Assembly: GCA_026417735.1 (NCBI GenBank)
Contig: JAOACR010000009.1
Location: 203,641 to 267,640, forward strand
Reading direction: 5' to 3'
Source: Kiritimatiellia bacterium
GTDB taxonomy: Bacteria > Verrucomicrobiota > Kiritimatiellia > PWTM01
DNA: 64,000 bases
The notes under the pieces were generated by a model. That model was not told the origin of the DNA. It saw nothing but the letters and a program-made list of their open reading frames with translations, and did no database searches. Both the position numbers and the translations under genes were made by a program. Of this stretch, positions 1 through 64,000 are shown in pieces. The number at the start of each line of letters is the position of its first letter. The stretch's first letter is position 1.

Positions 1-1469
1 CGGTTGGCTGCCCGCGCCGATGGTGGGGCGTGGCCCTGATCCCGATGCTGGCCGTGTACACGGTCGCGACCGGCGCGTCGGTCAGTGCGCTGCGCGCGTT
101 TGCGATCGCGGCAGTCTGGTGGCTGGCCCCCGTGCTGCGCCGCCGCCCTGACCTGCCCTCAGCACTGGCCGCCGCCGCGCTCGCGATCCTCGGACCGGCA
201 CCATCGCAGATCGCGGAACCAGGATTTTGGTATTCGTTCCTCGTGGTCGCCGGACTGGCGGCGCTGACGCCTCCCCTCGAAACAGCCGCCCGGACGTTGC
301 TGGGTACCGCGGCCGACGACGCGTTGGTGGACTCCGCCACCCCACACTGGCGTTCCGCCCTTCGGGCCGTTGGCGGGTGGCTCGGCCGGCTCGCCGCCGC
401 CTCCTGCGCGGCGTGGATCGCCTCTGCACCGCTCACCGCGCACACCGGCAACCAAATCTCGCCCGCCTCGCTGCCGGGCAACCTGATCGTGATTCCCGCG
501 TCGTTTCTGATCGTGCTGACCGGCTGCATCTCGCTGGTCGCGGGGCTCGCGTCCGAAGCGCTCGCGGTGACGTTCAATCACGCGAACGCGGCGATCTGCG
601 CGGGACTTGTGCGTGCAGTGGATACGCTGTTCGAACTGCCCGGCAGTTACATGGCGGTCACCTCGCCGCCGTTGTGGGCGGTGCTGCTGATCTACGCGGC
701 GATTACAGGACTCCAAGTGTTCGAAGGGCGTGTCCGCCTCGCGCTGGTGGGTGCGGCCGCCGCCATTGCGGTCGCCGGAGCGACCCGCTACCTCACCGAC
801 GATCGCGCGCGCATTGCATTTGCGCCGGCGGACCTGGCTCCGGCCATCCTGCTGAACGTTCCCGGCGAGCGCGGAGACTGGTTGATCGGGCCGGGCCCCG
901 CGTGGACCGCAGAACGGCTGATCCGGTGGTTGCGGTCCTGCGGCGTGGACCGGCTTGACGCGATCGTGCTCCCCGCGCTCGATGCGGACCATGCGGGCGC
1001 CGCGCCAGCCGTGCTGGAGCGCATCCCAACGCGCCGGATTCTGCTGCCCACCGGTCGATCCCCCTCGCCCGTTGCCCGCCAGCTTCTGGAACGATGGGCG
1101 CGCGAGGGACGTGAACTGGTTCCGCTGGCCGCCGGCGACACGGGCGAGTGCCCGGGCGGTATCGTGTGGGACGTCTGGCATCCCCCGCCTGGCGTCTCCT
1201 ACCCCCGAACAGCGGACGGAGCACTGTGGCTGCGCGTGGCCCGTGGCGGGCGCGCGGTCCTCCTGGCGGGGCGCGCGACACCGGCGCAAATCAGCAGCCT
1301 CACCCGTATTCCCGTTGACCCCGCCGCATCGGTTGTCGTCCTCGAACGCGTTGCGACAAAGGAGGATCAAGCGTGGCTTCACACCTTGGGCGCCCGCACC
1401 CTCGTCGAGCACCGCAATGACGCAAGCCGCCCCTTCCCCCCCCACGGCGAGCTGCCGCTCCCCCCGTGA
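1..1469 (+). CDS. comEC: ComEC/Rec2-family DNA-uptake channel, C-terminal part (5' end outside window)
   Basis: The reading frame is open from base 3 at the left edge, so the gene begins upstream; the first in-window start-like codon (GTG at 30) is unlikely to be the real start. The visible part opens in the hydrophobic competence domain, with the typical segment LIPMLAVYTVATGASVSALR followed by several membrane helices to about 240 codons in. It continues into a metallo-beta-lactamase-like soluble domain (about 260-460). ComEC is the inner-membrane channel that carries single-stranded DNA into the cytoplasm during transformation. The soluble domain looks degenerate: where the family has HxHxDH the sequence reads LPALDADHAG, so only the final Asp-His pair remains. 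It is convergent with the TPR gene that follows, with 26 bases between their stops. Confidence 0.8.
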   Translation, partial: VGCPRRWWGVALIPMLAVYTVATGASVSALRAFAIAAVWWLAPVLRRRPDLPSALAAAALAILGPAPSQIAEPGFWYSFLVVAGLAALTPPLETAARTLLGTAADDALVDSATPHWRSALRAVGGWLGRLAAASCAAWIASAPLTAHTGNQISPASLPGNLIVIPASFLIVLTGCISLVAGLASEALAVTFNHANAAICAGLVRAVDTLFELPGSYMAVTSPPLWAVLLIYAAITGLQVFEGRVRLALVGAAAAIAVAGATRYLTDDRARIAFAPADLAPAILLNVPGERGDWLIGPGPAWTAERLIRWLRSCGVDRLDAIVLPALDADHAGAAPAVLERIPTRRILLPTGRSPSPVARQLLERWAREGRELVPLAAGDTGECPGGIVWDVWHPPPGVSYPRTADGALWLRVARGGRAVLLAGRATPAQISSLTRIPVDPAASVVVLERVATKEDQAWLHTLGARTLVEHRNDASRPFPPHGELPLPP

Positions 1470-1495
1470 ATCGGCCGGTTTCCTCGCCCCCCCCG

Positions 1496-2602
1496 CTACG
1501 GCGTATCCGACGCGATCTTTGACCAGCGCTTCTGAAACTCTGGATCCCCGCGAAGCCGGTCCATCTCGGGGCGATTCAACCACGCGATCGCGGTCCTTGC
1601 GTCCACCATCGCGACTGCCCGATCCAGCGCCTGCAGCGCGGTGCCGTTCTGCCCCAGTCGGGCGCGTGCCTCCGCGAGGTAAAACCAGACCGGCGCAGAC
1701 GGCGAACGACTCGCGAGATCCTCAAGCCGTGCCACGGCCTCCGCATGCCGCCCTGTTCTCAGCAGCGCAACCGAACACATGAGTGCGGCTTCGAAATCGT
1801 CGGGATCCCGTTGCAGCACCGTGGAGAGTGCTTCCACTGCGCGCGCCATCTCACCCCGCCGGTAGGCGAGCACCGCCAGATTTCGCGCCGCAAAGCGGTG
1901 TGTCGAATCCACCGCCAACGCCCGCTCGAACGCCGCCTGCGCCTCCTCATAACGGTCCCGCCCCGCTTCGGCGACGCCGAGATTGTTCCAGATGCCCGCC
2001 GCGTTCGGGCGGCGCTCCGCCAGCCAGCCGAACGTGGCCGCCGCGCCGGCGTAATCGCGCTCCCGTAGCTGGCAGAGCCCCAGTTGCTCCCGGATACGAA
2101 CGGACTCCGGAAAAATCTTTGAGGCCTCTTCGTACGCCGTCAATGCCCCTGCCCATTCCTGCTCCGCGGCCGCACGCTCCGCCCGTCGCAACCATATCGC
2201 CGTCTGCAAGATCGCCGCCGGCGTCACCGACGTGATGTCCGTCGGCGGCTCGAGTGGTGAGGGCTCGGCCGCCGCATCCTCAAGCTCGTCAAAGTGGAGT
2301 CGGCCCGACGCGTCCAACTCGATCGGCGATACAAACGAAATCTTCGGCGCGCGCTTCTCCCCTCCGGCCCCTAACTCGCCCCGCCGCCGGAACCGCGTGA
2401 TCTGTTCGTGTTGATACCATGCAATGCCAACTAGGATCCCAATCAGCACGGTGATAGAAAAGATGACGAACACCGCCGACCATCGCTCGGCGGGCGTTGC
2501 GATGTCCCACCAAATCCGAAACGGCCGACGCGGCGGCGGAATCTCCCCCCCACCGGCCGCCTGGCCCGACGCCGTGTAGATTCCTTTCGTGTTCGGAGAC
2601 AT
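1496..2602 (-). CDS. TPR-repeat protein with one N-terminal membrane anchor
   Basis: A 368-residue protein. A short N-terminal tail (MSPNTKGIYT) and a Pro-rich stretch precede one strong membrane segment (WSAVFVIFSITVLIGILVG, about residues 45-65). A linker follows, then tandem TPR helices from about residue 130 to the end (for example AAFERALAVDSTHRFAARNL). I chose the ATG at 2602 because AAGGGA lies just upstream; the frame stays open a further 54 codons without a good ribosome site. TPR domains are protein-interaction scaffolds, so a periplasmic or cytoplasmic adaptor role is likely, but the partner is unknown. It is transcribed away from kdsA, with a plausible promoter of its own. The specific function is not recognised. 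Confidence 0.75.
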   Translation of the reverse strand: MSPNTKGIYTASGQAAGGGEIPPPRRPFRIWWDIATPAERWSAVFVIFSITVLIGILVGIAWYQHEQITRFRRRGELGAGGEKRAPKISFVSPIELDASGRLHFDELEDAAAEPSPLEPPTDITSVTPAAILQTAIWLRRAERAAAEQEWAGALTAYEEASKIFPESVRIREQLGLCQLRERDYAGAAATFGWLAERRPNAAGIWNNLGVAEAGRDRYEEAQAAFERALAVDSTHRFAARNLAVLAYRRGEMARAVEALSTVLQRDPDDFEAALMCSVALLRTGRHAEAVARLEDLASRSPSAPVWFYLAEARARLGQNGTALQALDRAVAMVDARTAIAWLNRPEMDRLRGDPEFQKRWSKIASDTP

Positions 2603-2624
2603 CGGTCCCTTGCTGCCGGCCCAG

Positions 2625-2653
2625 AGTATACTGCTGATGGTGCCGTCGCACAA
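2625..2653 (-). promoter_or_regulatory. Candidate sigma-70 promoter of the TPR gene
   Basis: Read on the minus strand: TTGTGC, a 17-base spacer, then TATACT (five of six matches to the -10 consensus). The -10 lies 23 bases before the ATG at 2602, with the AAGGGA ribosome site between them. Spacing and position fit a housekeeping promoter; the -35 is weak. Confidence 0.5.
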
Positions 2654-2877
2654 ATCGGCGGCTCTCCCGCACGCTCGCCGCTGTTGCAGCCGTACCGCCC
2701 GCCGGCCCCGCCGCGCCACCAGCTCGCGAACCGCGTCCAAACCTTGGAAGCGTTTCGCCGGCACTCCTCCAAGCGTTGGAACCGGTAACCCCGTGTCCGG
2801 CCTCCGTTTGCGCTCAGCGGGCTGAGGCAGCTCTCGCGGCGCCCCTGCCCCGCGGGTCGGCCGCGCCGTCGCGGAAC

Positions 2878-2906
2878 TGGAAACAGTCCCCTTTTGCCGA
2901 TAGACT
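2878..2906 (+). promoter_or_regulatory. Candidate sigma-70 promoter of kdsA
   Basis: TGGAAA at 2878-2883, a 17-base spacer, then TAGACT at 2901-2906. Only nine bases separate the -10 from the kdsA ATG at 2916, and there is no Shine-Dalgarno sequence. If this is the real promoter, the transcript would be leaderless or nearly so. Confidence 0.4.
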
Positions 2907-2915
2907 CACCCCGGA

Positions 2916-3755
2916 ATGACCGGGCGAGCCATACGGGTCGGGCCGGTGATGGTTGGCGGAACTGCTCCGCTGGCGCTGATTGCCGGCCCGTGTGTTATTG
3001 AGAGCCGTGATCACTGCCTACGGGTGGCCCGGCGGCTGGCCGCCTGGGCCCGGGCGGCTGGAGTTCCGCTGATCTTCAAGGCCTCCTACGACAAGGCCAA
3101 CCGCACCTCTGTGCATTCGTATCGCGGTCCCGGCCTGCGAAAAGGTCTCGAAATCCTCGCCGAGGTGAAGCAGCAGCTGGGGTTGCCGATCCTGACAGAT
3201 GTGCACGCGGTGGAGGAGGTCGGCCCGGTTGCGGAGGTGGTTGACGTTCTGCAGATCCCCGCGTTCTTGTGCCGACAGACCGATCTGGTGGTTGCGGCGG
3301 CGCGCTCCGGCCGCGCAGTGAACGTGAAAAAGGGCCAGTTCCTTTCGCCGCAGGAGATCCGGCACGTGGTGGAGAAGATCGAGTGGGCGGGAAATCACCG
3401 GATTCTGCTCACCGAGCGCGGGACCACGTTCGGCTATCAGAATCTGGTGGTGGACTTCCGCAGCCTCGTATGGATGGCGCAGACCGGATACCCCGTGGTG
3501 TTCGACGCGACGCACAGCGTGCAGCGGCCCGGCGGTGCGGGGGACCGGTCGGGCGGTGACGCAGCGCTGGCGCCCGCGCTCGCGCGCGCGGCGGTGGCGG
3601 TGGGGTGTGCCGCGGTCTTCCTCGAAACGCACCCTCAGCCGGCGCGCGCGCTCTCGGACGGCGCGAACTCGATTCCCCTGCGCCTGCTGCCGAAGATCTG
3701 GCGCGAGCTGAGCGCGATTGCGGCGGCGCGGCGCAACGCAGGGAGGCGGCGGTGA
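2916..3755 (+). CDS. kdsA: 3-deoxy-8-phosphooctulonate synthase (KDO8P synthase), metal-dependent class
   Basis: A 279-residue protein of normal family length. It condenses phosphoenolpyruvate with arabinose-5-phosphate in the cytoplasm to give KDO-8-phosphate, the precursor of the KDO sugar of LPS. Diagnostic blocks are AGPCVIES (residues 24-30), FKASYDKANR, IPAFLCRQTDL, NVKKGQFL, LTERGTTFGY, DATHSVQ and ETHPQPARALSDG. Cys26 in AGPC marks the metal-dependent subclass; metal-independent enzymes such as that of E. coli carry Asn there. The ATG lacks a clear ribosome site. The stop overlaps the GTG of lptC (GTGA at 3752-3755), so synthesis of KDO and LPS transport genes are coupled in one operon. 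Confidence 0.95.
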   Translation: MTGRAIRVGPVMVGGTAPLALIAGPCVIESRDHCLRVARRLAAWARAAGVPLIFKASYDKANRTSVHSYRGPGLRKGLEILAEVKQQLGLPILTDVHAVEEVGPVAEVVDVLQIPAFLCRQTDLVVAAARSGRAVNVKKGQFLSPQEIRHVVEKIEWAGNHRILLTERGTTFGYQNLVVDFRSLVWMAQTGYPVVFDATHSVQRPGGAGDRSGGDAALAPALARAAVAVGCAAVFLETHPQPARALSDGANSIPLRLLPKIWRELSAIAAARRNAGRRR

Positions 3756-4222
3756 GCACGCGCCAACCCTCCCGTTGGCCGGCTCTGGCGGTTGCGCTGG
3801 CCACGATGGGCGCGCTCGCGCAGCTGCAGCCGGGCGGCAGCGCGACCGCGTTCCGCGTTCCGGACTACGACGAAGAGGGCCGGTTGCGCTCGCAGCTCTC
3901 CGGCGAGCGGGTCACGATGCTGACGCCCGACATCCTCGAGGTCGAACAGCTGCAAGTGGAAATGTTTCGCGACGGCGTGGTGGAAACCCGGATCAGCTCG
4001 CCGCACTGCCTGTACAACCGGCGAGCACACGTCGCGATGTCCACCGCAGCAGTGCGGATTGTGCGGGGAGACGTGATGATCACCGGTGCCGATTACCGCT
4101 ACGAGCCCCGCCGGCAGCGGTTCCTGATCCAGACCAACGCGCGCGTCGTGATTCGGGACGTGCGCAAGCTCGCGCTGCCCGGCGCGCGGCCGGCGGCCGG
4201 TGCGGGGGATCCCGCGCGATGA
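3752..4222 (+). CDS. lptC: LptC-family LPS transport protein
   Basis: A 156-residue protein starting at a GTG that overlaps the kdsA stop, with GGGAGG six bases upstream. A hydrophobic N-terminal segment (LAVALATMGALAQL) would anchor it in the inner membrane or act as a signal. The rest is a beta-rich OstA/LptC-like fold: the stretch from GERVTMLTPD to TNARVVIRD has the repeated strand pattern of this family. In the known system LptC receives LPS from the LptB2FG extractor and hands it to LptA. Sequence similarity alone is modest; the call rests on order, with kdsA before and lptA and lptB directly after (ATGA overlap with lptA). Confidence 0.75.
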   Translation: MSTRQPSRWPALAVALATMGALAQLQPGGSATAFRVPDYDEEGRLRSQLSGERVTMLTPDILEVEQLQVEMFRDGVVETRISSPHCLYNRRAHVAMSTAAVRIVRGDVMITGADYRYEPRRQRFLIQTNARVVIRDVRKLALPGARPAAGAGDPAR

Positions 4223-4779
4223 GACGCCTTCTGACGATGTGGTGCGCCGCGCTCGCCGCACTGGGGATGCTGGCCAAAGGTGAAGCGGTCACCTCCGCGC
4301 CGGCCGGCCGGGTCGCGGCTGCGGAGGGGACGCCCACGCTGGCGAATCCCACCGCCGATGTGCCGGAGTTCGGCGAGCTGACCGTGATCACCTCGGACCG
4401 GCTCCTGTATGACGGACGCCGGCAGCTGATCGAGCTCTCCGGCTCGGTGGTGGTCAGCGATCCGCAGGTGAAAATGAAGGCGGACCACGTCCGCATTGAT
4501 CTGGCCGGCACCAACGAGGTGCGGCTGGTCACCGCGACCGGGCGCGTCGTCATCAGCCAGGCGGACAAGCACGCCTGGGCAGGCCGCGCGACCTACGAGG
4601 TGGCGGAGGGGCGGTTCGTGCTCGAGGACAATCCGCGCATACTCCGCGGGCGCGACATGATGACCGCGGATCGCATCGTGTTCTGGCGCGACCAGGACCG
4701 CCTGGAGTGCTATCCGAACGCGCGGTTGATCCTGCAACCCGACCCGAAACGTGGCGATCTGCTGAAAGGGGTGCGCTGA
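4219..4779 (+). CDS. lptA: LptA/OstA-family periplasmic LPS-binding protein
   Basis: A 186-residue protein starting at an ATG that overlaps the lptC stop. The N-terminus (MRRLLTMWCAALAALGML) looks like a signal peptide. From about residue 55 the OstA pattern is clear: ITSDRLLYDGRRQLIELSGS, VVSDPQVKMKADHVRIDL, and the final strands around MTADRIVFWRDQDRLECYPN. LptA forms the periplasmic bridge that carries LPS to the outer membrane. It sits directly before lptB with no gap. lptD, lptF and lptG are not in the window and must lie elsewhere. Confidence 0.85.
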   Translation: MRRLLTMWCAALAALGMLAKGEAVTSAPAGRVAAAEGTPTLANPTADVPEFGELTVITSDRLLYDGRRQLIELSGSVVVSDPQVKMKADHVRIDLAGTNEVRLVTATGRVVISQADKHAWAGRATYEVAEGRFVLEDNPRILRGRDMMTADRIVFWRDQDRLECYPNARLILQPDPKRGDLLKGVR

Positions 4780-5514
4780 GTGACGGCGGACGGCGTACTG
4801 GTGCAGACCGAAGGGTTGGTGAAGGAGTACCGCGGCCGCCGCGTCGTGGACGGCGTGGACATCTCCGTGCGCGCCGGCGAAATCGTCGGGCTGCTCGGGC
4901 CGAACGGCGCGGGCAAGACCACGACGTTCTACATGATCATCGGGTTGATCGCGCCGACCGCCGGCCGGGTTTGGTTTGAGGGCCGCGACGTGACGCGGAT
5001 GGCGATGTACCGCCGGGCGCGGATGGGGATGGGATATCTGGCACAGGAGCCGTCGGTGTTCCGACATCTGACGGTCGCGGAGAACGTGATGGCGATTCTC
5101 GAAACGCTGCCGATGTCCGCGCGGGAGCGGCAGCTGCGGCTGGAGCATCTGCTCGGCGACCTGAAGATCAGCCATCTCGCGTCGCAGCGAGCCTACACGC
5201 TCAGCGGGGGGGAGCGCCGACGGTTGGAAATCACCCGCGCGCTGGTGACGAACCCGTCGCTGATGTTGTTGGATGAGCCGTTCAGCGGGGTGGATCCGCT
5301 GGCGGTGTACGACGTGCAGCAGATCATCATGGATCTGAAGCGGCGCGGGCTGGGGATCCTGATCACCGACCACAACGTCCGGGAAACGCTCGCCGTGGTG
5401 GATCGGGCCTATCTGATCTGCGAGGGGCGCGTGCTACGGGAGGGAACCAGCGAGTTTCTGATCCACGATCCGGTGAGCCGGGAGCTGTATTTGGGGCCGA
5501 AGTTCAGCATGTGA
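4780..5514 (+). CDS. lptB: LPS export ABC transporter ATP-binding protein
   Basis: A 244-residue ABC ATPase. Walker A is GPNGAGKTT (around residue 45), the signature LSGGERRR, Walker B LMLLDEPF, and the H-loop ITDHNVRE. LptB energises extraction of LPS from the inner membrane with LptF and LptG. The GTG start directly follows the lptA stop, with GAAAGGGG upstream. The family features GVDPLAVYDVQ and LGILITDHNV distinguish LptB from general importers. It is the last of four linked LPS genes before hpf. Confidence 0.93.
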   Translation: MTADGVLVQTEGLVKEYRGRRVVDGVDISVRAGEIVGLLGPNGAGKTTTFYMIIGLIAPTAGRVWFEGRDVTRMAMYRRARMGMGYLAQEPSVFRHLTVAENVMAILETLPMSARERQLRLEHLLGDLKISHLASQRAYTLSGGERRRLEITRALVTNPSLMLLDEPFSGVDPLAVYDVQQIIMDLKRRGLGILITDHNVRETLAVVDRAYLICEGRVLREGTSEFLIHDPVSRELYLGPKFSM

Positions 5515-5569
5515 GGCAGAACAACGGGGGCCGGCCGGCGAGGCGCGGGCCCCGAAAGGAGAACACGGG

Positions 5570-5926
5570 ATGAGAATTCACATCACCGGCCGTCATGTCG
5601 AGGTGACCGAGGCGCTGCGGGAGCACGTGGAGCACCGGATTCGTTCGCGGCTGGCGGAGTTCCCCCGTCTGCAGGACGCACACGTGGTACTGATGGTGGA
5701 GAAACACCGCCACATCGCGGAGGTGGTGGTGCACGTGCCGCACCACGGCCCCGTCGAGTCGCGGCAGGAATCGGCGGACATGTACGCCTCGATCGACGCG
5801 GCCGTGGATCACGTGGCGGTGCAAGTGCGCAAGTGGTTTGAGCGCCGCCAGGCGCACAAGGGTCATGCGACCATGGCCGACATCGCTCGACGGGGCGAGC
5901 GGGGAGCGGAGGACTCCACGCCGTGA
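5570..5926 (+). CDS. hpf: Ribosome hibernation promoting factor (RaiA/YfiA family, short form)
   Basis: A 118-residue protein starting MRIHITGRHVEVTEALREHV, the typical opening of the sigma-54 modulation/RaiA family. A strong ribosome site (AAAGGAGAA) precedes the ATG. These proteins bind the 30S decoding region in starved cells and inactivate ribosomes. It lacks the C-terminal dimerisation domain of long HPFs. In proteobacteria hpf follows rpoN after lptB; here it directly follows lptB, with no rpoN. The stop overlaps the GTG of hprK. Confidence 0.9.
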   Translation: MRIHITGRHVEVTEALREHVEHRIRSRLAEFPRLQDAHVVLMVEKHRHIAEVVVHVPHHGPVESRQESADMYASIDAAVDHVAVQVRKWFERRQAHKGHATMADIARRGERGAEDSTP

Positions 5927-6870
5927 CGATGACGGTACGCCAGTTTGTGGAGGGCGGTCGGCGCACGCTCGAGCTGGAAGTGTTCGACGGCGAGGACCAC
6001 CTCGACCGGGTGGTGCCGGAACCGGCGATCAACCGCCCCGGGCTGGCGCTGGCGGGTTTCCTGCGATATTTCGCCCACCGCCGCATTCAGGTGATCGGAC
6101 TGGCGGAGCTGACGTATCTCAAGGGCCTGGCGCCGGAGGAACGGCTGCGCCGGCTGACCGATTTTTTCCAGGCAGAGGTGCCCTGCGTTGTCTTTGCGCG
6201 CAGCATCCGACCGCCCCCCGAGGTGCGCGAGCTGGCGGCGCAGCACCGTGTGCCGCTGCTGCGCAGCCATCTGATCACCGGCCGGTTCGTGCAGTTGGCG
6301 GCGGTGGTGATCGAGGACCTCACCGCCCCCCGCATGCGCTACCAGGGCACGATGGTGGACATCATGGGCATCGGCGTGATCATCGAAGGGCCCCCGGGCG
6401 TCGGCAAGAGTGAGACCGCTCTGAGCCTCATCGCGCGCGGCCACAGCCTGGTCGCCGACGACATGGTGGACCTGCGGCGGCTGGGCGTCGGCGAGATTCT
6501 CGGCACCGCACCCGACCTGACACGCTATCACATGGAAATCCGCGGCCTGGGCCTGATCCACGTGCCGAGTCTGTACGGATTGGCCTCGGTGCGACGCGAA
6601 AAACGCGTGGACATGATCGTGCGGCTCGAACGCGTGCTGGACGGCACGGAGGAGGAACGCACCGGCCTGGAACAGAAAACCCGCGATGTGCTTGGCGTCG
6701 AAATTCCGTATTATCGTATTCCGGTGGTCGCCGGGCGCGACATCAGCCTGGTCGTCGAGGCGGCGGCGCTGAACTTCCGGCTCCGGCAGCTCGGCCATGA
6801 CGCCGCAAAGGAACTGGATGAACGGATCATGGCGCGCCTGACGCGCGAGAGGATTCGCAGCAGTGACTGA
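5923..6870 (+). CDS. hprK: HPr kinase/phosphorylase
   Basis: A 315-residue protein with the N-terminal HprK domain (about 1-125) and the P-loop kinase domain. Walker A is GPPGVGKSET (156-165), followed by the acidic pair in LVADD (179-180), the family signature EIRGLGLIHV and the C-terminal VVAGRDISLVVE block. It phosphorylates the regulatory serine of HPr and reverses the reaction by phosphorolysis. One odd residue: in the segment just before the P-loop, where relatives have His-Gly, this protein has Gln141-Gly (RYQGTMVDI). The start could be the GTG at 5923, overlapping the hpf stop, or the ATG two codons later. It overlaps ptsH by eight bases, so kinase and substrate are translationally linked. 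Confidence 0.92.
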   Translation: MTMTVRQFVEGGRRTLELEVFDGEDHLDRVVPEPAINRPGLALAGFLRYFAHRRIQVIGLAELTYLKGLAPEERLRRLTDFFQAEVPCVVFARSIRPPPEVRELAAQHRVPLLRSHLITGRFVQLAAVVIEDLTAPRMRYQGTMVDIMGIGVIIEGPPGVGKSETALSLIARGHSLVADDMVDLRRLGVGEILGTAPDLTRYHMEIRGLGLIHVPSLYGLASVRREKRVDMIVRLERVLDGTEEERTGLEQKTRDVLGVEIPYYRIPVVAGRDISLVVEAAALNFRLRQLGHDAAKELDERIMARLTRERIRSSD

Positions 6871-7201
6871 CACTCCGAGCTCACCGCAGGATTCGGTGTC
6901 CCGCGAGGTGGTGGTTCGCAACCGCTACGGCATCCACGCGCGGCCCGCCGCGCTGCTGGCGAAAACCGCCTCCGCGTACGCGGCCGACATCTACCTGGCA
7001 AAGGATGGCGCGGAGGTCTCCGCAAAAAGCGTGATGGGTGTGCTCACGCTGGAGGGCTGCCCCGGCTCGAAAATCCGCATCTCCGCCCGCGGCCCGGATG
7101 CGGCGGAGGCGGTGGACGCGCTCGCAAAGTTGTTCGAACTGAAGTTCTTCGAAGACCGGGAGCCGGAGGGCGGCGGGACGGATGGCAGAGTCGGCGGGTG
7201 A
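6863..7201 (+). CDS. ptsH: Phosphocarrier protein HPr
   Basis: A 112-residue HPr. The catalytic histidine is His25 in GIHARPA, which takes phosphate from enzyme I. The regulatory serine is Ser56 in KSVMGVL, the target of HprK. Both sites are intact, so PTS transfer and regulatory phosphorylation are possible. It is longer than the usual 85-90 residues because of an N-terminal extension (MTDTPSSPQDSVS) and a Gly-rich tail ([11 protein letters not shown]). The GTG start lies inside the end of hprK and the 3' end overlaps the ptsI start. Confidence 0.93.
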   Translation: MTDTPSSPQDSVSREVVVRNRYGIHARPAALLAKTASAYAADIYLAKDGAEVSAKSVMGVLTLEGCPGSKIRISARGPDAAEAVDALAKLFELKFFEDREPEGGGTDGRVGG

Positions 7202-8951
7202 AGTGGAGCTGCACGGCGTTGGCGTTTCGCCCGGCGTCGTGATCGGCCCGGCGTTTTTGCTGACGCCGGCCGACGTGCACGTTGTCGAGCGAGCGATCAG
7301 CGCCGACGAGGTGCCCCGCGAAATCGTCCGCCTCGAGGAGGCGCTGATCACGACCCGCGGCCAGCTGCGCGACATCCAGCGCCGCGTCGAACGGGCGCTC
7401 GACCGCCACAGCGCCAGCATTTTCGACGCGCATCTGCTGGTGGTGGACGATCGAGCGTTCATCGAGGAGGTCATCCGGGGTGTGCAGAGCCGGCACGTGA
7501 ACGTGGAGGCCGTGCTCCACGAGGTCGCACAACGCTACGCGGACACCCTCTCGCAAATGGACGACGAGTACCTCCGCGAACGGGCCGCGGACGTGCGCGA
7601 CGTCGCGCGCCGGATCTTGATGAACCTCGCCGGCCACCCTCTCTCCGATCTGAGCGGGCTGACCGAGCCTTGCGTGATCGTCGCGCCGGATCTGTCCCCC
7701 TCGGACACGGCGACCATGAGCCGCGAGCGGGTGCTGGCGCTGATCACCGACCTGGGCAGTCCCACCTCGCACACCGCGATCATGGCGCGCGCATTTGAGA
7801 TTCCGGCGGTGGTGGGACTGCGCAACGCCAGCCAGCGCATTTCGAACGGCGATGCGTTGTTGGTCGATGGACAGGTCGGGCGGGTGATCGTACGCCCGTC
7901 TGCCGCCACGCGGGAGCGGTATAGCCGCATCGCGCGGGCACGGGAAACTGTGCGGGACCGTCTCGAAACACTCCGCGACCTGCCCGCGCGGACGCGGGAC
8001 GGCTACGAGGTGGTGCTCTCCGCCAACATCGAGCTGCCACGCGACGTGGATGCAGCGCTTCGGCACGGCGCCCGCGGCATCGGACTGTTCCGCAGCGAGT
8101 TTCTCTATCTGTCGCGCCCGACCCTTCCCGACGAGTTCGAGCAGGCCCGCGCCTACGAAGAGGTCGCTCGGCGCGTGGCGCCCGCGCCAGTGATCATCCG
8201 CACGCTCGACATCGGCGGAGACAAGTTCGCCTCATCCATTCAGATGCCGAACGAGGTGAACCCCTACCTTGGCTGGCGGGCGATTCGCTTCTGCCTGGCA
8301 CAACCCGAGCTGTTCCGTACCCAGCTGCGCGGGATTCTCCGGGCCAGCGCCGCCGGCAACGTGAAGATCATGTACCCGATGATCAGCAACGTGGAGGAGG
8401 TGATCCAGGCGAATGCGCTGCTCGAACAGGCCAAACAGGAACTGGCAGCGGATGGCGTCGAGTTCGACCGTGACATCGAGGTCGGTATCATGATCGAAGT
8501 GCCGTCCGCCGCGCTCGTCGCCGCACAGCTGGCTGCCCGCGTGCGGTTCTTCAGCATCGGCACCAACGACCTGATCCAGTACACGCTGGCGGTGGACCGC
8601 GTGAACGCGCAGGTCACCTACCTCTATGAACCCACTCACCCGGCGATACTCCGGCTGCTACAGCAAACCATCGAGGCCGCCCGGGCCACCGGCATCTGGA
8701 CCGGCGTCTGCGGCGAAATGGGCGGACAGGCCACGCTCGCGCCGCTGCTGGTCGGGCTGGGCGTGGACGAACTCAGCATGAGCCCCGCGGTGATCCCCCT
8801 GGTAAAGGCGGTCATCCGCAGCGTCTCGTATTCCGAGTGCGAGTCGCTCGCCGCCCGCGCGCTGGAGCTGGAGCGCGGCTCCGATGTTCTGGCGCTCTGC
8901 CGCACGTTGACAGAGCAACGCTGCCCGGAGATAGTGGAGTACTTGGGCTGA
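7182..8951 (+). CDS. ptsI: PTS enzyme I (phosphoenolpyruvate-protein phosphotransferase)
   Basis: A 589-residue protein of full length. The N-terminal HPr-binding domain is followed by the swivelling phosphohistidine domain, with active-site His197 in [12 protein letters not shown]. The C-terminal PEP-binding TIM barrel shows [26 protein letters not shown] and the catalytic Cys region GVCGEMGG. It transfers phosphate from PEP to HPr. The ATG at 7182 has GGAGGG upstream and overlaps ptsH. No enzyme II gene is found in the window, so the system may serve regulation rather than sugar uptake, or its permeases lie elsewhere. Confidence 0.95.
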
Positions 8952-9001
8952 CGCCCGACCGGCACAGGGCCGGCCGGCGAAGTCGGCGGGGATCAACGCA
9001 C

Positions 9002-10195
9002 ATGGACCAACGGTTGCGGCGTTTCGTGTTTACCTCTGAATCGGTTACAGAAGGTCATCCCGACAAGGTCTGCGATGGCATATCAGACGTGGTGCTCGAT
9101 GCCTGCCTGCGGGAGGACCCCTTCAGCCGGGTCGCCTGCGAGGCCCTCGTGAAAACCCGCCTGATCGTGATCGCCGGCGAAATCACCACCTCCGCCCAGG
9201 TTCCGTTTGTGGAGATTGCGCGCAAGAAGGTCGAAGCGATCGGTTACACCGACCCTTCCATCGGTTTCGACGCCAGCAGCTGCGCGGTGCTCGTTGCGCT
9301 GGAGAAACAGTCGCCGGACATTGCGCAGGGTGTGGACGCCCGTCGCGCGAAGGGCAAGGCCGGCGGCAAAGAACAGGGTGCCGGCGACCAGGGCATGATG
9401 TTCGGCTTTGCCTGCGACGAGACCCCGGAGCTGATGCCCGCACCCATCATGTACGCCCACCACCTCGCCCGCCGCCTGACCCAAGCCCGCCGCACCCGTG
9501 CGCTCAAGTTCCTTCGGCCGGACGGGAAGACCCAGGTGACGGTGCGCTACGAAGAGGGGCGGCCGGTCGCCATTGATACGGTCGTGGTGTCGTGCCAGCA
9601 CACACCGGACGTTTCGCTGCGCGAAATTCGCGAGGGCATTCTCGAAGAAGTGATCCGGCCCTCCCTGCCTGCGGAGATGCTGCGCAGGAACACTCGCTAC
9701 TTCATCAATCCGACCGGCCGGTTCGTTGTAGGCGGCCCTCAGGGAGACTGCGGGGTCACCGGCCGCAAGATCATCGTGGACACATACGGCGGCATGGGCC
9801 GTCACGGAGGAGGCGCGTTCTCCGGCAAGGACCCCTCCAAGGTGGATCGCAGCGCGGCGTATATGGCGCGGTACATCGCGAAGAACATCGTCGCGGCAAA
9901 GCTGGCTGCCCGCTGCGAGGTGCAACTGGCGTATGTGATCGGCTATCCCGATCCGGTTTCGATTCACGTGGAGACGTTCGGTACCGCCCGCGTGCCCGAA
10001 GAGCGGCTCGAAGAGGGGATTCGCCGTGTCTTCCGGCTGAAACCGGCCGAAATCATTGAGGACTTGCAGCTGCGGCGACCGATTTACGAGCGGACGTCCG
10101 CCTACGGCCATTTCGGCCGCTGTTCCCCCGAAGATCTCGAGACGTTCACATGGGAGCGCACCGACCGCGCCGAGGCGATTCGCGCGGCGGTCTGA
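9002..10195 (+). CDS. metK: S-adenosylmethionine synthase
   Basis: A 397-residue enzyme that makes S-adenosylmethionine from methionine and ATP. Family motifs are complete: [13 protein letters not shown] near the N-terminus, [12 protein letters not shown], the glycine-rich [19 protein letters not shown], and [13 protein letters not shown]. The ATG at 9002 begins at the conserved N-terminus; the frame stays open upstream within ptsI but encodes nothing conserved. It lies 50 bases after ptsI on the same strand, so it may be cotranscribed. No SAM riboswitch can be made out in the short gap. Confidence 0.95.
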
Positions 10196-10294
10196 TTGCT
10201 CCATGCGCGGTCCGCCCCGACTTGTGAGGCGATGCACGCCGGGGCAACATGAGGGGCGGGCGCGGGTGGTCGCGTCCTGCGAGGGACGATTGGG

Positions 10295-11719
10295 TTGATC
10301 TTCCGGCTCGTCATCCTGAACGGCCCCCGCCAGGGGGAGCGGATCACCGTTCCGTTGGAGCCGTTGCTGGTCGGCCGGGCGCCGGAGTGCAGCCTTCGAC
10401 TGGACGACCCCGAGGTCGCCGAACGGCACGCGGTCATCGAGCACTTTCAGGGCGGTCTGCTGATCCACGATCTCGGTTCGATGAACCGTATCTTGGTCAA
10501 CAAAAGGGAAACCGCCCGATCCATCCTGAAACACGGCGACGAAATCGAGCTGGGGCGCACGCGCCTGCTGGTGCAGGCGTTCGTGCAGGCGGAGGTGAAG
10601 GGCCGACCGGCGGAACTCATTGACGAGGCGCCGGTCGGCCGCGGTATGCGGGTGGCGCTGGTCCTGATCGTGGTCGTACTCGCGGTGCTGGCGGTCGGCC
10701 GGGCGGTTGTGCGCAGGCCCTCGCCGAGGTTCCCCGCAGAGCCCTCCTCTTTGGCGGCGACCTCCGCCGTGCCGGCGATCGCGATCGAACTGCCGCCACC
10801 CAGCCCCGCGCCACCCGCCACACCAGTGATCGTGGTCACCAGTGCCGCACCGGACGAGGCAACGGTGGAGGAGATTCGGCGGTTGCGCGCGGAGCTCGCA
10901 CTGCTGCAGAGTTCGTTCCGGGCGATGGCGACGCAGGCGGCCGCGACCGCCGGCAGCACTCGCCCCTCCACGTCACCTCCACCCGCGGCGGCCGCCACCG
11001 CCGCGCCGCCGACGCGCGCAGAGCTGAGCGCGCGCACCCTTGCCCGCGCCAGGGCGGAAGCCGCCGCCGGTCGCTGGGAGGCGGCCGACCGTCTGCTGGC
11101 CGAGCTGCAGCGGGAGGACCCCGACCTGCTGGCCGCGTACGAGCTGCGTGCGACCTGGCTCGAACAACGTGGGCAAATCGAAGCGGCACTTGCGCAGTGG
11201 GCGCAATTGTATCAGCGTGCGGCGGATCGTCCCGAGGCCGCACGCGCAGCGGAAGAATGGGCGCGGCTCTCGCTGGAACAGCGCCGTGCCGGTACCGCGC
11301 GCGCCGGCCGCGTGACCGTTGCGGAGCTCACCATCCAGCGGTTTCCCGACTCTCAGGACTACGACGACATGCGCCTGGTGCGCATCGTGCTGCGCAGCTC
11401 GGGCACACAGCCGCCCCCGCCCGCCTCGCTGCGTGTCGAGGTGGTGATGTTCGATGAGTCCGCCGATGGCCGCACGGTGGCGCTCACCCGCGCGATGCCC
11501 GCGCAGGTTCGCGCGTGGGTCGGCGAGGCCTGGTCCGCGGAGGGCACGCTCAATGCGAGCGCGGCCTACGTCGTGCCCGCCGGCTTCCGCCGCCAGTCCG
11601 CGACCCGCTTCCACGGTTGCATCGTGCGCGTGTACTGCGACGATCGTCTTGAAGACGAGATTGCACGCCCCATGGACCTGCTGATCCGCGCCTCCGCCGG
11701 CGTCCGGGCTAGCCTATGA
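10295..11719 (+). CDS. FHA-domain membrane protein with C-terminal helical/TPR-like region
   Basis: A 474-residue protein starting at TTG with GAGGGAC eight bases upstream. Residues 5-95 form an FHA domain (VGRAPECSLRL, ERHAVIEH, LGSMNRILVNK), which binds phosphothreonine peptides. A single membrane helix follows (118-139), then a Pro/Ala-rich linker, a short coiled coil, and a TPR-like stretch around ARARAEAAAGRWEAADRLLA. The C-terminal 150 residues form an unknown, probably beta-rich domain outside the membrane. The layout resembles FHA proteins that link cytoplasmic kinase signals to the envelope, but no Ser/Thr kinase gene is present here. Its stop overlaps the glycosyltransferase start. 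Confidence 0.75.
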   Translation: MIFRLVILNGPRQGERITVPLEPLLVGRAPECSLRLDDPEVAERHAVIEHFQGGLLIHDLGSMNRILVNKRETARSILKHGDEIELGRTRLLVQAFVQAEVKGRPAELIDEAPVGRGMRVALVLIVVVLAVLAVGRAVVRRPSPRFPAEPSSLAATSAVPAIAIELPPPSPAPPATPVIVVTSAAPDEATVEEIRRLRAELALLQSSFRAMATQAAATAGSTRPSTSPPPAAAATAAPPTRAELSARTLARARAEAAAGRWEAADRLLAELQREDPDLLAAYELRATWLEQRGQIEAALAQWAQLYQRAADRPEAARAAEEWARLSLEQRRAGTARAGRVTVAELTIQRFPDSQDYDDMRLVRIVLRSSGTQPPPPASLRVEVVMFDESADGRTVALTRAMPAQVRAWVGEAWSAEGTLNASAAYVVPAGFRRQSATRFHGCIVRVYCDDRLEDEIARPMDLLIRASAGVRASL

Positions 11720-12519
11720 GCGAGGATGACCGTCCCCCCATCTCCGCCTGCGTGATCTGTTTCAATGAGGAACGAAAAATCCGCCGTTGTCTCGAGAGTG
11801 TGCGGTGGTGCGCGGAGACCGTGGTGCTCGACAGCTTCAGCACCGACCGCACGGTTGAAATCGCCCGCGAGTACACGAACCGCGTGCACCAGCACGAATG
11901 GCTCGGCTACGTCGGCCAGCGCAACCTCGTGCGGAGTCTCGCGACGCAACCCTGGCTGCTGTTCCTCGACTCCGACGAAGAGGTCTCCCCCGGCCTGCGC
12001 GACGAAGTGATCGAGGAGTTCCGCCGTGGGCCCGCCCCGCACGTCGGCTACGAGTTTCCCCGGATGGTGCAGTACCTCGGGCGCTGGATCCGCCATGGGG
12101 AGTGGTACCCGGACATCAAGCTGCGGCTGTTCCACCGCGACTATGGGCGGTCGGAAGGGATCGAGCCGCACGATCGTGTCGTCGTAACCGGCCCGGTGAA
12201 GCGTTTGCGGAATCCCCTCTACCACTATACGTACGACGACATCGAGGACCACGTCGCAACGCTGAACCGGTTTTCGACGATCACCGCGCAACAAAAGTTT
12301 GTTGCGGGCGACCGTTTCCACTGGCACGACTTACTACTGCGCCCGCCGCTGCGCTTCATCAAGGGATACATTTTGCGCGCCGGCTTTCTCGACGGCACCC
12401 ACGGCCTGCTCATTGCTCTGCTGGCCGCGATGGGCGCCGCGCTGAAGTACGCAAAGCTCTGGGAACTGCATCGGCAGGCGCGCCTCCAAGGCCGGGCAGC
12501 TCCACCCGCCCCCTCGTGA
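11716..12519 (+). CDS. Family 2 glycosyltransferase, WaaE/KdtX-like
   Basis: A 267-residue GT-A enzyme. Residues 10-100 carry the nucleotide-sugar fold: ISACVICFNEERKIRRCL, then the metal-binding region LLFLDSDEEVSPGL. The segment HGEWYPDIKLRLFHRDYG is typical of the lipopolysaccharide core transferases (WaaE/KdtX group). A C-terminal hydrophobic stretch (HGLLIALLAAMGAALKYAKL) probably associates with the membrane. It likely adds a sugar to LPS core or a similar envelope glycan from a nucleotide donor; the sugar cannot be read from sequence. Coupled by ATGA overlap to the FHA gene. Confidence 0.85.
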   Translation: MSEDDRPPISACVICFNEERKIRRCLESVRWCAETVVLDSFSTDRTVEIAREYTNRVHQHEWLGYVGQRNLVRSLATQPWLLFLDSDEEVSPGLRDEVIEEFRRGPAPHVGYEFPRMVQYLGRWIRHGEWYPDIKLRLFHRDYGRSEGIEPHDRVVVTGPVKRLRNPLYHYTYDDIEDHVATLNRFSTITAQQKFVAGDRFHWHDLLLRPPLRFIKGYILRAGFLDGTHGLLIALLAAMGAALKYAKLWELHRQARLQGRAAPPAPS

Positions 12520-12676
12520 CGCGGGCGGTTCTGACGCTGAACCCAGTGCGACGGCACACACGGCGACCTGCCGAGGCCCCCTTTCGGAGCACACAGGAGG
12601 CAGACTGCGGCGAAAGTTCCGTGATCGCCCGCGGCGGCTGGTGAGCGACGCCCCCCTACCTCCCTCTCCCAGGCGC

Positions 12677-14170
12677 TCAGGCGCGGCGGCGGAACGACGC
12701 CCAGCGGGCCGCAGCCTCCGCCCACGGCGTGCCGTCGCCCGGGTCGAACGTTCGCATCTCACAGGACCGCCGAACCGCCTCGCGAATTTCCTCAAGCGAA
12801 CCGATCTCGCCGCTTGCGCGGATCTGAACCAGCAGATTGCCCAGTGCGGTCGCTTCCACCGGGCCGGCCCGCACCTGGCGCTGACAGGCATCCGCAGTGA
12901 ACTGGTTGAGCAGATCGTTTTGCGAGCCACCACCGACGATGTGGATCACTTCGATGCGGTTGCCGGCGAGTTCCTCCAGATGGCCCAGCACCTGCCGGTA
13001 CTTCAGCGCGAGGCTCTCATACGCGCAGCGCACCAGTTCGCCGTCGCTCTTCGGCACCGGCTGGCCGGTGTCCTGACAGAACGACTGAATGGCACGGGGC
13101 ATGTCCGGCGGATTCAGGAAGCGCGGATCATCCGGGTCCACCAGCGAGCGCAGCGGTGGCGCTTCCGCGGCCAATCGCACGAGCTCCGCATAGGTATAGG
13201 AACGGCCCGCCGCCTCGAACGACCGGCGGCACTGCTGCACCAGCCACAGCCCCATGATGTTCTTCAGCAACCGCACCGTGCCGTCCACCCCGCCCTCGTT
13301 GGTCATGTTCAGCTCGAGCGCGCGGTCCGTGAGCACCGGCCGCCGCATTTCAACGCCCATCAGCGACCAGGTGCCCGAGCTGAGGTACGCCCAGTCCGTA
13401 CGGCCGGTACGGTCCGAAGGCACGCCGGCCACCGCGCTGGCGGTATCATGCGTGGGCGGGGCGACCACGCGTACTGTCGGCGGCAGGCCCGCACGCTCGG
13501 CGACGAGCCGACGCAGCGGTCCCAGATCGGTGCCGGGCTGCACCATTGCGGGAAAGATATGGGTCGGAATTCCGAACTTCTTCAGCAGGCCGCGCGCCCA
13601 GGCGCGGCGGACCGGATTCACGCACTGGGAGGTGGAGGCATCGGTGAACTCGACAACCTTCGAGCCGCACAGCAGCCAGTGGAAAAGATCCGGCATCATC
13701 AGCAGTGTGCCGGCGTGCTCCAGCAGGTCGGGGTGGCTGCGCCGCATCGCCAGCAGCTGGTAGAGCGTGTTGATCTGCATGAACTGGATGCCGGTCTGCC
13801 GGAAGATTTCCGCGCGCGGCACCATCCGGAACGCGCGCGCGAGCATGCCGTCGGTGCGGGCGTCCCGGTAGTGCCACGGCTGCGCAAGCAGCTCGCCGCG
13901 GCGACTCAGCAGCGCGAAGTCCACTCCCCAGGTGTCGGTACCGACCGAGACGATCTGCGGCCCGTGTTCCCGCGCCGCGGCGGCCAGGCCGTTCTGAATC
14001 TCCGCCCAAAGCCGCACGACGTCCCACCGCATCGAGTCGGCCCACCAGACCGGTCCGTTCTGGAATCGGTGGACCTCCTGGAGCCGCAGGGTGCGCCCGT
14101 TCCAGAGGCCGGCCATGACACGCCCGCTCTCCGCGCCCAGATCCACTGCCAGATACACCTTTGTGCTCAT
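12677..14170 (-). CDS. rhaB: Rhamnulokinase
   Basis: A 497-residue FGGY-family sugar kinase that phosphorylates L-rhamnulose at C1. The N-terminal phosphate loop is [15 protein letters not shown], the usual RhaB form. [11 protein letters not shown] and SSGTWSLMG mark the ATP-binding lobe. The ATG at 14170 has GGAGGA seven bases upstream; the frame is open further upstream, but that part overlaps the rhaT tail and is not conserved. It is the last gene of the minus-strand operon (GH2 fusion, propeller, rhaA, rhaT, rhaB). About 157 bases to its left, without genes, separate it from the convergent glycosyltransferase. Confidence 0.9.
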
Positions 14171-14193
14171 CGCGCGTCCTCCCGGCTGTTTGT

Positions 14194-15306
14194 TCAGTTC
14201 CGCACACCGGCAGCGGGCGAAGGGGCCTCGGGGCGGGCTGGCACCACGGACTGCTTCACGTGCCCGCTCAAACCGGCGGCGACGACCGACGCGAACAACA
14301 GCACCAGGCCGCCCGCCAGACGGGAGCGCGTGCGAGAACTTGTGCCCTTCCACTCGCCGAGCACGATGCCCAGCAGCGTGCTGAACCCGATCGCGCTGGC
14401 CATCAGCACCGCCCAACCGATGTACGCGCGCGGTCCCATCGCCGGCTCACCGGTCTTGAAACAGATGAACTGCGAACACCAGATTGCCCCCGCCAACGCC
14501 GCCAGCAGATAGTTCGCCGCCAGCGGCGCAGACGCCCGGTGATAGTCGCCCAGCGTCCGGTTCCTGACATTCAGATGCAGGCACCACAGCGCATTGACCA
14601 CAAAGCCACCCAGCAGCACCACGACCAGCACCGGCATCCCTGCCCATGCCGCCGCAGTGACCGGTTCGGTCTCCCGCGCGAGCTTCTCGATGGTGCGGCC
14701 GCCCTGCAAACCAAAACTCATCGCGGAGCTCATCACGCCCGAAAACACCGCGACCAGCAGCCCCTTCCGGAAGTTGTACTCCGCGACCGCCTTTTTCTTT
14801 TCCTCCTCCGGCAGTTCCCGTTCCTTCGACATGCCGGCCATTCCCACCAGCGCGATGCCGGCCAGCGACAGCATGACACCCAGCAGCGACAGGTTCGCCG
14901 CCGGAGTGCCCGCCAGGTCCGCCGCACGCCCCTCCAGGATCGGCGGAATCAACGTGCCGGTCGCCGAACACAGGCCGCACCCGATCGCCAGCCCCAGCCC
15001 AACGCCCAGATAGCGGATCATCAGTCCCCATGTCAGCCCTCCGATCCCCCATGCCGCACCGTACAGGAAGCAGCGCACGATTTCGCGCGCCGGTGCCGCG
15101 CGGAGCACCGCGACCACGTTGGGCGAAGTGGTCCACGCCAGCAGCCAGGGCACCAACACCAGCCCCGCCACCGCATACACCAACCAGTAGCTTTCCCACG
15201 CCCACTCGCGAATTTTCTTGAAGGGCAGGTAAAACACCGCCCCCGCCAGCCCGCCCAGCGTGAAGAGCAACACTCCCAGCATCGGATTGGTCGCGTGCGT
15301 GCTCAT
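14194..15306 (-). CDS. rhaT: L-rhamnose/proton symporter (RhaT family)
   Basis: A 370-residue integral membrane protein with about ten hydrophobic segments. The N-terminal [20 protein letters not shown] and [13 protein letters not shown] match the RhaT family closely, as does the internal block [14 protein letters not shown]. It imports L-rhamnose with a proton. GGAGGGGAC lies just before the ATG at 15306. The gene sits between rhaA (20 bases away) and rhaB (23 bases away), so uptake and the first two catabolic steps are cotranscribed. An extra hydrophobic C-terminal stretch ([17 protein letters not shown]) precedes a Pro/Ala-rich tail. Confidence 0.9.
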
Positions 15307-15326
15307 CGCCCGTCCCCTCCAGTTCT

Positions 15327-16592
15327 TCAGCGCCGCTTCGAGAGCACATCGGCCTCATAGCGGCGGACTTCGGCCAGCCATGCGTCGCCGACGGGGACAT
15401 CCTGCGTCATGCAATAGTAATCCCACACCGCGCCGAAGGGCAGCGTCTTGAGCTCCTCCATCAGCGCGAGGCGGCCGGTGTAATCGCCCGCCAGTTCCAT
15501 GTCGCGCAGGCGGCGATACGGCTCAAGCAGCGCGTACAGCAGCGCACGGGCCATGTTGCGCGTACCGATCACCCACGCCGCCACCCGGTTGATGCTCGCA
15601 TCAAAGTAGTCCAGCCCGATGTGCGTCCGGTCGAGGAAATCGCCGCGCACCAGCTCCTGCGCGATCGCAATCAGATCGTCGTTCAGAATCACCACGTGGT
15701 CGCTGTCCCAGCGCACGCCCCGGCTCACGTGCAGCAGGATCTCCGGCACAAAGCGCAACACCGCAGAAATTTTGTCCGCAATGGTCTCGGTCGGATGGTA
15801 ATGCCCCGCATCGAGGGTCAGCACGATTTGATGCTTCACCGCATAGCCGAGATAGAACTCGTGCGAGCCGACGGTCATGCTCTCGCATCCGATTCCAAAA
15901 AGCTTGCCCTCAACCGCGTCCCGGTTCCAGCGGCGATCCACCTTCGCGGCGAGAATCTGATCGAGCGACTCCTCCAGCCGCGCGCGGAAACCCGCGCGAT
16001 CGGCCGGCGTGTCCTTCATGCCATCCGGCACCCAGATGTTCGTGACGACCGGATTGTTCAACGCCCGCCCCATCGCGGCGCCGATCCGACGGCAAGCGAC
16101 GCAGTGGGCGATCCAGAACTGCCGGATCGCTCGATCGGGATGCGACAGCGTGAAACCATCCGCCGCTTTCGGATGCGAGAAGCAGGTCGGATTGAAATCG
16201 AGGCCGATCCGCAGTCGCTTCGCCCAGTCCACCCACCCTTGGAAGTGCTCGGGACCGATTTGGTCGCGATCCACCTTCCGACCGCCAAACTCTCCGTAGA
16301 ACGCATGGATGTTGAACCGGTGCGGGCCGGGAATCAGTGAGAATGCCTTTTCCGCATCCGCGCGAAGCTCGTCCGGCGTGCGCGCCTTGCCCGGATAGTT
16401 GCCGGTCGCCGCCAGCCCTCCCCCCAGCGTCCCGTCGAAATGCTCAAACCCCCCCACATCGTCGCCCTGCCAGCAGTGCAGCGAAATCGGCACGTTCGCG
16501 AGTCGCCGGACCGCCGCATCCGTATCCACGCCCAGCTCGGCGTAACGCTCCTTCGCCATCCGGTACGCCCGCTCGACCGTTCTGTTCGTCAT
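15327..16592 (-). CDS. rhaA: L-rhamnose isomerase
   Basis: A 421-residue enzyme converting L-rhamnose to L-rhamnulose. N-terminal features: [17 protein letters not shown] and [14 protein letters not shown]. The metal site is visible in [28 protein letters not shown] and [14 protein letters not shown], with the Glu, Asp and His ligands and the catalytic histidine of this family. I chose the ATG at 16592 because GGGGG precedes it at good spacing; a second ATG four codons upstream (16604) has no ribosome site. It lies between the propeller gene (119 bases upstream) and rhaT. Confidence 0.93.
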
Positions 16593-16711
16593 CACAACCC
16601 CCATTGTTCTGTAGGACAGACCCTCAGCGCGTCGAACGCAACCGAACCACGCGGCAATGGTGTCGAAACCGTCCGGAAAACGCAACGTGGTCGGTGCCCG
16701 GTCGGTCCCGT

Positions 16712-18097
16712 TCAGCGGACGGCGACTCGCCAACACCACAGCCGTGGCGAGCCACCAGTGAGAAGATCGCGGTCATTCTGCACCACCAGCAGTCGCCCGC
16801 GCGAAAACGCCGGCGGGCTCCACGTCTGCCGCGCGAAGAACGGCGACACGTGGCCCAGCAGTTCGACGCGCTCGCGCGAGAGACGCAACCAGAGCAGATG
16901 CCCCAGCTCACCGAGGCAGATCATTCGCCCCCCCGCCTCCGCCAACCAGCCGCGCATCACGCCAACGGTCACCGGCCGTCGCCCGTCCGCCAGCGGCACC
17001 TGCTCGACCCAGCGCAGGCGGTCGCGCCAGAGCGTCGCACCGGTCTCGAGATCCAGACACAACAGCGCGTTGTCACCGGGGCCGTGTCCGACGATCAGAA
17101 ATGCGCAGCCGTCGCGCGCAAGTGGTTGCATGATGTGGACCCCAGTTTCGCGGTTCGTCCATACCGGCGTCAGACGGCCGTCCACCCCAACGCGCAGCAT
17201 CACCGTGCCACGGCCATAGCATTCCGAAATCAAGACGCGGTCAGCGACGACCAGCGGCGGCGCCGCATTCACGGACTCATGGGGACGGCCGCGCCAAGGG
17301 AAGCGATCCAGCTCCCGGCCGTCCGCCGGATCGAGCACGAGCAGTCCACCATTGGGCGGTCGGCTCTCACCCCCGGTAAACACAAACAGCCGGCGCCGGC
17401 CGTGCACGGTCGCCGCAACCGGCGCCGCGTATCCGGCGGACCAGCCATGGCCCGAGGCCCACACCTCGCGCCCGCTCGCCGGATCGAGCGCGATCACACA
17501 GGGGCCGCCTTCCGGTGCGCCCACCACGACCACCAGTTTGCCTCCCTCCAGCAGTGGCGTGGCGCCCATCCCGAAAAAATTTTGTCGCAGCCGGTACTCC
17601 GCCGCCAGGTCACGCGTCCAAAGGAGCCGCCCGTCAGCCGCGCTCAGCACGTCCAGCCGCGCGTCGGCACCCAGCATGAATACACGCCCGTCGCCGACGA
17701 CCGGACTGCAGCGCGGTCCGCCGTTGTAGTTGTAGCGGTCCACATAGGCGGTTGGCCGGCTGAACCGCCAGAGCCGCCGGCCGCTTTCCAGCTCGAGGCA
17801 GTCCACGATCGCCTCGTCGCCCAGCCGGTGGCCCAGGAAAACGCGGCCGTCGGCGACGACCGGCGCCGCATAGCCCTCGCCCTTCGGGTACGTCCACTCA
17901 ACCGGCAGCCCTCCGGCCGGCGGGCGCTCCGGCCAACCGGTTTCCCGCGTGGTCATGTCCAGATGCGGGCCCAGGAGGTGGGGCCAGTCTGAGACAACCG
18001 CCGGGGCCTCCGGCACCGTGGCGGCCGCGCCGGCCAGCAGCAGCATGGCGAGGGGCGCGGCGACGTCAGCGCACCGTTTCGCACACCAGGCCGACAT
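16712..18097 (-). CDS. Exported PQQ-like beta-propeller protein
   Basis: About 461 residues. The body consists of repeated propeller blades with the PQQ-type pattern ([54 protein letters not shown]). Such domains occur in quinoprotein dehydrogenases, the BamB scaffold and many uncharacterised PVC proteins; none of the catalytic residues of quinoprotein dehydrogenases is evident. A hydrophobic N-terminal segment ([15 protein letters not shown]) is a likely signal peptide. The start is uncertain: ATG 18097 overlaps the GH2 fusion by 32 bases and gives a normal n-region, while ATG 18046 gives a very short one. Its place between a glycan hydrolase and rhaA suggests a role in glycan handling at the envelope. 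Confidence 0.7.
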
Positions 18098-21000
18098 CCA
18101 CGTACTGGCCGCCACCGGTCTGCCGGCAGGTGACGGCGATCGTGAGCGGTCCGGCGTCCAGCGTGCGCACCAGGTCAGGCGCCAGCGGTACCAGTTCATA
18201 GCTGGTCAGAAAGCCGCTCTGTCGGAACGCGAGGCGGCCATTCAGGTAGACCTCGACGTCTTCATCGTGGTGGATGCGCAGCCACACGCGGCTGTTGCGC
18301 AGATCCGGAATGGTGACGCGTCGGCGCAGCCAGATGCGCTCGGTGTTCCATTCCGTGCCGACCGCGGCGCCGGGCGTGCCGGGCGTGCCGAAGCCGCCCG
18401 GCGCCTCTCCCCAGGCCGAGTCGTCAAAGTCCGGACGGCTCCACTCCGGCGGCGGGGCCCTCAGCGAGTACCGCCACAGCTGCGGCGAGTCGTCCGACGT
18501 CGGCACGATCGCGCGTAACGCGGGCGGCGGCGGGATCGGTGCGTACTGATCGGCCTTGGTGCGGTCGCGCGCAGCCCATTTGCGCCAGATGTCGTCGTGG
18601 TAGAGGACCGGCAGAAACACCGCGCCGACGACGGGGCGGGCGGTGAAGCCGCGTTTGCGGGCAGTGGAGGTGAAGTACCAGTCGGTCATCGGGGAGCGAT
18701 CCGGCGTTTCGTTCAGGAAACGGATCACCGGCATCACGAGCGCGTCGAAGTCACGTTGGCGGCCGGTGAGGGTGGCGGTCCAGACGATCCAGTCGAGCTT
18801 CGTGTAGTCGGCGCGGTTGTCGAGCGGCAGGCCATAGCGGTTTTGCACGCGGCGGTAGTGCGCCATTTCGCGGCGGGCGACCTCGGGGGGAAAGAGATGG
18901 AGGCCCAACAGCCGGTCCCACACCAGGTTGTACTTCTGGCTCCACGTGCCGGGCCGATCGAACGCAAGCCGGTAGTGGTCGCCGTCGTCAGCGGCGCGCA
19001 TCCACTGGGCGGCAAATTGCCGCGCGAGGTCCCGGAACTGCGCGGCTCGTGCGTTGTCGCCCCAGGCCTCACAGAGCTGAGCATAGGCGCCGAGCGCGCA
19101 GATCGCTTTCAGGCTGAGGTTCGCATTGTGGGCGAGGTGACCGGCGAAGTCGTCGGTGCAGAGCTGGTGCTCCGGATCGAATCCCTTCTCGCGCAGATAT
19201 TCCGCCCAGCGGTCCAGCTGCGGCCGCCACCGCGCCGCGAAGTTCGCATGACCTTCCAGTTTCGCGACCGCGGCCATCAGCAGCAGCAGATTGCCGCTTT
19301 CCTCCACCGGCATCTGATTGGCCTCGCTGGTTTCGCCGCCGCCGTAGCGCTGGCCGTTCGCGTGCGGATAGGTGCCCAGATCGTGCGGCGCGAACGGAAA
19401 CCGCCACCGCTCCGAAGCCGCGTAGTTCATGAACGGCACCAGGAAGGAGCGCGCGAGCGACGGACCGAAGAGCAGAAACTGCGGCGCCATGGGATAGAAG
19501 ACATCCGCGGTGCCGATGCAGCCGTTGGAGTGGTTCTCCTTCGAGAACTGGATCGGCTGGCCGTTCGCGTCGGCGACAAACTTCCCCGCACCGAAGCACT
19601 GGCGGTACGCGAGCGCGGCGAGCCGCGCATACGGACGGCCACCTACGCGTTCGAGGTCCGCCATCAGTTCTCGATCAAACGCTTCGCAACGACGGCTGAG
19701 CTCGCGGAAGTCGCGCGCGGCGGCGGCCAGCAGGTCGGCGGCCTCCCAGCCGGCGCGTCGCCAGTAGGGCCGCAGATCGGTCTGCATGTACCGAATGGAC
19801 CAGAGATCGTCGTAGGCGAGCATCAGCCAGCCGAGCGCACCGTCGCGGTCGGCGCGCCCGAGGTTCATCGCGAGCGCGCCCCAGGGAGCCTCGGCGGCCG
19901 CGGCAGGGGCCGACGTGCTCGTTGCGTCCGGCGGCCAGGTGCCGGACTCCGCAAACGCGGCGCGCAGCCGCAGCGGGTCGCCCAGCGCGGTCGTCGCCCC
20001 TTCGCGCGCCGGCGCGGCCAGGTAGAGGTACCCCCAGTCAATCCGCACGTCATCGCCGCGGCGCACGAGGACCGGCTGGTCCACGGTGCCCACGCGCAGC
20101 GCGACGAGGCCCTCCATCGAAGGCGCAGTCCATTCGACGATCTGCGCCGGCTCGTTCACCGCCAGCTCCGGCGCCACATCGAGGTAGAACTGCGCTGTTC
20201 GGACACGACCATCCAGCGGCCGCACAAAACAACTTACGTACGTGACCGGGCGCGACAGGATGTCGAGATCTTCCGGCAATACGGGCGTGATGAACGCCAG
20301 CGACACGCGCACTCCGTCCTCCTCGAAGTGGTAAATCGTGCGCGTGGGCAGCACCTCGAGCGAAGCGAGCCGCATCGGCGGGATCGAGCGCGGCGACGAG
20401 CCGAGCAGCCGCCACGTCCGCCCGTCCAGGCGGAGCAGCGCGGTGAGCCGGTGCGGCCGCCCCGTCCAGTGCTCGGTGGGCGCAGCGGCGGGGTGGTCGG
20501 CCGGCGACCAGATACTGAAATAGGGGTCGTGGACCACCAGCGGCACCGCGGGCGGCGTCAAGCGGTCGGGCGCATGCCGGCGGGACTCTGGAGGCGCATA
20601 CAGGCGGCGGATGTGCGGCGCAACCCGTTCCGGCGGAATCTTGAACACCGCGCGGTCGTAGGTCATCAGACCGTTCACCTCGATCTCCACGTCCGTCGTC
20701 TGCGTGTAGACCGCGGCGGATAGACCGGGCGCGCCGGTCAAGGGGTGCAGCCGGTCGATCAAATCGAGAAACGCCTCGGTGAGATAGTTCGTGTCGCGGT
20801 AGGTGCGGTAGCCCCAGTTGCGGTCGGGCTGCCACAGATGGCCGGCGAGCGGCAGACCAAGTCCGCCGAATTCACCCAGCACGAGCGCGCGGCGCGGGTC
20901 GAGCTCGTTCGGCGCCACGGGATCGGGATAGTGGTGCAGATCGCGGACGTCACCGCTGCCGCGATCATGCCAGCCGCTGGCCTCGTTCACAGGGCGCGTC

Positions 21001-22400
21001 GGATCCAGCTGGCGAACCAGCTCAGTGTAACGGGCGGTCTCGTGCTGGCCCCAGCCCTCATTGAAGGGAATCCACATCACGATCGATGGATGGTTGAAGC
21101 GCTGGGTGACCATCGCGCGCAGCTCCCGCTCAAACTGCGCGGCGGCCTCGTCGGAACGGCGCCGGTCCAGCCGCCCGTCGCCGGCGTCCGCGTTGGGCAT
21201 GTCCTGGAAGACCAGCATGCCGAGCCGGTCGCACCACCAGTACCAGCGCTCGGGCTCGACCTTCACATGCTTGCGGATCAGGTTCATGCCATAGGCGCGC
21301 GTCGTTTCGATGTCGAAGCGGAGCGCCTCGTCGGTGGGCGCGGTGTACAGGCCTTCCGGCCACCAGCCCTGGTCGAGGGGGCCGAACATGAACAACGGCC
21401 GCCCGTTCAGGTGCAGCCGCAGCACGCCGGCCGCATCGCGACGGACCTCGATCGAACGCAGACCCGCATACGAGGTGACCCGGTCTACCGCCTGTGTGCC
21501 GCACCAGAGCGTCACCGCCAGGTCGTAAAGATGCGGTGACTCGGGCGACCACAGCTTCGGGCTCGGGATCTCCACGCGCAGCACCGCATCGGCCGGCCCG
21601 CGCGCGACCGCAACACGGCGCCCGTTGTCGAGCACCTCCACGCCCAGCTCCAGCGGGCCGGCGTCGGCCGGGGGCGGCCCGTGGCAGGCGGTGTCCGCCT
21701 CGAGCTCCAGCGAGCCGTCCGCCGCGCGCGGTGTCACGCGCAGCGAACAGATGTGCGCGCGCGGCACCGGCTCGAGCCACGGTGTCTGCCAGATGCCGGA
21801 GACCGGCGTGTACCAGATCCCATGAGGGTTCAAGTGCTGTTTGCCGCGCGGCTGGTACCCGGCGGAGGTCGGGTCCCACACCGCGACCATGAGCGTCTGT
21901 GTGGGTCCCGGCTGTAGAGCATCGGTGACGTCGAACGAAAATGCGTCGTACCCGCCGCGGTGGCGGCCAACCTCTCGGCCGTTCACGATCACCACTGCCT
22001 CCCAGTCGACCGCGCCGAAGTGCAGCAACAGCCGCCGGTCGCGCCACCCTTCCGGCACCACGAACGTCCGGCGGTACCAGAGGCGCTCCGCCGGCGACAC
22101 TCGCCGCCCCACGCCGCTGAGCGCCGACTCGACCGGATAGGGCACCAGAATGCGAAGCGGCCATTCGGACGGTGCCGCCGCGTTCGTCGGCGTGACCGCC
22201 AGCTCCCAGACTCCGTTGAGATTCTGCCAGTCCGTCCGTACCAGCGTCGGCCTCGGGTACTCCGGCCAGGGAGCCTCAGGATTCACCCGTGCCGCCCAGC
22301 GTGTCCGGAGCCCTCGTGGCGCATTCGTGGGCTGACCTCCTCCGTTGACGACCAGCGCAAGCCACAGAATGACCGACAAGAAGATTCGATGTCGCGGCAT
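18066..22400 (-). CDS. Secreted GH2 glycosidase fused to a glutaminase A-like (DUF4965-type) module
   Basis: A 1444-residue exported protein. Residues 1-22 are a signal peptide; GGAG precedes the ATG at 22400. Residues about 50-600 are a complete GH2 unit: jelly-roll (LNGVWEL, WYRRTF, GYDAFSFDVT), Ig-like domain and TIM barrel, with putative acid/base Glu448 in PFNEGWGQ and nucleophile Glu510 in VLGEFGG. From about 613 the sequence switches to the glutaminase A-like architecture (PLVVHDPYFSIWS, SKENHSNGCIGTADVFYPM, YPHANGQRYGGGE). Residues about 1300-1444 form a second GH2-type sugar-binding jelly roll (WSRPDFDDSAW, WLRRRVTIP). Being first in the rha operon suggests action on a rhamnose-containing glycan; substrate unknown. 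Confidence 0.85.
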   Translation of the reverse strand: MPRHRIFLSVILWLALVVNGGGQPTNAPRGLRTRWAARVNPEAPWPEYPRPTLVRTDWQNLNGVWELAVTPTNAAAPSEWPLRILVPYPVESALSGVGRRVSPAERLWYRRTFVVPEGWRDRRLLLHFGAVDWEAVVIVNGREVGRHRGGYDAFSFDVTDALQPGPTQTLMVAVWDPTSAGYQPRGKQHLNPHGIWYTPVSGIWQTPWLEPVPRAHICSLRVTPRAADGSLELEADTACHGPPPADAGPLELGVEVLDNGRRVAVARGPADAVLRVEIPSPKLWSPESPHLYDLAVTLWCGTQAVDRVTSYAGLRSIEVRRDAAGVLRLHLNGRPLFMFGPLDQGWWPEGLYTAPTDEALRFDIETTRAYGMNLIRKHVKVEPERWYWWCDRLGMLVFQDMPNADAGDGRLDRRRSDEAAAQFERELRAMVTQRFNHPSIVMWIPFNEGWGQHETARYTELVRQLDPTRPVNEASGWHDRGSGDVRDLHHYPDPVAPNELDPRRALVLGEFGGLGLPLAGHLWQPDRNWGYRTYRDTNYLTEAFLDLIDRLHPLTGAPGLSAAVYTQTTDVEIEVNGLMTYDRAVFKIPPERVAPHIRRLYAPPESRRHAPDRLTPPAVPLVVHDPYFSIWSPADHPAAAPTEHWTGRPHRLTALLRLDGRTWRLLGSSPRSIPPMRLASLEVLPTRTIYHFEEDGVRVSLAFITPVLPEDLDILSRPVTYVSCFVRPLDGRVRTAQFYLDVAPELAVNEPAQIVEWTAPSMEGLVALRVGTVDQPVLVRRGDDVRIDWGYLYLAAPAREGATTALGDPLRLRAAFAESGTWPPDATSTSAPAAAAEAPWGALAMNLGRADRDGALGWLMLAYDDLWSIRYMQTDLRPYWRRAGWEAADLLAAAARDFRELSRRCEAFDRELMADLERVGGRPYARLAALAYRQCFGAGKFVADANGQPIQFSKENHSNGCIGTADVFYPMAPQFLLFGPSLARSFLVPFMNYAASERWRFPFAPHDLGTYPHANGQRYGGGETSEANQMPVEESGNLLLLMAAVAKLEGHANFAARWRPQLDRWAEYLREKGFDPEHQLCTDDFAGHLAHNANLSLKAICALGAYAQLCEAWGDNARAAQFRDLARQFAAQWMRAADDGDHYRLAFDRPGTWSQKYNLVWDRLLGLHLFPPEVARREMAHYRRVQNRYGLPLDNRADYTKLDWIVWTATLTGRQRDFDALVMPVIRFLNETPDRSPMTDWYFTSTARKRGFTARPVVGAVFLPVLYHDDIWRKWAARDRTKADQYAPIPPPPALRAIVPTSDDSPQLWRYSLRAPPPEWSRPDFDDSAWGEAPGGFGTPGTPGAAVGTEWNTERIWLRRRVTIPDLRNSRVWLRIHHDEDVEVYLNGRLAFRQSGFLTSYELVPLAPDLVRTLDAGPLTIAVTCRQTGGGQYVDVGLVCETVR

Positions 22401-22775
22401 CGTCTTCGCTCCTTTTCCGGGCACTCGGGTGATCCCTGAAGACCGCCTCAGATGGTCAATCTTGTGCTCCGACCAAGTCAAGCGAGCGGCGTTGAATTGA
22501 AGCGGCGCGGCGAGACGATCGGCGAGCACGGTGGTCGCCCGGATTCGGCGTCCAAGGATGGGAGGTTCAGAGCGGGAACTTGTCCAAGGCATGGAGCCCC
22601 GACGCCCACGGCCGGTGGAAGGGAAGATCCAAACATTGGACGGACGAGGGATTTGGACGTATGTTGGTGGCTGCGTGAGGCGAGGACGGCCGGTCTGACG
22701 CCGAGGGACCCGCCGGTGTGCCGCAGGGATCTCACCGCGCAGGTCGCCGCTCGCCCAGATGCGGTCCGGGCAGAA
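22401..22775. other. Divergent intergenic region between the rha operon and the TM1266-hydG cassette
   Basis: About 375 bases. On the minus strand TTGACT (22476-22481) with a weak GACCAT (22452-22457) at an 18-base spacer is the best promoter candidate for the glycan operon. On the plus strand TTGGAC (22636-22641) with TATGTT (22660-22665) at an 18-base spacer could serve the hydG cassette. I see no operator palindrome of note and no credible gene; the open frame that extends upstream from the regulator has no conserved sequence before codon ATG 22776. Confidence 0.4.
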
Positions 22776-23051
22776 ATGGAATCACGGCTGGGGTTTGTCG
22801 GCATTGTGGTGAGCGACCGGCAGAGGGCCGCGGCGCGAGTGAACGAGGTGCTCTCCGAGCACGGCCACCTGATCGTCGCGCGCACCGGCCTGCCCTATCC
22901 GAAACGGGGAGTATGCGTCATCACGCTGATTGTCGATGCGACGACGGACGAGCTGGGCCGCCTGACCGGCCGGCTCGGACAGATTGAGGGCGTGCTGGTC
23001 CGCTCAGCCCTCGCGCGACCCGCCGCGACAACAGCGGAGGCAACACAATGA
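22776..23051 (+). CDS. TM1266-family small ACT-like regulator (iron-only hydrogenase system regulator)
   Basis: A 91-residue protein opening MESRLGFVGIVVSDRQRAAA, followed by VNEVLSEHGHLIVARTGLPY and the strand-rich KRGVCVITLIVDATTDELG. This matches the small alpha/beta family of Thermotoga TM1266, commonly found beside [FeFe]-hydrogenase maturation genes and annotated as a putative regulator. The family has an ACT-like fold and no DNA-binding helix is visible, so a ligand- or protein-binding role is as likely as transcriptional control. The stop overlaps the hydG ATG (ATGA), which ties the two together. The start is set by the conserved N-terminus; the ribosome site is weak. Confidence 0.75.
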   Translation: MESRLGFVGIVVSDRQRAAARVNEVLSEHGHLIVARTGLPYPKRGVCVITLIVDATTDELGRLTGRLGQIEGVLVRSALARPAATTAEATQ

Positions 23052-24565
23052 GCAGCGCCGCGTCGGCTGTTCTGCACGCAGGTGGGCGCTGGGCCGAAAC
23101 CCGCATTGCGATGGAGGAGATCGCAAAGTGGCGGCCCGGTGGTTGCGACTTCCTCGACGCCAACGCCATCCGGGCGGCGCTGGCCCGCGCCGCGGAGCGC
23201 CCCACCGACCCCGGCGAGGTGCGGGCGATCCTCGCAAAGTCGCGGGCGGTGCAGACGCTCTCGCTCGACGAGCTGGCGACGCTGCTCCATGTGCGCGATC
23301 CGGAGCTGTGGGCGGAAATGCGCGCGGCGGCCGCGGAGATCAAGCGGAAGGTGTACGACAACCGCATCGTCACGTTTGCGCCGCTGTACATCGGCAACGC
23401 CTGCGTGAACGACTGCCAGTACTGCGGGCTGCGCAGTGGCAACCGCTCGATGCCGCGGCAGATCCTCACCGCGGAGGAGCTGCGCGCGGAGGTGGAGACG
23501 CTGGCAGGTCGGATCGGCCACAAACGGCTGATCATCGTGTTTGGGGAACACCCGGCCACCGACGTCGAGTTCATGTGCGAGACGATCCGCATCATCTATT
23601 CGGTGAAGGTCCGCGCGCGCGTCGGATGGGGCCAAATCCGGCGGGTGAACGTGAACGCGCCGCCGCTGCGCACCGCGGAGCTGCGGCAGCTCAAGCAGGC
23701 CGGGCTGGGCACCTACCAGGTCTTCCAGGAGACCTACGATCCCGATGTGTACCGCCGCGTCCACCCGTCCGGCTTCAAGGCGAACTACGCGTGGCGCCTC
23801 TACACCATGCACCGAGCGATGGAGGCCGGTATTGACGATGTGGGGCTCGGCGCGCTGTTCGGTCTGGCGGACTGGCGCTTTGAGGTGATGGGGCTGCTGG
23901 CGCACGCGATTGAGCTCGAACGTGCCTGCGGAATCGGCCCTCACACGATCTCCTTCCCCCGCCTGGAACCCGCGGACAATGCGCCCTACGTGCAGGAGAC
24001 TCGATGGCGCGTATCGGACGAGGAGCTCGAGCGCGCGGTCGTGCTGATCCGGCTGGCCGTGCCGTACACCGGCATGATCCTGACCGCGCGCGAGGGGCCC
24101 GCCATGCGCCGACGGCTGATCGGGTTGGGCGTCACCCAGACGGACGCCTCCTCGCGGATCGAGGTCGGCGGCTACGCCGGCGGCCGCGCGGATCGCGCGC
24201 AGGACCCCTCCCGCCAACAGTTTGAGCTCGGCGACACCCGCAGTCTGGACGACCTGGTTCGCGAGCTGGCTCAGATGGGGATGATCACGTCGTTCTGCAC
24301 TGCCGGCTACCGCTGCGGCCGGACCGGCCAGTGCATCATGGACCTGCTGCGCAGCGGCGCGGAGGGGCGGTTCTGCAAACTGAACGCGATCATCACCTAC
24401 CGGGAGTGGCTGGACGATTTCGCCAGCGACGAGACCCGCGCGGTCGCCGAACCGCTGCTGCAACAGGAGGTCGAGGAGGTTCGGCGCAACATGCCGCGCT
24501 GGTTCCCGGCACTGAGCGCCGCCCTTGAGCGAACCGCGAAGGGCGAACGCGATCTCTATTTCTAG
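23048..24565 (+). CDS. hydG: HydG-family radical SAM enzyme with altered auxiliary-cluster motif
   Basis: A 505-residue radical SAM protein aligned in recall along its length with HydG, which cleaves tyrosine to supply CO and cyanide for the [FeFe]-hydrogenase H-cluster. The SAM cluster motif is C119-VND-C123-QY-C126. Other HydG blocks are present: GTYQVFQETYDP, AMEAGIDDVGLGALFGL, GPHTISFPRL, AVPYTGMILTARE. The C-terminal auxiliary [4Fe-4S] motif CX2CX22C is not intact: positions 417 and 443 are Cys but position 420 is Gly (CTAGYRCGRTGQC), and two extra cysteines appear at 423 and 429. It may be a paralogue with a different product or a HydG with re-routed ligands. hydA, hydE and hydF are absent from the window. 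Confidence 0.85.
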   Translation: MSSAASAVLHAGGRWAETRIAMEEIAKWRPGGCDFLDANAIRAALARAAERPTDPGEVRAILAKSRAVQTLSLDELATLLHVRDPELWAEMRAAAAEIKRKVYDNRIVTFAPLYIGNACVNDCQYCGLRSGNRSMPRQILTAEELRAEVETLAGRIGHKRLIIVFGEHPATDVEFMCETIRIIYSVKVRARVGWGQIRRVNVNAPPLRTAELRQLKQAGLGTYQVFQETYDPDVYRRVHPSGFKANYAWRLYTMHRAMEAGIDDVGLGALFGLADWRFEVMGLLAHAIELERACGIGPHTISFPRLEPADNAPYVQETRWRVSDEELERAVVLIRLAVPYTGMILTAREGPAMRRRLIGLGVTQTDASSRIEVGGYAGGRADRAQDPSRQQFELGDTRSLDDLVRELAQMGMITSFCTAGYRCGRTGQCIMDLLRSGAEGRFCKLNAIITYREWLDDFASDETRAVAEPLLQQEVEEVRRNMPRWFPALSAALERTAKGERDLYF

Positions 24566-24600
24566 CGCGGCGGGTTGGAACCGGGGAGACGTGCCGTCCG

Positions 24601-24942
24601 ATGAACATTCTGCAGATCGGAGGAATCGCATTGGCGGTGGTGGTGGTGGGGGTGGGCGCGGTCGCCAGCCGTACAAGCGTGCGTTCCGCCGTCGGCCCGC
24701 GCGAGCGCGCGTTCGCGCGCCGCGTGTGTCTGGCCACCTGGACCCTGATCGCCGCGTTCGTCCTGACCGCATGGTACCTGCCGCGGCCGGCGAACTGGGT
24801 GGTCTCGGCCGGGTTTGTAATCGGCATTCCGTGGGCAGTGTACCGTTGGACCACGCAGCGGCAGCTGATCCGTGAGCTGGACCTTCGCGAAACGCACGCG
24901 CGCAACCACGAAAACGCGCTCGCCTCCCGAGCCGGCAACTGA
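24601..24942 (+). CDS. Small membrane protein of unknown function
   Basis: A 113-residue protein with three hydrophobic segments (IALAVVVVGVGAVA, WTLIAAFVLTAWYL, WVVSAGFVIGIPWAVY) and a charged C-terminal tail (RELDLRETHARNHENAL). GGGGAG lies 12 bases before the ATG. It follows the hydG homologue by 35 bases on the same strand and probably shares its transcript. I do not recognise a family. A membrane partner or anchor for the hydG cassette is possible but unsupported. Confidence 0.55.
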   Translation: MNILQIGGIALAVVVVGVGAVASRTSVRSAVGPRERAFARRVCLATWTLIAAFVLTAWYLPRPANWVVSAGFVIGIPWAVYRWTTQRQLIRELDLRETHARNHENALASRAGN

Positions 24943-25464
24943 GCGCCCCGCGACGGCCTCCTCCAAAAACCGAGCGGATCGCGTCGAAGCGGACAGCCAC
25001 GCTGAAATCGGGCCCGAACCACCATCGCGGACTCGTCGCCGAAGCTCGCCGTGTGTGCCGTCCGATCGACATCCGGCCCTCCGTGACGGCGTCCGTTCGC
25101 CGCAAACGAAAGCCAGCAGCGTTCAAAATCGACGGCGGACAACCCTCGCTCCGTTGTGCGGCCGGGCCCGACCGCCCCCAGCTCGGCCCAGCGCTGTCGG
25201 CACCACGTCACGTCATTGCTGAACGCCACCGGCGAGGTGTTAGCAGGACCACAAGGAACCGCAAAGGACAGCTGAGAGCCACAGAAGGAATAGACTCGCG
25301 ATCCCCGGCAGCATCAAGAGCACCAGCCCAACAGCCGACCCCAGTGGACTCGTCTCTGGTGCGGCCCCCCGGCACAGTGCCCCCTCGCGCGACCACCTCC
25401 GCGCAGATCGGCACGCAGCGGCAACCGTGACGAGGCGGCGGTGTGAGCCTCTTCCGGCGGCGCG
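24943..25464. other. Non-coding stretch with short purine-rich repeats
   Basis: About 520 bases between two converging genes. No frame has convincing protein character. Its one structured part is a run of three related units at 25248-25291 (ACCACAAGGA, ACCGCAAAGGA, GCCACAGAAGGA). No RNA gene or terminator with a T-tract is visible. Confidence 0.5.
25248..25291 (+). repeat. Degenerate [A/G]CC[A/G]CA-AAGGA repeat
   Basis: Three imperfect units of 10-12 bases: ACCACAAGGA, ACCGCAAAGGA and GCCACAGAAGGA, the last two separated by about ten bases. It is the only purine-rich island in a GC-rich intergenic region and recalls the ACCACAAAGG-type tracts seen between genes in some environmental bacterial genomes. 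Function unknown. Confidence 0.35.
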
Positions 25465-27042
25465 TCAATCCGTGCGCCGTAGCAGCCGGCCGGCGGTACG
25501 ACCCGTGGGGCGACCCTCACACCATGTCGGGACACCGTTCACGATGACCCAATCAATGCCATCGGCCAACACATGAGGTGTGGCGAAGTCCGCGCGGTCA
25601 GCGACGCGCCGCGGATCGAACACGACAAGGTCAGCCGCGCATCCCTTCGCAATTCGCCCGCGGTCCGCAAGGCGAAAATGTTCCGCCGGTAGTGCGGTCA
25701 TTTTGCGGATCGCTTCCGGCAGCGGCACGGTGCGGCCGTCGAGCGACGCTCGCAGAAAACGCGGCATCGTCCCGTAGGCGCGCGGATGGGGGTGATCGCG
25801 ACTGAGCGGGCCGGTCGGAGAGCGCACGCCCGCATCCGTGCCGAGCATCACCCACGGCTGCGCGAGAATGCGCCACATGTTCGCCTCACTCATTCCGAAA
25901 AAAAACGCCTGCGTGGCCAGCTCGTCCTCCTCGATCAGCCGCAGCGCGGCGTCCGCCGGATCGGTCGCCCACGCTTCGGCGATCTCGGCGAGCGTGCGGC
26001 CAGTCAGCTCGTGCTGATGCCGTCGCTGCGTCGAGCCAATCACAATGCGCGCCCAGTCCTCTGCCGACGGCCGCTCCTCCATCAGCTCCGCGCGAATGCG
26101 GGCCCGCAGCGTCGAGTCGCGTAACCGCGCAAGCACCTCCGCCCGGCTCCCCGCCGCCGCCCAGTGGGGAAGAATCACGTCCAGATCCGTCGCCGAAGCA
26201 GTGTAAGGATAGCGGTCGGCCGCCACGTCCACGCCGGCCGCGCGAGCTTTCTCGATCATCTCCAGCGCCGGCTCAATCTTCGCCCAGTTGCGGGGGCCGG
26301 ACGTCTTCAGGTGGGAGATCTGCAGGCGGGCGCTGGTCGCGCGGGCAAGGTCGAGCATCTCGCGAATCGACTCGAGGAGCTCGTCGCCCTCACTGCGCAA
26401 ATGGACAGTGACGATCGCGCCTCGCCGCGCCGCCGCCGCAGCGACCGCGCGCAGCTCCTCCGGTGGCGCGAACATGCCCGGCGAATAGGCCAGGCCGAAA
26501 CTCACCCCCGCCGCCCCTTCCTCCAGTGCGCCAGTCAGTTCCTGCAGCAGCGCCTCCCTCTCGGCGGGGTCGAGTGCGCGCGCGTCGTAACCGGCGATGC
26601 AGCCCCGCAGCGCGTTGTGGCCAACCAGCGCCAGCACGTTCACCGACGGGCGGGCGGTCTCCAGTAGCGCCAGATACTCCGCCATGCGCCGCCACGTCGC
26701 CGGCACCGGTTGCGCCTCCCAATCGGCGGGCAACCGCCGCTGCCCAAACCGCGGCGCAGCGGAGGCACCGCAGTTGCCGATCACTTCGGTCGTGATGCCT
26801 TGGGCGATCTTGCTGGTTGCGCGAGGATCGACCAGCAAATTGACGTCCGAATGGGAGTGAACGTCGATAAAACCGGGGCTGACGATGCGCCCCTCCGCGT
26901 CGATCAGCTCAGCCGCATCTGCCCGCGCGAGGTCGCCGATCTCCTCGATGCGGCCCCCTCGCACGCCGACATCCACCCGCACCGGCTCTCCGCCACTGCC
27001 GTCGCAGACGAGGCCGCCGCGAATGAGCAGGTCGAACCTCAT
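25465..27042 (-). CDS. N-acyl-D-amino-acid deacylase (D-aminoacylase), amidohydrolase superfamily
   Basis: A 525-residue metal-dependent hydrolase. Diagnostic parts: FDLLIRGGLVCDGSG at the N-terminus, the metal motif GFIDVHSHSD, the family-specific TEVIGNCGASAAP with its metal-ligand Cys, LQISHLKTSG, DRYPYTASAT and the C-terminal metal Asp in MLGTDAGVRS. The family removes acyl groups from N-acyl-D-amino acids or acts on related amide and dipeptide substrates; the exact substrate cannot be read from sequence. Its ATG overlaps the stop of the upstream zinc-finger gene (ATGA), so the two are translationally coupled. Wall-derived D-amino acids are a plausible source of substrate. Confidence 0.85.
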   Translation of the reverse strand: MRFDLLIRGGLVCDGSGGEPVRVDVGVRGGRIEEIGDLARADAAELIDAEGRIVSPGFIDVHSHSDVNLLVDPRATSKIAQGITTEVIGNCGASAAPRFGQRRLPADWEAQPVPATWRRMAEYLALLETARPSVNVLALVGHNALRGCIAGYDARALDPAEREALLQELTGALEEGAAGVSFGLAYSPGMFAPPEELRAVAAAAARRGAIVTVHLRSEGDELLESIREMLDLARATSARLQISHLKTSGPRNWAKIEPALEMIEKARAAGVDVAADRYPYTASATDLDVILPHWAAAGSRAEVLARLRDSTLRARIRAELMEERPSAEDWARIVIGSTQRRHQHELTGRTLAEIAEAWATDPADAALRLIEEDELATQAFFFGMSEANMWRILAQPWVMLGTDAGVRSPTGPLSRDHPHPRAYGTMPRFLRASLDGRTVPLPEAIRKMTALPAEHFRLADRGRIAKGCAADLVVFDPRRVADRADFATPHVLADGIDWVIVNGVPTWCEGRPTGRTAGRLLRRTD

Positions 27043-27581
27043 CCGGACGCGGCGGTCGCGGGAACGGCGGCATCGCCCCCCTCCAGCAGCTGAGCCACCT
27101 CCAGCTGCACACGCTCGAGATCGTCGAGATGCAGGGGGGGATCCACGATCGTGAAGACCTCACCAGTCCGGCGGTGCTCGTAGATGCGGCGGCGACGGCC
27201 CCCTTCCATCAGCTCCACGTCGCGCTCCACCAGCACTCGCTTGCGCTCCAGCATCACCGCGAGCACGAAAATCGCGGCCAGATGTCGTTCGTCGCGCGAC
27301 TCGATCAGACGCCGCAGCAGCGACTCCGCGGTCTCTCGCTGGATTGGCTCGGCCGTCGCCGGCGGTGAGCGCCAGACTGTTCGCCACGCGCTCACCCAAC
27401 GGTCCGACGCAGCACCCGCACAAGCGAGGCAGAGATCCGCCCGGCGGTGGCCGGCCCCGGCGTCGAACTCGAGCCGCGAGAGGATGTTCTCTCCGTCCGC
27501 GAAGCGCCGTCCGCAGACGGCGCAGGCGGCCGCGGGGGGGCGCACGTTCCAGTCGTTGTCGCGCAGTATCCAGCCGGTCAT
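27039..27581 (-). CDS. Small zinc-finger protein of unknown function
   Basis: A 180-residue protein. Two Cys pairs, CAVCGRRF (about residue 20) and LCLACAGA (about 50), form a probable treble-clef or zinc-ribbon fold. The middle and C-terminal regions are charged and helical (ESLLRRLIESRDERHLAAIFVLAVML). A basic patch GGRRRRIYEHRRTGE follows. I recall similar short zinc-finger proteins in Planctomycetes and Verrucomicrobia without an assigned role. The ATG at 27581 was chosen because the conserved sequence starts there; the ribosome site is poor. The gene overlaps the D-aminoacylase start by four bases. Confidence 0.6.
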   Translation of the reverse strand: MTGWILRDNDWNVRPPAAACAVCGRRFADGENILSRLEFDAGAGHRRADLCLACAGAASDRWVSAWRTVWRSPPATAEPIQRETAESLLRRLIESRDERHLAAIFVLAVMLERKRVLVERDVELMEGGRRRRIYEHRRTGEVFTIVDPPLHLDDLERVQLEVAQLLEGGDAAVPATAASG

Positions 27582-27768
27582 CGAATGTGAACCGCCATGC
27601 GCATCAGTGCCGGCCCAGCATGCGCGTCGGGCCGGCGGCGCGTCAAGCGCCTTTCCGCCTCTACGGTAACGCCTCCTGCTCCTCGTCGAGAACGCCGTCC
27701 CGACGTTGTCGCGGCCGCGAGCGGATGGCCACGGACCCATAGACGCGAGCGCCGCCGGATGTTAGAGT

Positions 27769-27784
27769 GCTCTGGCGGCAGAGC
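27769..27784 (+). other. Perfect stem-loop in the leader of the pseudopilin gene
   Basis: GCTCTG-GCGG-CAGAGC: a six-base perfect stem with a four-base loop, ending 16 bases before the ATG at 27801 and just ahead of the ribosome site GTGGAG. It could affect translation or RNA stability; no T-tract follows, so it is not a normal terminator. Confidence 0.35.
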
Positions 27785-27800
27785 GCGTGGAGCTGGCAGG

Positions 27801-28475
27801 ATGAAACGCAGCAGCGCGAGCGGATTTACGCTGGTGGAGATGCTGGTGGTGATTTCGATCATCGCTGTGCTGGCCGGCATGCTGCTGCCGACGCTGTCCA
27901 ACTCAATTGCGAAAGCCCGCGAAATGCACTGCGTGAACAATTGCGGTCAGCACGCAAAGGCGATGATTCAGCTCGCCGCGCAGAACAATAACCGCACGAT
28001 CCAGCCCGATGCGTCCGGCCACTGGATGGCCTCGCTCGACCTCATCCTGGGCGTCGGGCAGCGGGCGGAGGTGCGGCTGTGCCCGAACGCCGTTCGCCCG
28101 AATCCGGCGCGCGGCTCGGTGGACCGGGCCTGGACGTTCAACGGCTGGGTCGGCAGCCTCGCGGTGAACACCCACGTGGCGAACCGCACACCCGGCGCAA
28201 ACGACTACACGCTGATGTCCCAGACCGAGTCCCGGACGCCCGCGTTCACCGACGGCGCATGGTACGAAACCGGTCCGATCAGCGCCGTCTCCTGGCCGGC
28301 GAACCTGGATGGAGCCAGCAACTGGATCCTGAACCGCCACCGTAAGGGAATCGCGGTGAGTTTTTGCGACGGGCATGCGGAGCGCGTGGATCTGACGATG
28401 ATCTGGGACCTCAAGTGGCACCGCAATTTCACGCCCGCCGGCCGACTGACCCACCCAGGCCTCGGCATCAAGTAG
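27801..28475 (+). CDS. Type II/IV pseudopilin, DUF1559-like with H-X9-DG C-terminal motif
   Basis: A 224-residue protein with the type IV prepilin signal GFTLVEMLVVISIIAVLAG near the N-terminus: cleavage before Phe, Glu at +5, then a hydrophobic helix. The C-terminal part carries the H-X9-DG pattern (His in NRHRKG, then FCDGH), common in the prepilin-like proteins that PVC-group bacteria have in large numbers. Two CxxxxC-like Cys (HCVNNCG) follow the helix. These proteins are thought to be exported pseudopilins of type II-like secretion or surface structures; their individual roles are unknown. No secretion gene lies nearby. Confidence 0.85.
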   Translation: MKRSSASGFTLVEMLVVISIIAVLAGMLLPTLSNSIAKAREMHCVNNCGQHAKAMIQLAAQNNNRTIQPDASGHWMASLDLILGVGQRAEVRLCPNAVRPNPARGSVDRAWTFNGWVGSLAVNTHVANRTPGANDYTLMSQTESRTPAFTDGAWYETGPISAVSWPANLDGASNWILNRHRKGIAVSFCDGHAERVDLTMIWDLKWHRNFTPAGRLTHPGLGIK

Positions 28476-28495
28476 CGCCACTCTGCCGCGAAACG

Positions 28496-30178
28496 ATGAG
28501 ATCAACGTCCGCTTCTCTGTTCGTCCGTGTGCGCGTGCAGGGCGATGAGCCCGTCGACGTGCCCGTCGGCACGCCGGTCGGCGAGCTGTGTGCCCGACAC
28601 CGGCCGCCGGACGATCTGGACTGGCTCGGGGCCCTAGTGAACAACGAGGTCGTGACCCTTTCCTATCCGCTGGAGGTGGACAGTGACGTCACGCTGCTGA
28701 CGATGCGCGACCGGTTTGGCTGGCGCATCTATCGCAACTCGGTCGCGTTCCTGTTGGCGAAAACGGTGCGCGAGCTCTACCCCTCCGCGAAGTTCGCGGT
28801 CGAGCACTCCCTGGGTCCCGGCTTCTACTGCTCGTTCCAGGTGAACGGCACCCCTCCCTCCCCCGAGGTGATCGCCCGGTTGCGCAACCGAATGCGCGAG
28901 CTTGCCGCCATGAATCGGCCGATCGAGCGCCGCAAGATTGCGTTCGCGGAAGCCCTTCGAAGGTTCGATGCGGCCGGCCAGCAGGACAAAGCCGACCTGC
29001 TCCGCTTTCGCAATCCACCGAAGGTCGTCGTCTACGACTGCGACGGCTTCACCGACCTCGCGCACGGCGTGCTGGCCAGCCGCACGGGTGCGTTGCGGCA
29101 TTTCGATCTGATTCCTCACCCGCCAGGGTTTGTGTTGTTGTTCCCGGACCGCGACAACGCCCCGGCGCTGGCACCGTTCGAACCGCAGCCGGAGCTGTTT
29201 CGCATCTTTTCGGAACACAAGGAATGGGGACGCATTCTCGGACTGCGCACGGTGGGTGATCTGAACCGGCTGATCGCCGACCGCCAGGCGGATGAGATCA
29301 TTCGCATCGCGGAAGCGCTGCACGAGAAGACGATCGCCCGGCTCGCCGACCGCATCGCGGAACGCCGGCCGGTTCCGCGCTGGATTCTGATCGCCGGTCC
29401 CTCTTCCTCCGGCAAGACCACTTTCGCGAAACGGCTGGCGATTCAACTGCGGGTCAACGGGCTGCGGCCGGTGGCGATCTCGCTCGACAATTACTTCCGA
29501 AACCGGGAGCTGACGCCACGGGACGAATCGGGCCAGCCGGACTTCGAGCACATCGATGCGCTGGACCTCGAACTGTTCAACGAGCACACCGCGCGGCTGG
29601 AGGCGGGAGAAACCATCGAAATGCCGCTCTTCAATTTCAAGACCGGTCAACGCGAGCCCACGGGGCGAGCGCTCCGTCTTGAGCCGGACGAAATCGTGCT
29701 GCTGGAGGGCATTCACTGCCTGAACCCGCGGATCGGCGCGGCGATTCCGCGGGAACACGTGTTCCGCCTGTACGTGAGCGCGCTGACGCAGCTCAACCTC
29801 GATGAGAACAACCGGATTGCGACCACTGACAACCGTCTGTTGCGGCGTATTGTTCGCGACCATCAGTTCCGGGGCCATCCGGCGCTGAGAACGCTCGACC
29901 TGTGGCCGTCGGTGCGGCGCGGCGAAAAGCGGTGGATCTTTCCCTATCAGAACCAGGCGGAAGCCGCGTTCAACTCGGCGCTGGATTATGAGCTGGCGGT
30001 GCTGAAGCCGCTCGTGGAGCCCCTGCTGAACGAGGTGAAGCCCTATCACCCGCAGTACGCGGAGGCGCGCCGGTTGACCGCATTTCTGGCCAGTTTCCTG
30101 CCGTTGCCGTTCGGGCCGGTGCCGCCGACGTCGATCCTCCGCGAGTTCATCGGCCGCAGCGCGTTTCAGTACCGCTGA
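28496..30178 (+). CDS. Nucleoside kinase of the uridine kinase/PRK family with N-terminal TGS and SAD-like domains
   Basis: A 560-residue protein. Residues 5-65 form a TGS-like ubiquitin-fold domain (VPVGTPVGELCARHRP, ALVNNEVV). Residues about 70-220 resemble the second additional (editing-associated) domain of threonyl-tRNA synthetase (FAVEHSLGPGFYCSF). The kinase domain starts at about 300 with the P-loop AGPSSSGKTTFAKRL, followed by ISLDNYFRNRE and VLLEGIHCLNPR. The same architecture occurs in Thermotoga TM0751, annotated as a uridine kinase-related protein. It should phosphorylate a nucleoside with a nucleotide triphosphate; the substrate is not certain. Confidence 0.85.
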   Translation: MRSTSASLFVRVRVQGDEPVDVPVGTPVGELCARHRPPDDLDWLGALVNNEVVTLSYPLEVDSDVTLLTMRDRFGWRIYRNSVAFLLAKTVRELYPSAKFAVEHSLGPGFYCSFQVNGTPPSPEVIARLRNRMRELAAMNRPIERRKIAFAEALRRFDAAGQQDKADLLRFRNPPKVVVYDCDGFTDLAHGVLASRTGALRHFDLIPHPPGFVLLFPDRDNAPALAPFEPQPELFRIFSEHKEWGRILGLRTVGDLNRLIADRQADEIIRIAEALHEKTIARLADRIAERRPVPRWILIAGPSSSGKTTFAKRLAIQLRVNGLRPVAISLDNYFRNRELTPRDESGQPDFEHIDALDLELFNEHTARLEAGETIEMPLFNFKTGQREPTGRALRLEPDEIVLLEGIHCLNPRIGAAIPREHVFRLYVSALTQLNLDENNRIATTDNRLLRRIVRDHQFRGHPALRTLDLWPSVRRGEKRWIFPYQNQAEAAFNSALDYELAVLKPLVEPLLNEVKPYHPQYAEARRLTAFLASFLPLPFGPVPPTSILREFIGRSAFQYR

Positions 30179-30281
30179 TGCGGGCCGGCCACGTTGCGCT
30201 TGCTCGCCCCCGCCTCCCGCGTACTCTGGTCGCTGGGGTGTGCGAGCGGCACATCGCCAAACCGGGAAAGGAGCTTCCGCG

Positions 30282-32768
30282 GTGAGGCCGCGGCCGAGGA
30301 TGGGGTGGAGGGGGCGGTGGACGGCGGTTGGCGCTGTGCTGCTGCTCCGCACGCGCGCTGCCGCGCCCCAGGACGATTACCGACAGCCCCCGCCAGAACC
30401 CTCGTCCATCGTCGAACGTGAGGTGCGGCCGCCAACCCGCCCCCTCCTTGCCCGCTCGGGTGACCCGCCGGCGATTCGCGACGCGATTCGTCTCACCGAG
30501 AACGGCAACGTGGCCGGCGCGATCGCGAAGCTGGAGGAGGAACTGCGGGCAACGCCCGAGCAGCTGCGGTTGTGGGAGGTGCTCGGGCTGCTGTACTGGC
30601 GCACCGGCGAACCCCAGCGCGCGGAAACTCTCTGGAAAACATGCCGCAGCGTCGCCAGCCATCGCCCCGAACCCAACAAGTGGCTCGCCGAGCTGGCCAT
30701 CGCGATGGGGCGTCTTGCGGAGGCCGTCACTCATTACGACCGCGCGCTGCAGGTGGCGCCGGCTGATCTCGACGCGCGGTTTCAGCGCATCCGACTGCGC
30801 CGCTGGTTGGGCTGGGTGGAGGAAGCGCTCGCGGAAATCCGCGAGCTGTGCGAGCGTTACCCCGACCGCGCCGACTTCCGCCGCGAGATGGCCGCCGCGC
30901 TGTTTGCGCACCGCGACTACGCCGAGGCCGCCCGACTCTGGGCGCAGGTGCGCCAGGAGCGACCGAACGATCCGGATACGTGGATTCGTGAAGTTTGCGC
31001 CCGCATCCACGACACGGGCGACGAGTCCGCGATTGCGGAGGCTCGCGCGTTCCTGCAGGAACACCCGGATCACCTGCTGGCCACGCGCACGCTCGCGCTG
31101 GCCGCACGCCGTCGCGGCGATCTGGAGGAGGCGCTCCGTCATACCCGCCGGTTGGCGGAGATCGAAACGACACCGTACGCACGGCGGCGCTGCGCACTGC
31201 GATGCGCGGAGTATCTCTCGACGCTCGCCGCACGTGATCACAGGCCCTCACGGTACGACCAAGCGATTGCGATCCTCAACGATGCGCTCGCACGGGACGG
31301 CCCCGATCCGGACGTCGAACTGCTGATCGCAGAGACGCTCATCGAGGCGGCCCGCTATGCGGAGGCCAGCGAGGTCGCTCGACGGGTGCTGGACAAGTTC
31401 AACCCCCGGAACCTGCGAGCGCTTCGCGTGCTGTTCGAGGCCCATCTCGGCCTCGCCCAATTCGATGAGGCAAGACAATGGTGGGAACGGATCGTCGCCT
31501 TCAATCCTCGCGACCCCTACCTCGCCTACTATGAAGCGCGCCTTCACCTCGCCGCGGAGCGTCACGCGGACGCGATCACCGCGCTCGAACGGCTCGAGGA
31601 GGCGGGCCGCCGGGGTGCGGTCGCCGTGCTCCTCTACCACGGCGCTGGAGAAAGCGAATGGAGCGAAGTGCCCTCGGTGTCACAGATCACCGCACACGTC
31701 GAGGCGCTGCGCGCGGCGGGCTATCGCTTTGTCGCCGCGCATGAGATCCCCGGGCTCCTCGAGAGCGGGGGTGCCGCGTTTGTCGGCGGCCGCACACCCC
31801 GTCTGGCCTGCATCACCTGGGACGACGCGCGACGCGATGCGATTCGGCATGGCACGCCACTCTCGGCCCGGCTGGATGTCCCCATGACGATGCACGTACC
31901 CGTCGGCTTCGTGAAGGAACGTCACCCCTTTATCGCCAGTTGGCCGGCGCTGGAGCAAGCCGGGCGCGAAGGGCGCTGGCACTTTGGCAGTCACGCGCTC
32001 GACGCTCATCGCCCCGCAATCGTGAATGCGGAGGGCCAGCTGGGTCCCCCGCTTGCCAATCGTCTCTGGCTGCCGTCCCACCAGCGGCTCGAATCGGTCA
32101 CGGAATTCCGCCAGCGTCTCGTTCGCGAATACCGCGAGAGTCATCAGGCACTGATCGAACATTTCCGCCGGCCGGAGGACGCCGCGGTGATCGCCTATCC
32201 CTTTGGCGACATCGGACAGCTCGGCCGCAGCAACATGGAAGAGGCGTCCGCACTGAACCTCGAGATCGCGGCCCTGTACTATCGGGTCGGCTTCATTCAG
32301 ACCGCGTTCGGCCACGCCGTCGCCGGTGACCATCCCCTTCTCTACCAGCGCACCGAACCGGACTTCGGCGAGACGGGTTCCAATCTGGTGGTACGGTTGC
32401 TCACCCACCATCCCCACATGCTGGGCCGTGCGATGAAGGCGGAGGCGGCTGCGATGGCGGGACGCATGTACCTGGCACGAGACACGCTGCTGGACCTCGG
32501 GCGGGATGGCTACCCGCCCGAGCGATGGTTCGAGCTGCGGGGGCGGCTGGAACGTTACCTCGGCCATTCGCTGATCGGATGGTTGCCGGCTACGCCTCCC
32601 CCGCCCGCCCCCGTCAAGGAACCTCTGCGCCCCCCCCCGCCCTCACCCGCAAAGCCGCGCTCGTCGGAGGCGGGTCCGCTCCCCCCGACGCCACCCCTGC
32701 CGCGGCCGGCGGAAGAGGAAGGGACTGCGCCGGACAACCTCCGCTCCGAGGTGGAGCGGCTCCGTTGA
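30282..32768 (+). CDS. Exported TPR protein fused to a PgaB-like polysaccharide deacetylase domain
   Basis: An 828-residue protein starting at GTG with AAAGGAG eight bases upstream, then a signal-like segment (WTAVGAVLLLRTRAAA). Residues about 60-440 are tandem TPRs (VAGAIAKLEEELRATPEQL, AVTHYDRALQVAPADLDAR). From about 450 a NodB-type fold follows: AVLLYHGAGE, ACITWDDARRDA with the Asp-Asp pair, HFGSHALDAHR with two His as in PgaB, and IAYPFGDIGQ. This would remove N-acetyl groups from an extracellular hexosamine polymer. The Pro-rich tail (about 770-828) is low complexity. TPR plus deacetylase recalls PgaA and PgaB in one chain. The next gene overlaps by one base. Confidence 0.8.
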   Translation: MRPRPRMGWRGRWTAVGAVLLLRTRAAAPQDDYRQPPPEPSSIVEREVRPPTRPLLARSGDPPAIRDAIRLTENGNVAGAIAKLEEELRATPEQLRLWEVLGLLYWRTGEPQRAETLWKTCRSVASHRPEPNKWLAELAIAMGRLAEAVTHYDRALQVAPADLDARFQRIRLRRWLGWVEEALAEIRELCERYPDRADFRREMAAALFAHRDYAEAARLWAQVRQERPNDPDTWIREVCARIHDTGDESAIAEARAFLQEHPDHLLATRTLALAARRRGDLEEALRHTRRLAEIETTPYARRRCALRCAEYLSTLAARDHRPSRYDQAIAILNDALARDGPDPDVELLIAETLIEAARYAEASEVARRVLDKFNPRNLRALRVLFEAHLGLAQFDEARQWWERIVAFNPRDPYLAYYEARLHLAAERHADAITALERLEEAGRRGAVAVLLYHGAGESEWSEVPSVSQITAHVEALRAAGYRFVAAHEIPGLLESGGAAFVGGRTPRLACITWDDARRDAIRHGTPLSARLDVPMTMHVPVGFVKERHPFIASWPALEQAGREGRWHFGSHALDAHRPAIVNAEGQLGPPLANRLWLPSHQRLESVTEFRQRLVREYRESHQALIEHFRRPEDAAVIAYPFGDIGQLGRSNMEEASALNLEIAALYYRVGFIQTAFGHAVAGDHPLLYQRTEPDFGETGSNLVVRLLTHHPHMLGRAMKAEAAAMAGRMYLARDTLLDLGRDGYPPERWFELRGRLERYLGHSLIGWLPATPPPPAPVKEPLRPPPPSPAKPRSSEAGPLPPTPPLPRPAEEEGTAPDNLRSEVERLR

Positions 32769-33271
32769 TGTCGCTGCCTGCGCCCAGTACCGGCGATGTT
32801 CTGCTGCGCCACACGCGACGTCGGCGGCGCCGCATGCGCCCGCTGCCGGCGGTTCTGGCCGCCACGTTCGCGAACGGCGCGCTCGCCGCCTCCGCCATCC
32901 ATCACGGATCGCAGCTCTTCTTAGGCACGCTTCGGATCCGGCCGCTCGCACAAACGCTGTTGCTGCTCTGGACGGTTGTGGTGAACCTCCTGGCGCTGGG
33001 CAGCGCACCGGTGCGCCATGGAGCCGTCCGGCTCAACACACTCACGATCCTGTTCGAACTGATGGAACTGGGCCGGATCTCGCGCATGATCGACGCCACG
33101 CCGGCCATTCGCGCCGAGTGGCCGCTTCTGCTCGCGCCACCGCTGGTTGCCATGCTTGGAGCGGCGCTCAGTTCCATCGTCATTCCTCGGCTGCCCGAAC
33201 CCTCCGTGCGCGCACGGTCAGCGCCGGTCCGCCGAAGGGCATCGCACAGCGTCACTCCGCGCCGGCCGTGA
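32768..33271 (+). CDS. Membrane protein of unknown function downstream of the TPR-deacetylase
   Basis: A 167-residue protein. The N-terminus is Arg-rich (RHTRRRRRRMR). Three hydrophobic segments follow (LAATFANGALAASAI, LLLLWTVVVNLLALG, LLLAPPLVAMLGAAL) and the C-terminal tail is basic. The ATG overlaps the stop of the deacetylase gene (TGATG), so the two are coupled. A role in membrane placement of the deacetylase or in polymer export is possible, but no family is recognised. Its 3' end overlaps the convergent radical SAM gene by 20 bases. Confidence 0.6.
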   Translation: MSLPAPSTGDVLLRHTRRRRRRMRPLPAVLAATFANGALAASAIHHGSQLFLGTLRIRPLAQTLLLLWTVVVNLLALGSAPVRHGAVRLNTLTILFELMELGRISRMIDATPAIRAEWPLLLAPPLVAMLGAALSSIVIPRLPEPSVRARSAPVRRRASHSVTPRRP

Positions 33272-34733
33272 TGTCGGCGAAGCGCCGGGCGGGAAACTGG
33301 CCGCCGCGCTCCGCGTAGTCCTGCGCCAGTCGGCACAACACCACATCCCTCGCGAGGCGCGCACCGCCGGTGAGGTGTTCGATCAGCATCCGGGCAAGAT
33401 CGTCGCGGGGAATACCGTGGCAGCGGCCAAACCGCCGATGCAACCGTTCGGAGAATTCGAAAAACTCGCGAAACGGCGACGCTCCCCCCTCCCACAGCAG
33501 CGGCAGCGTCCGCCGGAAGCGTCCACGGTTGTAGCAGAGCTCCCAGAAGCGCGCGAACCTACGCATCGCCATCAGATGCGGCGCCGGCCAGCTCGGCGTC
33601 TCAATCACGGTGTATGGGGGGGTGGTCTCAAAGCGCATCGCATGAAACGCCGGATCCCGCGCGAGCGGCGTTCCTCGCAGCCGCTTCAGCAAGTTGATCT
33701 GCAGCTCGTCCGGTCCCAGCGCCACGAGACGGTCGAAACTCTCCGCGAACGATTGGGGTGTTTCGCCCGGCAATCCCACGATCAGGTCCGCATGCACCAC
33801 CGCCCCCGTGTGATGCATCGCCGCCACCGCTTCCCCCAGCCGCTCTGCCGGTTGCCGGCCGACACCGCGCGCGACGGCCGCCGTCAACGTCTGAACTCCC
33901 ACTTCGACCCGCAGCGCGCCTCGGCGAAACGATGCCATCGCGGCATACAGCTCGGGCCCCGGCGGCTCCGGGGTCATTTCCACCTGCACCGACCCGTCTG
34001 CCGGTAGTGCGCTCGCCAACCGTCGCAGGAGCCGCGCCGCGCGCTGCTCATCAGCGTTGAAGGTCCGGTCCACGATCTTCAGTCGCCGCGCTCCCCGCCG
34101 CAGCAGTTTCTCCCATGCCCGTTCCACGGCCTCCATCGGTCGCCACCGAACGCCCGGCGCAGTCGAGGACAGACAGTAGGCGCACGCGTGGGGACACCCC
34201 CGGCTGCTTTCCAGATAGACGATGCGATGCGTCAGATCGTCGGGGGTATATTCGGGTTCCGGCCCCTCGAGGCGCGCGAGGTCCGGAAGCGGGGCACGCA
34301 CAAGGTGGGGCACGGGCGAGCCGCCCAGCAACGCGGCGCACACCTCCGGCAAGATGTCCTCCCCCTCGCCCGCGACGATGCAGTCCGACAGCGCGCTGAG
34401 GGGGGGAGGTAGCTCGTCGTGGCTGACCTCCGGACCGCCGAGCACCACGCGCGCCGTCGGGCACTTCTCGCGGAACCGTTGCAGAACGTCCGCTGCCCCC
34501 CCGGCGTTCCAGATGAAAACTCCAAAGGCCAGCACCGCGGGCGCGCGCGCCACCAGCGCCGCGGCGACCGCCTCGGGCGAAGCCCGTCCGTCGAACTCGA
34601 CAATCTCCGCGGCATCCCGCCAACGGCCGAGGTTCGCCCGCAAACACCGCAGCGCCAGCGAGGTATGGGCGTACCCCGCGTTGATCGTGGCCAGAACAAT
34701 CGACGCGCTCACGGCCCGCGATTCCGCGCGCAT
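33252..34733 (-). CDS. B12-binding-domain radical SAM protein, DUF4080 type
   Basis: A 493-residue protein. The N-terminal Rossmann-like cobalamin-binding domain (about 10-140) includes VVLGGPEVSHDE. The radical SAM cluster motif is CPHACAYC in ESSRGCPHACAYCL. The C-terminal region (about 380-493) ends in RDVVLCRLAQDYAERGGQ, the pattern of DUF4080 proteins. The substrate is unknown. The start is uncertain: ATG 34733 begins the conserved N-terminus (SIVLATINAGYAHTSLAL), while a TTG at 34760 lies inside the groEL terminator hairpin and is unlikely. The GTG at 34712 is also possible. Confidence 0.8.
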   Translation of the reverse strand: MRAESRAVSASIVLATINAGYAHTSLALRCLRANLGRWRDAAEIVEFDGRASPEAVAAALVARAPAVLAFGVFIWNAGGAADVLQRFREKCPTARVVLGGPEVSHDELPPPLSALSDCIVAGEGEDILPEVCAALLGGSPVPHLVRAPLPDLARLEGPEPEYTPDDLTHRIVYLESSRGCPHACAYCLSSTAPGVRWRPMEAVERAWEKLLRRGARRLKIVDRTFNADEQRAARLLRRLASALPADGSVQVEMTPEPPGPELYAAMASFRRGALRVEVGVQTLTAAVARGVGRQPAERLGEAVAAMHHTGAVVHADLIVGLPGETPQSFAESFDRLVALGPDELQINLLKRLRGTPLARDPAFHAMRFETTPPYTVIETPSWPAPHLMAMRRFARFWELCYNRGRFRRTLPLLWEGGASPFREFFEFSERLHRRFGRCHGIPRDDLARMLIEHLTGGARLARDVVLCRLAQDYAERGGQFPARRFADITAGAE

Positions 34734-34761
34734 CTTCGCGCCAGTCCAGCACGGAAACAAG

Positions 34762-34787
34762 AACGGGCGCCCCTGCGGGCGCCCGTT
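34762..34787 (-). terminator. Rho-independent terminator after groEL
   Basis: A perfect 11-base-pair stem, AACGGGCGCCC and GGGCGCCCGTT, with a four-base loop. On the minus strand it is followed by CTTGTTTCC. It lies 25 bases after the groEL stop and ends the chaperone transcript before the radical SAM gene. Confidence 0.8.
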
Positions 34788-34812
34788 GCATGTTCTCGAA
34801 CTCTGCCGCGGC

Positions 34813-36441
<1,629 letters not shown>

Positions 36442-36468
36442 TTATTCGGTTGAGGACGTGCCGGAGCC

Positions 36469-36759
36469 TCAGTCCTTCACGATCCCGAGGATGTCCTCCT
36501 CGCGGATGATCTGGTACTCCTTGTCGTCCAGTTTCACTTCGGTGCCGCCGTACTTCGGCATCAGCACCTTGTCGCCGACCTTGACATTGAAGGGGATCTT
36601 GTTGCCCTTCTCGTCAATCTTGCCGGTACCGATCGCAATAACTTTACCGGTGGTCGGCTTCTCCTTGGCGGTGTCCGGGATGATGATCCCACCCTTCTTC
36701 TGCTCCGCCTCCTCGATCGGTTCCACCAGAACCCGATCCGCCAGCGGTTGAATCTTCAT
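36469..36759 (-). CDS. groES: 10 kDa co-chaperonin GroES
   Basis: A 96-residue protein with the usual pattern: [20 protein letters not shown], the mobile loop [18 protein letters not shown], and [18 protein letters not shown]. It caps the GroEL ring. GGAG lies 11 bases before the ATG. No CIRCE element (TTAGCACTC inverted repeat) is found in the 90 bases between it and dnaK. Confidence 0.97.
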
Positions 36760-36841
36760 GCGACGTCACTCTCCTTCTTTCGGGGTCTCCCTTGCACGAC
36801 GGCGCACGGGCCCGGACCCCTTCTGACCCGCCGCCTGCAGA

Positions 36842-36858
36842 AAGCCGTGCTACGGCTT
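36842..36858 (-). terminator. Small hairpin at the end of dnaK (weak terminator or attenuator)
   Basis: A seven-base perfect stem, AAGCCGT and ACGGCTT, with a three-base loop. The dnaK stop codon TAG lies in the loop. Only TTTCT follows on the minus strand, so read-through into groES is likely. Confidence 0.4.
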
Positions 36859-38787
36859 CTTGTCGTCCACCATCGTAAAGTCCGCGTCGATGACGCCGTC
36901 GTCGCGCTCTCGCCGACCGGCGCTGGCGCCGCCGCCCGAGGCGCCACCGGAGCCCGCTGCGCCGCCGCTGGCGCCGGTGCGCCGCGCCTGCGAGTAGAGC
37001 TCCGTCGAGGCGGCTTGCATCTGCCGGTTCACCTCCTCCATCGCGCGCCGGAGTGCCTCGGTGCCCTCCTTGCGATCGATCGCCTCCCGCAGTCGCTTCA
37101 CCGCATCCTCGACGCGGTGTTTTGCCTCCGCCGAAAGCTTGTCGCCGTACTCCTTCAGCGCCTTCTCGGTCGAGTACGCCAGCGAGTCCGCCTGGTTGCG
37201 CGTCTCGACTTCTTCGCGCCGACGCTGGTCCTCCGCAGCGTGCGCTTCCGCCTCGCGCACCAGCCGCTCGATCTCCGCCTTATCGAGCCCGCTGGAGGCG
37301 GTGATCGTGATTTTCTGCTCCTTGCCGGTGCCGAGATCCTTCGCGGACACGTTCAGGATGCCGTTCGCGTCAATATCGAAGGTCACCTCGATCTGCGGCA
37401 CACCGCGCGGTGCCGGCGGAATGCCGTCCAGTAGGAACCGCCCGATCGTCTTGTTGTCCGCCGCCATCTTGCGCTCGCCCTGCAGCACGTGGATCTCGAC
37501 GGTCGTCTGACCGTCGGCCGCGGTGCTGAAGATCTGGCTCTTGCGCGTTGGGATCGTGGTGTTCCGCTCGATCAACGGCGTGAACACACCGCCCAGCGTT
37601 TCGATGCCGAGCGTCAGCGGCGTGACGTCAAGCAGCAGGACGTCCTTCACCTCGCCCTTCAGCACACCGCCCTGGATCGCCGCGCCAACCGCCACCACCT
37701 CGTCGGGGTTGACGCCCTTGTGCGGGTCGCGGCCGAACAGCGCCTTCACGCGCTCCTGCACCTTCGGCATGCGCGTCATCCCGCCCACCAGCACCACCTC
37801 GTCAATGTCCGAGAACGATAGCCCGGCGTCCTTCAGACAGTTGCGAACCGGCTCGACGCTGCGCTCGATCAGATGATCCACCAGCTGCTCGAGCTTCGCG
37901 CGCGTCAGCGTCACGTTCAGGTGCTTCGGCTCGCCATCGCTGCCGGCCGCGATGAACGGAAGGTTGATCTCCGTTTGCTGCGCGGTCGACAGCTCACACT
38001 TCGCCTTCTCCGCCGCATCCTTCAGCCGCTGCAGCGCCATCGGGTCCTTCGAGAGGTCAATGCCCTGCTCGCGACGGAACTCCTGCAGCAGCCACTGGAT
38101 GATGACCTGGTCGAAATCGTCGCCGCCCAGATGCGTATCGCCGTTGGTCGCCTTCACCTCGAACACACCCTCGCCGATCTCGAGAATCGAGATGTCGAAG
38201 GTGCCGCCGCCCAGGTCGTACACCGCGATCGTCTCGTCCTTCTTTTTGTCCAGCCCGTACGCGAGCGACGCGGCGGTCGGCTCGTTGATGATGCGCAACA
38301 CCTCGAGCCCGGCGATGCGGCCCGCATCCTTCGTCGCCTGCCGCTGGCTGTCATTGAAGTAGGCCGGCACGGTGATCACCGCCTGCGTGATCTTCTCCCC
38401 CAGAAACGCCTCCGCATCTGCCTTCATCTTCTGCAGAATCATCGCGGAGATTTCTGGCGGCGAGTACACCCGATCCCCCACCCGCACGTGCGCATCGCCG
38501 TTCGGTGCACGCACCACCTCGTAGGGCACGAGCTTGATCTCCTGCTGCACCTCGTCGTAGCGGCGGCCCATGAACCGTTTGATCGAAAAAATCGTGTTCT
38601 TCGGGTTCGTCACCGCCTGGCGGCGCGCCGCCTGCCCGACCAGTCGCTCGCCACTCTTGGTGAAGGCCACCACCGAGGGCGTCGTCCGGCCGCCCTCCGC
38701 GTTCGGAATTACGACCGGCTGCCCGCCCTCCATCACCGCCATGCACGAGTTCGTCGTGCCCAGATCAATGCCCAGAACCTTCGACAT
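36850..38787 (-). CDS. dnaK: Chaperone protein DnaK (Hsp70)
   Basis: A 645-residue Hsp70. The N-terminal ATPase domain opens [36 protein letters not shown] and [13 protein letters not shown] are typical. The substrate-binding domain has [14 protein letters not shown]. The Gly-rich linker near the end leads to a [14 protein letters not shown] tail, the usual bacterial form. GGAGA lies eight bases upstream of the ATG at 38787. grpE and dnaJ are not adjacent. Same strand order dnaK-groES-groEL suggests joint heat-shock control. Confidence 0.97.
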
Positions 38788-39151
38788 GACAAAATCTCCT
38801 GCCTGCTCCAACCGTTCTCGCCGGCACTCGCAGGCGTTGCTCCTCGCAGCAAAACACATGCCAATCTCGGGAATCCAGCGAAGAATAAACCGTAAACTTC
38901 TAATCCCAAATTGTTTGGAATTATCTTTTTTGCCACGGCGATGAGGCCACGGGCCATTCTGGCACACATCGTTCGCTGCAAGCTGTGACGATTTGCCCCT
39001 CGGTATCTGGCTCCTCACGGGGAGGATGTTCGGCGGGCTGTTTCAATCTCCAGCAATTCCGTTCACAGCGCCGACCGCCCGCCGGCGGGACATCCACCCG
39101 GCGGTTTGAGGCATCCCAGCCGGTGGTTTCCGGGGCGCTGGATCTCGGGCT
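38788..39151. other. dnaK upstream region
   Basis: About 360 bases without a gene between dnaK and the end of alr. An AT-rich island (38881-38931) stands out against GC-rich surroundings and probably holds the dnaK promoter, though clean -35 and -10 hexamers cannot be chosen. A palindrome in it is listed separately. Closer to alr is CCCGCCGGCGGG (39078-39089), without a T-tract. Confidence 0.5.
38902..38922 (-). promoter_or_regulatory. Candidate operator palindrome upstream of dnaK
   Basis: AATCCCAAA-TTG-TTTGGAATT: nine-base arms with one mismatch around a three-base centre, about 115 bases before the dnaK ATG and inside the AT-rich island. It is unlike CIRCE and could be the binding site of a dimeric regulator. 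Confidence 0.45.
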
Positions 39152-40258
39152 TCAAATGACGCGGCGAGGAATCGTTGCGCGAATGCCGACGAGGATTTCG
39201 TACGGAATCGTACGCGCTAACGTGGCCAGCTCGTCCGCCCAGATTTCCTGGTTCCCTTGCCGACCGATCAGCACCACCTCGTCGCCGGGTCGTACATTCG
39301 CGTAGAGGCCCGCGTCAACAGTGATCCAGTTCATGCTGACCCGCCCGACCACCCGGCAGCGGCGCCCGCCAATCAATACGTGAGCGCGGTTGCTGAGCGC
39401 GCGGAGGTAGCCATCCGCATAACCGGCGGAGACCACTGCGAGGGTTGTTGCCGCCGGCGTTACGTAGGTGCCATAGTAGCCGACCGGCGTCCCTGCGGGC
39501 ACCCGGCGCACGTGGACAACCCGGCATTTCCACTGCAACACCGGGCGCGTCACGATCCGCCCGGTGGGGTCGGCCGCGCCATACCCATAGGCAATCAGTC
39601 CAGGCCGGATCGCATCGAAATCCCACTCGGGATGCAGCAGCGCCGCCCGGCTGCTCGAGACGTGCTGAAAAAGTTTCCGGCCCGCGAACGACTCGGCGGC
39701 CATCACAATCTCCCGGAATCGCTGCAGCTGCGCCGCGGCCGGATCACCCTCTCCGGCCTCGACTCGTGCCAAATGCGTGCAGATGCCCTCGATGAAAAGG
39801 CCTCGCTCGCCGAACAGCGGCCGAATCTCTTCCGTCGCGCTGGCCCACCCAAACCCGATCCGGCCCATACCGGTGTCGATCTTTAAGTGCACCGTCAACC
39901 GCTTTCGGCGGCGGCGGGCCTCAGCGGCGAGCGCACGGCCATGCTCCAGACCGGCGACGATCGGCGTTGCGCCGCGCCGCAGCACTTCCGCGGTCTGATG
40001 CGGCAAGATCGGGCCGAGCACCAGCAGCCGCGCCCGGGGCGCCGCTGCGCGAACCTCCTTCAATTCGGCCGCATGTGCGACCGCCAGCCACCGCACACCT
40101 CCCTCCGTGGCCAACCGCGCAACCTCCCGCGCGCTATGCCCGTAGGCATCCGCCTTGACGACCAGAATCACCTCCGTGCGTTCGGGCAGCGCGGTACGGA
40201 TCGCGCGAAGGTTGTCGCGGAGCGCCGCCGCGTCAATCTCCACCCAGGAGGGATCCAT
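39152..40258 (-). CDS. alr: Alanine racemase
   Basis: A 368-residue PLP enzyme that makes D-alanine for peptidoglycan. The PLP lysine is Lys35 in VVKADAYGH; the second catalytic base is Tyr280 in SAGYADGY. The fold-type III barrel is followed by the beta domain with RVVGRVSMNW. Family members usually have Met-Asp in that last motif; here it is Met309-Asn310. The start follows the stop of the zinc-finger protein gene by three bases, so the two are one operon. It lacks a clear ribosome site, consistent with translational coupling. Confidence 0.92.
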   Translation of the reverse strand: MDPSWVEIDAAALRDNLRAIRTALPERTEVILVVKADAYGHSAREVARLATEGGVRWLAVAHAAELKEVRAAAPRARLLVLGPILPHQTAEVLRRGATPIVAGLEHGRALAAEARRRRKRLTVHLKIDTGMGRIGFGWASATEEIRPLFGERGLFIEGICTHLARVEAGEGDPAAAQLQRFREIVMAAESFAGRKLFQHVSSSRAALLHPEWDFDAIRPGLIAYGYGAADPTGRIVTRPVLQWKCRVVHVRRVPAGTPVGYYGTYVTPAATTLAVVSAGYADGYLRALSNRAHVLIGGRRCRVVGRVSMNWITVDAGLYANVRPGDEVVLIGRQGNQEIWADELATLARTIPYEILVGIRATIPRRVI

Positions 40259-40261
40259 TGC

Positions 40262-41452
40262 TCAGCGGCGGGATACCCGGCCGGCGCCGTTACAGGATTT
40301 GCACAACGATGCGCCGCGGCCGTCGCACGACGCGCAGATGGCCTCGCGATACCGTCCCGAGCCGCTGCAACGACTGCAGGGAATCGTCCCGTCTCCCTGA
40401 CACTTGGAGCAGGGGCTGCCCTCGCCTGTGCCGCGACAGGCGGCACACACCGATTCGCCGCGACCGGCGCACTTCGAGCACTCAACGAATCCCTTGCCCG
40501 TGCATTCGGTGCAGGTCCGCTTGCCGGTCCCGTTGCAGGTTTCGCATCGGGTTTGCAGCGCGGTTGCTCCCCGTGTCCCGGAAGACCGGCCGCGGCCGTT
40601 GCAGTCGGGGCAGATTTCGGTGCCACCGGCACAGTTTTGGTTGCCGCATCCCGAAATGCCGGCGCCATTGCAGGTGGCACAGGACTGCGACCCAAACCCG
40701 TGACAACGTTCACACACCACGCCGGCGGCCCGGCGGGCCGCTGCCTGTTGTTTGGGGCTGAGTGTCTCCCACAGCCCCGCCGGCAACCAGAGGTCGCGGA
40801 CCTCTTCAAGTCCCCGCTTCTGTTGCTCCGCCGCGTACGACTGCAGCGCTTGCGCCTCCTCGTTGGCCAGTTGGTCATCCGGGGTCCGCGCCGGTACCCG
40901 GCCGAGGCCGCGGCAGTAGCCGCACTTGCCGCCGACGACCACCTGATCCACCACCTCCCCCTTCAGCGTGAGCGCCTTCATGCGTTGAGCGCCCGTGCCT
41001 CGGCACACCGGACAGGGCTGCTCCGCGCGCACGAGCCGACGTCGCGCATCCCGGATCAGCGCGGCGAGCGCAACACGCTGCTCGGCGGTTTGCGGGCCCT
41101 GAATCGCGAGCATCGCGGCGGCATTTCGAGCAAACAGGATTGCTCCCCACGCCGCCCCCTGCTCCGCGAGACGGCGCGCGGTCGCGATCTGCTCGGCGAC
41201 AACTTCGTTGCGGAGCTGGGGTGCACCCGCGGCCGACGGCGGCGCGGAGGTCTCCGCCACAGCGGCCGGAACGCCGGTAACGGGCTGTGCGGGCGCCCGG
41301 GCCGGCGGCGGCAATGCCGCTTTGCAATGACCGCACTGCGTATCCTCGGCCCCAGCCTCATGTCCGCACGCGGGGCAAATGCGCAGCGCCGCGGTCGCCG
41401 TCACCACCCCGGCGACCAGCGCGATCCATGGGCCGACTTTCAGAGCCTTCAT
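40262..41452 (-). CDS. Membrane-anchored protein with thirteen DnaJ-type CxxCxGxG motifs
   Basis: A 396-residue protein. An N-terminal hydrophobic segment (GPWIALVAGVVTATAAL) is followed at once by a zinc ribbon (CPACGHE, QCGHC). A Pro/Ala linker and a helical region come next (ARRLAEQGAAWGAILFARNA). Two CxxCxGxG motifs lie around residues 145-190 (CPVCRGTG, CGYCRGLG); eleven more fill about 245-390 (for example CERCHGFG, CETCNGTG, CSRCSGSG, CKSCNGAG). DnaJ has four of these, which bind two zinc ions. There is no J domain. It may be a zinc-rich scaffold or redox/chaperone protein; function unknown. It is cotranscribed with alr. Confidence 0.75.
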   Translation of the reverse strand: MKALKVGPWIALVAGVVTATAALRICPACGHEAGAEDTQCGHCKAALPPPARAPAQPVTGVPAAVAETSAPPSAAGAPQLRNEVVAEQIATARRLAEQGAAWGAILFARNAAAMLAIQGPQTAEQRVALAALIRDARRRLVRAEQPCPVCRGTGAQRMKALTLKGEVVDQVVVGGKCGYCRGLGRVPARTPDDQLANEEAQALQSYAAEQQKRGLEEVRDLWLPAGLWETLSPKQQAAARRAAGVVCERCHGFGSQSCATCNGAGISGCGNQNCAGGTEICPDCNGRGRSSGTRGATALQTRCETCNGTGKRTCTECTGKGFVECSKCAGRGESVCAACRGTGEGSPCSKCQGDGTIPCSRCSGSGRYREAICASCDGRGASLCKSCNGAGRVSRR

Positions 41453-41538
41453 CGGCGTACCTCTCGACCTCGACCGACGGCCAAGGTCTGCAATATCCTA
41501 CCCGCGCAGTGCGTCTTATATCACGGAGCGACCGGACC

Positions 41539-41706
41539 ATGCGAGGTGTCCGCCAGCAACTCGAGCGGCGTGGTCAGGCGTTGGTGGAGTTCGTCGCAAT
41601 GGCGGCGATGCTGATGTTGGTGCTATTGATGCTCGCTCTGCTGTTGTTCACGTTTCGGGAATACGGCGGCCGCGTGATGGATCTGGTCGGCTCCGAGTAC
41701 CCCTGA
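41539..41706 (+). CDS. Very short Flp/TadE-type pilin-like protein
   Basis: A 55-residue protein: a basic leader (RGVRQQLERRG), the class III prepilin motif G-QALVEF with Glu at +5, and a long hydrophobic helix, ending FREYGGRVMDLVGSEYP. GGAG lies ten bases before the ATG. It is shorter than the usual annotation cut-off but has every feature of Flp prepilins: processing after the Gly by a TadV-type peptidase would leave a helical subunit of about 44 residues. It opens the pilin cassette. Confidence 0.75.
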   Translation: MRGVRQQLERRGQALVEFVAMAAMLMLVLLMLALLLFTFREYGGRVMDLVGSEYP

Positions 41707-41791
41707 GCGACACGGTCCTAGAGGATTGGCAACCGTCGCAAAAGGGGGTAGCGTGGAGTGGACAGCGGGGGCAACCCCGGAGGATGCAGCG

Positions 41792-42031
41792 ATGAACAGC
41801 CGTCGGTTGAAGAAGCGAGGCCAGGCGCTGACTGAGTATATCATCATCGTTGTGATCGTCGCGCTGGCCGCGATCGCGATCGTGGCGATCTTCAGCGACA
41901 CGATCCGGGAGAAGTTCGCCGGCGCGGTGGAGGAGCTGGGCGGCGATTCGGCCGCGAAAGATGCGGCGATGGACGTCAGCTCGCACCAGTATCTGAAGGA
42001 TCTCGACCGGGACGGGTCGCGCAGCAACTGA
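41792..42031 (+). CDS. Flp-type pilin
   Basis: A 79-residue prepilin. The basic leader MNSRRLKKRG is followed by QALTEYIIIVVIVALAAIAI, the canonical Flp motif G/xxxTEY, then a short polar tail (FSDTIREKFAGAVEELGG and a charged end). The start was set at the ATG with GGAGG eight bases upstream; the open frame extends 22 codons further without family resemblance. It is the most Flp-like member of the cassette and probably the major subunit. Confidence 0.85.
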   Translation: MNSRRLKKRGQALTEYIIIVVIVALAAIAIVAIFSDTIREKFAGAVEELGGDSAAKDAAMDVSSHQYLKDLDRDGSRSN

Positions 42032-42058
42032 GTTCCGCGCCCGGCGAGGGGGCGAAGC

Positions 42059-42685
42059 ATGGTCCCGAACCGTCGCGCCCGTCGCGGGCAGTCGTTGATT
42101 GAGGCGCTGGTCGTCATCGCGATCGGTTGCCTGATTTGTCTGGGCGCGTTTCAGATTTCGCAACTGTACGCCGGCCGCGCAGTGTTGTCGTACACCGCCG
42201 CGGCCGCAGCTCGGGCGCGGAGTGTCGGCTTCAACGATTTCATGGTCTACAAGGTCGCCCGCGCAGCGGCGATCCCGAACGCGGGACGAATCGTCGAGCC
42301 CCAGATTCAGCGTGGTGGGGGGCTGGCGACGCTGGTCCGCGATCCGCGACCGGGACGCGTGCAACGGGTGTGGAGCCTTGCGCTCGCCAGCGATCCGACG
42401 TCCCCTCAGGCGGCGGTTGAACGATCCCGGATTCCGCTGTACCTGGGCGCAACGCGGTGGGGGGACCTGCCTGCGATCTTGGACTACGAAAACTGGGATG
42501 ACATCCACTATGTGGAGGGACCCGGCTCCGACACGCTCCTGATGGCTTCGGCGCACCAACGGTACGAGCTGACATGGCCGTTGGTGCGTACGTTTTATGC
42601 GGGTGGCCGGGTGAACCTCCGCAGCGGGCTCGAAGAGGAGTTCATCGTCCGCGACAAGCACTACCCGCTGTATCTCGAGGAGTGA
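42059..42685 (+). CDS. TadE-like pseudopilin
   Basis: A 208-residue protein with the motif RRGQSLIEALVVIAIG near the start, one membrane helix, and a long extracytoplasmic domain that is not recognised. TadE-like minor pilins have this plan: class III prepilin signal and a large C-terminal domain. GAGGGGGC precedes the ATG. It ends six bases before the next cassette gene, which has its ribosome site (GAGGAG) within this gene's end. Confidence 0.75.
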   Translation: MVPNRRARRGQSLIEALVVIAIGCLICLGAFQISQLYAGRAVLSYTAAAAARARSVGFNDFMVYKVARAAAIPNAGRIVEPQIQRGGGLATLVRDPRPGRVQRVWSLALASDPTSPQAAVERSRIPLYLGATRWGDLPAILDYENWDDIHYVEGPGSDTLLMASAHQRYELTWPLVRTFYAGGRVNLRSGLEEEFIVRDKHYPLYLEE

Positions 42686-42691
42686 GCCTCC

Positions 42692-44101
42692 ATGCGCCGG
42701 AGCCGACGATGCCGCGCGGGGCAGACGCTGATCTACCTGCTGATGATCTGCGTGATCCTCGCGCTCGTGGTGCTCTGGAACTTCGATGTCCACAAGATCA
42801 TCTCCGTGAAGCTGCGCGCACAAACCGCGGGCGACGCGGCTGCGCTGGCGGCGGCAAGATGGCAGGGGCTCACGCTGAACCTGATCGGGCAGCTCAACGT
42901 GCTGCAGGCGGTCGCGATCCACGAAGGGATCGCACGCGGTCAGACCCGCTTCCCGGAAGCAGAGCTGCTCGGCGAGCTCGCGGCACGGCTGTGCTATGTC
43001 GGGCCGGCGACCGCGCTGGCGGCCGCACAGCTCGCCGCCAAAAACAACCGGATGTTTAACAACCCCGAGTTCACCGCGATGCTCGCCGGTCACGCGGAGC
43101 AGGTGATCCGCGACTACCCCAACCAGTTTCCGATCCAACCATGGACCAATGCTCCCTCTCCGCCGACCGCGTGGGACAACTACGGCAGCATGCTGCGCGT
43201 GCTCGCAGCGCAGGGGGTTGTCGCGTGGCCGGACAACGCGCTTTACTACGTGGACTATCGCGGCGACCACCTGCTGCTGAACCCCAGCTTTTACGACGCG
43301 ATCGCCTCCAGTGACTGGTGCTGGTTCTACCATCACGCCTACTCGACATTGCGCTCCTACATGAGCTGGCGCGAGTGGGACCCCCTGCCGCTGATCCGCG
43401 ATCCGATGCCGATCAATTCCGAGTTTTTCGGCCTCGGGCTGACCCGGGTGACGACGCTGGATGACCTGCCGATGATCGGCGGGCCGAGCGGAAGGATCGT
43501 GCTGCAGATGCTTGAACAGTTTGCGGGGCGGCCCCTCACTTCCGCGGTCGCCCGGGTCTCTGCACAGTGGTACGCGTATGACCCTGTGCGGTGGCGGCCA
43601 TGGACCTCGTTGATTCCGAACGACTTCCCTTTCCGCGGTACCGTGAAACCCGAGTACGACTACGTCGGCGCAGACGCCGCGGTACGCATCGAAACACGGT
43701 CAGACCGCGCGACGCCCGGCGCTGCCTCCCGCTGGGTGGTGTGGACCGCCGCGGCCAAACCGTTCGGAACGCTCGAGGATGGCGAGCGGCCGAACCGCTA
43801 TGGACTAGTGCTGCCCGCCTACCGCGAAGTACGCCTGATCCCGGTGGACACCGCCAGCGGCGGTGGCGGTGGAAGCCGGCCGGGGTGGTCCACGCACATC
43901 CGCGAGCACCTGCCCGAGTACGTTGTGCGCGGGATCGACGGATTGACGCCGGGCTGCTGGTACTGTGAGCAGCTCCGCACCTGGGAACAGCTCTCGTTCC
44001 GGCAGACCGGCATCGAGTGGCTGGAACACAACAGCGACCGCTGCCGAGTGCGCGGCGGCCCCGGCCGTGGTGGCTCCGGAGGGACTCGACGTGGCCACTG
44101 A
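42692..44101 (+). CDS. TadG-like pilus-associated protein
   Basis: A 469-residue protein. The leader RCRAGQTLIYLLMICVILAL resembles the class III signal but has Tyr instead of Glu at +5, so processing is doubtful. The region after the helix, ISVKLRAQTAGDAAALAAA, is the pattern of TadG-like proteins (TadE/G N-terminal region). The large C-terminal domain (about 60-469) is Trp- and Tyr-rich and not recognised; a Gly-rich stretch (SGGGGGSRPG) and a Cys pair (GCWYCEQ) occur near the end. GAGGAG precedes the ATG. Confidence 0.65.
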   Translation: MRRSRRCRAGQTLIYLLMICVILALVVLWNFDVHKIISVKLRAQTAGDAAALAAARWQGLTLNLIGQLNVLQAVAIHEGIARGQTRFPEAELLGELAARLCYVGPATALAAAQLAAKNNRMFNNPEFTAMLAGHAEQVIRDYPNQFPIQPWTNAPSPPTAWDNYGSMLRVLAAQGVVAWPDNALYYVDYRGDHLLLNPSFYDAIASSDWCWFYHHAYSTLRSYMSWREWDPLPLIRDPMPINSEFFGLGLTRVTTLDDLPMIGGPSGRIVLQMLEQFAGRPLTSAVARVSAQWYAYDPVRWRPWTSLIPNDFPFRGTVKPEYDYVGADAAVRIETRSDRATPGAASRWVVWTAAAKPFGTLEDGERPNRYGLVLPAYREVRLIPVDTASGGGGGSRPGWSTHIREHLPEYVVRGIDGLTPGCWYCEQLRTWEQLSFRQTGIEWLEHNSDRCRVRGGPGRGGSGGTRRGH

Positions 44102-44639
44102 TGCGCCCATCGGACCGCGGCGAAGCCGGGCGACACAGCGCGGCCAGGCGCTGCTGGAGCTGGCGATCATGCTGGTCGCAGTGATGGTGATCGTTGCCGG
44201 TTTGATCCAGATCGGCCGGCTCGCACTCGTGCATCTGGACACCATCCATGAAGCCCGCGGCCTCGCCGCCCAGTACGCGATGAGCGACACCTATCAGTCC
44301 ATGATGCCGAGCGGCCTGTGGATTCAGGAGTGGGACGAGGGGCGCGATCGCCGCCGTCATTCGCGGGACGACGCCCCCGTGATCGGGTCCAGCCACGTGC
44401 TGCGGCAGTTCGTGCTGCCCGTCGCGCGTCCGAGCGACCTTCATGCCCGGCTGCCCCGCAACCGTGTGAGCCGCCTCCAGTTCGCCGAGCAGCCAATCGA
44501 GGAGTTCGAGATGGTCCGCGCGTCCGCCCAGAGCCGGCCGGTCCCGCTGCTGCCGGTGGTGCGTCATCTCCTCTATCGGGCGGACACGATCCGGCTCGAA
44601 TCCGAGGCGACCCTCGTCTGGACGCGGGGCCTGGAATGA
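44091..44639 (+). CDS. TadE-like pseudopilin, second copy
   Basis: A 182-residue protein starting at GTG 44091, with GGAGGGAC seven bases upstream, inside the end of the TadG-like gene. The motif RATQRGQALLELAIMLVAVM is a class III prepilin signal with Glu at +5. A helix and a domain of about 130 residues follow (HLDTIHEARGLAAQYAMSD). The open frame continues upstream of the GTG but only as an overlap. Its stop overlaps the start of the next gene (ATGA). Confidence 0.7.
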   Translation: MATDAPIGPRRSRATQRGQALLELAIMLVAVMVIVAGLIQIGRLALVHLDTIHEARGLAAQYAMSDTYQSMMPSGLWIQEWDEGRDRRRHSRDDAPVIGSSHVLRQFVLPVARPSDLHARLPRNRVSRLQFAEQPIEEFEMVRASAQSRPVPLLPVVRHLLYRADTIRLESEATLVWTRGLE

Positions 44640-45376
44640 AGAGGCGGCCGGCCCGGGGGGGGGTCGCGGTCCTCATCGCCGGCGCAACCCTCTGCGGTGC
44701 AGCGTCGGCGATCGGCCGAGTGTACTGGTTGCGCGGTGAGTCCGCGCATGGCGCCACGACGGCCGGCCAGCCCGGATGGAACCGCGCACACACCGCGCGG
44801 ATACGCATCAATGAGGGTCGCGCAGACTTGGAAGTGCTGGGCGTCACGTTGCCCGCAACCGAGGCGGAGCGGCTGCTGGTCGACGCCTATCGCACCATGG
44901 GCGCGGACGTGTGGGCGATGCACGGCGAGGTCATCGGTTGGGGAATCGCAGTGGACAGCCGCCGCGTCGTGCGATGGCTCATCGTCCCGCTGGGGCATCC
45001 CCGCGAATGTCTGGTGGTGCGGCTGACACAGTCGCGGGAGGAATTTCTTGCTTCCGCGCGTCCGCCGACGGGCAACCCGATCCCGTCGCTTCCGCCCGCC
45101 CCGGCGCTCGACACGGTGCTGTTCGTCGCGGACGAGACCGCACATCTCGCCGCGCAGCTCGGGCGCTCCGCGCTGCCCGCGCCTGTCGCGGCTGCCCGCC
45201 TGGCGGACGATCTGGTCCAGGCCGGCTGGCATCCTGTCATCCCGCCGGAGCCGGACGTTCCGCCGCTGCTGTTCCGGCGAGGACAGGAGCTGTGCGCCGT
45301 GATCACCTCCCCTCAGGAAGGGGGTAGCTCGGTGCTGCGGCTCCACAAGCTTCTCGGCGGCGGCGAGCGGCCCTGA
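44636..45376 (+). CDS. Exported protein of unknown function at the end of the pilin cassette
   Basis: A 246-residue protein with an N-terminal basic/hydrophobic segment (RRPARGGVAVLIAGATLCGAA) that could be a signal peptide or anchor. The rest is a mixed alpha/beta domain without a recognised motif, with a Pro-rich region (PTGNPIPSLPPAPA) near the middle. It overlaps the preceding pseudopilin by four bases, which links it functionally to the cassette: assembly, anchoring or regulation are possible. Confidence 0.65.
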   Translation: MKRRPARGGVAVLIAGATLCGAASAIGRVYWLRGESAHGATTAGQPGWNRAHTARIRINEGRADLEVLGVTLPATEAERLLVDAYRTMGADVWAMHGEVIGWGIAVDSRRVVRWLIVPLGHPRECLVVRLTQSREEFLASARPPTGNPIPSLPPAPALDTVLFVADETAHLAAQLGRSALPAPVAAARLADDLVQAGWHPVIPPEPDVPPLLFRRGQELCAVITSPQEGGSSVLRLHKLLGGGERP

Positions 45377-45400
45377 CGGCAACCGCATCGCAGTGATCTT

Positions 45401-47842
45401 CTATCGACCTACGACCGCCGGCAGGGTCTCGATCACATCGTCCAGCCGCCGCCGCCACCGGAGCAACCGCGCCGGCTCCCGGGAGAACTCCTTCAGCGAG
45501 CGGACAAGGTCATCCGGCACCGTGAGCGCGGCTCGGGCCACAGCGGCAACGCCTCCACCGTCGAGCTCGCGCAGCCGTCGTTCCAGCTCGAGCACGGCGG
45601 CGTAGTCTTCGAGCCCGTCCCGGAAGTTCTCGAGCCGGATCGTCGGCACCGGTTCACCGCCCGGACCAACGCAGGTCCACGAACCGTCACCGTGGTAGGT
45701 GGTCCAACTCCGCGGATCCCAGTCGGTGAACGGGCCGGTGGTGATCGGCCGGCGCGAGTTCCAAATGCTGATCTGATAATATAGGAACCCATCCGGCCGG
45801 TACTTCGCGGTCATCGCCCCCATCAGCAGCCGTGCCTCGATCGCCGGGTATTCGATGAACATGTTCGCGTACGGATGGTGCGGCCCACAGCAGATGTACC
45901 ACCACACCTGTCGGCCCGTTTCTCGCGCCCGCGCCGCCCGTTCCGGATCGTACCGGGACGTCAATGGGCACCACCAGTCCACGGACTTCACCGGCGAATC
46001 CAGCCCGTAGCTGTTGTCGTAGGTGGTGGTGAAGATCGGCACGCCAGGCAGTTCTCGTTTCAGCAGCGCGGCGGCGCGCTCGACACGCCCGAAGTGGTCG
46101 CGATCGACCTCATCACAACCATACACGTAGGCATGGTTCAGCAGCCCCAGTTCCCGCGCGCGGTCGCGGGCACGAACCAGCCGCGCGAGCGTGTTTGTGC
46201 GCCAACGGGCTTCTGCATCGGGCGAGTCTTCCCAGTACGACCAGTATCCCAAATTGAAGCGGCCGAGTCGCCCCTGCTGCTGCAGCCGCACGAGCAGATC
46301 GAACGCGGGCTGTCCGGTGTGATAGAGGCTGTCGAAGGTAATGAAGTAGTCGGCCAGAAAATCCGCCCAGCTCTCTCGGCGCTGATGCCACACATTCAGG
46401 GGGTAGTCGGCCTCCCGCCGCCACTGGGTCTGCTCGGAGCGGGTGGTTTCCAGCGGATGGTCGTGGGGGCCGAACGTGATCGCCAGGGGCAGCGGGCTGA
46501 CGGCGGGAACCGTCCAGTCGCGAACCCGCACTGCGAACGGCAACGATCGCGCCGCCACGTTCGCGGCGGTGACCGTCAACGTGCCGCGGTAGACGCCGGC
46601 GGGCTGGTCACGAGGCACGCGAACGCGGATCCAGAACGCCTGGAGATCGCCGGGTGCCACCTCCACCGGACCGAGAAAATTCAGCAGCGGGTCGGGCCAC
46701 CACCCCACGTGCTCCGCGCCGTAGGGCGGGAGTTCCCGCGTCCGGACGTAGCCCACAACGTCCCGGTCCACCCGCGCCGGGTCGAGCACCGCGCCGGTTG
46801 CCGACTTCAGCTCCCCCACCGAGACCCCGACCTGACGCAGCAGGTTCTGCCCGAGCGTCGTCACGATCACTTGCACGGATTCCGCCTCGCCCCGCGCCGC
46901 GTGCAGTTCAATCGCGGCGGCGGGCTCCACACCCATGCCGACACCTCGCGGCAGTACCTTCTGCATTGAGGAGGCCAATGCGACCAACAGAGCGCCATCC
47001 GCAGAAGGTGCGGCCTCCTGTGCCGCAAGCCCGCCCAGACGTTCCGCGCGCGCAACATCCAGATCGAGTGCGTCCAGCCGTTCCAGCCAGCGCGAGGGAT
47101 CATGGCGCCCCGCCGCCCCTGGGTCGGTTTCCTCACGCAATTGGTTCACCTCGCCGGCGAGTGTCGCGAACCACGGTGCATCGCGAGCATCGCGCAGCCG
47201 CTGCAGACGCAACGCCACCGCATCCAGTCGCCGGCGGTAAAGCGGGGCCACCTCCCGCGCAAACGCGGCCGAGGGGGGCACCGAGGTTTCGCCGGCTCGC
47301 AGCAGCACGACGCGATCGAGGTAGAGTTCCCAGCGGGCCGGTGGACGCGTCGCGAACATGTGCAGCACGGTGATGTCGCCGCGGTCCACCCCCGCCGGCA
47401 ACTTCGCAAGCGGCACTTCAATCCGACGCCACGCGCCCGCCGGCACAACCCACTCGTGATAGAGCCCCTGCCGGAACGGCACCGTCGAATCGGAGATGAA
47501 CATCGCCAGCCGCGCCGCCGAAGTGCCGGGGTTGACCATGTCCATCGCCAGCCGGTCGTACCCGCGCCAGTCGCGGCGCGTAATGCGGAACTCGAACGAC
47601 GGCCACTCGGGCAAACCATTGCTCCACGCCGGCGTCTCGAACCGCAGCGACCGCCGCCCATCCGTCGCATACCGATCCACAATCGCGAGCGTGGTACCGT
47701 GCCGTTCACGGTACGGCAGCTCGACGGCGTCATCTGACTCAAATGTAAGGAGAATTGGAGATTCGGCGGCGGGCGCGCGAAAGGCGGCGATCGTGATCCA
47801 CACTGCGGCCCCCCTGCGCCAAAAGAGTGGAAGCCGTTCCAT
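45401..47842 (-). CDS. Exported DUF4091 (GH123-like) glycan-active protein
   Basis: An 813-residue protein with a short signal peptide (LFWRRGAAVWITIAAFRAPAA). Residues about 25-170 form a beta-sandwich carbohydrate-binding-like domain. The segment from about 290 (VGMGVEPAAAIELHAARGEAE) to the end is the DUF4091 plan: a beta domain then a TIM-barrel-like part (PLAITFGPHDHPLE, HAYVYGCDEVDRDHF, FLYYQISIWNS) and the closing signature IRLENFRDGLEDYAAVL. Relatives in GH123 remove N-acetylgalactosamine; the Asp-Glu in YGCDEVD may be the catalytic pair. GGAGG precedes the ATG at good spacing. The substrate is not known. Confidence 0.8.
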   Translation of the reverse strand: MERLPLFWRRGAAVWITIAAFRAPAAESPILLTFESDDAVELPYRERHGTTLAIVDRYATDGRRSLRFETPAWSNGLPEWPSFEFRITRRDWRGYDRLAMDMVNPGTSAARLAMFISDSTVPFRQGLYHEWVVPAGAWRRIEVPLAKLPAGVDRGDITVLHMFATRPPARWELYLDRVVLLRAGETSVPPSAAFAREVAPLYRRRLDAVALRLQRLRDARDAPWFATLAGEVNQLREETDPGAAGRHDPSRWLERLDALDLDVARAERLGGLAAQEAAPSADGALLVALASSMQKVLPRGVGMGVEPAAAIELHAARGEAESVQVIVTTLGQNLLRQVGVSVGELKSATGAVLDPARVDRDVVGYVRTRELPPYGAEHVGWWPDPLLNFLGPVEVAPGDLQAFWIRVRVPRDQPAGVYRGTLTVTAANVAARSLPFAVRVRDWTVPAVSPLPLAITFGPHDHPLETTRSEQTQWRREADYPLNVWHQRRESWADFLADYFITFDSLYHTGQPAFDLLVRLQQQGRLGRFNLGYWSYWEDSPDAEARWRTNTLARLVRARDRARELGLLNHAYVYGCDEVDRDHFGRVERAAALLKRELPGVPIFTTTYDNSYGLDSPVKSVDWWCPLTSRYDPERAARARETGRQVWWYICCGPHHPYANMFIEYPAIEARLLMGAMTAKYRPDGFLYYQISIWNSRRPITTGPFTDWDPRSWTTYHGDGSWTCVGPGGEPVPTIRLENFRDGLEDYAAVLELERRLRELDGGGVAAVARAALTVPDDLVRSLKEFSREPARLLRWRRRLDDVIETLPAVVGR

Positions 47843-48020
47843 CGCCGAAACCTCCGCCGGGCGCGCGTGCCACCCGTCCCTCGGGAATACTGGTACACCC
47901 TGCGCCGTAGTTCAACCGGGAGGGGAGCGGGACGCCGCGGACCCCTGCGATGCCGAATGTTCGCGCACGGCATCCGGACGATTCGGCGGCGATCCGCTCG
48001 CGTCAGTGGCGGCACTTGAA

Positions 48021-48033
48021 AGAGTTGAACTCT
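48021..48033 (+). promoter_or_regulatory. Palindrome overlapping a candidate nrfHA promoter
   Basis: AGAGTT-G-AACTCT is a perfect inverted repeat. The TTGAAC inside it (48025-48030) could be a -35, with TAGGCT (48049-48054) as a weak -10 after 18 bases, seven bases before the nrfH GTG. There is no FNR-type TTGAT-N4-ATCAA box. Confidence 0.35.
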
Positions 48034-48061
48034 ACCGCTCGCGCAGAGTAGGCTTTCGGCG

Positions 48062-48571
48062 GTGGATCCGTCCGTGACCGGTCCTGCGACCACCCCGAAG
48101 CGCAAAGCCTCGACACGAGGGTGGTGGAGATCGCCAGCAGTGGCTCTCGGTCTTGGCGTTTTCAGCGGTGTAGGCGGTTACACGTTTTGGTATGCGGAAG
48201 GCATTTCGTACTTTAGCAATGACCCCCGAGCCTGCGTGAACTGCCACATTATGCGCGACCAATTCGAATCGTGGCTGCGGGGCAGCCATCATGCAGTGGC
48301 GACCTGCAACGACTGCCACCTGCCGGACCGCGCGGTCGAAAAGTGGTTGGCAAAGGCGCGGAACGGTTGGAACCACTCGGTCGCGTTCACGCTCGGCAAT
48401 TTTCCCGAGCCGATTCGCATCAGACCGGCGAACCTTCGGGCACTGCAGCACAACTGCATACGGTGCCACCGTGACATGGCCGGCCCGGTCGCGGGGCACG
48501 TGGACGTCGAACTTGGCTCCGCCCGCTGCACCGACTGTCACCGCTCGGCGGGGCACTTCGAACTCGACTAG
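48062..48571 (+). CDS. nrfH: Cytochrome c nitrite reductase small subunit, membrane tetraheme NrfH
   Basis: A 169-residue NapC/NirT-family protein. One N-terminal membrane helix (PAVALGLGVFSGVGGYTF) anchors it in the inner membrane. Four c-type heme motifs are present: CVNCH (58-62), CNDCH (82-86), CIRCH (132-136) and CTDCH (156-160). Met64, two residues after heme 1, matches the unusual NrfH heme ligand. It takes electrons from menaquinol and passes them to NrfA. The GTG start has no ribosome site. nrfA follows after ten bases. Confidence 0.93.
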   Translation: MDPSVTGPATTPKRKASTRGWWRSPAVALGLGVFSGVGGYTFWYAEGISYFSNDPRACVNCHIMRDQFESWLRGSHHAVATCNDCHLPDRAVEKWLAKARNGWNHSVAFTLGNFPEPIRIRPANLRALQHNCIRCHRDMAGPVAGHVDVELGSARCTDCHRSAGHFELD

Positions 48572-48581
48572 GAGATCCCCG

Positions 48582-49982
48582 ATGCGCACCTCCACCCCTG
48601 CGGTTCTGCTCACCGTCGCGCTCACCGCCGCGGCGACCGCGGCCGTGACGGCGCTGCTCATCAACATTCACCACCGGAAGCTTGAGGCGCGACAGACGGT
48701 CCTCCGGCTGGTCGAGCTGGACGACAGCACACTCGATGCGGCGGTCTGGGGGCGGAATTTCCCCCGCGAGTACGACGGCTGGCGCCGCACCGCCGACACC
48801 AATCGCACCCGCTACGGCGGCAGTGAGGCGTTTTCGCATCTCGAGGCGCATCCCCTGCTGCGCACGATCTTTGCCGGCTATCCGTTCGGTGTGGACTACC
48901 GGGAGGACCGCGGGCACATGTACTCGCTGGCCGACCAGAAACTGAGCGAGCGGACACGGCAGTTCCGGCAGCCCGGCGCCTGTCTCCACTGCCACGCCGG
49001 CGGCATGGCGCACGTCTACCGGCAGCAGGGGGGCGGTGACCTTTTTGTCGGTTTCACCAACGTCTGCCGAATGCCGCTGACGCAGGCGTGGGAGCTCGTC
49101 TCCCACCCCGTCACCTGCGTTGACTGCCACGATCCGAGGACGATGGCACTGCGCGTGCAGCACCCCGCGTTCCTGCAGGGGATTGCGGTACTCGCCGCGT
49201 CCGATGCGGAGGTGCCCTCCGCCCCCAGCATCGCACGGTGGCGCGCGGCCGGCCGCAAGGGCGTTTACGACCCGAACCGCGAAGCCTCGCGGCAGGAGAT
49301 GCGCTCGATGGTCTGCGCACAGTGCCACGTGGAGTACTACTTCAAGGGTGACGGTCGGCTGGTGACCTTCCCCTGGCATGACGGCTTGAAGGCCGAGCAG
49401 ATCGAGGCCTACTACGACCGCGTCGGCCATGTCGACTGGGTGCACGCGGTGAGCACCGCGACGGTTCTGAAAGCCCAGCACCCTGAGTTCGAAATGTGGA
49501 ATCAAGGGGTGCACGCGCGTGCGGGTGTGGCCTGCGCGGACTGTCACATGCCCTATCTCCGTGACGGCGCGATGAAGGTCACCGATCACCACGTGCGTAG
49601 TCCGATGCTGCACGTCCGCCGCGCCTGTCTGCCCTGTCACCCGGTGGATGAGGCCGAGATGGCCGCGCGCGTCGACATCATCCAGGGACGCACCAAAGCA
49701 CTGATGGACCGCGCGATGGAAGCAGTCGCGGCCCTGATCCGTGACCTCGGGGAGGCGTCCACGGCCCCACAGCCTCCTCCCGCCATCGCCGACGCCCGCC
49801 GGCACCAGCGTTCGGCGCAATGGCGACTGGACTTTGTGAATGCGGAGAATTCGATGGGGTTTCACGCGCCCCAGGAAGCCGCCCGAATTCTCGCCGAGGC
49901 GATTGATTTGGCGCGCCAGGGGCAGATATTGTTACGCGGTGGTATCGGCAACGCGAGGGCCGGTACTCGAGAAGAACCGTGA
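48582..49982 (+). CDS. nrfA: Pentaheme cytochrome c nitrite reductase NrfA with CxxCH at the active-site heme
   Basis: A 466-residue periplasmic enzyme that reduces nitrite to ammonium with six electrons. It has an N-terminal hydrophobic segment and five heme motifs: CLHCH (134-138), CVDCH, CAQCH, CADCH and CLPCH. Classic NrfA has CxxCK at the first (catalytic) heme; here Lys is replaced by His138. Other active-site elements are kept: an Arg in SERTRQF, Tyr in CAQCHVEYYF, His in GVHARAGVACADCH, and the calcium-site segment LKAQHPE. GGAGAT precedes the ATG. No heme lyase gene (nrfE, F, G) is near. The stop overlaps the following lipoprotein gene. Confidence 0.93.
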   Translation: MRTSTPAVLLTVALTAAATAAVTALLINIHHRKLEARQTVLRLVELDDSTLDAAVWGRNFPREYDGWRRTADTNRTRYGGSEAFSHLEAHPLLRTIFAGYPFGVDYREDRGHMYSLADQKLSERTRQFRQPGACLHCHAGGMAHVYRQQGGGDLFVGFTNVCRMPLTQAWELVSHPVTCVDCHDPRTMALRVQHPAFLQGIAVLAASDAEVPSAPSIARWRAAGRKGVYDPNREASRQEMRSMVCAQCHVEYYFKGDGRLVTFPWHDGLKAEQIEAYYDRVGHVDWVHAVSTATVLKAQHPEFEMWNQGVHARAGVACADCHMPYLRDGAMKVTDHHVRSPMLHVRRACLPCHPVDEAEMAARVDIIQGRTKALMDRAMEAVAALIRDLGEASTAPQPPPAIADARRHQRSAQWRLDFVNAENSMGFHAPQEAARILAEAIDLARQGQILLRGGIGNARAGTREEP

Positions 49983-50326
49983 AACGCGCGCCACACTTGA
50001 TCGGTACGCTGGGCGCGGCGCTGATTTCGCTCGGCTGCGAAGCGGTGGACGAGGGAGGTAGTGAGCGGCTGGTCTCCCGCGAGGTCCTTCAGGACGGGTC
50101 CGTCCGCTCTGTGTACGAGGAGCCCGCGGTGACCGCGGCCGGCGCCCCGGCGGTGCGCCGCACAACGGTCGTTGAACCCCCCGCGGGAGAGCCGACGACG
50201 AATATCGTGGTGACGCCGGTGTCGGGTATCGTCAGCGGCGAGCCAACGAACACTCCACCCTCCACCGCGATGCCGACGCTGCCGGGCCTTCCGCCGGGCG
50301 CCACACCGTTGCCGCCGGCGCCGTGA
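49979..50326 (+). CDS. Small Pro-rich lipoprotein of unknown function
   Basis: A 115-residue protein starting at GTG within the nrfA stop (GTGA). A signal with lipobox LISLGC puts the lipidated Cys at about residue 20. The mature part is low complexity: Thr/Pro/Val-rich with repeats of the type VVEPP, GEPTT and PGLPPGATPLPP. It probably tethers to a membrane and may extend through the envelope. Coupling to nrfHA and to the propeller gene (4-base overlap) suggests a shared transcript; no function is recognised. Confidence 0.6.
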   Translation: MKRAPHLIGTLGAALISLGCEAVDEGGSERLVSREVLQDGSVRSVYEEPAVTAAGAPAVRRTTVVEPPAGEPTTNIVVTPVSGIVSGEPTNTPPSTAMPTLPGLPPGATPLPPAP

Positions 50327-51300
50327 GCGCCGGAGCGCATGTCCGGCGTCATCGCTTCGCGCTCAAGTTGGCGGTGACGATCCCGGCGCTGGTGCGGGCC
50401 GAGCCTCTGCCGGCGATGCTCGCGACGCTCGCACACGATGAGCTCCGCGAAATCTCGGGGCTGGCGGCCTCGCGACGTCGGCCAGATGTGATCTGGGCGA
50501 TCAACGACAGCGGCAACCCGCCGATGCTGTATGCGGCCGGCACCAACGGCAGCGTGCTCGCCCGCATCGAGGTGGCCCCCGCCCGTAATGACGACTGGGA
50601 AGACCTCGCGGCGTTCCGACACGACGGTCACCCCTGGCTGCTCATCGCCGACTGTGGCGACAACCTCGGCCAGCGCCCGCACATTACCCTCTGGACGGTA
50701 CCGGAACCGCACTGCGGCCCCGGCGCCGCAACGGTCGCGGTGACACCCGCGCTTGAACTGCAGGTCCGGTTCCCGGATGGCCCGCGCGACGTGGAGGCCG
50801 TCGCGGTGGACGAGGCGACAGCCGAGGTGTTGTTGCTCAGCAAACGCGATGTACCGCCCCGCCTCTACACAGTGCCGCTGCCGGCCGGCCCGTGGACTGG
50901 CCAGATTGCGGTGGCCACCGCACGGCCGCTCGCGAAACTGCAAACCTGGCCAGGGCCGGCCGGCGTGCTCGAACACGGCGTGACCGGCCTGCTCGGCGCG
51001 CAGCCCACCGCGATGGACTTTGATCCCGTCCACCGCCGGTTGCTGATCCTGACCTACACAGACGCGTGGCTCTGGACTGCACCCCAAAACGAGGACTGGT
51101 CATCGATCTGCACGGCTGTCTGGCGGCGCGTGTCGCTGCCGGACCCCCGCAGCGGCTGGTTGCGCCGTCGGGAGGCGATCGCGTGGACGACCGATGGCGA
51201 TGCCGCATTGCTCACCACGGAGGGTCGCAATCCACCGCTGGTGCGGCTGGAGTTTCCATCGGACGAGATTCGGGCGGCCGCCTCGCGAGACCCGCGCTGA
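50323..51300 (+). CDS. Exported beta-propeller-like protein of unknown function
   Basis: A 325-residue protein. The N-terminus has a possible signal (LKLAVTIPALVRAE). Sequence patterns such as LREISGLAASRRRPDVIWAI, NDDWEDLAAF and DVEAVAVDEATAEVLLLSKR resemble repeat blades of SdiA-regulated/phytase-like propellers. The GTG start overlaps the lipoprotein stop. The 235 bases after it hold no recognisable gene. The family is not known to me beyond the fold; linkage with NrfHA may be coincidental. Confidence 0.6.
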   Translation: MSAGAHVRRHRFALKLAVTIPALVRAEPLPAMLATLAHDELREISGLAASRRRPDVIWAINDSGNPPMLYAAGTNGSVLARIEVAPARNDDWEDLAAFRHDGHPWLLIADCGDNLGQRPHITLWTVPEPHCGPGAATVAVTPALELQVRFPDGPRDVEAVAVDEATAEVLLLSKRDVPPRLYTVPLPAGPWTGQIAVATARPLAKLQTWPGPAGVLEHGVTGLLGAQPTAMDFDPVHRRLLILTYTDAWLWTAPQNEDWSSICTAVWRRVSLPDPRSGWLRRREAIAWTTDGDAALLTTEGRNPPLVRLEFPSDEIRAAASRDPR

Positions 51301-51535
51301 CGCGCCGCTGTTGTCCGCACGCGTCACACCCCACTGGCCAATGAAGATCGCCGCCTGCGGAACCCGCCTCCCGCCGTCGGGTGATTCGAGCAACGGCGTA
51401 CAGGTCCGCGGTACTTGCCGCGCAGACCGGCAGTGGACGCAACCCATCGCAGTGCCACAGGTGGCGCGAACCGCCCGCGACGAACGATCCCGGCGAAGCG
51501 CTCGGGTGCGGGTTGCGGGAGCCCGCCGGCACAGA

Positions 51536-53695
51536 TCAGGGTGCGCGAGCCACCGGTTCTGCGGACCGGCTGACTTCGCGCCAGCGCGCAATGTCCAGCA
51601 GTACCTGGAGGGCTTCCTGCAGCACGAGGTCGGCCGCATCATCCGACTCTTCGCTGCCGGCACGACTCGCGGCCCGCTGCGCCTCGTCCAACTCCCGGTC
51701 CGCGCGCGCGGTCGCCAGCCGTTCCGCCAAGTTCAGCGAGATCTCCGCCGTGTTCATCCGCCGCTGGAACCGCGCAATCAGCTCCGCGCGCACCTGGAAA
51801 GCGGGGGACTCGGCCCGGCGGCGCTCGGAGCGCTCACGGAGCACATCGAGCGGCGGGACCATGTCGAGCAGCACCGCATAGTAGGCGGGATCGACCACCG
51901 ACCAGGGGAGGGCGTGGGGCAAGAACTCCTCGCCGATTTCCATCGCATCGAGGAAGGAGGGCAGAACAATGTCCGGCGCAACCCCCCGCATCTGCGTCGA
52001 CCCCCCCGCGATGCGGTAGAACGCGGCGGTGGTGACCTTGAGCGAACCGAGCGCGGAATTGCGGTTGTCCAGCGGCAGCAAGGTCTGCACCGTGCCCTTC
52101 CCGTGCGTCTTGCGGTCGCCAATGATCACTGCGCGGCCGTAGTCCTGAAGCGCGGCGGCGACGATCTCCGAGGCCGACGCACTGGACCGGTTCACGAGCA
52201 CCACTAGCGGTCCGCCGTAGACCAGCTCGGGATCGGGATCGCTGAGCACCTGCACGCCGCGTGCATCGCGCACCTGCACGATCGGGCCGCCGCGAATGAA
52301 AAGGCCGGCGATTTCGATCGCATCGGGGAGGGAGCCGCCGCCGTTGTTGCGCAGGTCCAGCGCGATGCCCTGCACCTCCTGCCGCATGAGGTCCTGCAGG
52401 CGGTTCCGCACATCGGTCGCGGACCGTCGCGCCTCGCCGCCGCGCGCTTTGAAATCGGCATAGAACTCCGGCAGGGAAATCACGCCGAATCGGTACCGGC
52501 GGCCGCCGGGCCCTTCGACCTCGCGCACCCGGCTTTTCGCGGCCTGCTCCTCAAGCTTCACCTCGTCGCGCACCAGCGTAATGCGACGCTCCGTCGCACC
52601 CGACACGTCGGAAGCGGGCCAGTAGACCAGCGTGACCCGCGTGCCCTTCTCGCCGCGAATCAGTCGTACGACCTTGTAGAGCGGCCAGTGCAGCACATCC
52701 ACCGGCTCCTCGTCGCCCTGGCCCACCGCAATGATGCGGTCCCCCACCTGCAACCGGCCATCGCGCTCCGCGGGGCCGCCGGGAATCAGTCGCTCAATCT
52801 TCGCGGCGCCGTCCTCGCTGCTGAGCTGCGCGCCGATGCCAACCAGCGACAGCCGCATCGAAATATCGAAGTCTTCAGTGCGGGCGGCCGTCATGTACTC
52901 AGAGTGCGGGTCGAAGGCCTGAGAAAATGCGGACAGGAAGCGATCGATCAACGATTCCTCGTCGCTGTCCTCGAGCACGGTGCGAAACTGCCGGTACCGC
53001 CGGCGGATGAACTCCTCCGGTGTGAGGTGGGGATCGCGCCGGTCACCCTCGACATCCGCGAGGTCGGGCTCCACCTTGCGGGTGTTGCCGGCCGCGGCGG
53101 CGGTTGCATTGGTCGCCGCGCCGTTCGTCACGCCGGATCGCGCCAGCTCGACCGCGACCAGCCGCGAGATGTACTCGTTCGTCACCTTCCGCCGCCATAG
53201 CTCGTTCCACTCGTTCGTATCGGCCGCCCGCGGCGCATCGCGGCGGCGCCAGACGTAGCTATCCCGGTTGGAGGTCACAATGCCCTGGTCCAGCAGGCGG
53301 TTCACGAACTCAATGCGATCCCGCATCCGCGCCATAAATCGTTCGTGCACGCGAAACGCGAAAGAGAGGTCGCCGGCGCGAAGCATGTCGTCCAGCTGCG
53401 CGACGTCGCGGCGGAACTCGTCCACGTCCGAGGCCATCAGCCAGGTGCGGTCAAAGTCGAGCGAATCCACGAACAGCTCGAACGCGCGCGCGGCGATGGT
53501 GTCATCGAGCTCGATGCGCTGGAGGTGCGTGCGAGGCAGCAGCGCGGCCAACACGCGCGCCGCTTTGCGGCCGGTCGCGACAATGTCCTCCGAACTGCCG
53601 GGCGGTGCGGCGGGCTGCGCGCCGGCGAACGCGGCGGACAGCAGCACCACCACGATGCTCATGCGCCGATGGAGGAGGCGTCCAGTGAAGTTCAT
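51536..53695 (-). CDS. prc: Carboxy-terminal processing protease (Prc/tail-specific protease family)
   Basis: A 719-residue exported serine protease. The ATG at 53695 has GGAG upstream and begins a signal peptide (RRMSIVVVLLSAAFAGAQ). The N-terminal helical domain is followed by a PDZ domain (VGIGAQLSSEDGAAKIERLIPGGPAE) and the S41 protease domain. The catalytic Ser lies in NRSSASASEIV and the catalytic Lys in GDRKTHGKGTVQ. Such enzymes trim periplasmic proteins or peptidoglycan enzymes. It is the last gene of a minus-strand cluster with a LysM lipoprotein, so a wall-related role is plausible. Confidence 0.9.
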   Translation of the reverse strand: MNFTGRLLHRRMSIVVVLLSAAFAGAQPAAPPGSSEDIVATGRKAARVLAALLPRTHLQRIELDDTIAARAFELFVDSLDFDRTWLMASDVDEFRRDVAQLDDMLRAGDLSFAFRVHERFMARMRDRIEFVNRLLDQGIVTSNRDSYVWRRRDAPRAADTNEWNELWRRKVTNEYISRLVAVELARSGVTNGAATNATAAAAGNTRKVEPDLADVEGDRRDPHLTPEEFIRRRYRQFRTVLEDSDEESLIDRFLSAFSQAFDPHSEYMTAARTEDFDISMRLSLVGIGAQLSSEDGAAKIERLIPGGPAERDGRLQVGDRIIAVGQGDEEPVDVLHWPLYKVVRLIRGEKGTRVTLVYWPASDVSGATERRITLVRDEVKLEEQAAKSRVREVEGPGGRRYRFGVISLPEFYADFKARGGEARRSATDVRNRLQDLMRQEVQGIALDLRNNGGGSLPDAIEIAGLFIRGGPIVQVRDARGVQVLSDPDPELVYGGPLVVLVNRSSASASEIVAAALQDYGRAVIIGDRKTHGKGTVQTLLPLDNRNSALGSLKVTTAAFYRIAGGSTQMRGVAPDIVLPSFLDAMEIGEEFLPHALPWSVVDPAYYAVLLDMVPPLDVLRERSERRRAESPAFQVRAELIARFQRRMNTAEISLNLAERLATARADRELDEAQRAASRAGSEESDDAADLVLQEALQVLLDIARWREVSRSAEPVARAP

Positions 53696-53726
53696 CGTGC
53701 ACTCCTGAGGTTCGAACCGCGGGGAC

Positions 53727-54845
53727 TCATCGCCAGAGTCTGAGCCGGCCGGTGCCGCCGGCCGGGGGTTCCGCCGCCGGCGTCGTCGCCTCGGGCGCAG
53801 CGCCGGTGGCATGCGCGGATTCCGGCGTGGGTGGGACCGAATCGCGCAACCGAATGTACCGGTCGTTCAGCTCCCGGTACGAGCGGACCAGTTCGAGGTG
53901 CGCGCGTTCGAGCTCACTCAGCCGCCGCTGGACCTGTTCGGCGAGCTCGCGCTCGCGGCGGCTGCGTTCCGCAGCGGTCGCGAGCGCGGCCTCGTGCTCC
54001 GCGCGCAGCGCGGCCAGCTCCTCGTGGAGGCGGCGCTCACCCTCCCCCTTCGCGTTGAGCTGCGCCGCGAGCACATCGTAGTTGCGCACCAGCTCGTGGT
54101 AGGCCTCGACGATTTGCGCGTCCGGACGGCCCGCCCGGGCGGCGCGGTCGAGCTCTGCGGCCAGCTCCTCAACCCGGCGCCGCAGCTCCTCGCGTTCCGC
54201 GTCGAACGCCAGCCGGTCCTGCTCTGCGGCGCGCGAGAGTTCCTCGACGCGTGCGGTCTGCTCCTCCAGGCGCGCGAGGGTTCGCTCGTAGAGCCCCTTC
54301 CATTTCAGCGCCTCCTGTTCCCAGCGATCGCGTTCGAGCGCAAGCGCTCGCCAGCCGACCGTGCGTTCGGGCTCGCCTGCCCCTTCCGTCGCCGCCGCGG
54401 GCTGGGGCGCCGGCGCCACGGCGTCTGTCGGTGGCGACTCCGCCGTCACCAGATCGGAGATCCGCTGCGTGTCCCCTTTGTGCACCGGCTCAGCCGCTGA
54501 GGGGGGCGCCGCCTCGACGCCCGAGTCGCCCAGCACGATGCGTTCCCCGCTGGTTGCATGCCGCAGCCGCACTGGCGAGGCAAGCGAGCCCTCCGCCACC
54601 AGCTCTTCGATCGCCGCACGGTGCGCCGGCCCGTACTCCAGACCGTCCGGCAGCTCGACGAACCACACCATTTCGAGCGACGCGATCTCGAAGGGCGGTA
54701 CCCAGTTCACCTGGTCGGCCGAAACGTAGTCTTCTGGTGCCACGCGGCCATCCCGGGCCCACTGCTGCAATGTCTCCTCCGCGACGGGCCCGTACACCGC
54801 GCCACTCTCTTTGCGGAGAAACCACATCGGGGAGGTGGCATTCAC
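53727..54845 (-). CDS. GYF_2-domain coiled-coil protein
   Basis: A 372-residue protein. Residues 5-55 are a GYF_2 (DUF4339) domain: MWFLRKESGAVYGPVAEETL and VSADQVNWVPPFEI. A second, weaker copy follows (VWFVELPDGLEYGPAHRAAI). From about 160 a long coiled coil runs to about 340 (LARLEEQTARVEELSRAAEQ). The C-terminus is Pro/Ala-rich. GYF_2 domains bind proline-rich or membrane-protein partners. I chose GTG 54845 because AGGATG precedes it; ATG 54827 is six codons inside the gene and has no ribosome site. It starts just after the end of the LysM gene. Confidence 0.7.
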   Translation of the reverse strand: MNATSPMWFLRKESGAVYGPVAEETLQQWARDGRVAPEDYVSADQVNWVPPFEIASLEMVWFVELPDGLEYGPAHRAAIEELVAEGSLASPVRLRHATSGERIVLGDSGVEAAPPSAAEPVHKGDTQRISDLVTAESPPTDAVAPAPQPAAATEGAGEPERTVGWRALALERDRWEQEALKWKGLYERTLARLEEQTARVEELSRAAEQDRLAFDAEREELRRRVEELAAELDRAARAGRPDAQIVEAYHELVRNYDVLAAQLNAKGEGERRLHEELAALRAEHEAALATAAERSRRERELAEQVQRRLSELERAHLELVRSYRELNDRYIRLRDSVPPTPESAHATGAAPEATTPAAEPPAGGTGRLRLWR

Positions 54846-54858
54846 CAGCGGCGCATCC

Positions 54859-55473
54859 TCAGCGCTCCGGAATGAAGAGTTTCTGGCCCGCACGCAGCTT
54901 CGAAGGGTCCGCTATGTTGTTTTCCTGAGCAATCACCGCGGCACTCACGCCGTAGGCCGCAGCAATCGCGGACAGCGTTTCGCCCGGCTGCACGACATGT
55001 TCATAGCCGCTCGTCGGGCCCGGCGTGCGCCGTGCGGGCGAACGGCTGCTGGCCGCTGCGGGCGCGGCGCCTCCCATCGCGCGGCGGATCGCCTCCGCCA
55101 TCCGTTTGCTGAGCTCGTCAACGATCGCCTGCCGGTCCTGCTCGCGCGCTGCGTCCAGCCGCGCCAGTCGCGTCTCCAGCTCCTGCAGCTTCGGCTGGAG
55201 AAGCCGCGCGCCGCCGTCCGCAGAGGCGGCGAGGGCGCGCCGCAGCGCCTCCACCTCGCCCGCAAGACGCTGCGCCTCCATCTCGACGCCTTCGACGCGA
55301 CCCTGAACGGTGCGAATCTGCTCCTGCAACAGGCGCAAGTCCTCCTGATGCCGAAGCTGCATCGCCGCGATGTCATCGGGGTGCGTGTACGTCACACATC
55401 CTGCGGCGACCGCCAGCGCACCCGCCGCGACGACGCGCCAGCATCGGACGCAAAAAAAGTCGGGTTCGCTCAT
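54859..55473 (-). CDS. LysM-domain lipoprotein
   Basis: A 204-residue protein. The N-terminal hydrophobic segment ends in a lipobox (LAVAAGC, Cys about residue 26). A coiled coil follows (QLRHQEDLRLLQEQIRTVQG). Residues about 155-204 form a LysM domain (HVVQPGETLSAIAAAYGV, LRAGQKLFIPER) that binds peptidoglycan. It probably links the outer membrane to the wall. In the minus-strand order it follows the URO-D-like gene by 31 bases and overlaps no other gene; the GYF protein gene starts 13 bases beyond its stop. Confidence 0.85.
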   Translation of the reverse strand: MSEPDFFCVRCWRVVAAGALAVAAGCVTYTHPDDIAAMQLRHQEDLRLLQEQIRTVQGRVEGVEMEAQRLAGEVEALRRALAASADGGARLLQPKLQELETRLARLDAAREQDRQAIVDELSKRMAEAIRRAMGGAAPAAASSRSPARRTPGPTSGYEHVVQPGETLSAIAAAYGVSAAVIAQENNIADPSKLRAGQKLFIPER

Positions 55474-55504
55474 CCGGTCAACCGTATCGAACCCGCAGCC
55501 CTTT

Positions 55505-56554
55505 TCAAGCCGTCCCGGCGACGCCGGCGGCCTCGATCACGGCGCGAAGGTTGGCCAGCGGCGTGCCGGGCGAAACACCACCACCGGCGGAGAGCACCCA
55601 CGGCGCCAGCTCCGACCAGCGGTCCAGCAGCGAATGGACCGCGGCGCGACACTCCTCCGGAGCCCCGCGAACCAGCAGTTCCACCGGTGGCAGGTTGCCC
55701 ATCAGCACGATGTCCGGACCCACTCGCGCACGGGCGTCGGCCGGGTCGACCTCGTGCGAAAAGTTGAACACATCCACGCCGCAGTCGCGCAGGCCGTAGT
55801 AGACCTCGGGGTTCGGGGTGTCGTTGTGAAAAAGGTGGATCAGGTCCGGGAACGCGCGGAACACCTGCCGCAGAAAAGGGAACGCAAATGTCTCCGCATC
55901 CGCCGGTCCCAGCATGCCGACGAGGTCATCGAGCACCAGCACGCCGACAGGCCGGTCCATGCGGGCGAGCTGGGCGCGGAGCCACGCGATACACAGCGCG
56001 GTCGTGCGCGCGAGCAGGTCGCGCACCGCATCGGGCTCGGTCTGCGTCGCCAGCAAGAGCTCCGTGATGCCGAGCAGATGGCCGGCCACCGCCAGCGGAC
56101 CGCGGGCCGCCGCAATGCGGGGCGGAAAGCCGGCGGCGGTCATCGCGGGCAGCCGCTGCTCATACATCGCCAAGATCACCGGCATCAGGCCGTCGGATTC
56201 GGGGTCGGGCGGATCAACGCGGCGGAGCGCCTCGAGGCCGGCCGGATGCGGCAGCACGTTGGGTGGTTCACATCGATTCCAGCGGACCGGCGCGCCGAAA
56301 CCGGAGGGCTCCGCCGCCATCCCCAGCTCGATCCATCCGCCCGGGATCAGCACGGAGCCGTCCAGCTCGCACTGCGCACGCTCATAGGCGCGCATCCAGA
56401 CGGTCGCGTCGAAAAAGAAATCGAGCGTGTCGGCACCGATCCAACCGGGCAGCCAGGGGGAATCGACAATCCACGCAACCAGCCGCGCATCGCGGTCGCG
56501 ACCGCGCACGGTCTGAACGAACCGGTCAATCGCTTCGGCCTGGGTCACCGCCAT
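55505..56554 (-). CDS. URO-D/MtaA-type domain protein
   Basis: A 349-residue protein with the uroporphyrinogen decarboxylase-like TIM-barrel plan, for example MPVILAMYEQRLPAM, LHHLFHNDTPNPE-like wording in LIHLFHNDTPN, VFNFSHEVDPADARARVG and IVLMGNLPPVELLVRGAPE. Within this superfamily are heme HemE and corrinoid-dependent methyltransferases (MtaA/CmuA). The typical HemE N-terminal substrate motif (RQAGRY) is missing, so a methyltransferase-like or unknown role is more likely than heme synthesis. No corrinoid protein gene is near. It heads the minus-strand cluster. The ribosome site is weak. Confidence 0.7.
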   Translation of the reverse strand: MAVTQAEAIDRFVQTVRGRDRDARLVAWIVDSPWLPGWIGADTLDFFFDATVWMRAYERAQCELDGSVLIPGGWIELGMAAEPSGFGAPVRWNRCEPPNVLPHPAGLEALRRVDPPDPESDGLMPVILAMYEQRLPAMTAAGFPPRIAAARGPLAVAGHLLGITELLLATQTEPDAVRDLLARTTALCIAWLRAQLARMDRPVGVLVLDDLVGMLGPADAETFAFPFLRQVFRAFPDLIHLFHNDTPNPEVYYGLRDCGVDVFNFSHEVDPADARARVGPDIVLMGNLPPVELLVRGAPEECRAAVHSLLDRWSELAPWVLSAGGGVSPGTPLANLRAVIEAAGVAGTA

Positions 56555-56624
56555 CGTCGCACGTCCGCCGCGCCAACGATCAAGCGAGCTTGCCCGTCAC
56601 CCGCCCAGGCGTCAATCTGATCGC

Positions 56625-57149
56625 ATGCCGGTGGAGATCGAGCGCAAGTTTGTGGCCCGGCCGACGGCGGTACCGATGCGCGCTCGGCCGCTGCGGATCC
56701 GACAGGTCTACCTGTGGCTGAAGAGTGGCGGAATTGCGCGCGTACGAATGGCCGGCGGTCGGGCATGGCTGGCCGTGAAGCGAGACCGGCGGGGACCGGC
56801 GCGAACGGAGATCGAAGCGGAGATTCCGGTGGAGCTGGGCCGCGAGCTGCTCGGACTGGCGGCGGCGAGCGCACCGGTAGTGAAGCGACGCTACCGCCGC
56901 CGCTATCGCGGCCGCCAGTGGGAGGTGGATGTGTTCGAGGGTGCCAACCGTGGTCTCATCCTCGCGGAAGTGGAACTTCGGCGCGCGTCGGACGCCGTCG
57001 CGCTGCCGCCATGGGTCGTGCGCGAGGTGACGTTGGATCCCCGATTCGCCAACGTCTCGCTGGCCGTGCGCCCCTTTGGCCAGTGGCCGGCCGCGGAGCG
57101 GCGGGCGGTGCTGGGGGATGCCGTCACCCGCCCTCCGCCCCCCGGGTGA
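56625..57149 (+). CDS. CYTH-domain protein (triphosphate tunnel metalloenzyme)
   Basis: A 174-residue protein with the hallmark EIERKF motif at residues 4-9. Charged residues inside the beta-tunnel are visible in IRQVYLWLKSGGIARVRMAG, AWLAVKRD and ILAEVELR. The family hydrolyses inorganic triphosphate or related triphosphates with metal ions; bacterial members are often tripolyphosphatases. The C-terminal 20 residues are Pro-rich. It is transcribed divergently from the URO-D gene, with 70 bases between. A leuB-like gene follows after 127 bases with a promoter of its own. Confidence 0.85.
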   Translation: MPVEIERKFVARPTAVPMRARPLRIRQVYLWLKSGGIARVRMAGGRAWLAVKRDRRGPARTEIEAEIPVELGRELLGLAAASAPVVKRRYRRRYRGRQWEVDVFEGANRGLILAEVELRRASDAVALPPWVVREVTLDPRFANVSLAVRPFGQWPAAERRAVLGDAVTRPPPPG

Positions 57150-57202
57150 TGAGTCCACCGTAGCGCCGGCCGACCGCGACCGCCCGACGCCGGTCGACCG
57201 CG

Positions 57203-57230
57203 TTGAAATCGGCCGGCCGGCCGGTAGAAT
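57203..57230 (+). promoter_or_regulatory. Candidate sigma-70 promoter of the leuB-like gene
   Basis: TTGAAA (57203-57208), a 16-base spacer, then TAGAAT (57225-57230); each hexamer matches five of six consensus bases. The spacer is mostly GGCC repeats. The -10 is 46 bases before the ATG at 57277. It is the best-matching promoter I see in the window. Confidence 0.6.
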
Positions 57231-57276
57231 ACTCCGCCTTTGCGCGCCGGCGCGCGCGGTTAAACACGAGGCGAAC

Positions 57277-58350
57277 ATGAGTCGGACCTACAAGGTGGCG
57301 GTGATCGGCGGAGACGGCACGGGGCCGGAGGTCGTGCGCGAGGCGGTGAAGGTGCTGCGGGCGGCCGCGAAACGCTTCGCGTTTGGGCTGGACCTCCGCG
57401 ATTACGATCTGGGCGGCGACCGCTATCTTCGCACGGGCGAGCTGGTGCCCGACTCCGTCCTTGACGAGCTGCGCCGCAGCGACGCGATTCTGCTGGGCGC
57501 GATCGGCCACCCCGACGTGAAACCTGGAATCCTCGAGAAGGGCATCCTGCTGCGCCTGCGATTCGAGTTGGACCAGTACATCAACCTCCGACCGGTGAAG
57601 CTGTACCCGGGCGTCGAGTGCCCCCTGAAGGACAAGGGGCCGGAGCACATCGACTACGTGGTCGTGCGCGAAAACACCGGCGACCTGTACTGCGGCGCCG
57701 GCGGGTTCAGCCTGCGCGGCACACCCCACGAGGTGGCAATCCAGACCAGCATCTACACGCGGTTTCAAGTGGACCGCTGTCTGCGGTACGCGTTCGAGCT
57801 CGCGCGCCGGCGGCCGCGCAAGACGCTGGCGCTGTGCGGGAAGACGAACGTGCTGACCTACGTGTACGACCTGTGGGAGCGGGCGTTCCACGAGATGGGC
57901 GCCCGGGAGTTCCCCGACATCAAACGCGAGTACTACCACGTGGACGCGACCTGCATGTGGATGGTGAAAAACCCCGAGTGGTTCGACGTCATCGTCACCG
58001 GCAACATGTTCGGCGACATCATCACCGACCTGGCTGCGATCACGCAGGGCGGTATGGGGATTGCGGCCGGCGGTAACATCAATCCCGAAGGCGTCAGCAT
58101 GTTCGAACCGATCGGCGGTTCCGCGCCGAAGTACACCGGCAAGAACGTGATCAATCCGCTCGCGGCGATCTGCGCGGCGGGGATGATGCTGCGCCATCTC
58201 GGCGAAGAACCGGCCGCAGACGGCATCGAACGCGCGGTGATGTACGTGACCGGGCACAAGCTGAAGAGTCTGGCCGCCGGCCGGATGGGCTACACGACCA
58301 CGGAGGTGGGCGACATGGTCGCCGCTCACGTCGCGTCCGGAGGCACCTGA
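57277..58350 (+). CDS. leuB: 3-isopropylmalate dehydrogenase-like beta-decarboxylating dehydrogenase
   Basis: A 357-residue NAD-dependent enzyme of the isocitrate/isopropylmalate family. N-terminal [19 protein letters not shown], the substrate loop [13 protein letters not shown] with two Arg, [13 protein letters not shown], and the metal/cofactor region [15 protein letters not shown] and [13 protein letters not shown]. LeuB usually has RExTGGIYFG; here [10 protein letters not shown] is closer to isocitrate/homoisocitrate-type relatives, so the substrate is open. Location directly before asd favours amino acid synthesis (leuB-asd pairs are common). GAGG precedes the ATG. Confidence 0.75.
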
Positions 58351-58374
58351 TCGAACAACCACAAGGAGACGCCC

Positions 58375-59388
58375 ATGCGAGCCTACGATGTGGTGGTGGT
58401 GGGCATCGGCGCGGTCGGCGCCGAAATGGTACGGCTGTTGCGCGCGCGAAAGTTCCCGGTGCGCTCGCTGAAGGTGCTCGCCCGGCGGCCCCGGACCGAG
58501 ATCATTGACGGCGAACCGGTCGAGGTGCGCGCCGCGGAGCCCGCCGAGTTCGACGGCGCACAGTTCGCCTTTTTCGCTGGCACCGAAGGCGAAAAAGGCG
58601 CGTCGCAGACGCTCGGCTGGGAAGCGGTTCGTCGCGGTGTGATCGTGATCGACAACGGCGATGACTTTCGGATGGACCCGCGGGTTCCGCTGGTGATTCC
58701 GGAGATCAATCCGGAAGCGCTCGATGCGCACCAGGGGTTCATCGCGAACCCGAACTGCAGCACGATCATTGCGCTGATGCCGCTGGCGCCGCTGCACCGC
58801 GCCGCGCGACTGCGGCGGTTCGTCGCCTGTACGTACCAGGCGGTCTCGGGGACCGGCAGCGCCGCGATCCGCGAACTCGAGGAGCAGGCGCGCGCGTGGG
58901 CGGAGGGCCGCTCCACCGCGCCGCAAGTGTACCCGCACCGCATTGCGTTCAACCTGCTGCCCTCGGTGGGCTCGTTCAAGGACGACTCGGGCGAGAGCAC
59001 CGAAGAGCAGAAAATGCGGCGCGAAACCCACAAGATCCTGGGCGATTCCTCGATCCGCATCTCGACCACCTGCGTTCGCGTGCCGGTGTTCAACGGCCAC
59101 AGCATCGCGGTCCACGCGGAGTTCGAACGCCCGATCGAACCGTCCGAGGCGCGGGCGCTGCTGGAGAGAGCGCCGGGCGTGCGCGTGGTCGACGACCCGG
59201 CGAAAGCCGAGTATCCGATGCCGGTGGCCGCGTCGGGCCAGTACGACGTGCTGGTGGGGCGCATCCGACGCGACCCGAGCACCGACCATGGCCTGGCGAT
59301 GTGGTGCAGCGGCGACAACATCTGGAAAGGCGCCGCACAAAACGCGATCCAGATCGCAGAGGAGATGATCCGGCGAGGACTGGTCTGA
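58375..59388 (+). CDS. asd: Aspartate-semialdehyde dehydrogenase
   Basis: A 337-residue enzyme that reduces aspartyl phosphate to the semialdehyde, the branch point for lysine/diaminopimelate, threonine and methionine. The catalytic Cys is Cys128 in NPNCSTI. QAVSGTGSAAI, NLLPSVGSF and RVPVFNGHSIAV are typical. The NADP loop reads VVVVGIGAVG, one residue shorter than the usual GATGAVG. GGAG precedes the ATG. It lies 24 bases after the leuB-like gene. The gap after it (59389-59509) is between convergent genes and shows no T-tract terminator. Confidence 0.93.
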   Translation: MRAYDVVVVGIGAVGAEMVRLLRARKFPVRSLKVLARRPRTEIIDGEPVEVRAAEPAEFDGAQFAFFAGTEGEKGASQTLGWEAVRRGVIVIDNGDDFRMDPRVPLVIPEINPEALDAHQGFIANPNCSTIIALMPLAPLHRAARLRRFVACTYQAVSGTGSAAIRELEEQARAWAEGRSTAPQVYPHRIAFNLLPSVGSFKDDSGESTEEQKMRRETHKILGDSSIRISTTCVRVPVFNGHSIAVHAEFERPIEPSEARALLERAPGVRVVDDPAKAEYPMPVAASGQYDVLVGRIRRDPSTDHGLAMWCSGDNIWKGAAQNAIQIAEEMIRRGLV

Positions 59389-59509
59389 ACCGACCGCGTC
59401 GGCCCGATTCCGGCGGCCGGCGAGGTCGTTCGAGGCGCGGGGGACCCCGGCAGTCAGACCGCCTCAAACGGTGCCACAAGAGGATGGCGCGCGCGGCGAG
59501 GCGGATCGT

Positions 59510-60715
59510 TCAGACGGTGAGCCGGCACACCGGTGCGAGCCGCGCGACGAACGCGCCGATGCGACGCACCGCCTCCTGCAGATCGTCCATCGCGGTCGCG
59601 TAGGAACATCGCACATGACCGGCGCCGGTGGGGCCGAACACATCGCCGGGCACCACCGCGACGCGCTCCTCTTCGAGCAGTTTCAGCGCAAACTCGCGGG
59701 AACTCAGCCCGAGGTGGCCGACGTACGGGAACATGTAGAACGCCCCCCGCGGCTCCACCACCGGCAGCCCAATCTCGCTGAACGCGTGCAGCAGAAAGTT
59801 GCGCCGTGCGCGATACTCCTCGCGCATCGGCGCGACATCGCGCTCCGGCTCGTTCAGCGCTTCGATCGCCGCCTCCTGGCTCAGCGTCGGGGCGCAGAGC
59901 ATCGTGTACTGGTGGATCTTCATCATTGCCTCCACCAGCGGCGCGGGCGCGCAAGCGAAACCGAGCCGGAAGCCGGTCATCGCAAACGCCTTCGAAAAGC
60001 CGTGCAGAAAGACACAGCGCTCCCGCATGCCGGGTATTGCCGCGATGCTGACCGGTTCGCCCTCGTAGCGAAGCTCGCCGTAGATCTCGTCGGTGAGCAC
60101 GATCAGGTCGCGCTCAATTGCAAAACGGGCAACCTCCTCAAGCTCGGTCCGGTCCAGCGCGGCGCCGGTTGGATTGTTCGGGAAGTTCAGCACCAGCAGC
60201 CGCGCGTGCGTCGCGGTGTGCTCCTCGAGCAACTGGCGGGTGAGCCGGAAGCCGGTCTCGCGGGTGGTGGGCACCGGCAGCGGATCCCCGTGCGCCAGCC
60301 GCACCAGCGGCTCGTACGAGACGTAACACGGCTGGTGGAACATCACGCCGTCGCCGGGGCTCACCAATGCGCGCACCGCGAGGTCCACCGCCTCGCTCAC
60401 GCCGACGGTGACGATGCATTCGGTCTCCGGGTCGTACTCGACGCCGTAGGTCTGGCGCACGAACTCGCAGATTGCGCGGCGCAGCCGCAGCAGCCCCAGG
60501 TTCGAGGTGTAGTGTGTCGCGCCACGCTCCAGCGCATAGATCGCCGCCTCGCGGACCCTCCAGGGCGTGTCGAAGTCCGGCTCGCCGATGCCAAGGCTGA
60601 TCACGTCGCGCATCGTGCTGACGATGTCGAAAAAATCGCGAATACCAGAGCGCGGCAGCGCGCGCACATGCGCGGCAACGCGCTCAGGGGGAGATCGAAA
60701 GGCGCTCGTGCTCAT
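59510..60715 (-). CDS. PLP-dependent class I/II aminotransferase
   Basis: A 401-residue fold-type I aminotransferase. The PLP lysine lies in HGFSKAFAMTGFRLG; other fixed parts are LGIGEPDFDTPWRV, NFPNNPTG, LTDEIYGEL and the C-terminal RCSYAT. It resembles the aspartate/aromatic or PatA-type group, but substrate cannot be fixed from sequence. Its start overlaps the end of the Lrp-type regulator by 32 bases, so they are translationally linked; the regulator probably senses an amino acid that the enzyme handles. Confidence 0.88.
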   Translation of the reverse strand: MSTSAFRSPPERVAAHVRALPRSGIRDFFDIVSTMRDVISLGIGEPDFDTPWRVREAAIYALERGATHYTSNLGLLRLRRAICEFVRQTYGVEYDPETECIVTVGVSEAVDLAVRALVSPGDGVMFHQPCYVSYEPLVRLAHGDPLPVPTTRETGFRLTRQLLEEHTATHARLLVLNFPNNPTGAALDRTELEEVARFAIERDLIVLTDEIYGELRYEGEPVSIAAIPGMRERCVFLHGFSKAFAMTGFRLGFACAPAPLVEAMMKIHQYTMLCAPTLSQEAAIEALNEPERDVAPMREEYRARRNFLLHAFSEIGLPVVEPRGAFYMFPYVGHLGLSSREFALKLLEEERVAVVPGDVFGPTGAGHVRCSYATAMDDLQEAVRRIGAFVARLAPVCRLTV

Positions 60716-61163
60716 CGGGCGCGTCCATCAAGAACCCGTGGCTTTTGTACGTCTTCAGCATGAACGAGGTCGTCGTTGAGGTCACCCCCGGGATCAGCGC
60801 GAGCTTCTCACTGACGAACCGCGCGACGGTCCGCAGGTCGGGCCCCTCGATGAACAGCAGAAGGTCGGCCTGGCCGCTCATCAGGTACGCGGAGACGACT
60901 TCCGGAAAACGACAGATGCGCTGCGCGATGCGATCGAAACCGCCCTCGCGCTCCGGCACCACTTTCACCTCGATCACCGCGACGACCTTGTCCTCCTCGA
61001 GCGACTCCTCGTTCAGCACCGCGCGGTAGCCGCGGATGATGCCGCGCCGCTCGTAGTCGGCGATCCGGGCGCGCACCTCCTCCGGGGTGAGCTCGAGCAT
61101 TGCGGCGAGATTCTCCACCGATTCCCGCGCGCGTACCTTCAACAACTTCAGCAGTGGATCCAT
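60684..61163 (-). CDS. Lrp/AsnC-family transcriptional regulator
   Basis: A 159-residue protein. An N-terminal winged helix-turn-helix (VENLAAMLELTPEEVRARIA, RRGIIRGYRAVL) and a C-terminal RAM/ACT-like ligand domain (VVAVIEVKVVPER, YLMSGQADLLLFIEG). It should bind an amino acid and control the aminotransferase gene that overlaps it by 32 bases. No independent promoter fits between it and the HU terminator, so it may depend on read-through or on elements inside the hairpin. Confidence 0.88.
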   Translation of the reverse strand: MDPLLKLLKVRARESVENLAAMLELTPEEVRARIADYERRGIIRGYRAVLNEESLEEDKVVAVIEVKVVPEREGGFDRIAQRICRFPEVVSAYLMSGQADLLLFIEGPDLRTVARFVSEKLALIPGVTSTTTSFMLKTYKSHGFLMDAPDEHERLSISP

Positions 61164-61192
61164 CGTCCTCTCCCGCGCCGGGCTGCAAAACA

Positions 61193-61221
61193 GAATCGCG
61201 ACCCGGGCCGGGCCGCGATTC
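61193..61221 (-). terminator. Rho-independent terminator after the HU gene
   Basis: GAATCGCG and CGCGATTC form an eight-base outer stem, extended by further GC pairs after one mismatch. On the minus strand TGTTTTG follows. It lies 24 bases after the HU stop and 30 bases before the Lrp-type start. Confidence 0.65.
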
Positions 61222-61244
61222 CATGGGTGTGCTGGTCGCCCGAC

Positions 61245-61526
61245 CTACTTGCCCAGCACGGCCTCCTTCGCGGCCTTCGCGATGCGGAACTTCAGCACCC
61301 TCTTCGCCGGAATCTTGATCTGCTCACCGGTCGCAGGGTTGCGCCCCATGCGCGCCTTGCGGTTGACCAGCACCAGCTTGCCCAGTCCGGGAATCGTGAA
61401 GCCGTCCTTCGCGTTCTTGTAAGCGAGGGAGACGAGCTTGTCCACGGCAGCCGCGGCCTGCTTGCGGGTGATGCCCGCCGCCTCGGCGATCTCGGCCAGC
61501 ATCTTCGACTTCGTCATCTTCGGCAT
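61245..61526 (-). CDS. HU/IHF-family DNA-binding protein
   Basis: A 93-residue histone-like protein. N-terminal helices (MTKSKMLAEIAEAAGITRKQ) and the DNA-binding arm region (GKLVLVNRKARMGRNPATGE with IKIPAKRVLKF) are complete. It should bend and compact DNA as a dimer. The arm carries RKARMGRNP, the usual signature, which favours HU/IHF type over the divergent HU-like proteins. GGGAC precedes the ATG, and a promoter is seen upstream. Confidence 0.95.
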   Translation of the reverse strand: MPKMTKSKMLAEIAEAAGITRKQAAAAVDKLVSLAYKNAKDGFTIPGLGKLVLVNRKARMGRNPATGEQIKIPAKRVLKFRIAKAAKEAVLGK

Positions 61527-61580
61527 GTCCGTCCCTTTCTGTCCTCGGCCGCGGTGCTGCGGCCTAACCCTGTGGTCCTC

Positions 61581-61608
61581 ATCATAGCGGTCATGACTGA
61601 AAATGCAA
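61581..61608 (-). promoter_or_regulatory. Candidate sigma-70 promoter of the HU gene
   Basis: On the minus strand: TTGCAT, a 16-base spacer, TATGAT (five of six -10 bases). The -10 lies 54 bases before the ATG at 61526. Confidence 0.5.
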
Positions 61609-61655
61609 TCGCCAACCGTTGAGCGCCCCCCCTTTCGCGGCGTTTCCGCCCGCCC

Positions 61656-62108
61656 TCACCACCAGTAATGCACCGCCAGCGCTACGAGGATACCCATGAG
61701 CAGTCCCGCAAACACCTCCAGTCGGGTGTGCCCGAGCAGTTCGGCGAGCTTGTGTTCGGAAAGGCGATGCTCGCGGAACAGCTCGTCCACGATCTGATTC
61801 AGCAGTCTTGCCTGCTGGCCCGCTGCGTGGCGCACGCTTTGTGCGTCGAACATCACCACCGCCGCAAAGGCCAACGCAAGCGCGAACACCGGGCTGTGAA
61901 ACCCCTCCCGCAATCCGACGGAGGTCGCCATCGCACACACCATCGCCGTATGCGCACTCGGCATTCCGCCGGTGCTGAACAGCAATCGGAAGTCGAGCCG
62001 GCGGGTCGCCAGACCGCCCCGCGTCAGCTTGATCGCCTGCGCCAGCGTCCAGGCAATCAGCCCCGCGACGATCGTAATGTTGAACGCTGGCGAGCTTCGG
62101 GTGGACAT
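61656..62108 (-). CDS. DUF212 (divergent PAP2-like) membrane protein
   Basis: A 150-residue protein with several membrane helices. The family pattern is clear: LFSTGGMPSAHTAMVCAMAT, AVVMFDAQSVRHAAGQQARL, LNQIVDELF and LLGHTRLEVFAGLLMG. Relatives resemble acid phosphatase/phosphatidic acid phosphatase membrane proteins; the His in PSAHT and RHAAG could be the catalytic pair. The function is unproven; a phospholipid or undecaprenyl phosphate role is possible. Start is uncertain among several ATGs (62108, 62117, 62120) and a TTG at 62153; 62108 has no strong ribosome site either. It follows the PBP1C stop by about 58 bases on the same strand. Confidence 0.8.
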   Translation of the reverse strand: MSTRSSPAFNITIVAGLIAWTLAQAIKLTRGGLATRRLDFRLLFSTGGMPSAHTAMVCAMATSVGLREGFHSPVFALALAFAAVVMFDAQSVRHAAGQQARLLNQIVDELFREHRLSEHKLAELLGHTRLEVFAGLLMGILVALAVHYWW

Positions 62109-62166
62109 CGACGCCATCATCGGCCGCAAAACCGCAGTCGGCAAGCGCCGCAAGCTGCGGCTGGGC

Positions 62167-64000
62167 TCACTCCACGCGGATCACGCAGCGGGCGGCACGG
62201 CCGGCCTCGTCCGCACAGATCAGCAGATGCATACCGGGCTCGGGCGTCCACAAGAGGGGCCGCCCCGGCGGCGCTCGGCCCAAGGGCCGCGTGCCGACAA
62301 ACCACCACAGACCGGTGGACCCCGGCGCCACAGCGGTCAGCGCCAGCCGCTCGCCCGCAACACCGAGCCGCCGAATCACCTCGCCGGGCATCGGCGAGAG
62401 AATGCGGGGTCCCGGCCCGCCTGACTGGGGCGGCGCCCCAACCGCCTTGCGTACCGCCGAGCTCTCGCCTCGAAGCGGCCGCCCGGCGAAAACCGGTCTG
62501 TGGACGTCGCACTGCTCCGCGAGCGTAACGCCCGCCACTGCGAAATCGCCACGAAGCTCGCCGCACCAAGGGCCCGGTGTGCAGCCGCTCAGCGCGCAGA
62601 CCGGCCGTTCGCACACCTCCGGAGGCCGGGGAAACCACGGCGAGTCCCGCGCCGGGTCGGCCACGCGGAACATCTCGGCAACCAGCGGTGCGGCGACACG
62701 TCCGCCAACAAGGTGCGGGTCACCGCGGCCATCGGAGCGGCCGCACCACACCGCGATCACGTGGCGCGGGTTGTAGCCCACCGCCCACGCGTCACGAAAA
62801 CCCGCGGAGGTGCCGGTCTTCCACGCGATGCGCGGCGTTCGGGCCTCCGCGTTGTGCCGCCAGAGCTCCAGCGAGCGCTCCTCGCCGGTGAGCATGTCCG
62901 CGATCAGCCACGCGGTGGCGTCGCTCACCACCCGACGGCCGCTGAGGAGCGGCTGGTCCTCCCGCCACCGCAACGGCCGCCATTCGCCACCGCGCGCCAG
63001 CGCCGCGTATGCGTTGGCGAGCTCCAGCAGGGTGACCGGCGAGCTGCCGAGCGCGACACCCAGACCGTACCGAGCCACGTCGTTGCCGGGCGCGGAGAGC
63101 CCCGCGCGACGAAACACTGCCGCGAGGGGCTCCAAGCCGACCATCGCGGTCAGCTCGAGTGCGGGGAGGTTCAGCGACAGCACCAGCGCCTCACGAGCGG
63201 AGACGAGGCCCCGGTAGGCGCCGTCGAAATTGGAAGGCTCCAGCCCGGGCCAGCGCCGCGGCTCATCCGCCAGCATGCGAGCGGGCGTGAGCCTGCCCTG
63301 CTCGATCGCGAGCGCGAAAATGAACGGTTTCAGCGTGGAACCTGCACTGCGCCGGACGGTGGCGCCATTCAGCTGGCCGGCGCCGGGCGCATTCCAGTCC
63401 GGCGAGCCAACCAGCGCGCGCACTGCCGCGGCGGGCACGTCAATGACGACTGCGGCGAACCCGTCAACACCGATCGCGCCCAGCGGCTCCGCGTGCCGCT
63501 TCACCGCGGCCTCGAGCGCCGTCTGCAGGGCGGGATCGAGCGTGGTGCGCACCGTGCCGGCCGGCGCGCCGCGCAGCGCCATCTCCGCGAAGTGCGGTGC
63601 GACAAACGGACGGATCTGCCGGCGGATCGCAAGCGCTTCCGCCCGCGCCGCTGCGAACTGGTCCGGCGTGATCACGCCGTTGGCGCGCATCCGCTCAAGC
63701 ACGCGGCACTGGCGCGCATGAGCGCGCTCGAAGTGGCGGTCCGGCCGCAGTCGCGCCGGCGATTGGGGCAGCCCTGCGAGCATCGCCGCCTCCGCCAGAC
63801 TCAGCTCGCGCGCACCCTTGCCGAAGTATCGCCGCGCCGCGGCCTCCACGCCCACCAGATTGCCGCCGAACGGCGCACGGTTCAGGTAGTGCCGCAGAAT
63901 CTCCATCTTGCCGAGCCGCCGCTCCAACTGCATCGCGCGCATCGCCTCCACCAGCTTCGTGAGCCAGGTGCGCGGACGCGGTTCGACCAAGCGAATCAAT
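62167..64000 (-). CDS. pbpC: Penicillin-binding protein 1C, N-terminal part outside the window
   Basis: The frame runs off the right edge; about 610 residues are visible of an expected 750-800. The visible start is inside the glycosyltransferase domain (AMQLERRLGKMEILRHYLN, APFGGNLVGVEAAA). The transpeptidase motifs follow: SxxK in RSAGSTLKPFI, SxN in LVLSLNLPALE, and KTGTS in AWKTGTSAGFRDAW. A C-terminal BiPBP_C module of about 90 residues (ILSPMPGEVIRRLG to the end) and the Cys-rich linker CERPVCALSGCTPGPWC identify the 1C class. It polymerises and may crosslink peptidoglycan; 1C enzymes are often of minor importance in E. coli. Confidence 0.9.
   Translation of the reverse strand, partial: LIRLVEPRPRTWLTKLVEAMRAMQLERRLGKMEILRHYLNRAPFGGNLVGVEAAARRYFGKGARELSLAEAAMLAGLPQSPARLRPDRHFERAHARQCRVLERMRANGVITPDQFAAARAEALAIRRQIRPFVAPHFAEMALRGAPAGTVRTTLDPALQTALEAAVKRHAEPLGAIGVDGFAAVVIDVPAAAVRALVGSPDWNAPGAGQLNGATVRRSAGSTLKPFIFALAIEQGRLTPARMLADEPRRWPGLEPSNFDGAYRGLVSAREALVLSLNLPALELTAMVGLEPLAAVFRRAGLSAPGNDVARYGLGVALGSSPVTLLELANAYAALARGGEWRPLRWREDQPLLSGRRVVSDATAWLIADMLTGEERSLELWRHNAEARTPRIAWKTGTSAGFRDAWAVGYNPRHVIAVWCGRSDGRGDPHLVGGRVAAPLVAEMFRVADPARDSPWFPRPPEVCERPVCALSGCTPGPWCGELRGDFAVAGVTLAEQCDVHRPVFAGRPLRGESSAVRKAVGAPPQSGGPGPRILSPMPGEVIRRLGVAGERLALTAVAPGSTGLWWFVGTRPLGRAPPGRPLLWTPEPGMHLLICADEAGRAARCVIRVE

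Follow-up and report, generated by a model that had tools for sequence, protein, structure and literature searches.

A genuine HydG from a widespread subtype whose second auxiliary-cluster ligand has probably moved

The window, i.e. the whole stretch of 64,000 nucleotides that was analysed, encodes a genuine HydG of a widespread and already noticed subtype in which one cysteine of the auxiliary cluster is relocated, with Cys423 as the putative new ligand and a chemistry that is presumably unchanged. The most likely reading of the residues is that the second cluster ligand has shifted by three positions, giving CX5CX19C in place of the usual CX2CX22C. Very probably, the protein is a working HydG, with its C-terminal cluster held by Cys417, Cys423 and Cys443, that serves the [FeFe]-hydrogenase of its own genome. 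The gene, its upstream neighbour and the residues concerned are as follows.

22788..23051, + strand: putative regulator of the iron-only hydrogenase system, TM1266 family, overlapping the start of hydG (TIGR03959, 98.1 bits vs a cut-off of 60.8)
23048..24565, + strand: hydG, CX5CX19C subtype, radical-SAM tyrosine lyase / Fe(CO)2(CN) synthon maturase, 505 aa (TIGR03955 and AlphaFold match to 4wcx_A)
23402..23425, + strand: radical-SAM cluster motif C119-X3-C123-X2-C126 (from the translation; invariant in both HydG subtypes)
24134..24136, + strand: Thr363, sole residue seen to accompany the ligand shift in each of its two appearances (Thr in 115/115 CX5C, Ser in 48/49 CX2C)
24296..24298, + strand: Cys417, first auxiliary-cluster Cys, codon TGC (Cys in 164/164 aligned HydGs)
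24305..24307, + strand: Gly420 replacing the usual second auxiliary Cys, codon GGC (Gly throughout the CX5C HydGs, Cys throughout the CX2C HydGs)
24314..24316, + strand: Cys423, proposed relocated second ligand, codon TGC (present whenever 420 is Gly and absent whenever 420 is Cys, 140/140 in the phylum census)
24332..24334, + strand: Cys429, codon TGC, not conserved (Cys in 59/115 CX5C HydGs)
24374..24376, + strand: Cys443, third auxiliary-cluster Cys, codon TGC (Cys in 164/164 aligned HydGs)

The hydG product scores 441.7 bits against TIGR03955, for which the curated equivalog cut-off is 312.15, and is thereby a member of the HydG family, whereas its score of 246.5 bits against the ThiH model TIGR02351 falls short of the cut-off of 380. 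ThiH (2-iminoacetate synthase) shares the radical-SAM tyrosine lyase fold, and the ThiH structure 7pd1 matches the barrel of the window HydG, but ThiH is without the C-terminal cluster domain. The radical-SAM CX3CX2C motif is intact in the window HydG (C119, C123, C126), as stated in an earlier note on this DNA, and the codons, read directly, agree with that note's description of a CX2CX22C spacing with Gly at 420, Cys417 and Cys443 retained, and Cys at 423 and 429. The textbook C-terminal motif is thus lacking. This motif was not taken as defining HydG, since it is known to vary and C-x(5)-C-x(19)-C has been counted as a HydG signature (PMC9431212); with any known spacing allowed, the three C-terminal cysteines for a [4Fe-4S] cluster are present (C417, C423, C443).

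The predicted structure leads to the same family. An AlphaFold model of the window HydG, built from 39 CX5C sequences, has a pLDDT of 91.6 and is predicted to adopt the HydG fold over its whole length, with 4wcx_A as the best match (TM 0.97, rmsd 1.7). In total, 87 positions are conserved in both HydG subtypes, including all SAM-cluster cysteines and His286. The latter corresponds to residue 266 of the 4wcx chain in the alignment, and all 164 aligned HydGs have His there. Its position is presumably that of the dangler-iron ligand (His265 in published numbering), and His286 is likely to be the dangler-iron histidine of the window protein.

The HydGs of Thermoanaerobacter italicus (4wcx) and Carboxydothermus hydrogenoformans (4rtb) resemble the window HydG in whole-length fold, radical-SAM motif, conserved barrel residues, C-terminal domain, and the first and third auxiliary cysteines. 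They differ in having CX2CX22C, Ser at 363 and Asp/Glu at 255, whereas the window HydG has CX5CX19C, Thr363 and His255. Both HydG crystal structures found, namely these two, are of the CX2CX22C type, and no structure or assay of the CX5C subtype was found in a literature search. The same search found the CX5CX19C spacing in HydG in a single 2022 genome survey, of clostridial acetogens, in which C-x(5)-C-x(19)-C was described in Clostridium autoethanogenum HydG (CLAU_RS03260) and supposed to coordinate the C-terminal cluster, with Duffus et al. 2012 cited for the variability of the C-terminal motif (PMC9431212). The likeness to this HydG from another organism is by published motif only. The CX5CX19C variant is therefore not new, as the motif has already been named there, but a known and widespread subtype. 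The present analysis shows in addition how widely it occurs, that it and the usual motif strictly exclude each other, that it appears twice and that Thr363 changes with it, together with the finding that variant-bearing genomes possess a complete maturation set and no other HydG.

The variant is shared among relatives of the window's genome. In the class sample, 28 of 58 related genomes have a gene at HydG level, one each; 16 of these (L001-L016), including all gene-bearing members of the window's own family, carry the variant and invariably read CTAGYRCGRTG, and the remaining 12 read CT(A/S/G)CYR(L/M)GRTG. At least 118 named contigs, spread over many phyla, matched FCTAGYRCGRTG in a scan of GTDB contigs; Lentisphaerae, Kiritimatiellae, Omnitrophota, Spirochaetes, Desulfobacteria, Bacteroidia, Planctomycetota, Clostridia, Archaeoglobaceae and others are represented among the matches listed. 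The suggestion that a sequencing error at 24305-24307 might have removed a TGC codon is contradicted by Gly420 in every gene-bearing close relative and in at least 118 independent contigs. More generally, it is practically impossible that the reads or the assembly are wrong or that the gene is decaying, as HydGs with open frames and 48-88% identity, in congeners and across phyla, show the same residues, and no support for error or decay was found.

Positions 420 and 423 follow a strict either/or pattern. The alignment of 164 HydGs contains 115 sequences with C417-G420-C423-C443, a count biased by the fact that most of them were found by motif, and 49 with C417-C420-x423-C443. In the 115 aligned CX5C HydGs, a set partly chosen by motif, residue 423 is always Cys. 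A fairer test is provided by a census of 289 genomes of the window's phylum, for which the search pattern left 423 free and allowed G, C or W at 420. Among 140 matches, 38 were G420/C423, all from the window's own class, and in 102 residue 420 was Cys and residue 423 was L, E, K, S, A, Q or M; not one of the 140 carried Cys at both sites, and not one lacked it at both. The census pattern found 137 genomes, compared with 139 that have a HydG above the family cut-off, suggesting that few HydGs escape it.

These data bear on which residue completes the cluster. The idea that the cluster is held by two cysteines and another residue, or by Cys429, with a different role for Cys423, draws on the presence of Cys429 in the window HydG and in roughly one variant in two, and on the fact that ligation by Cys423 is something we infer; nevertheless, it is quite improbable, because 56 of the 115 variants have K, R, H, T, Y or another residue in place of Cys429 and Cys423 is strictly exclusive with Cys420. 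Strict exclusivity at 420/423, together with an unconserved Cys429, points to Cys423 as the natural replacement ligand and to Cys429 as incidental and probably not a ligand. Thus, of the "two new Cys" that the earlier note had proposed as substitutes for the missing ligand, Cys423 is supported and Cys429 is not. In the AlphaFold model, residues 420-422 form a short helical turn, which would place 420 and 423 about one turn apart, plausibly facing the same way.

Trees were built without the motif columns. The CX5C HydGs fall into a single clade (bootstrap 99, SH-aLRT 94), bar one Halanaerobiales sequence (L117), which groups with the CX2C HydGs of the window's class (97/92), suggesting that the change to CX5C took place twice. 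Gly420 and Cys423 arrive together in both appearances. The CX5C state is probably derived, as judged from a paraphyletic CX2C background and with ThiH as a distant outgroup. Sixteen positions separate the main CX5C clade from CX2C HydGs, including Asp255 to His, and the site may therefore differ in more than one ligand. Of five co-varying positions that were tested, only Ser to Thr at 363 accompanies the shift in both appearances, although two contrasts cannot reach significance; the Asp to His change at 255 is confined to the main clade.

The genome that contains the window has one HydG, one HydE (C11, 311 bits) and one HydF (C7, 518 bits), together with a HydA match of 299 bits, and is thus equipped with HydE, HydF and HydA. 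Two PF02906 proteins are encoded, one of which has complete H-cluster motifs; this main HydA carries TSCCPAW, MPCTAKKFE and EVMACRGGCVGGGGQP, the intact motifs of the H-cluster. The second PF02906 protein (G000:C9:311421-312095; L203:1833-4034, - strand) consists of an [FeFe]-hydrogenase-like domain followed by a region that appears histidine-kinase-like by eye. Consensus H-cluster motifs are absent from it, and it is probably a sensory HydA-like protein.

A comparable set of genes accompanies the variant elsewhere. In the 16 variant-bearing genomes of the class sample, HydG is single in 16/16, HydA is present in 16/16, HydF is above cut-off in 16/16 and HydE in 15/16, the exception being a genome that is 68% complete. 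Among the matches listed, HydE, HydF, HydA or TM1266 lies within a stretch of at most 8 kb on 66 of 118 variant contigs, commonly in the order hydA-TM1266-hydF-hydG-hydE; Omnitrophota, Planctomycetota, Spirochaetota and Desulfobacterota are among the groups in which such hyd clusters flank the variant. Two complete genomes, those of Desulfosarcina widdelii and Clostridiaceae M8S5, encode HydA and no HydG other than the variant; in D. widdelii, a stretch of about 6 kb contains hydG, hydE and hydA. HydA was not found in a variant-bearing 1.4-Mb MAG of Thermodesulfobacterium geofontis. Peptoclostridium litorale (L118/L240/L252) has two HydGs, one of 701 bits that adjoins a HydE-like match and one CX5C HydG of 461 bits.

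The earlier note had also raised the possibility of a HydG paralogue with another product, i.e. a radical-SAM tyrosine lyase recruited elsewhere. Several conserved positions do differ from CX2C HydG, the presence of both types in P. litorale would allow a division of labour there, and the P. acidaminophilum variant has no further annotated hyd gene at a distance of up to 12 kb. Against this, a sole HydG with a full maturation set, in hyd clusters of many phyla, fits an H-cluster maturase and leaves little room for such a paralogue, which is highly improbable. Nor does the idea of an anomalous HydG hold up, given that the same substitution is found in HydGs whose genomes encode complete H-cluster maturation.

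In HydG, the C-terminal [4Fe-4S] cluster carries a labile iron, bound by a histidine and a free cysteine, and is the building site of Fe(CO)2(CN) (PMC6212873). For the variant, the N-terminal radical-SAM cluster would cleave tyrosine to CO and CN-, from which the Fe(CO)2(CN) synthon for the genome's [FeFe]-hydrogenase is predicted to be built, at the C-terminal [4Fe-4S] cluster and the dangler iron attached to it. The C-terminal cluster would be held by Cys417, Cys423 and Cys443 (CX5CX19C), with the second ligand displaced along the chain by roughly one turn of helix and Gly occupying the old place. On this basis Cys423 would ligate iron, and the product would be the same as that of other HydGs. 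It is conceivable, albeit rather unlikely, that the shifted ligand, Thr363 and His255 together affect how the dangler-iron site is oriented or its electronic state, and that CX5C HydGs consequently treat the synthon in a different way within the same pathway, e.g. in its retention or in the supply of cysteine or iron. A natural shift of a cluster ligand by one turn, twice on the tree, bears on the freedom of the synthon-building site. In addition, genuine HydGs would be overlooked by annotation based on a strict CX2CX22C motif, and the 2022 survey has noted that variable motifs complicate HydG identification (PMC9431212).

Three other open reading frames in the window were also noted. Directly 3' of hydG, at 24601-24942 (+), lies a 113-aa ORF that has hydrophobic stretches and may encode a small membrane protein; neither Pfam nor NCBIfam gave a match. 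At 18066-22592 (-), a 1508-aa ORF shows an unusual fusion of glycosyl hydrolase family 2 domains (129-539) with DUF4964/DUF5127/glutaminase A six-hairpin domains (676-1327). An 842-aa ORF at 30240-32768 (+) matches only TPR-like families, with TPR repeats in its N-terminal half; its C-terminal half has no profile match but appears polysaccharide deacetylase-like by eye.
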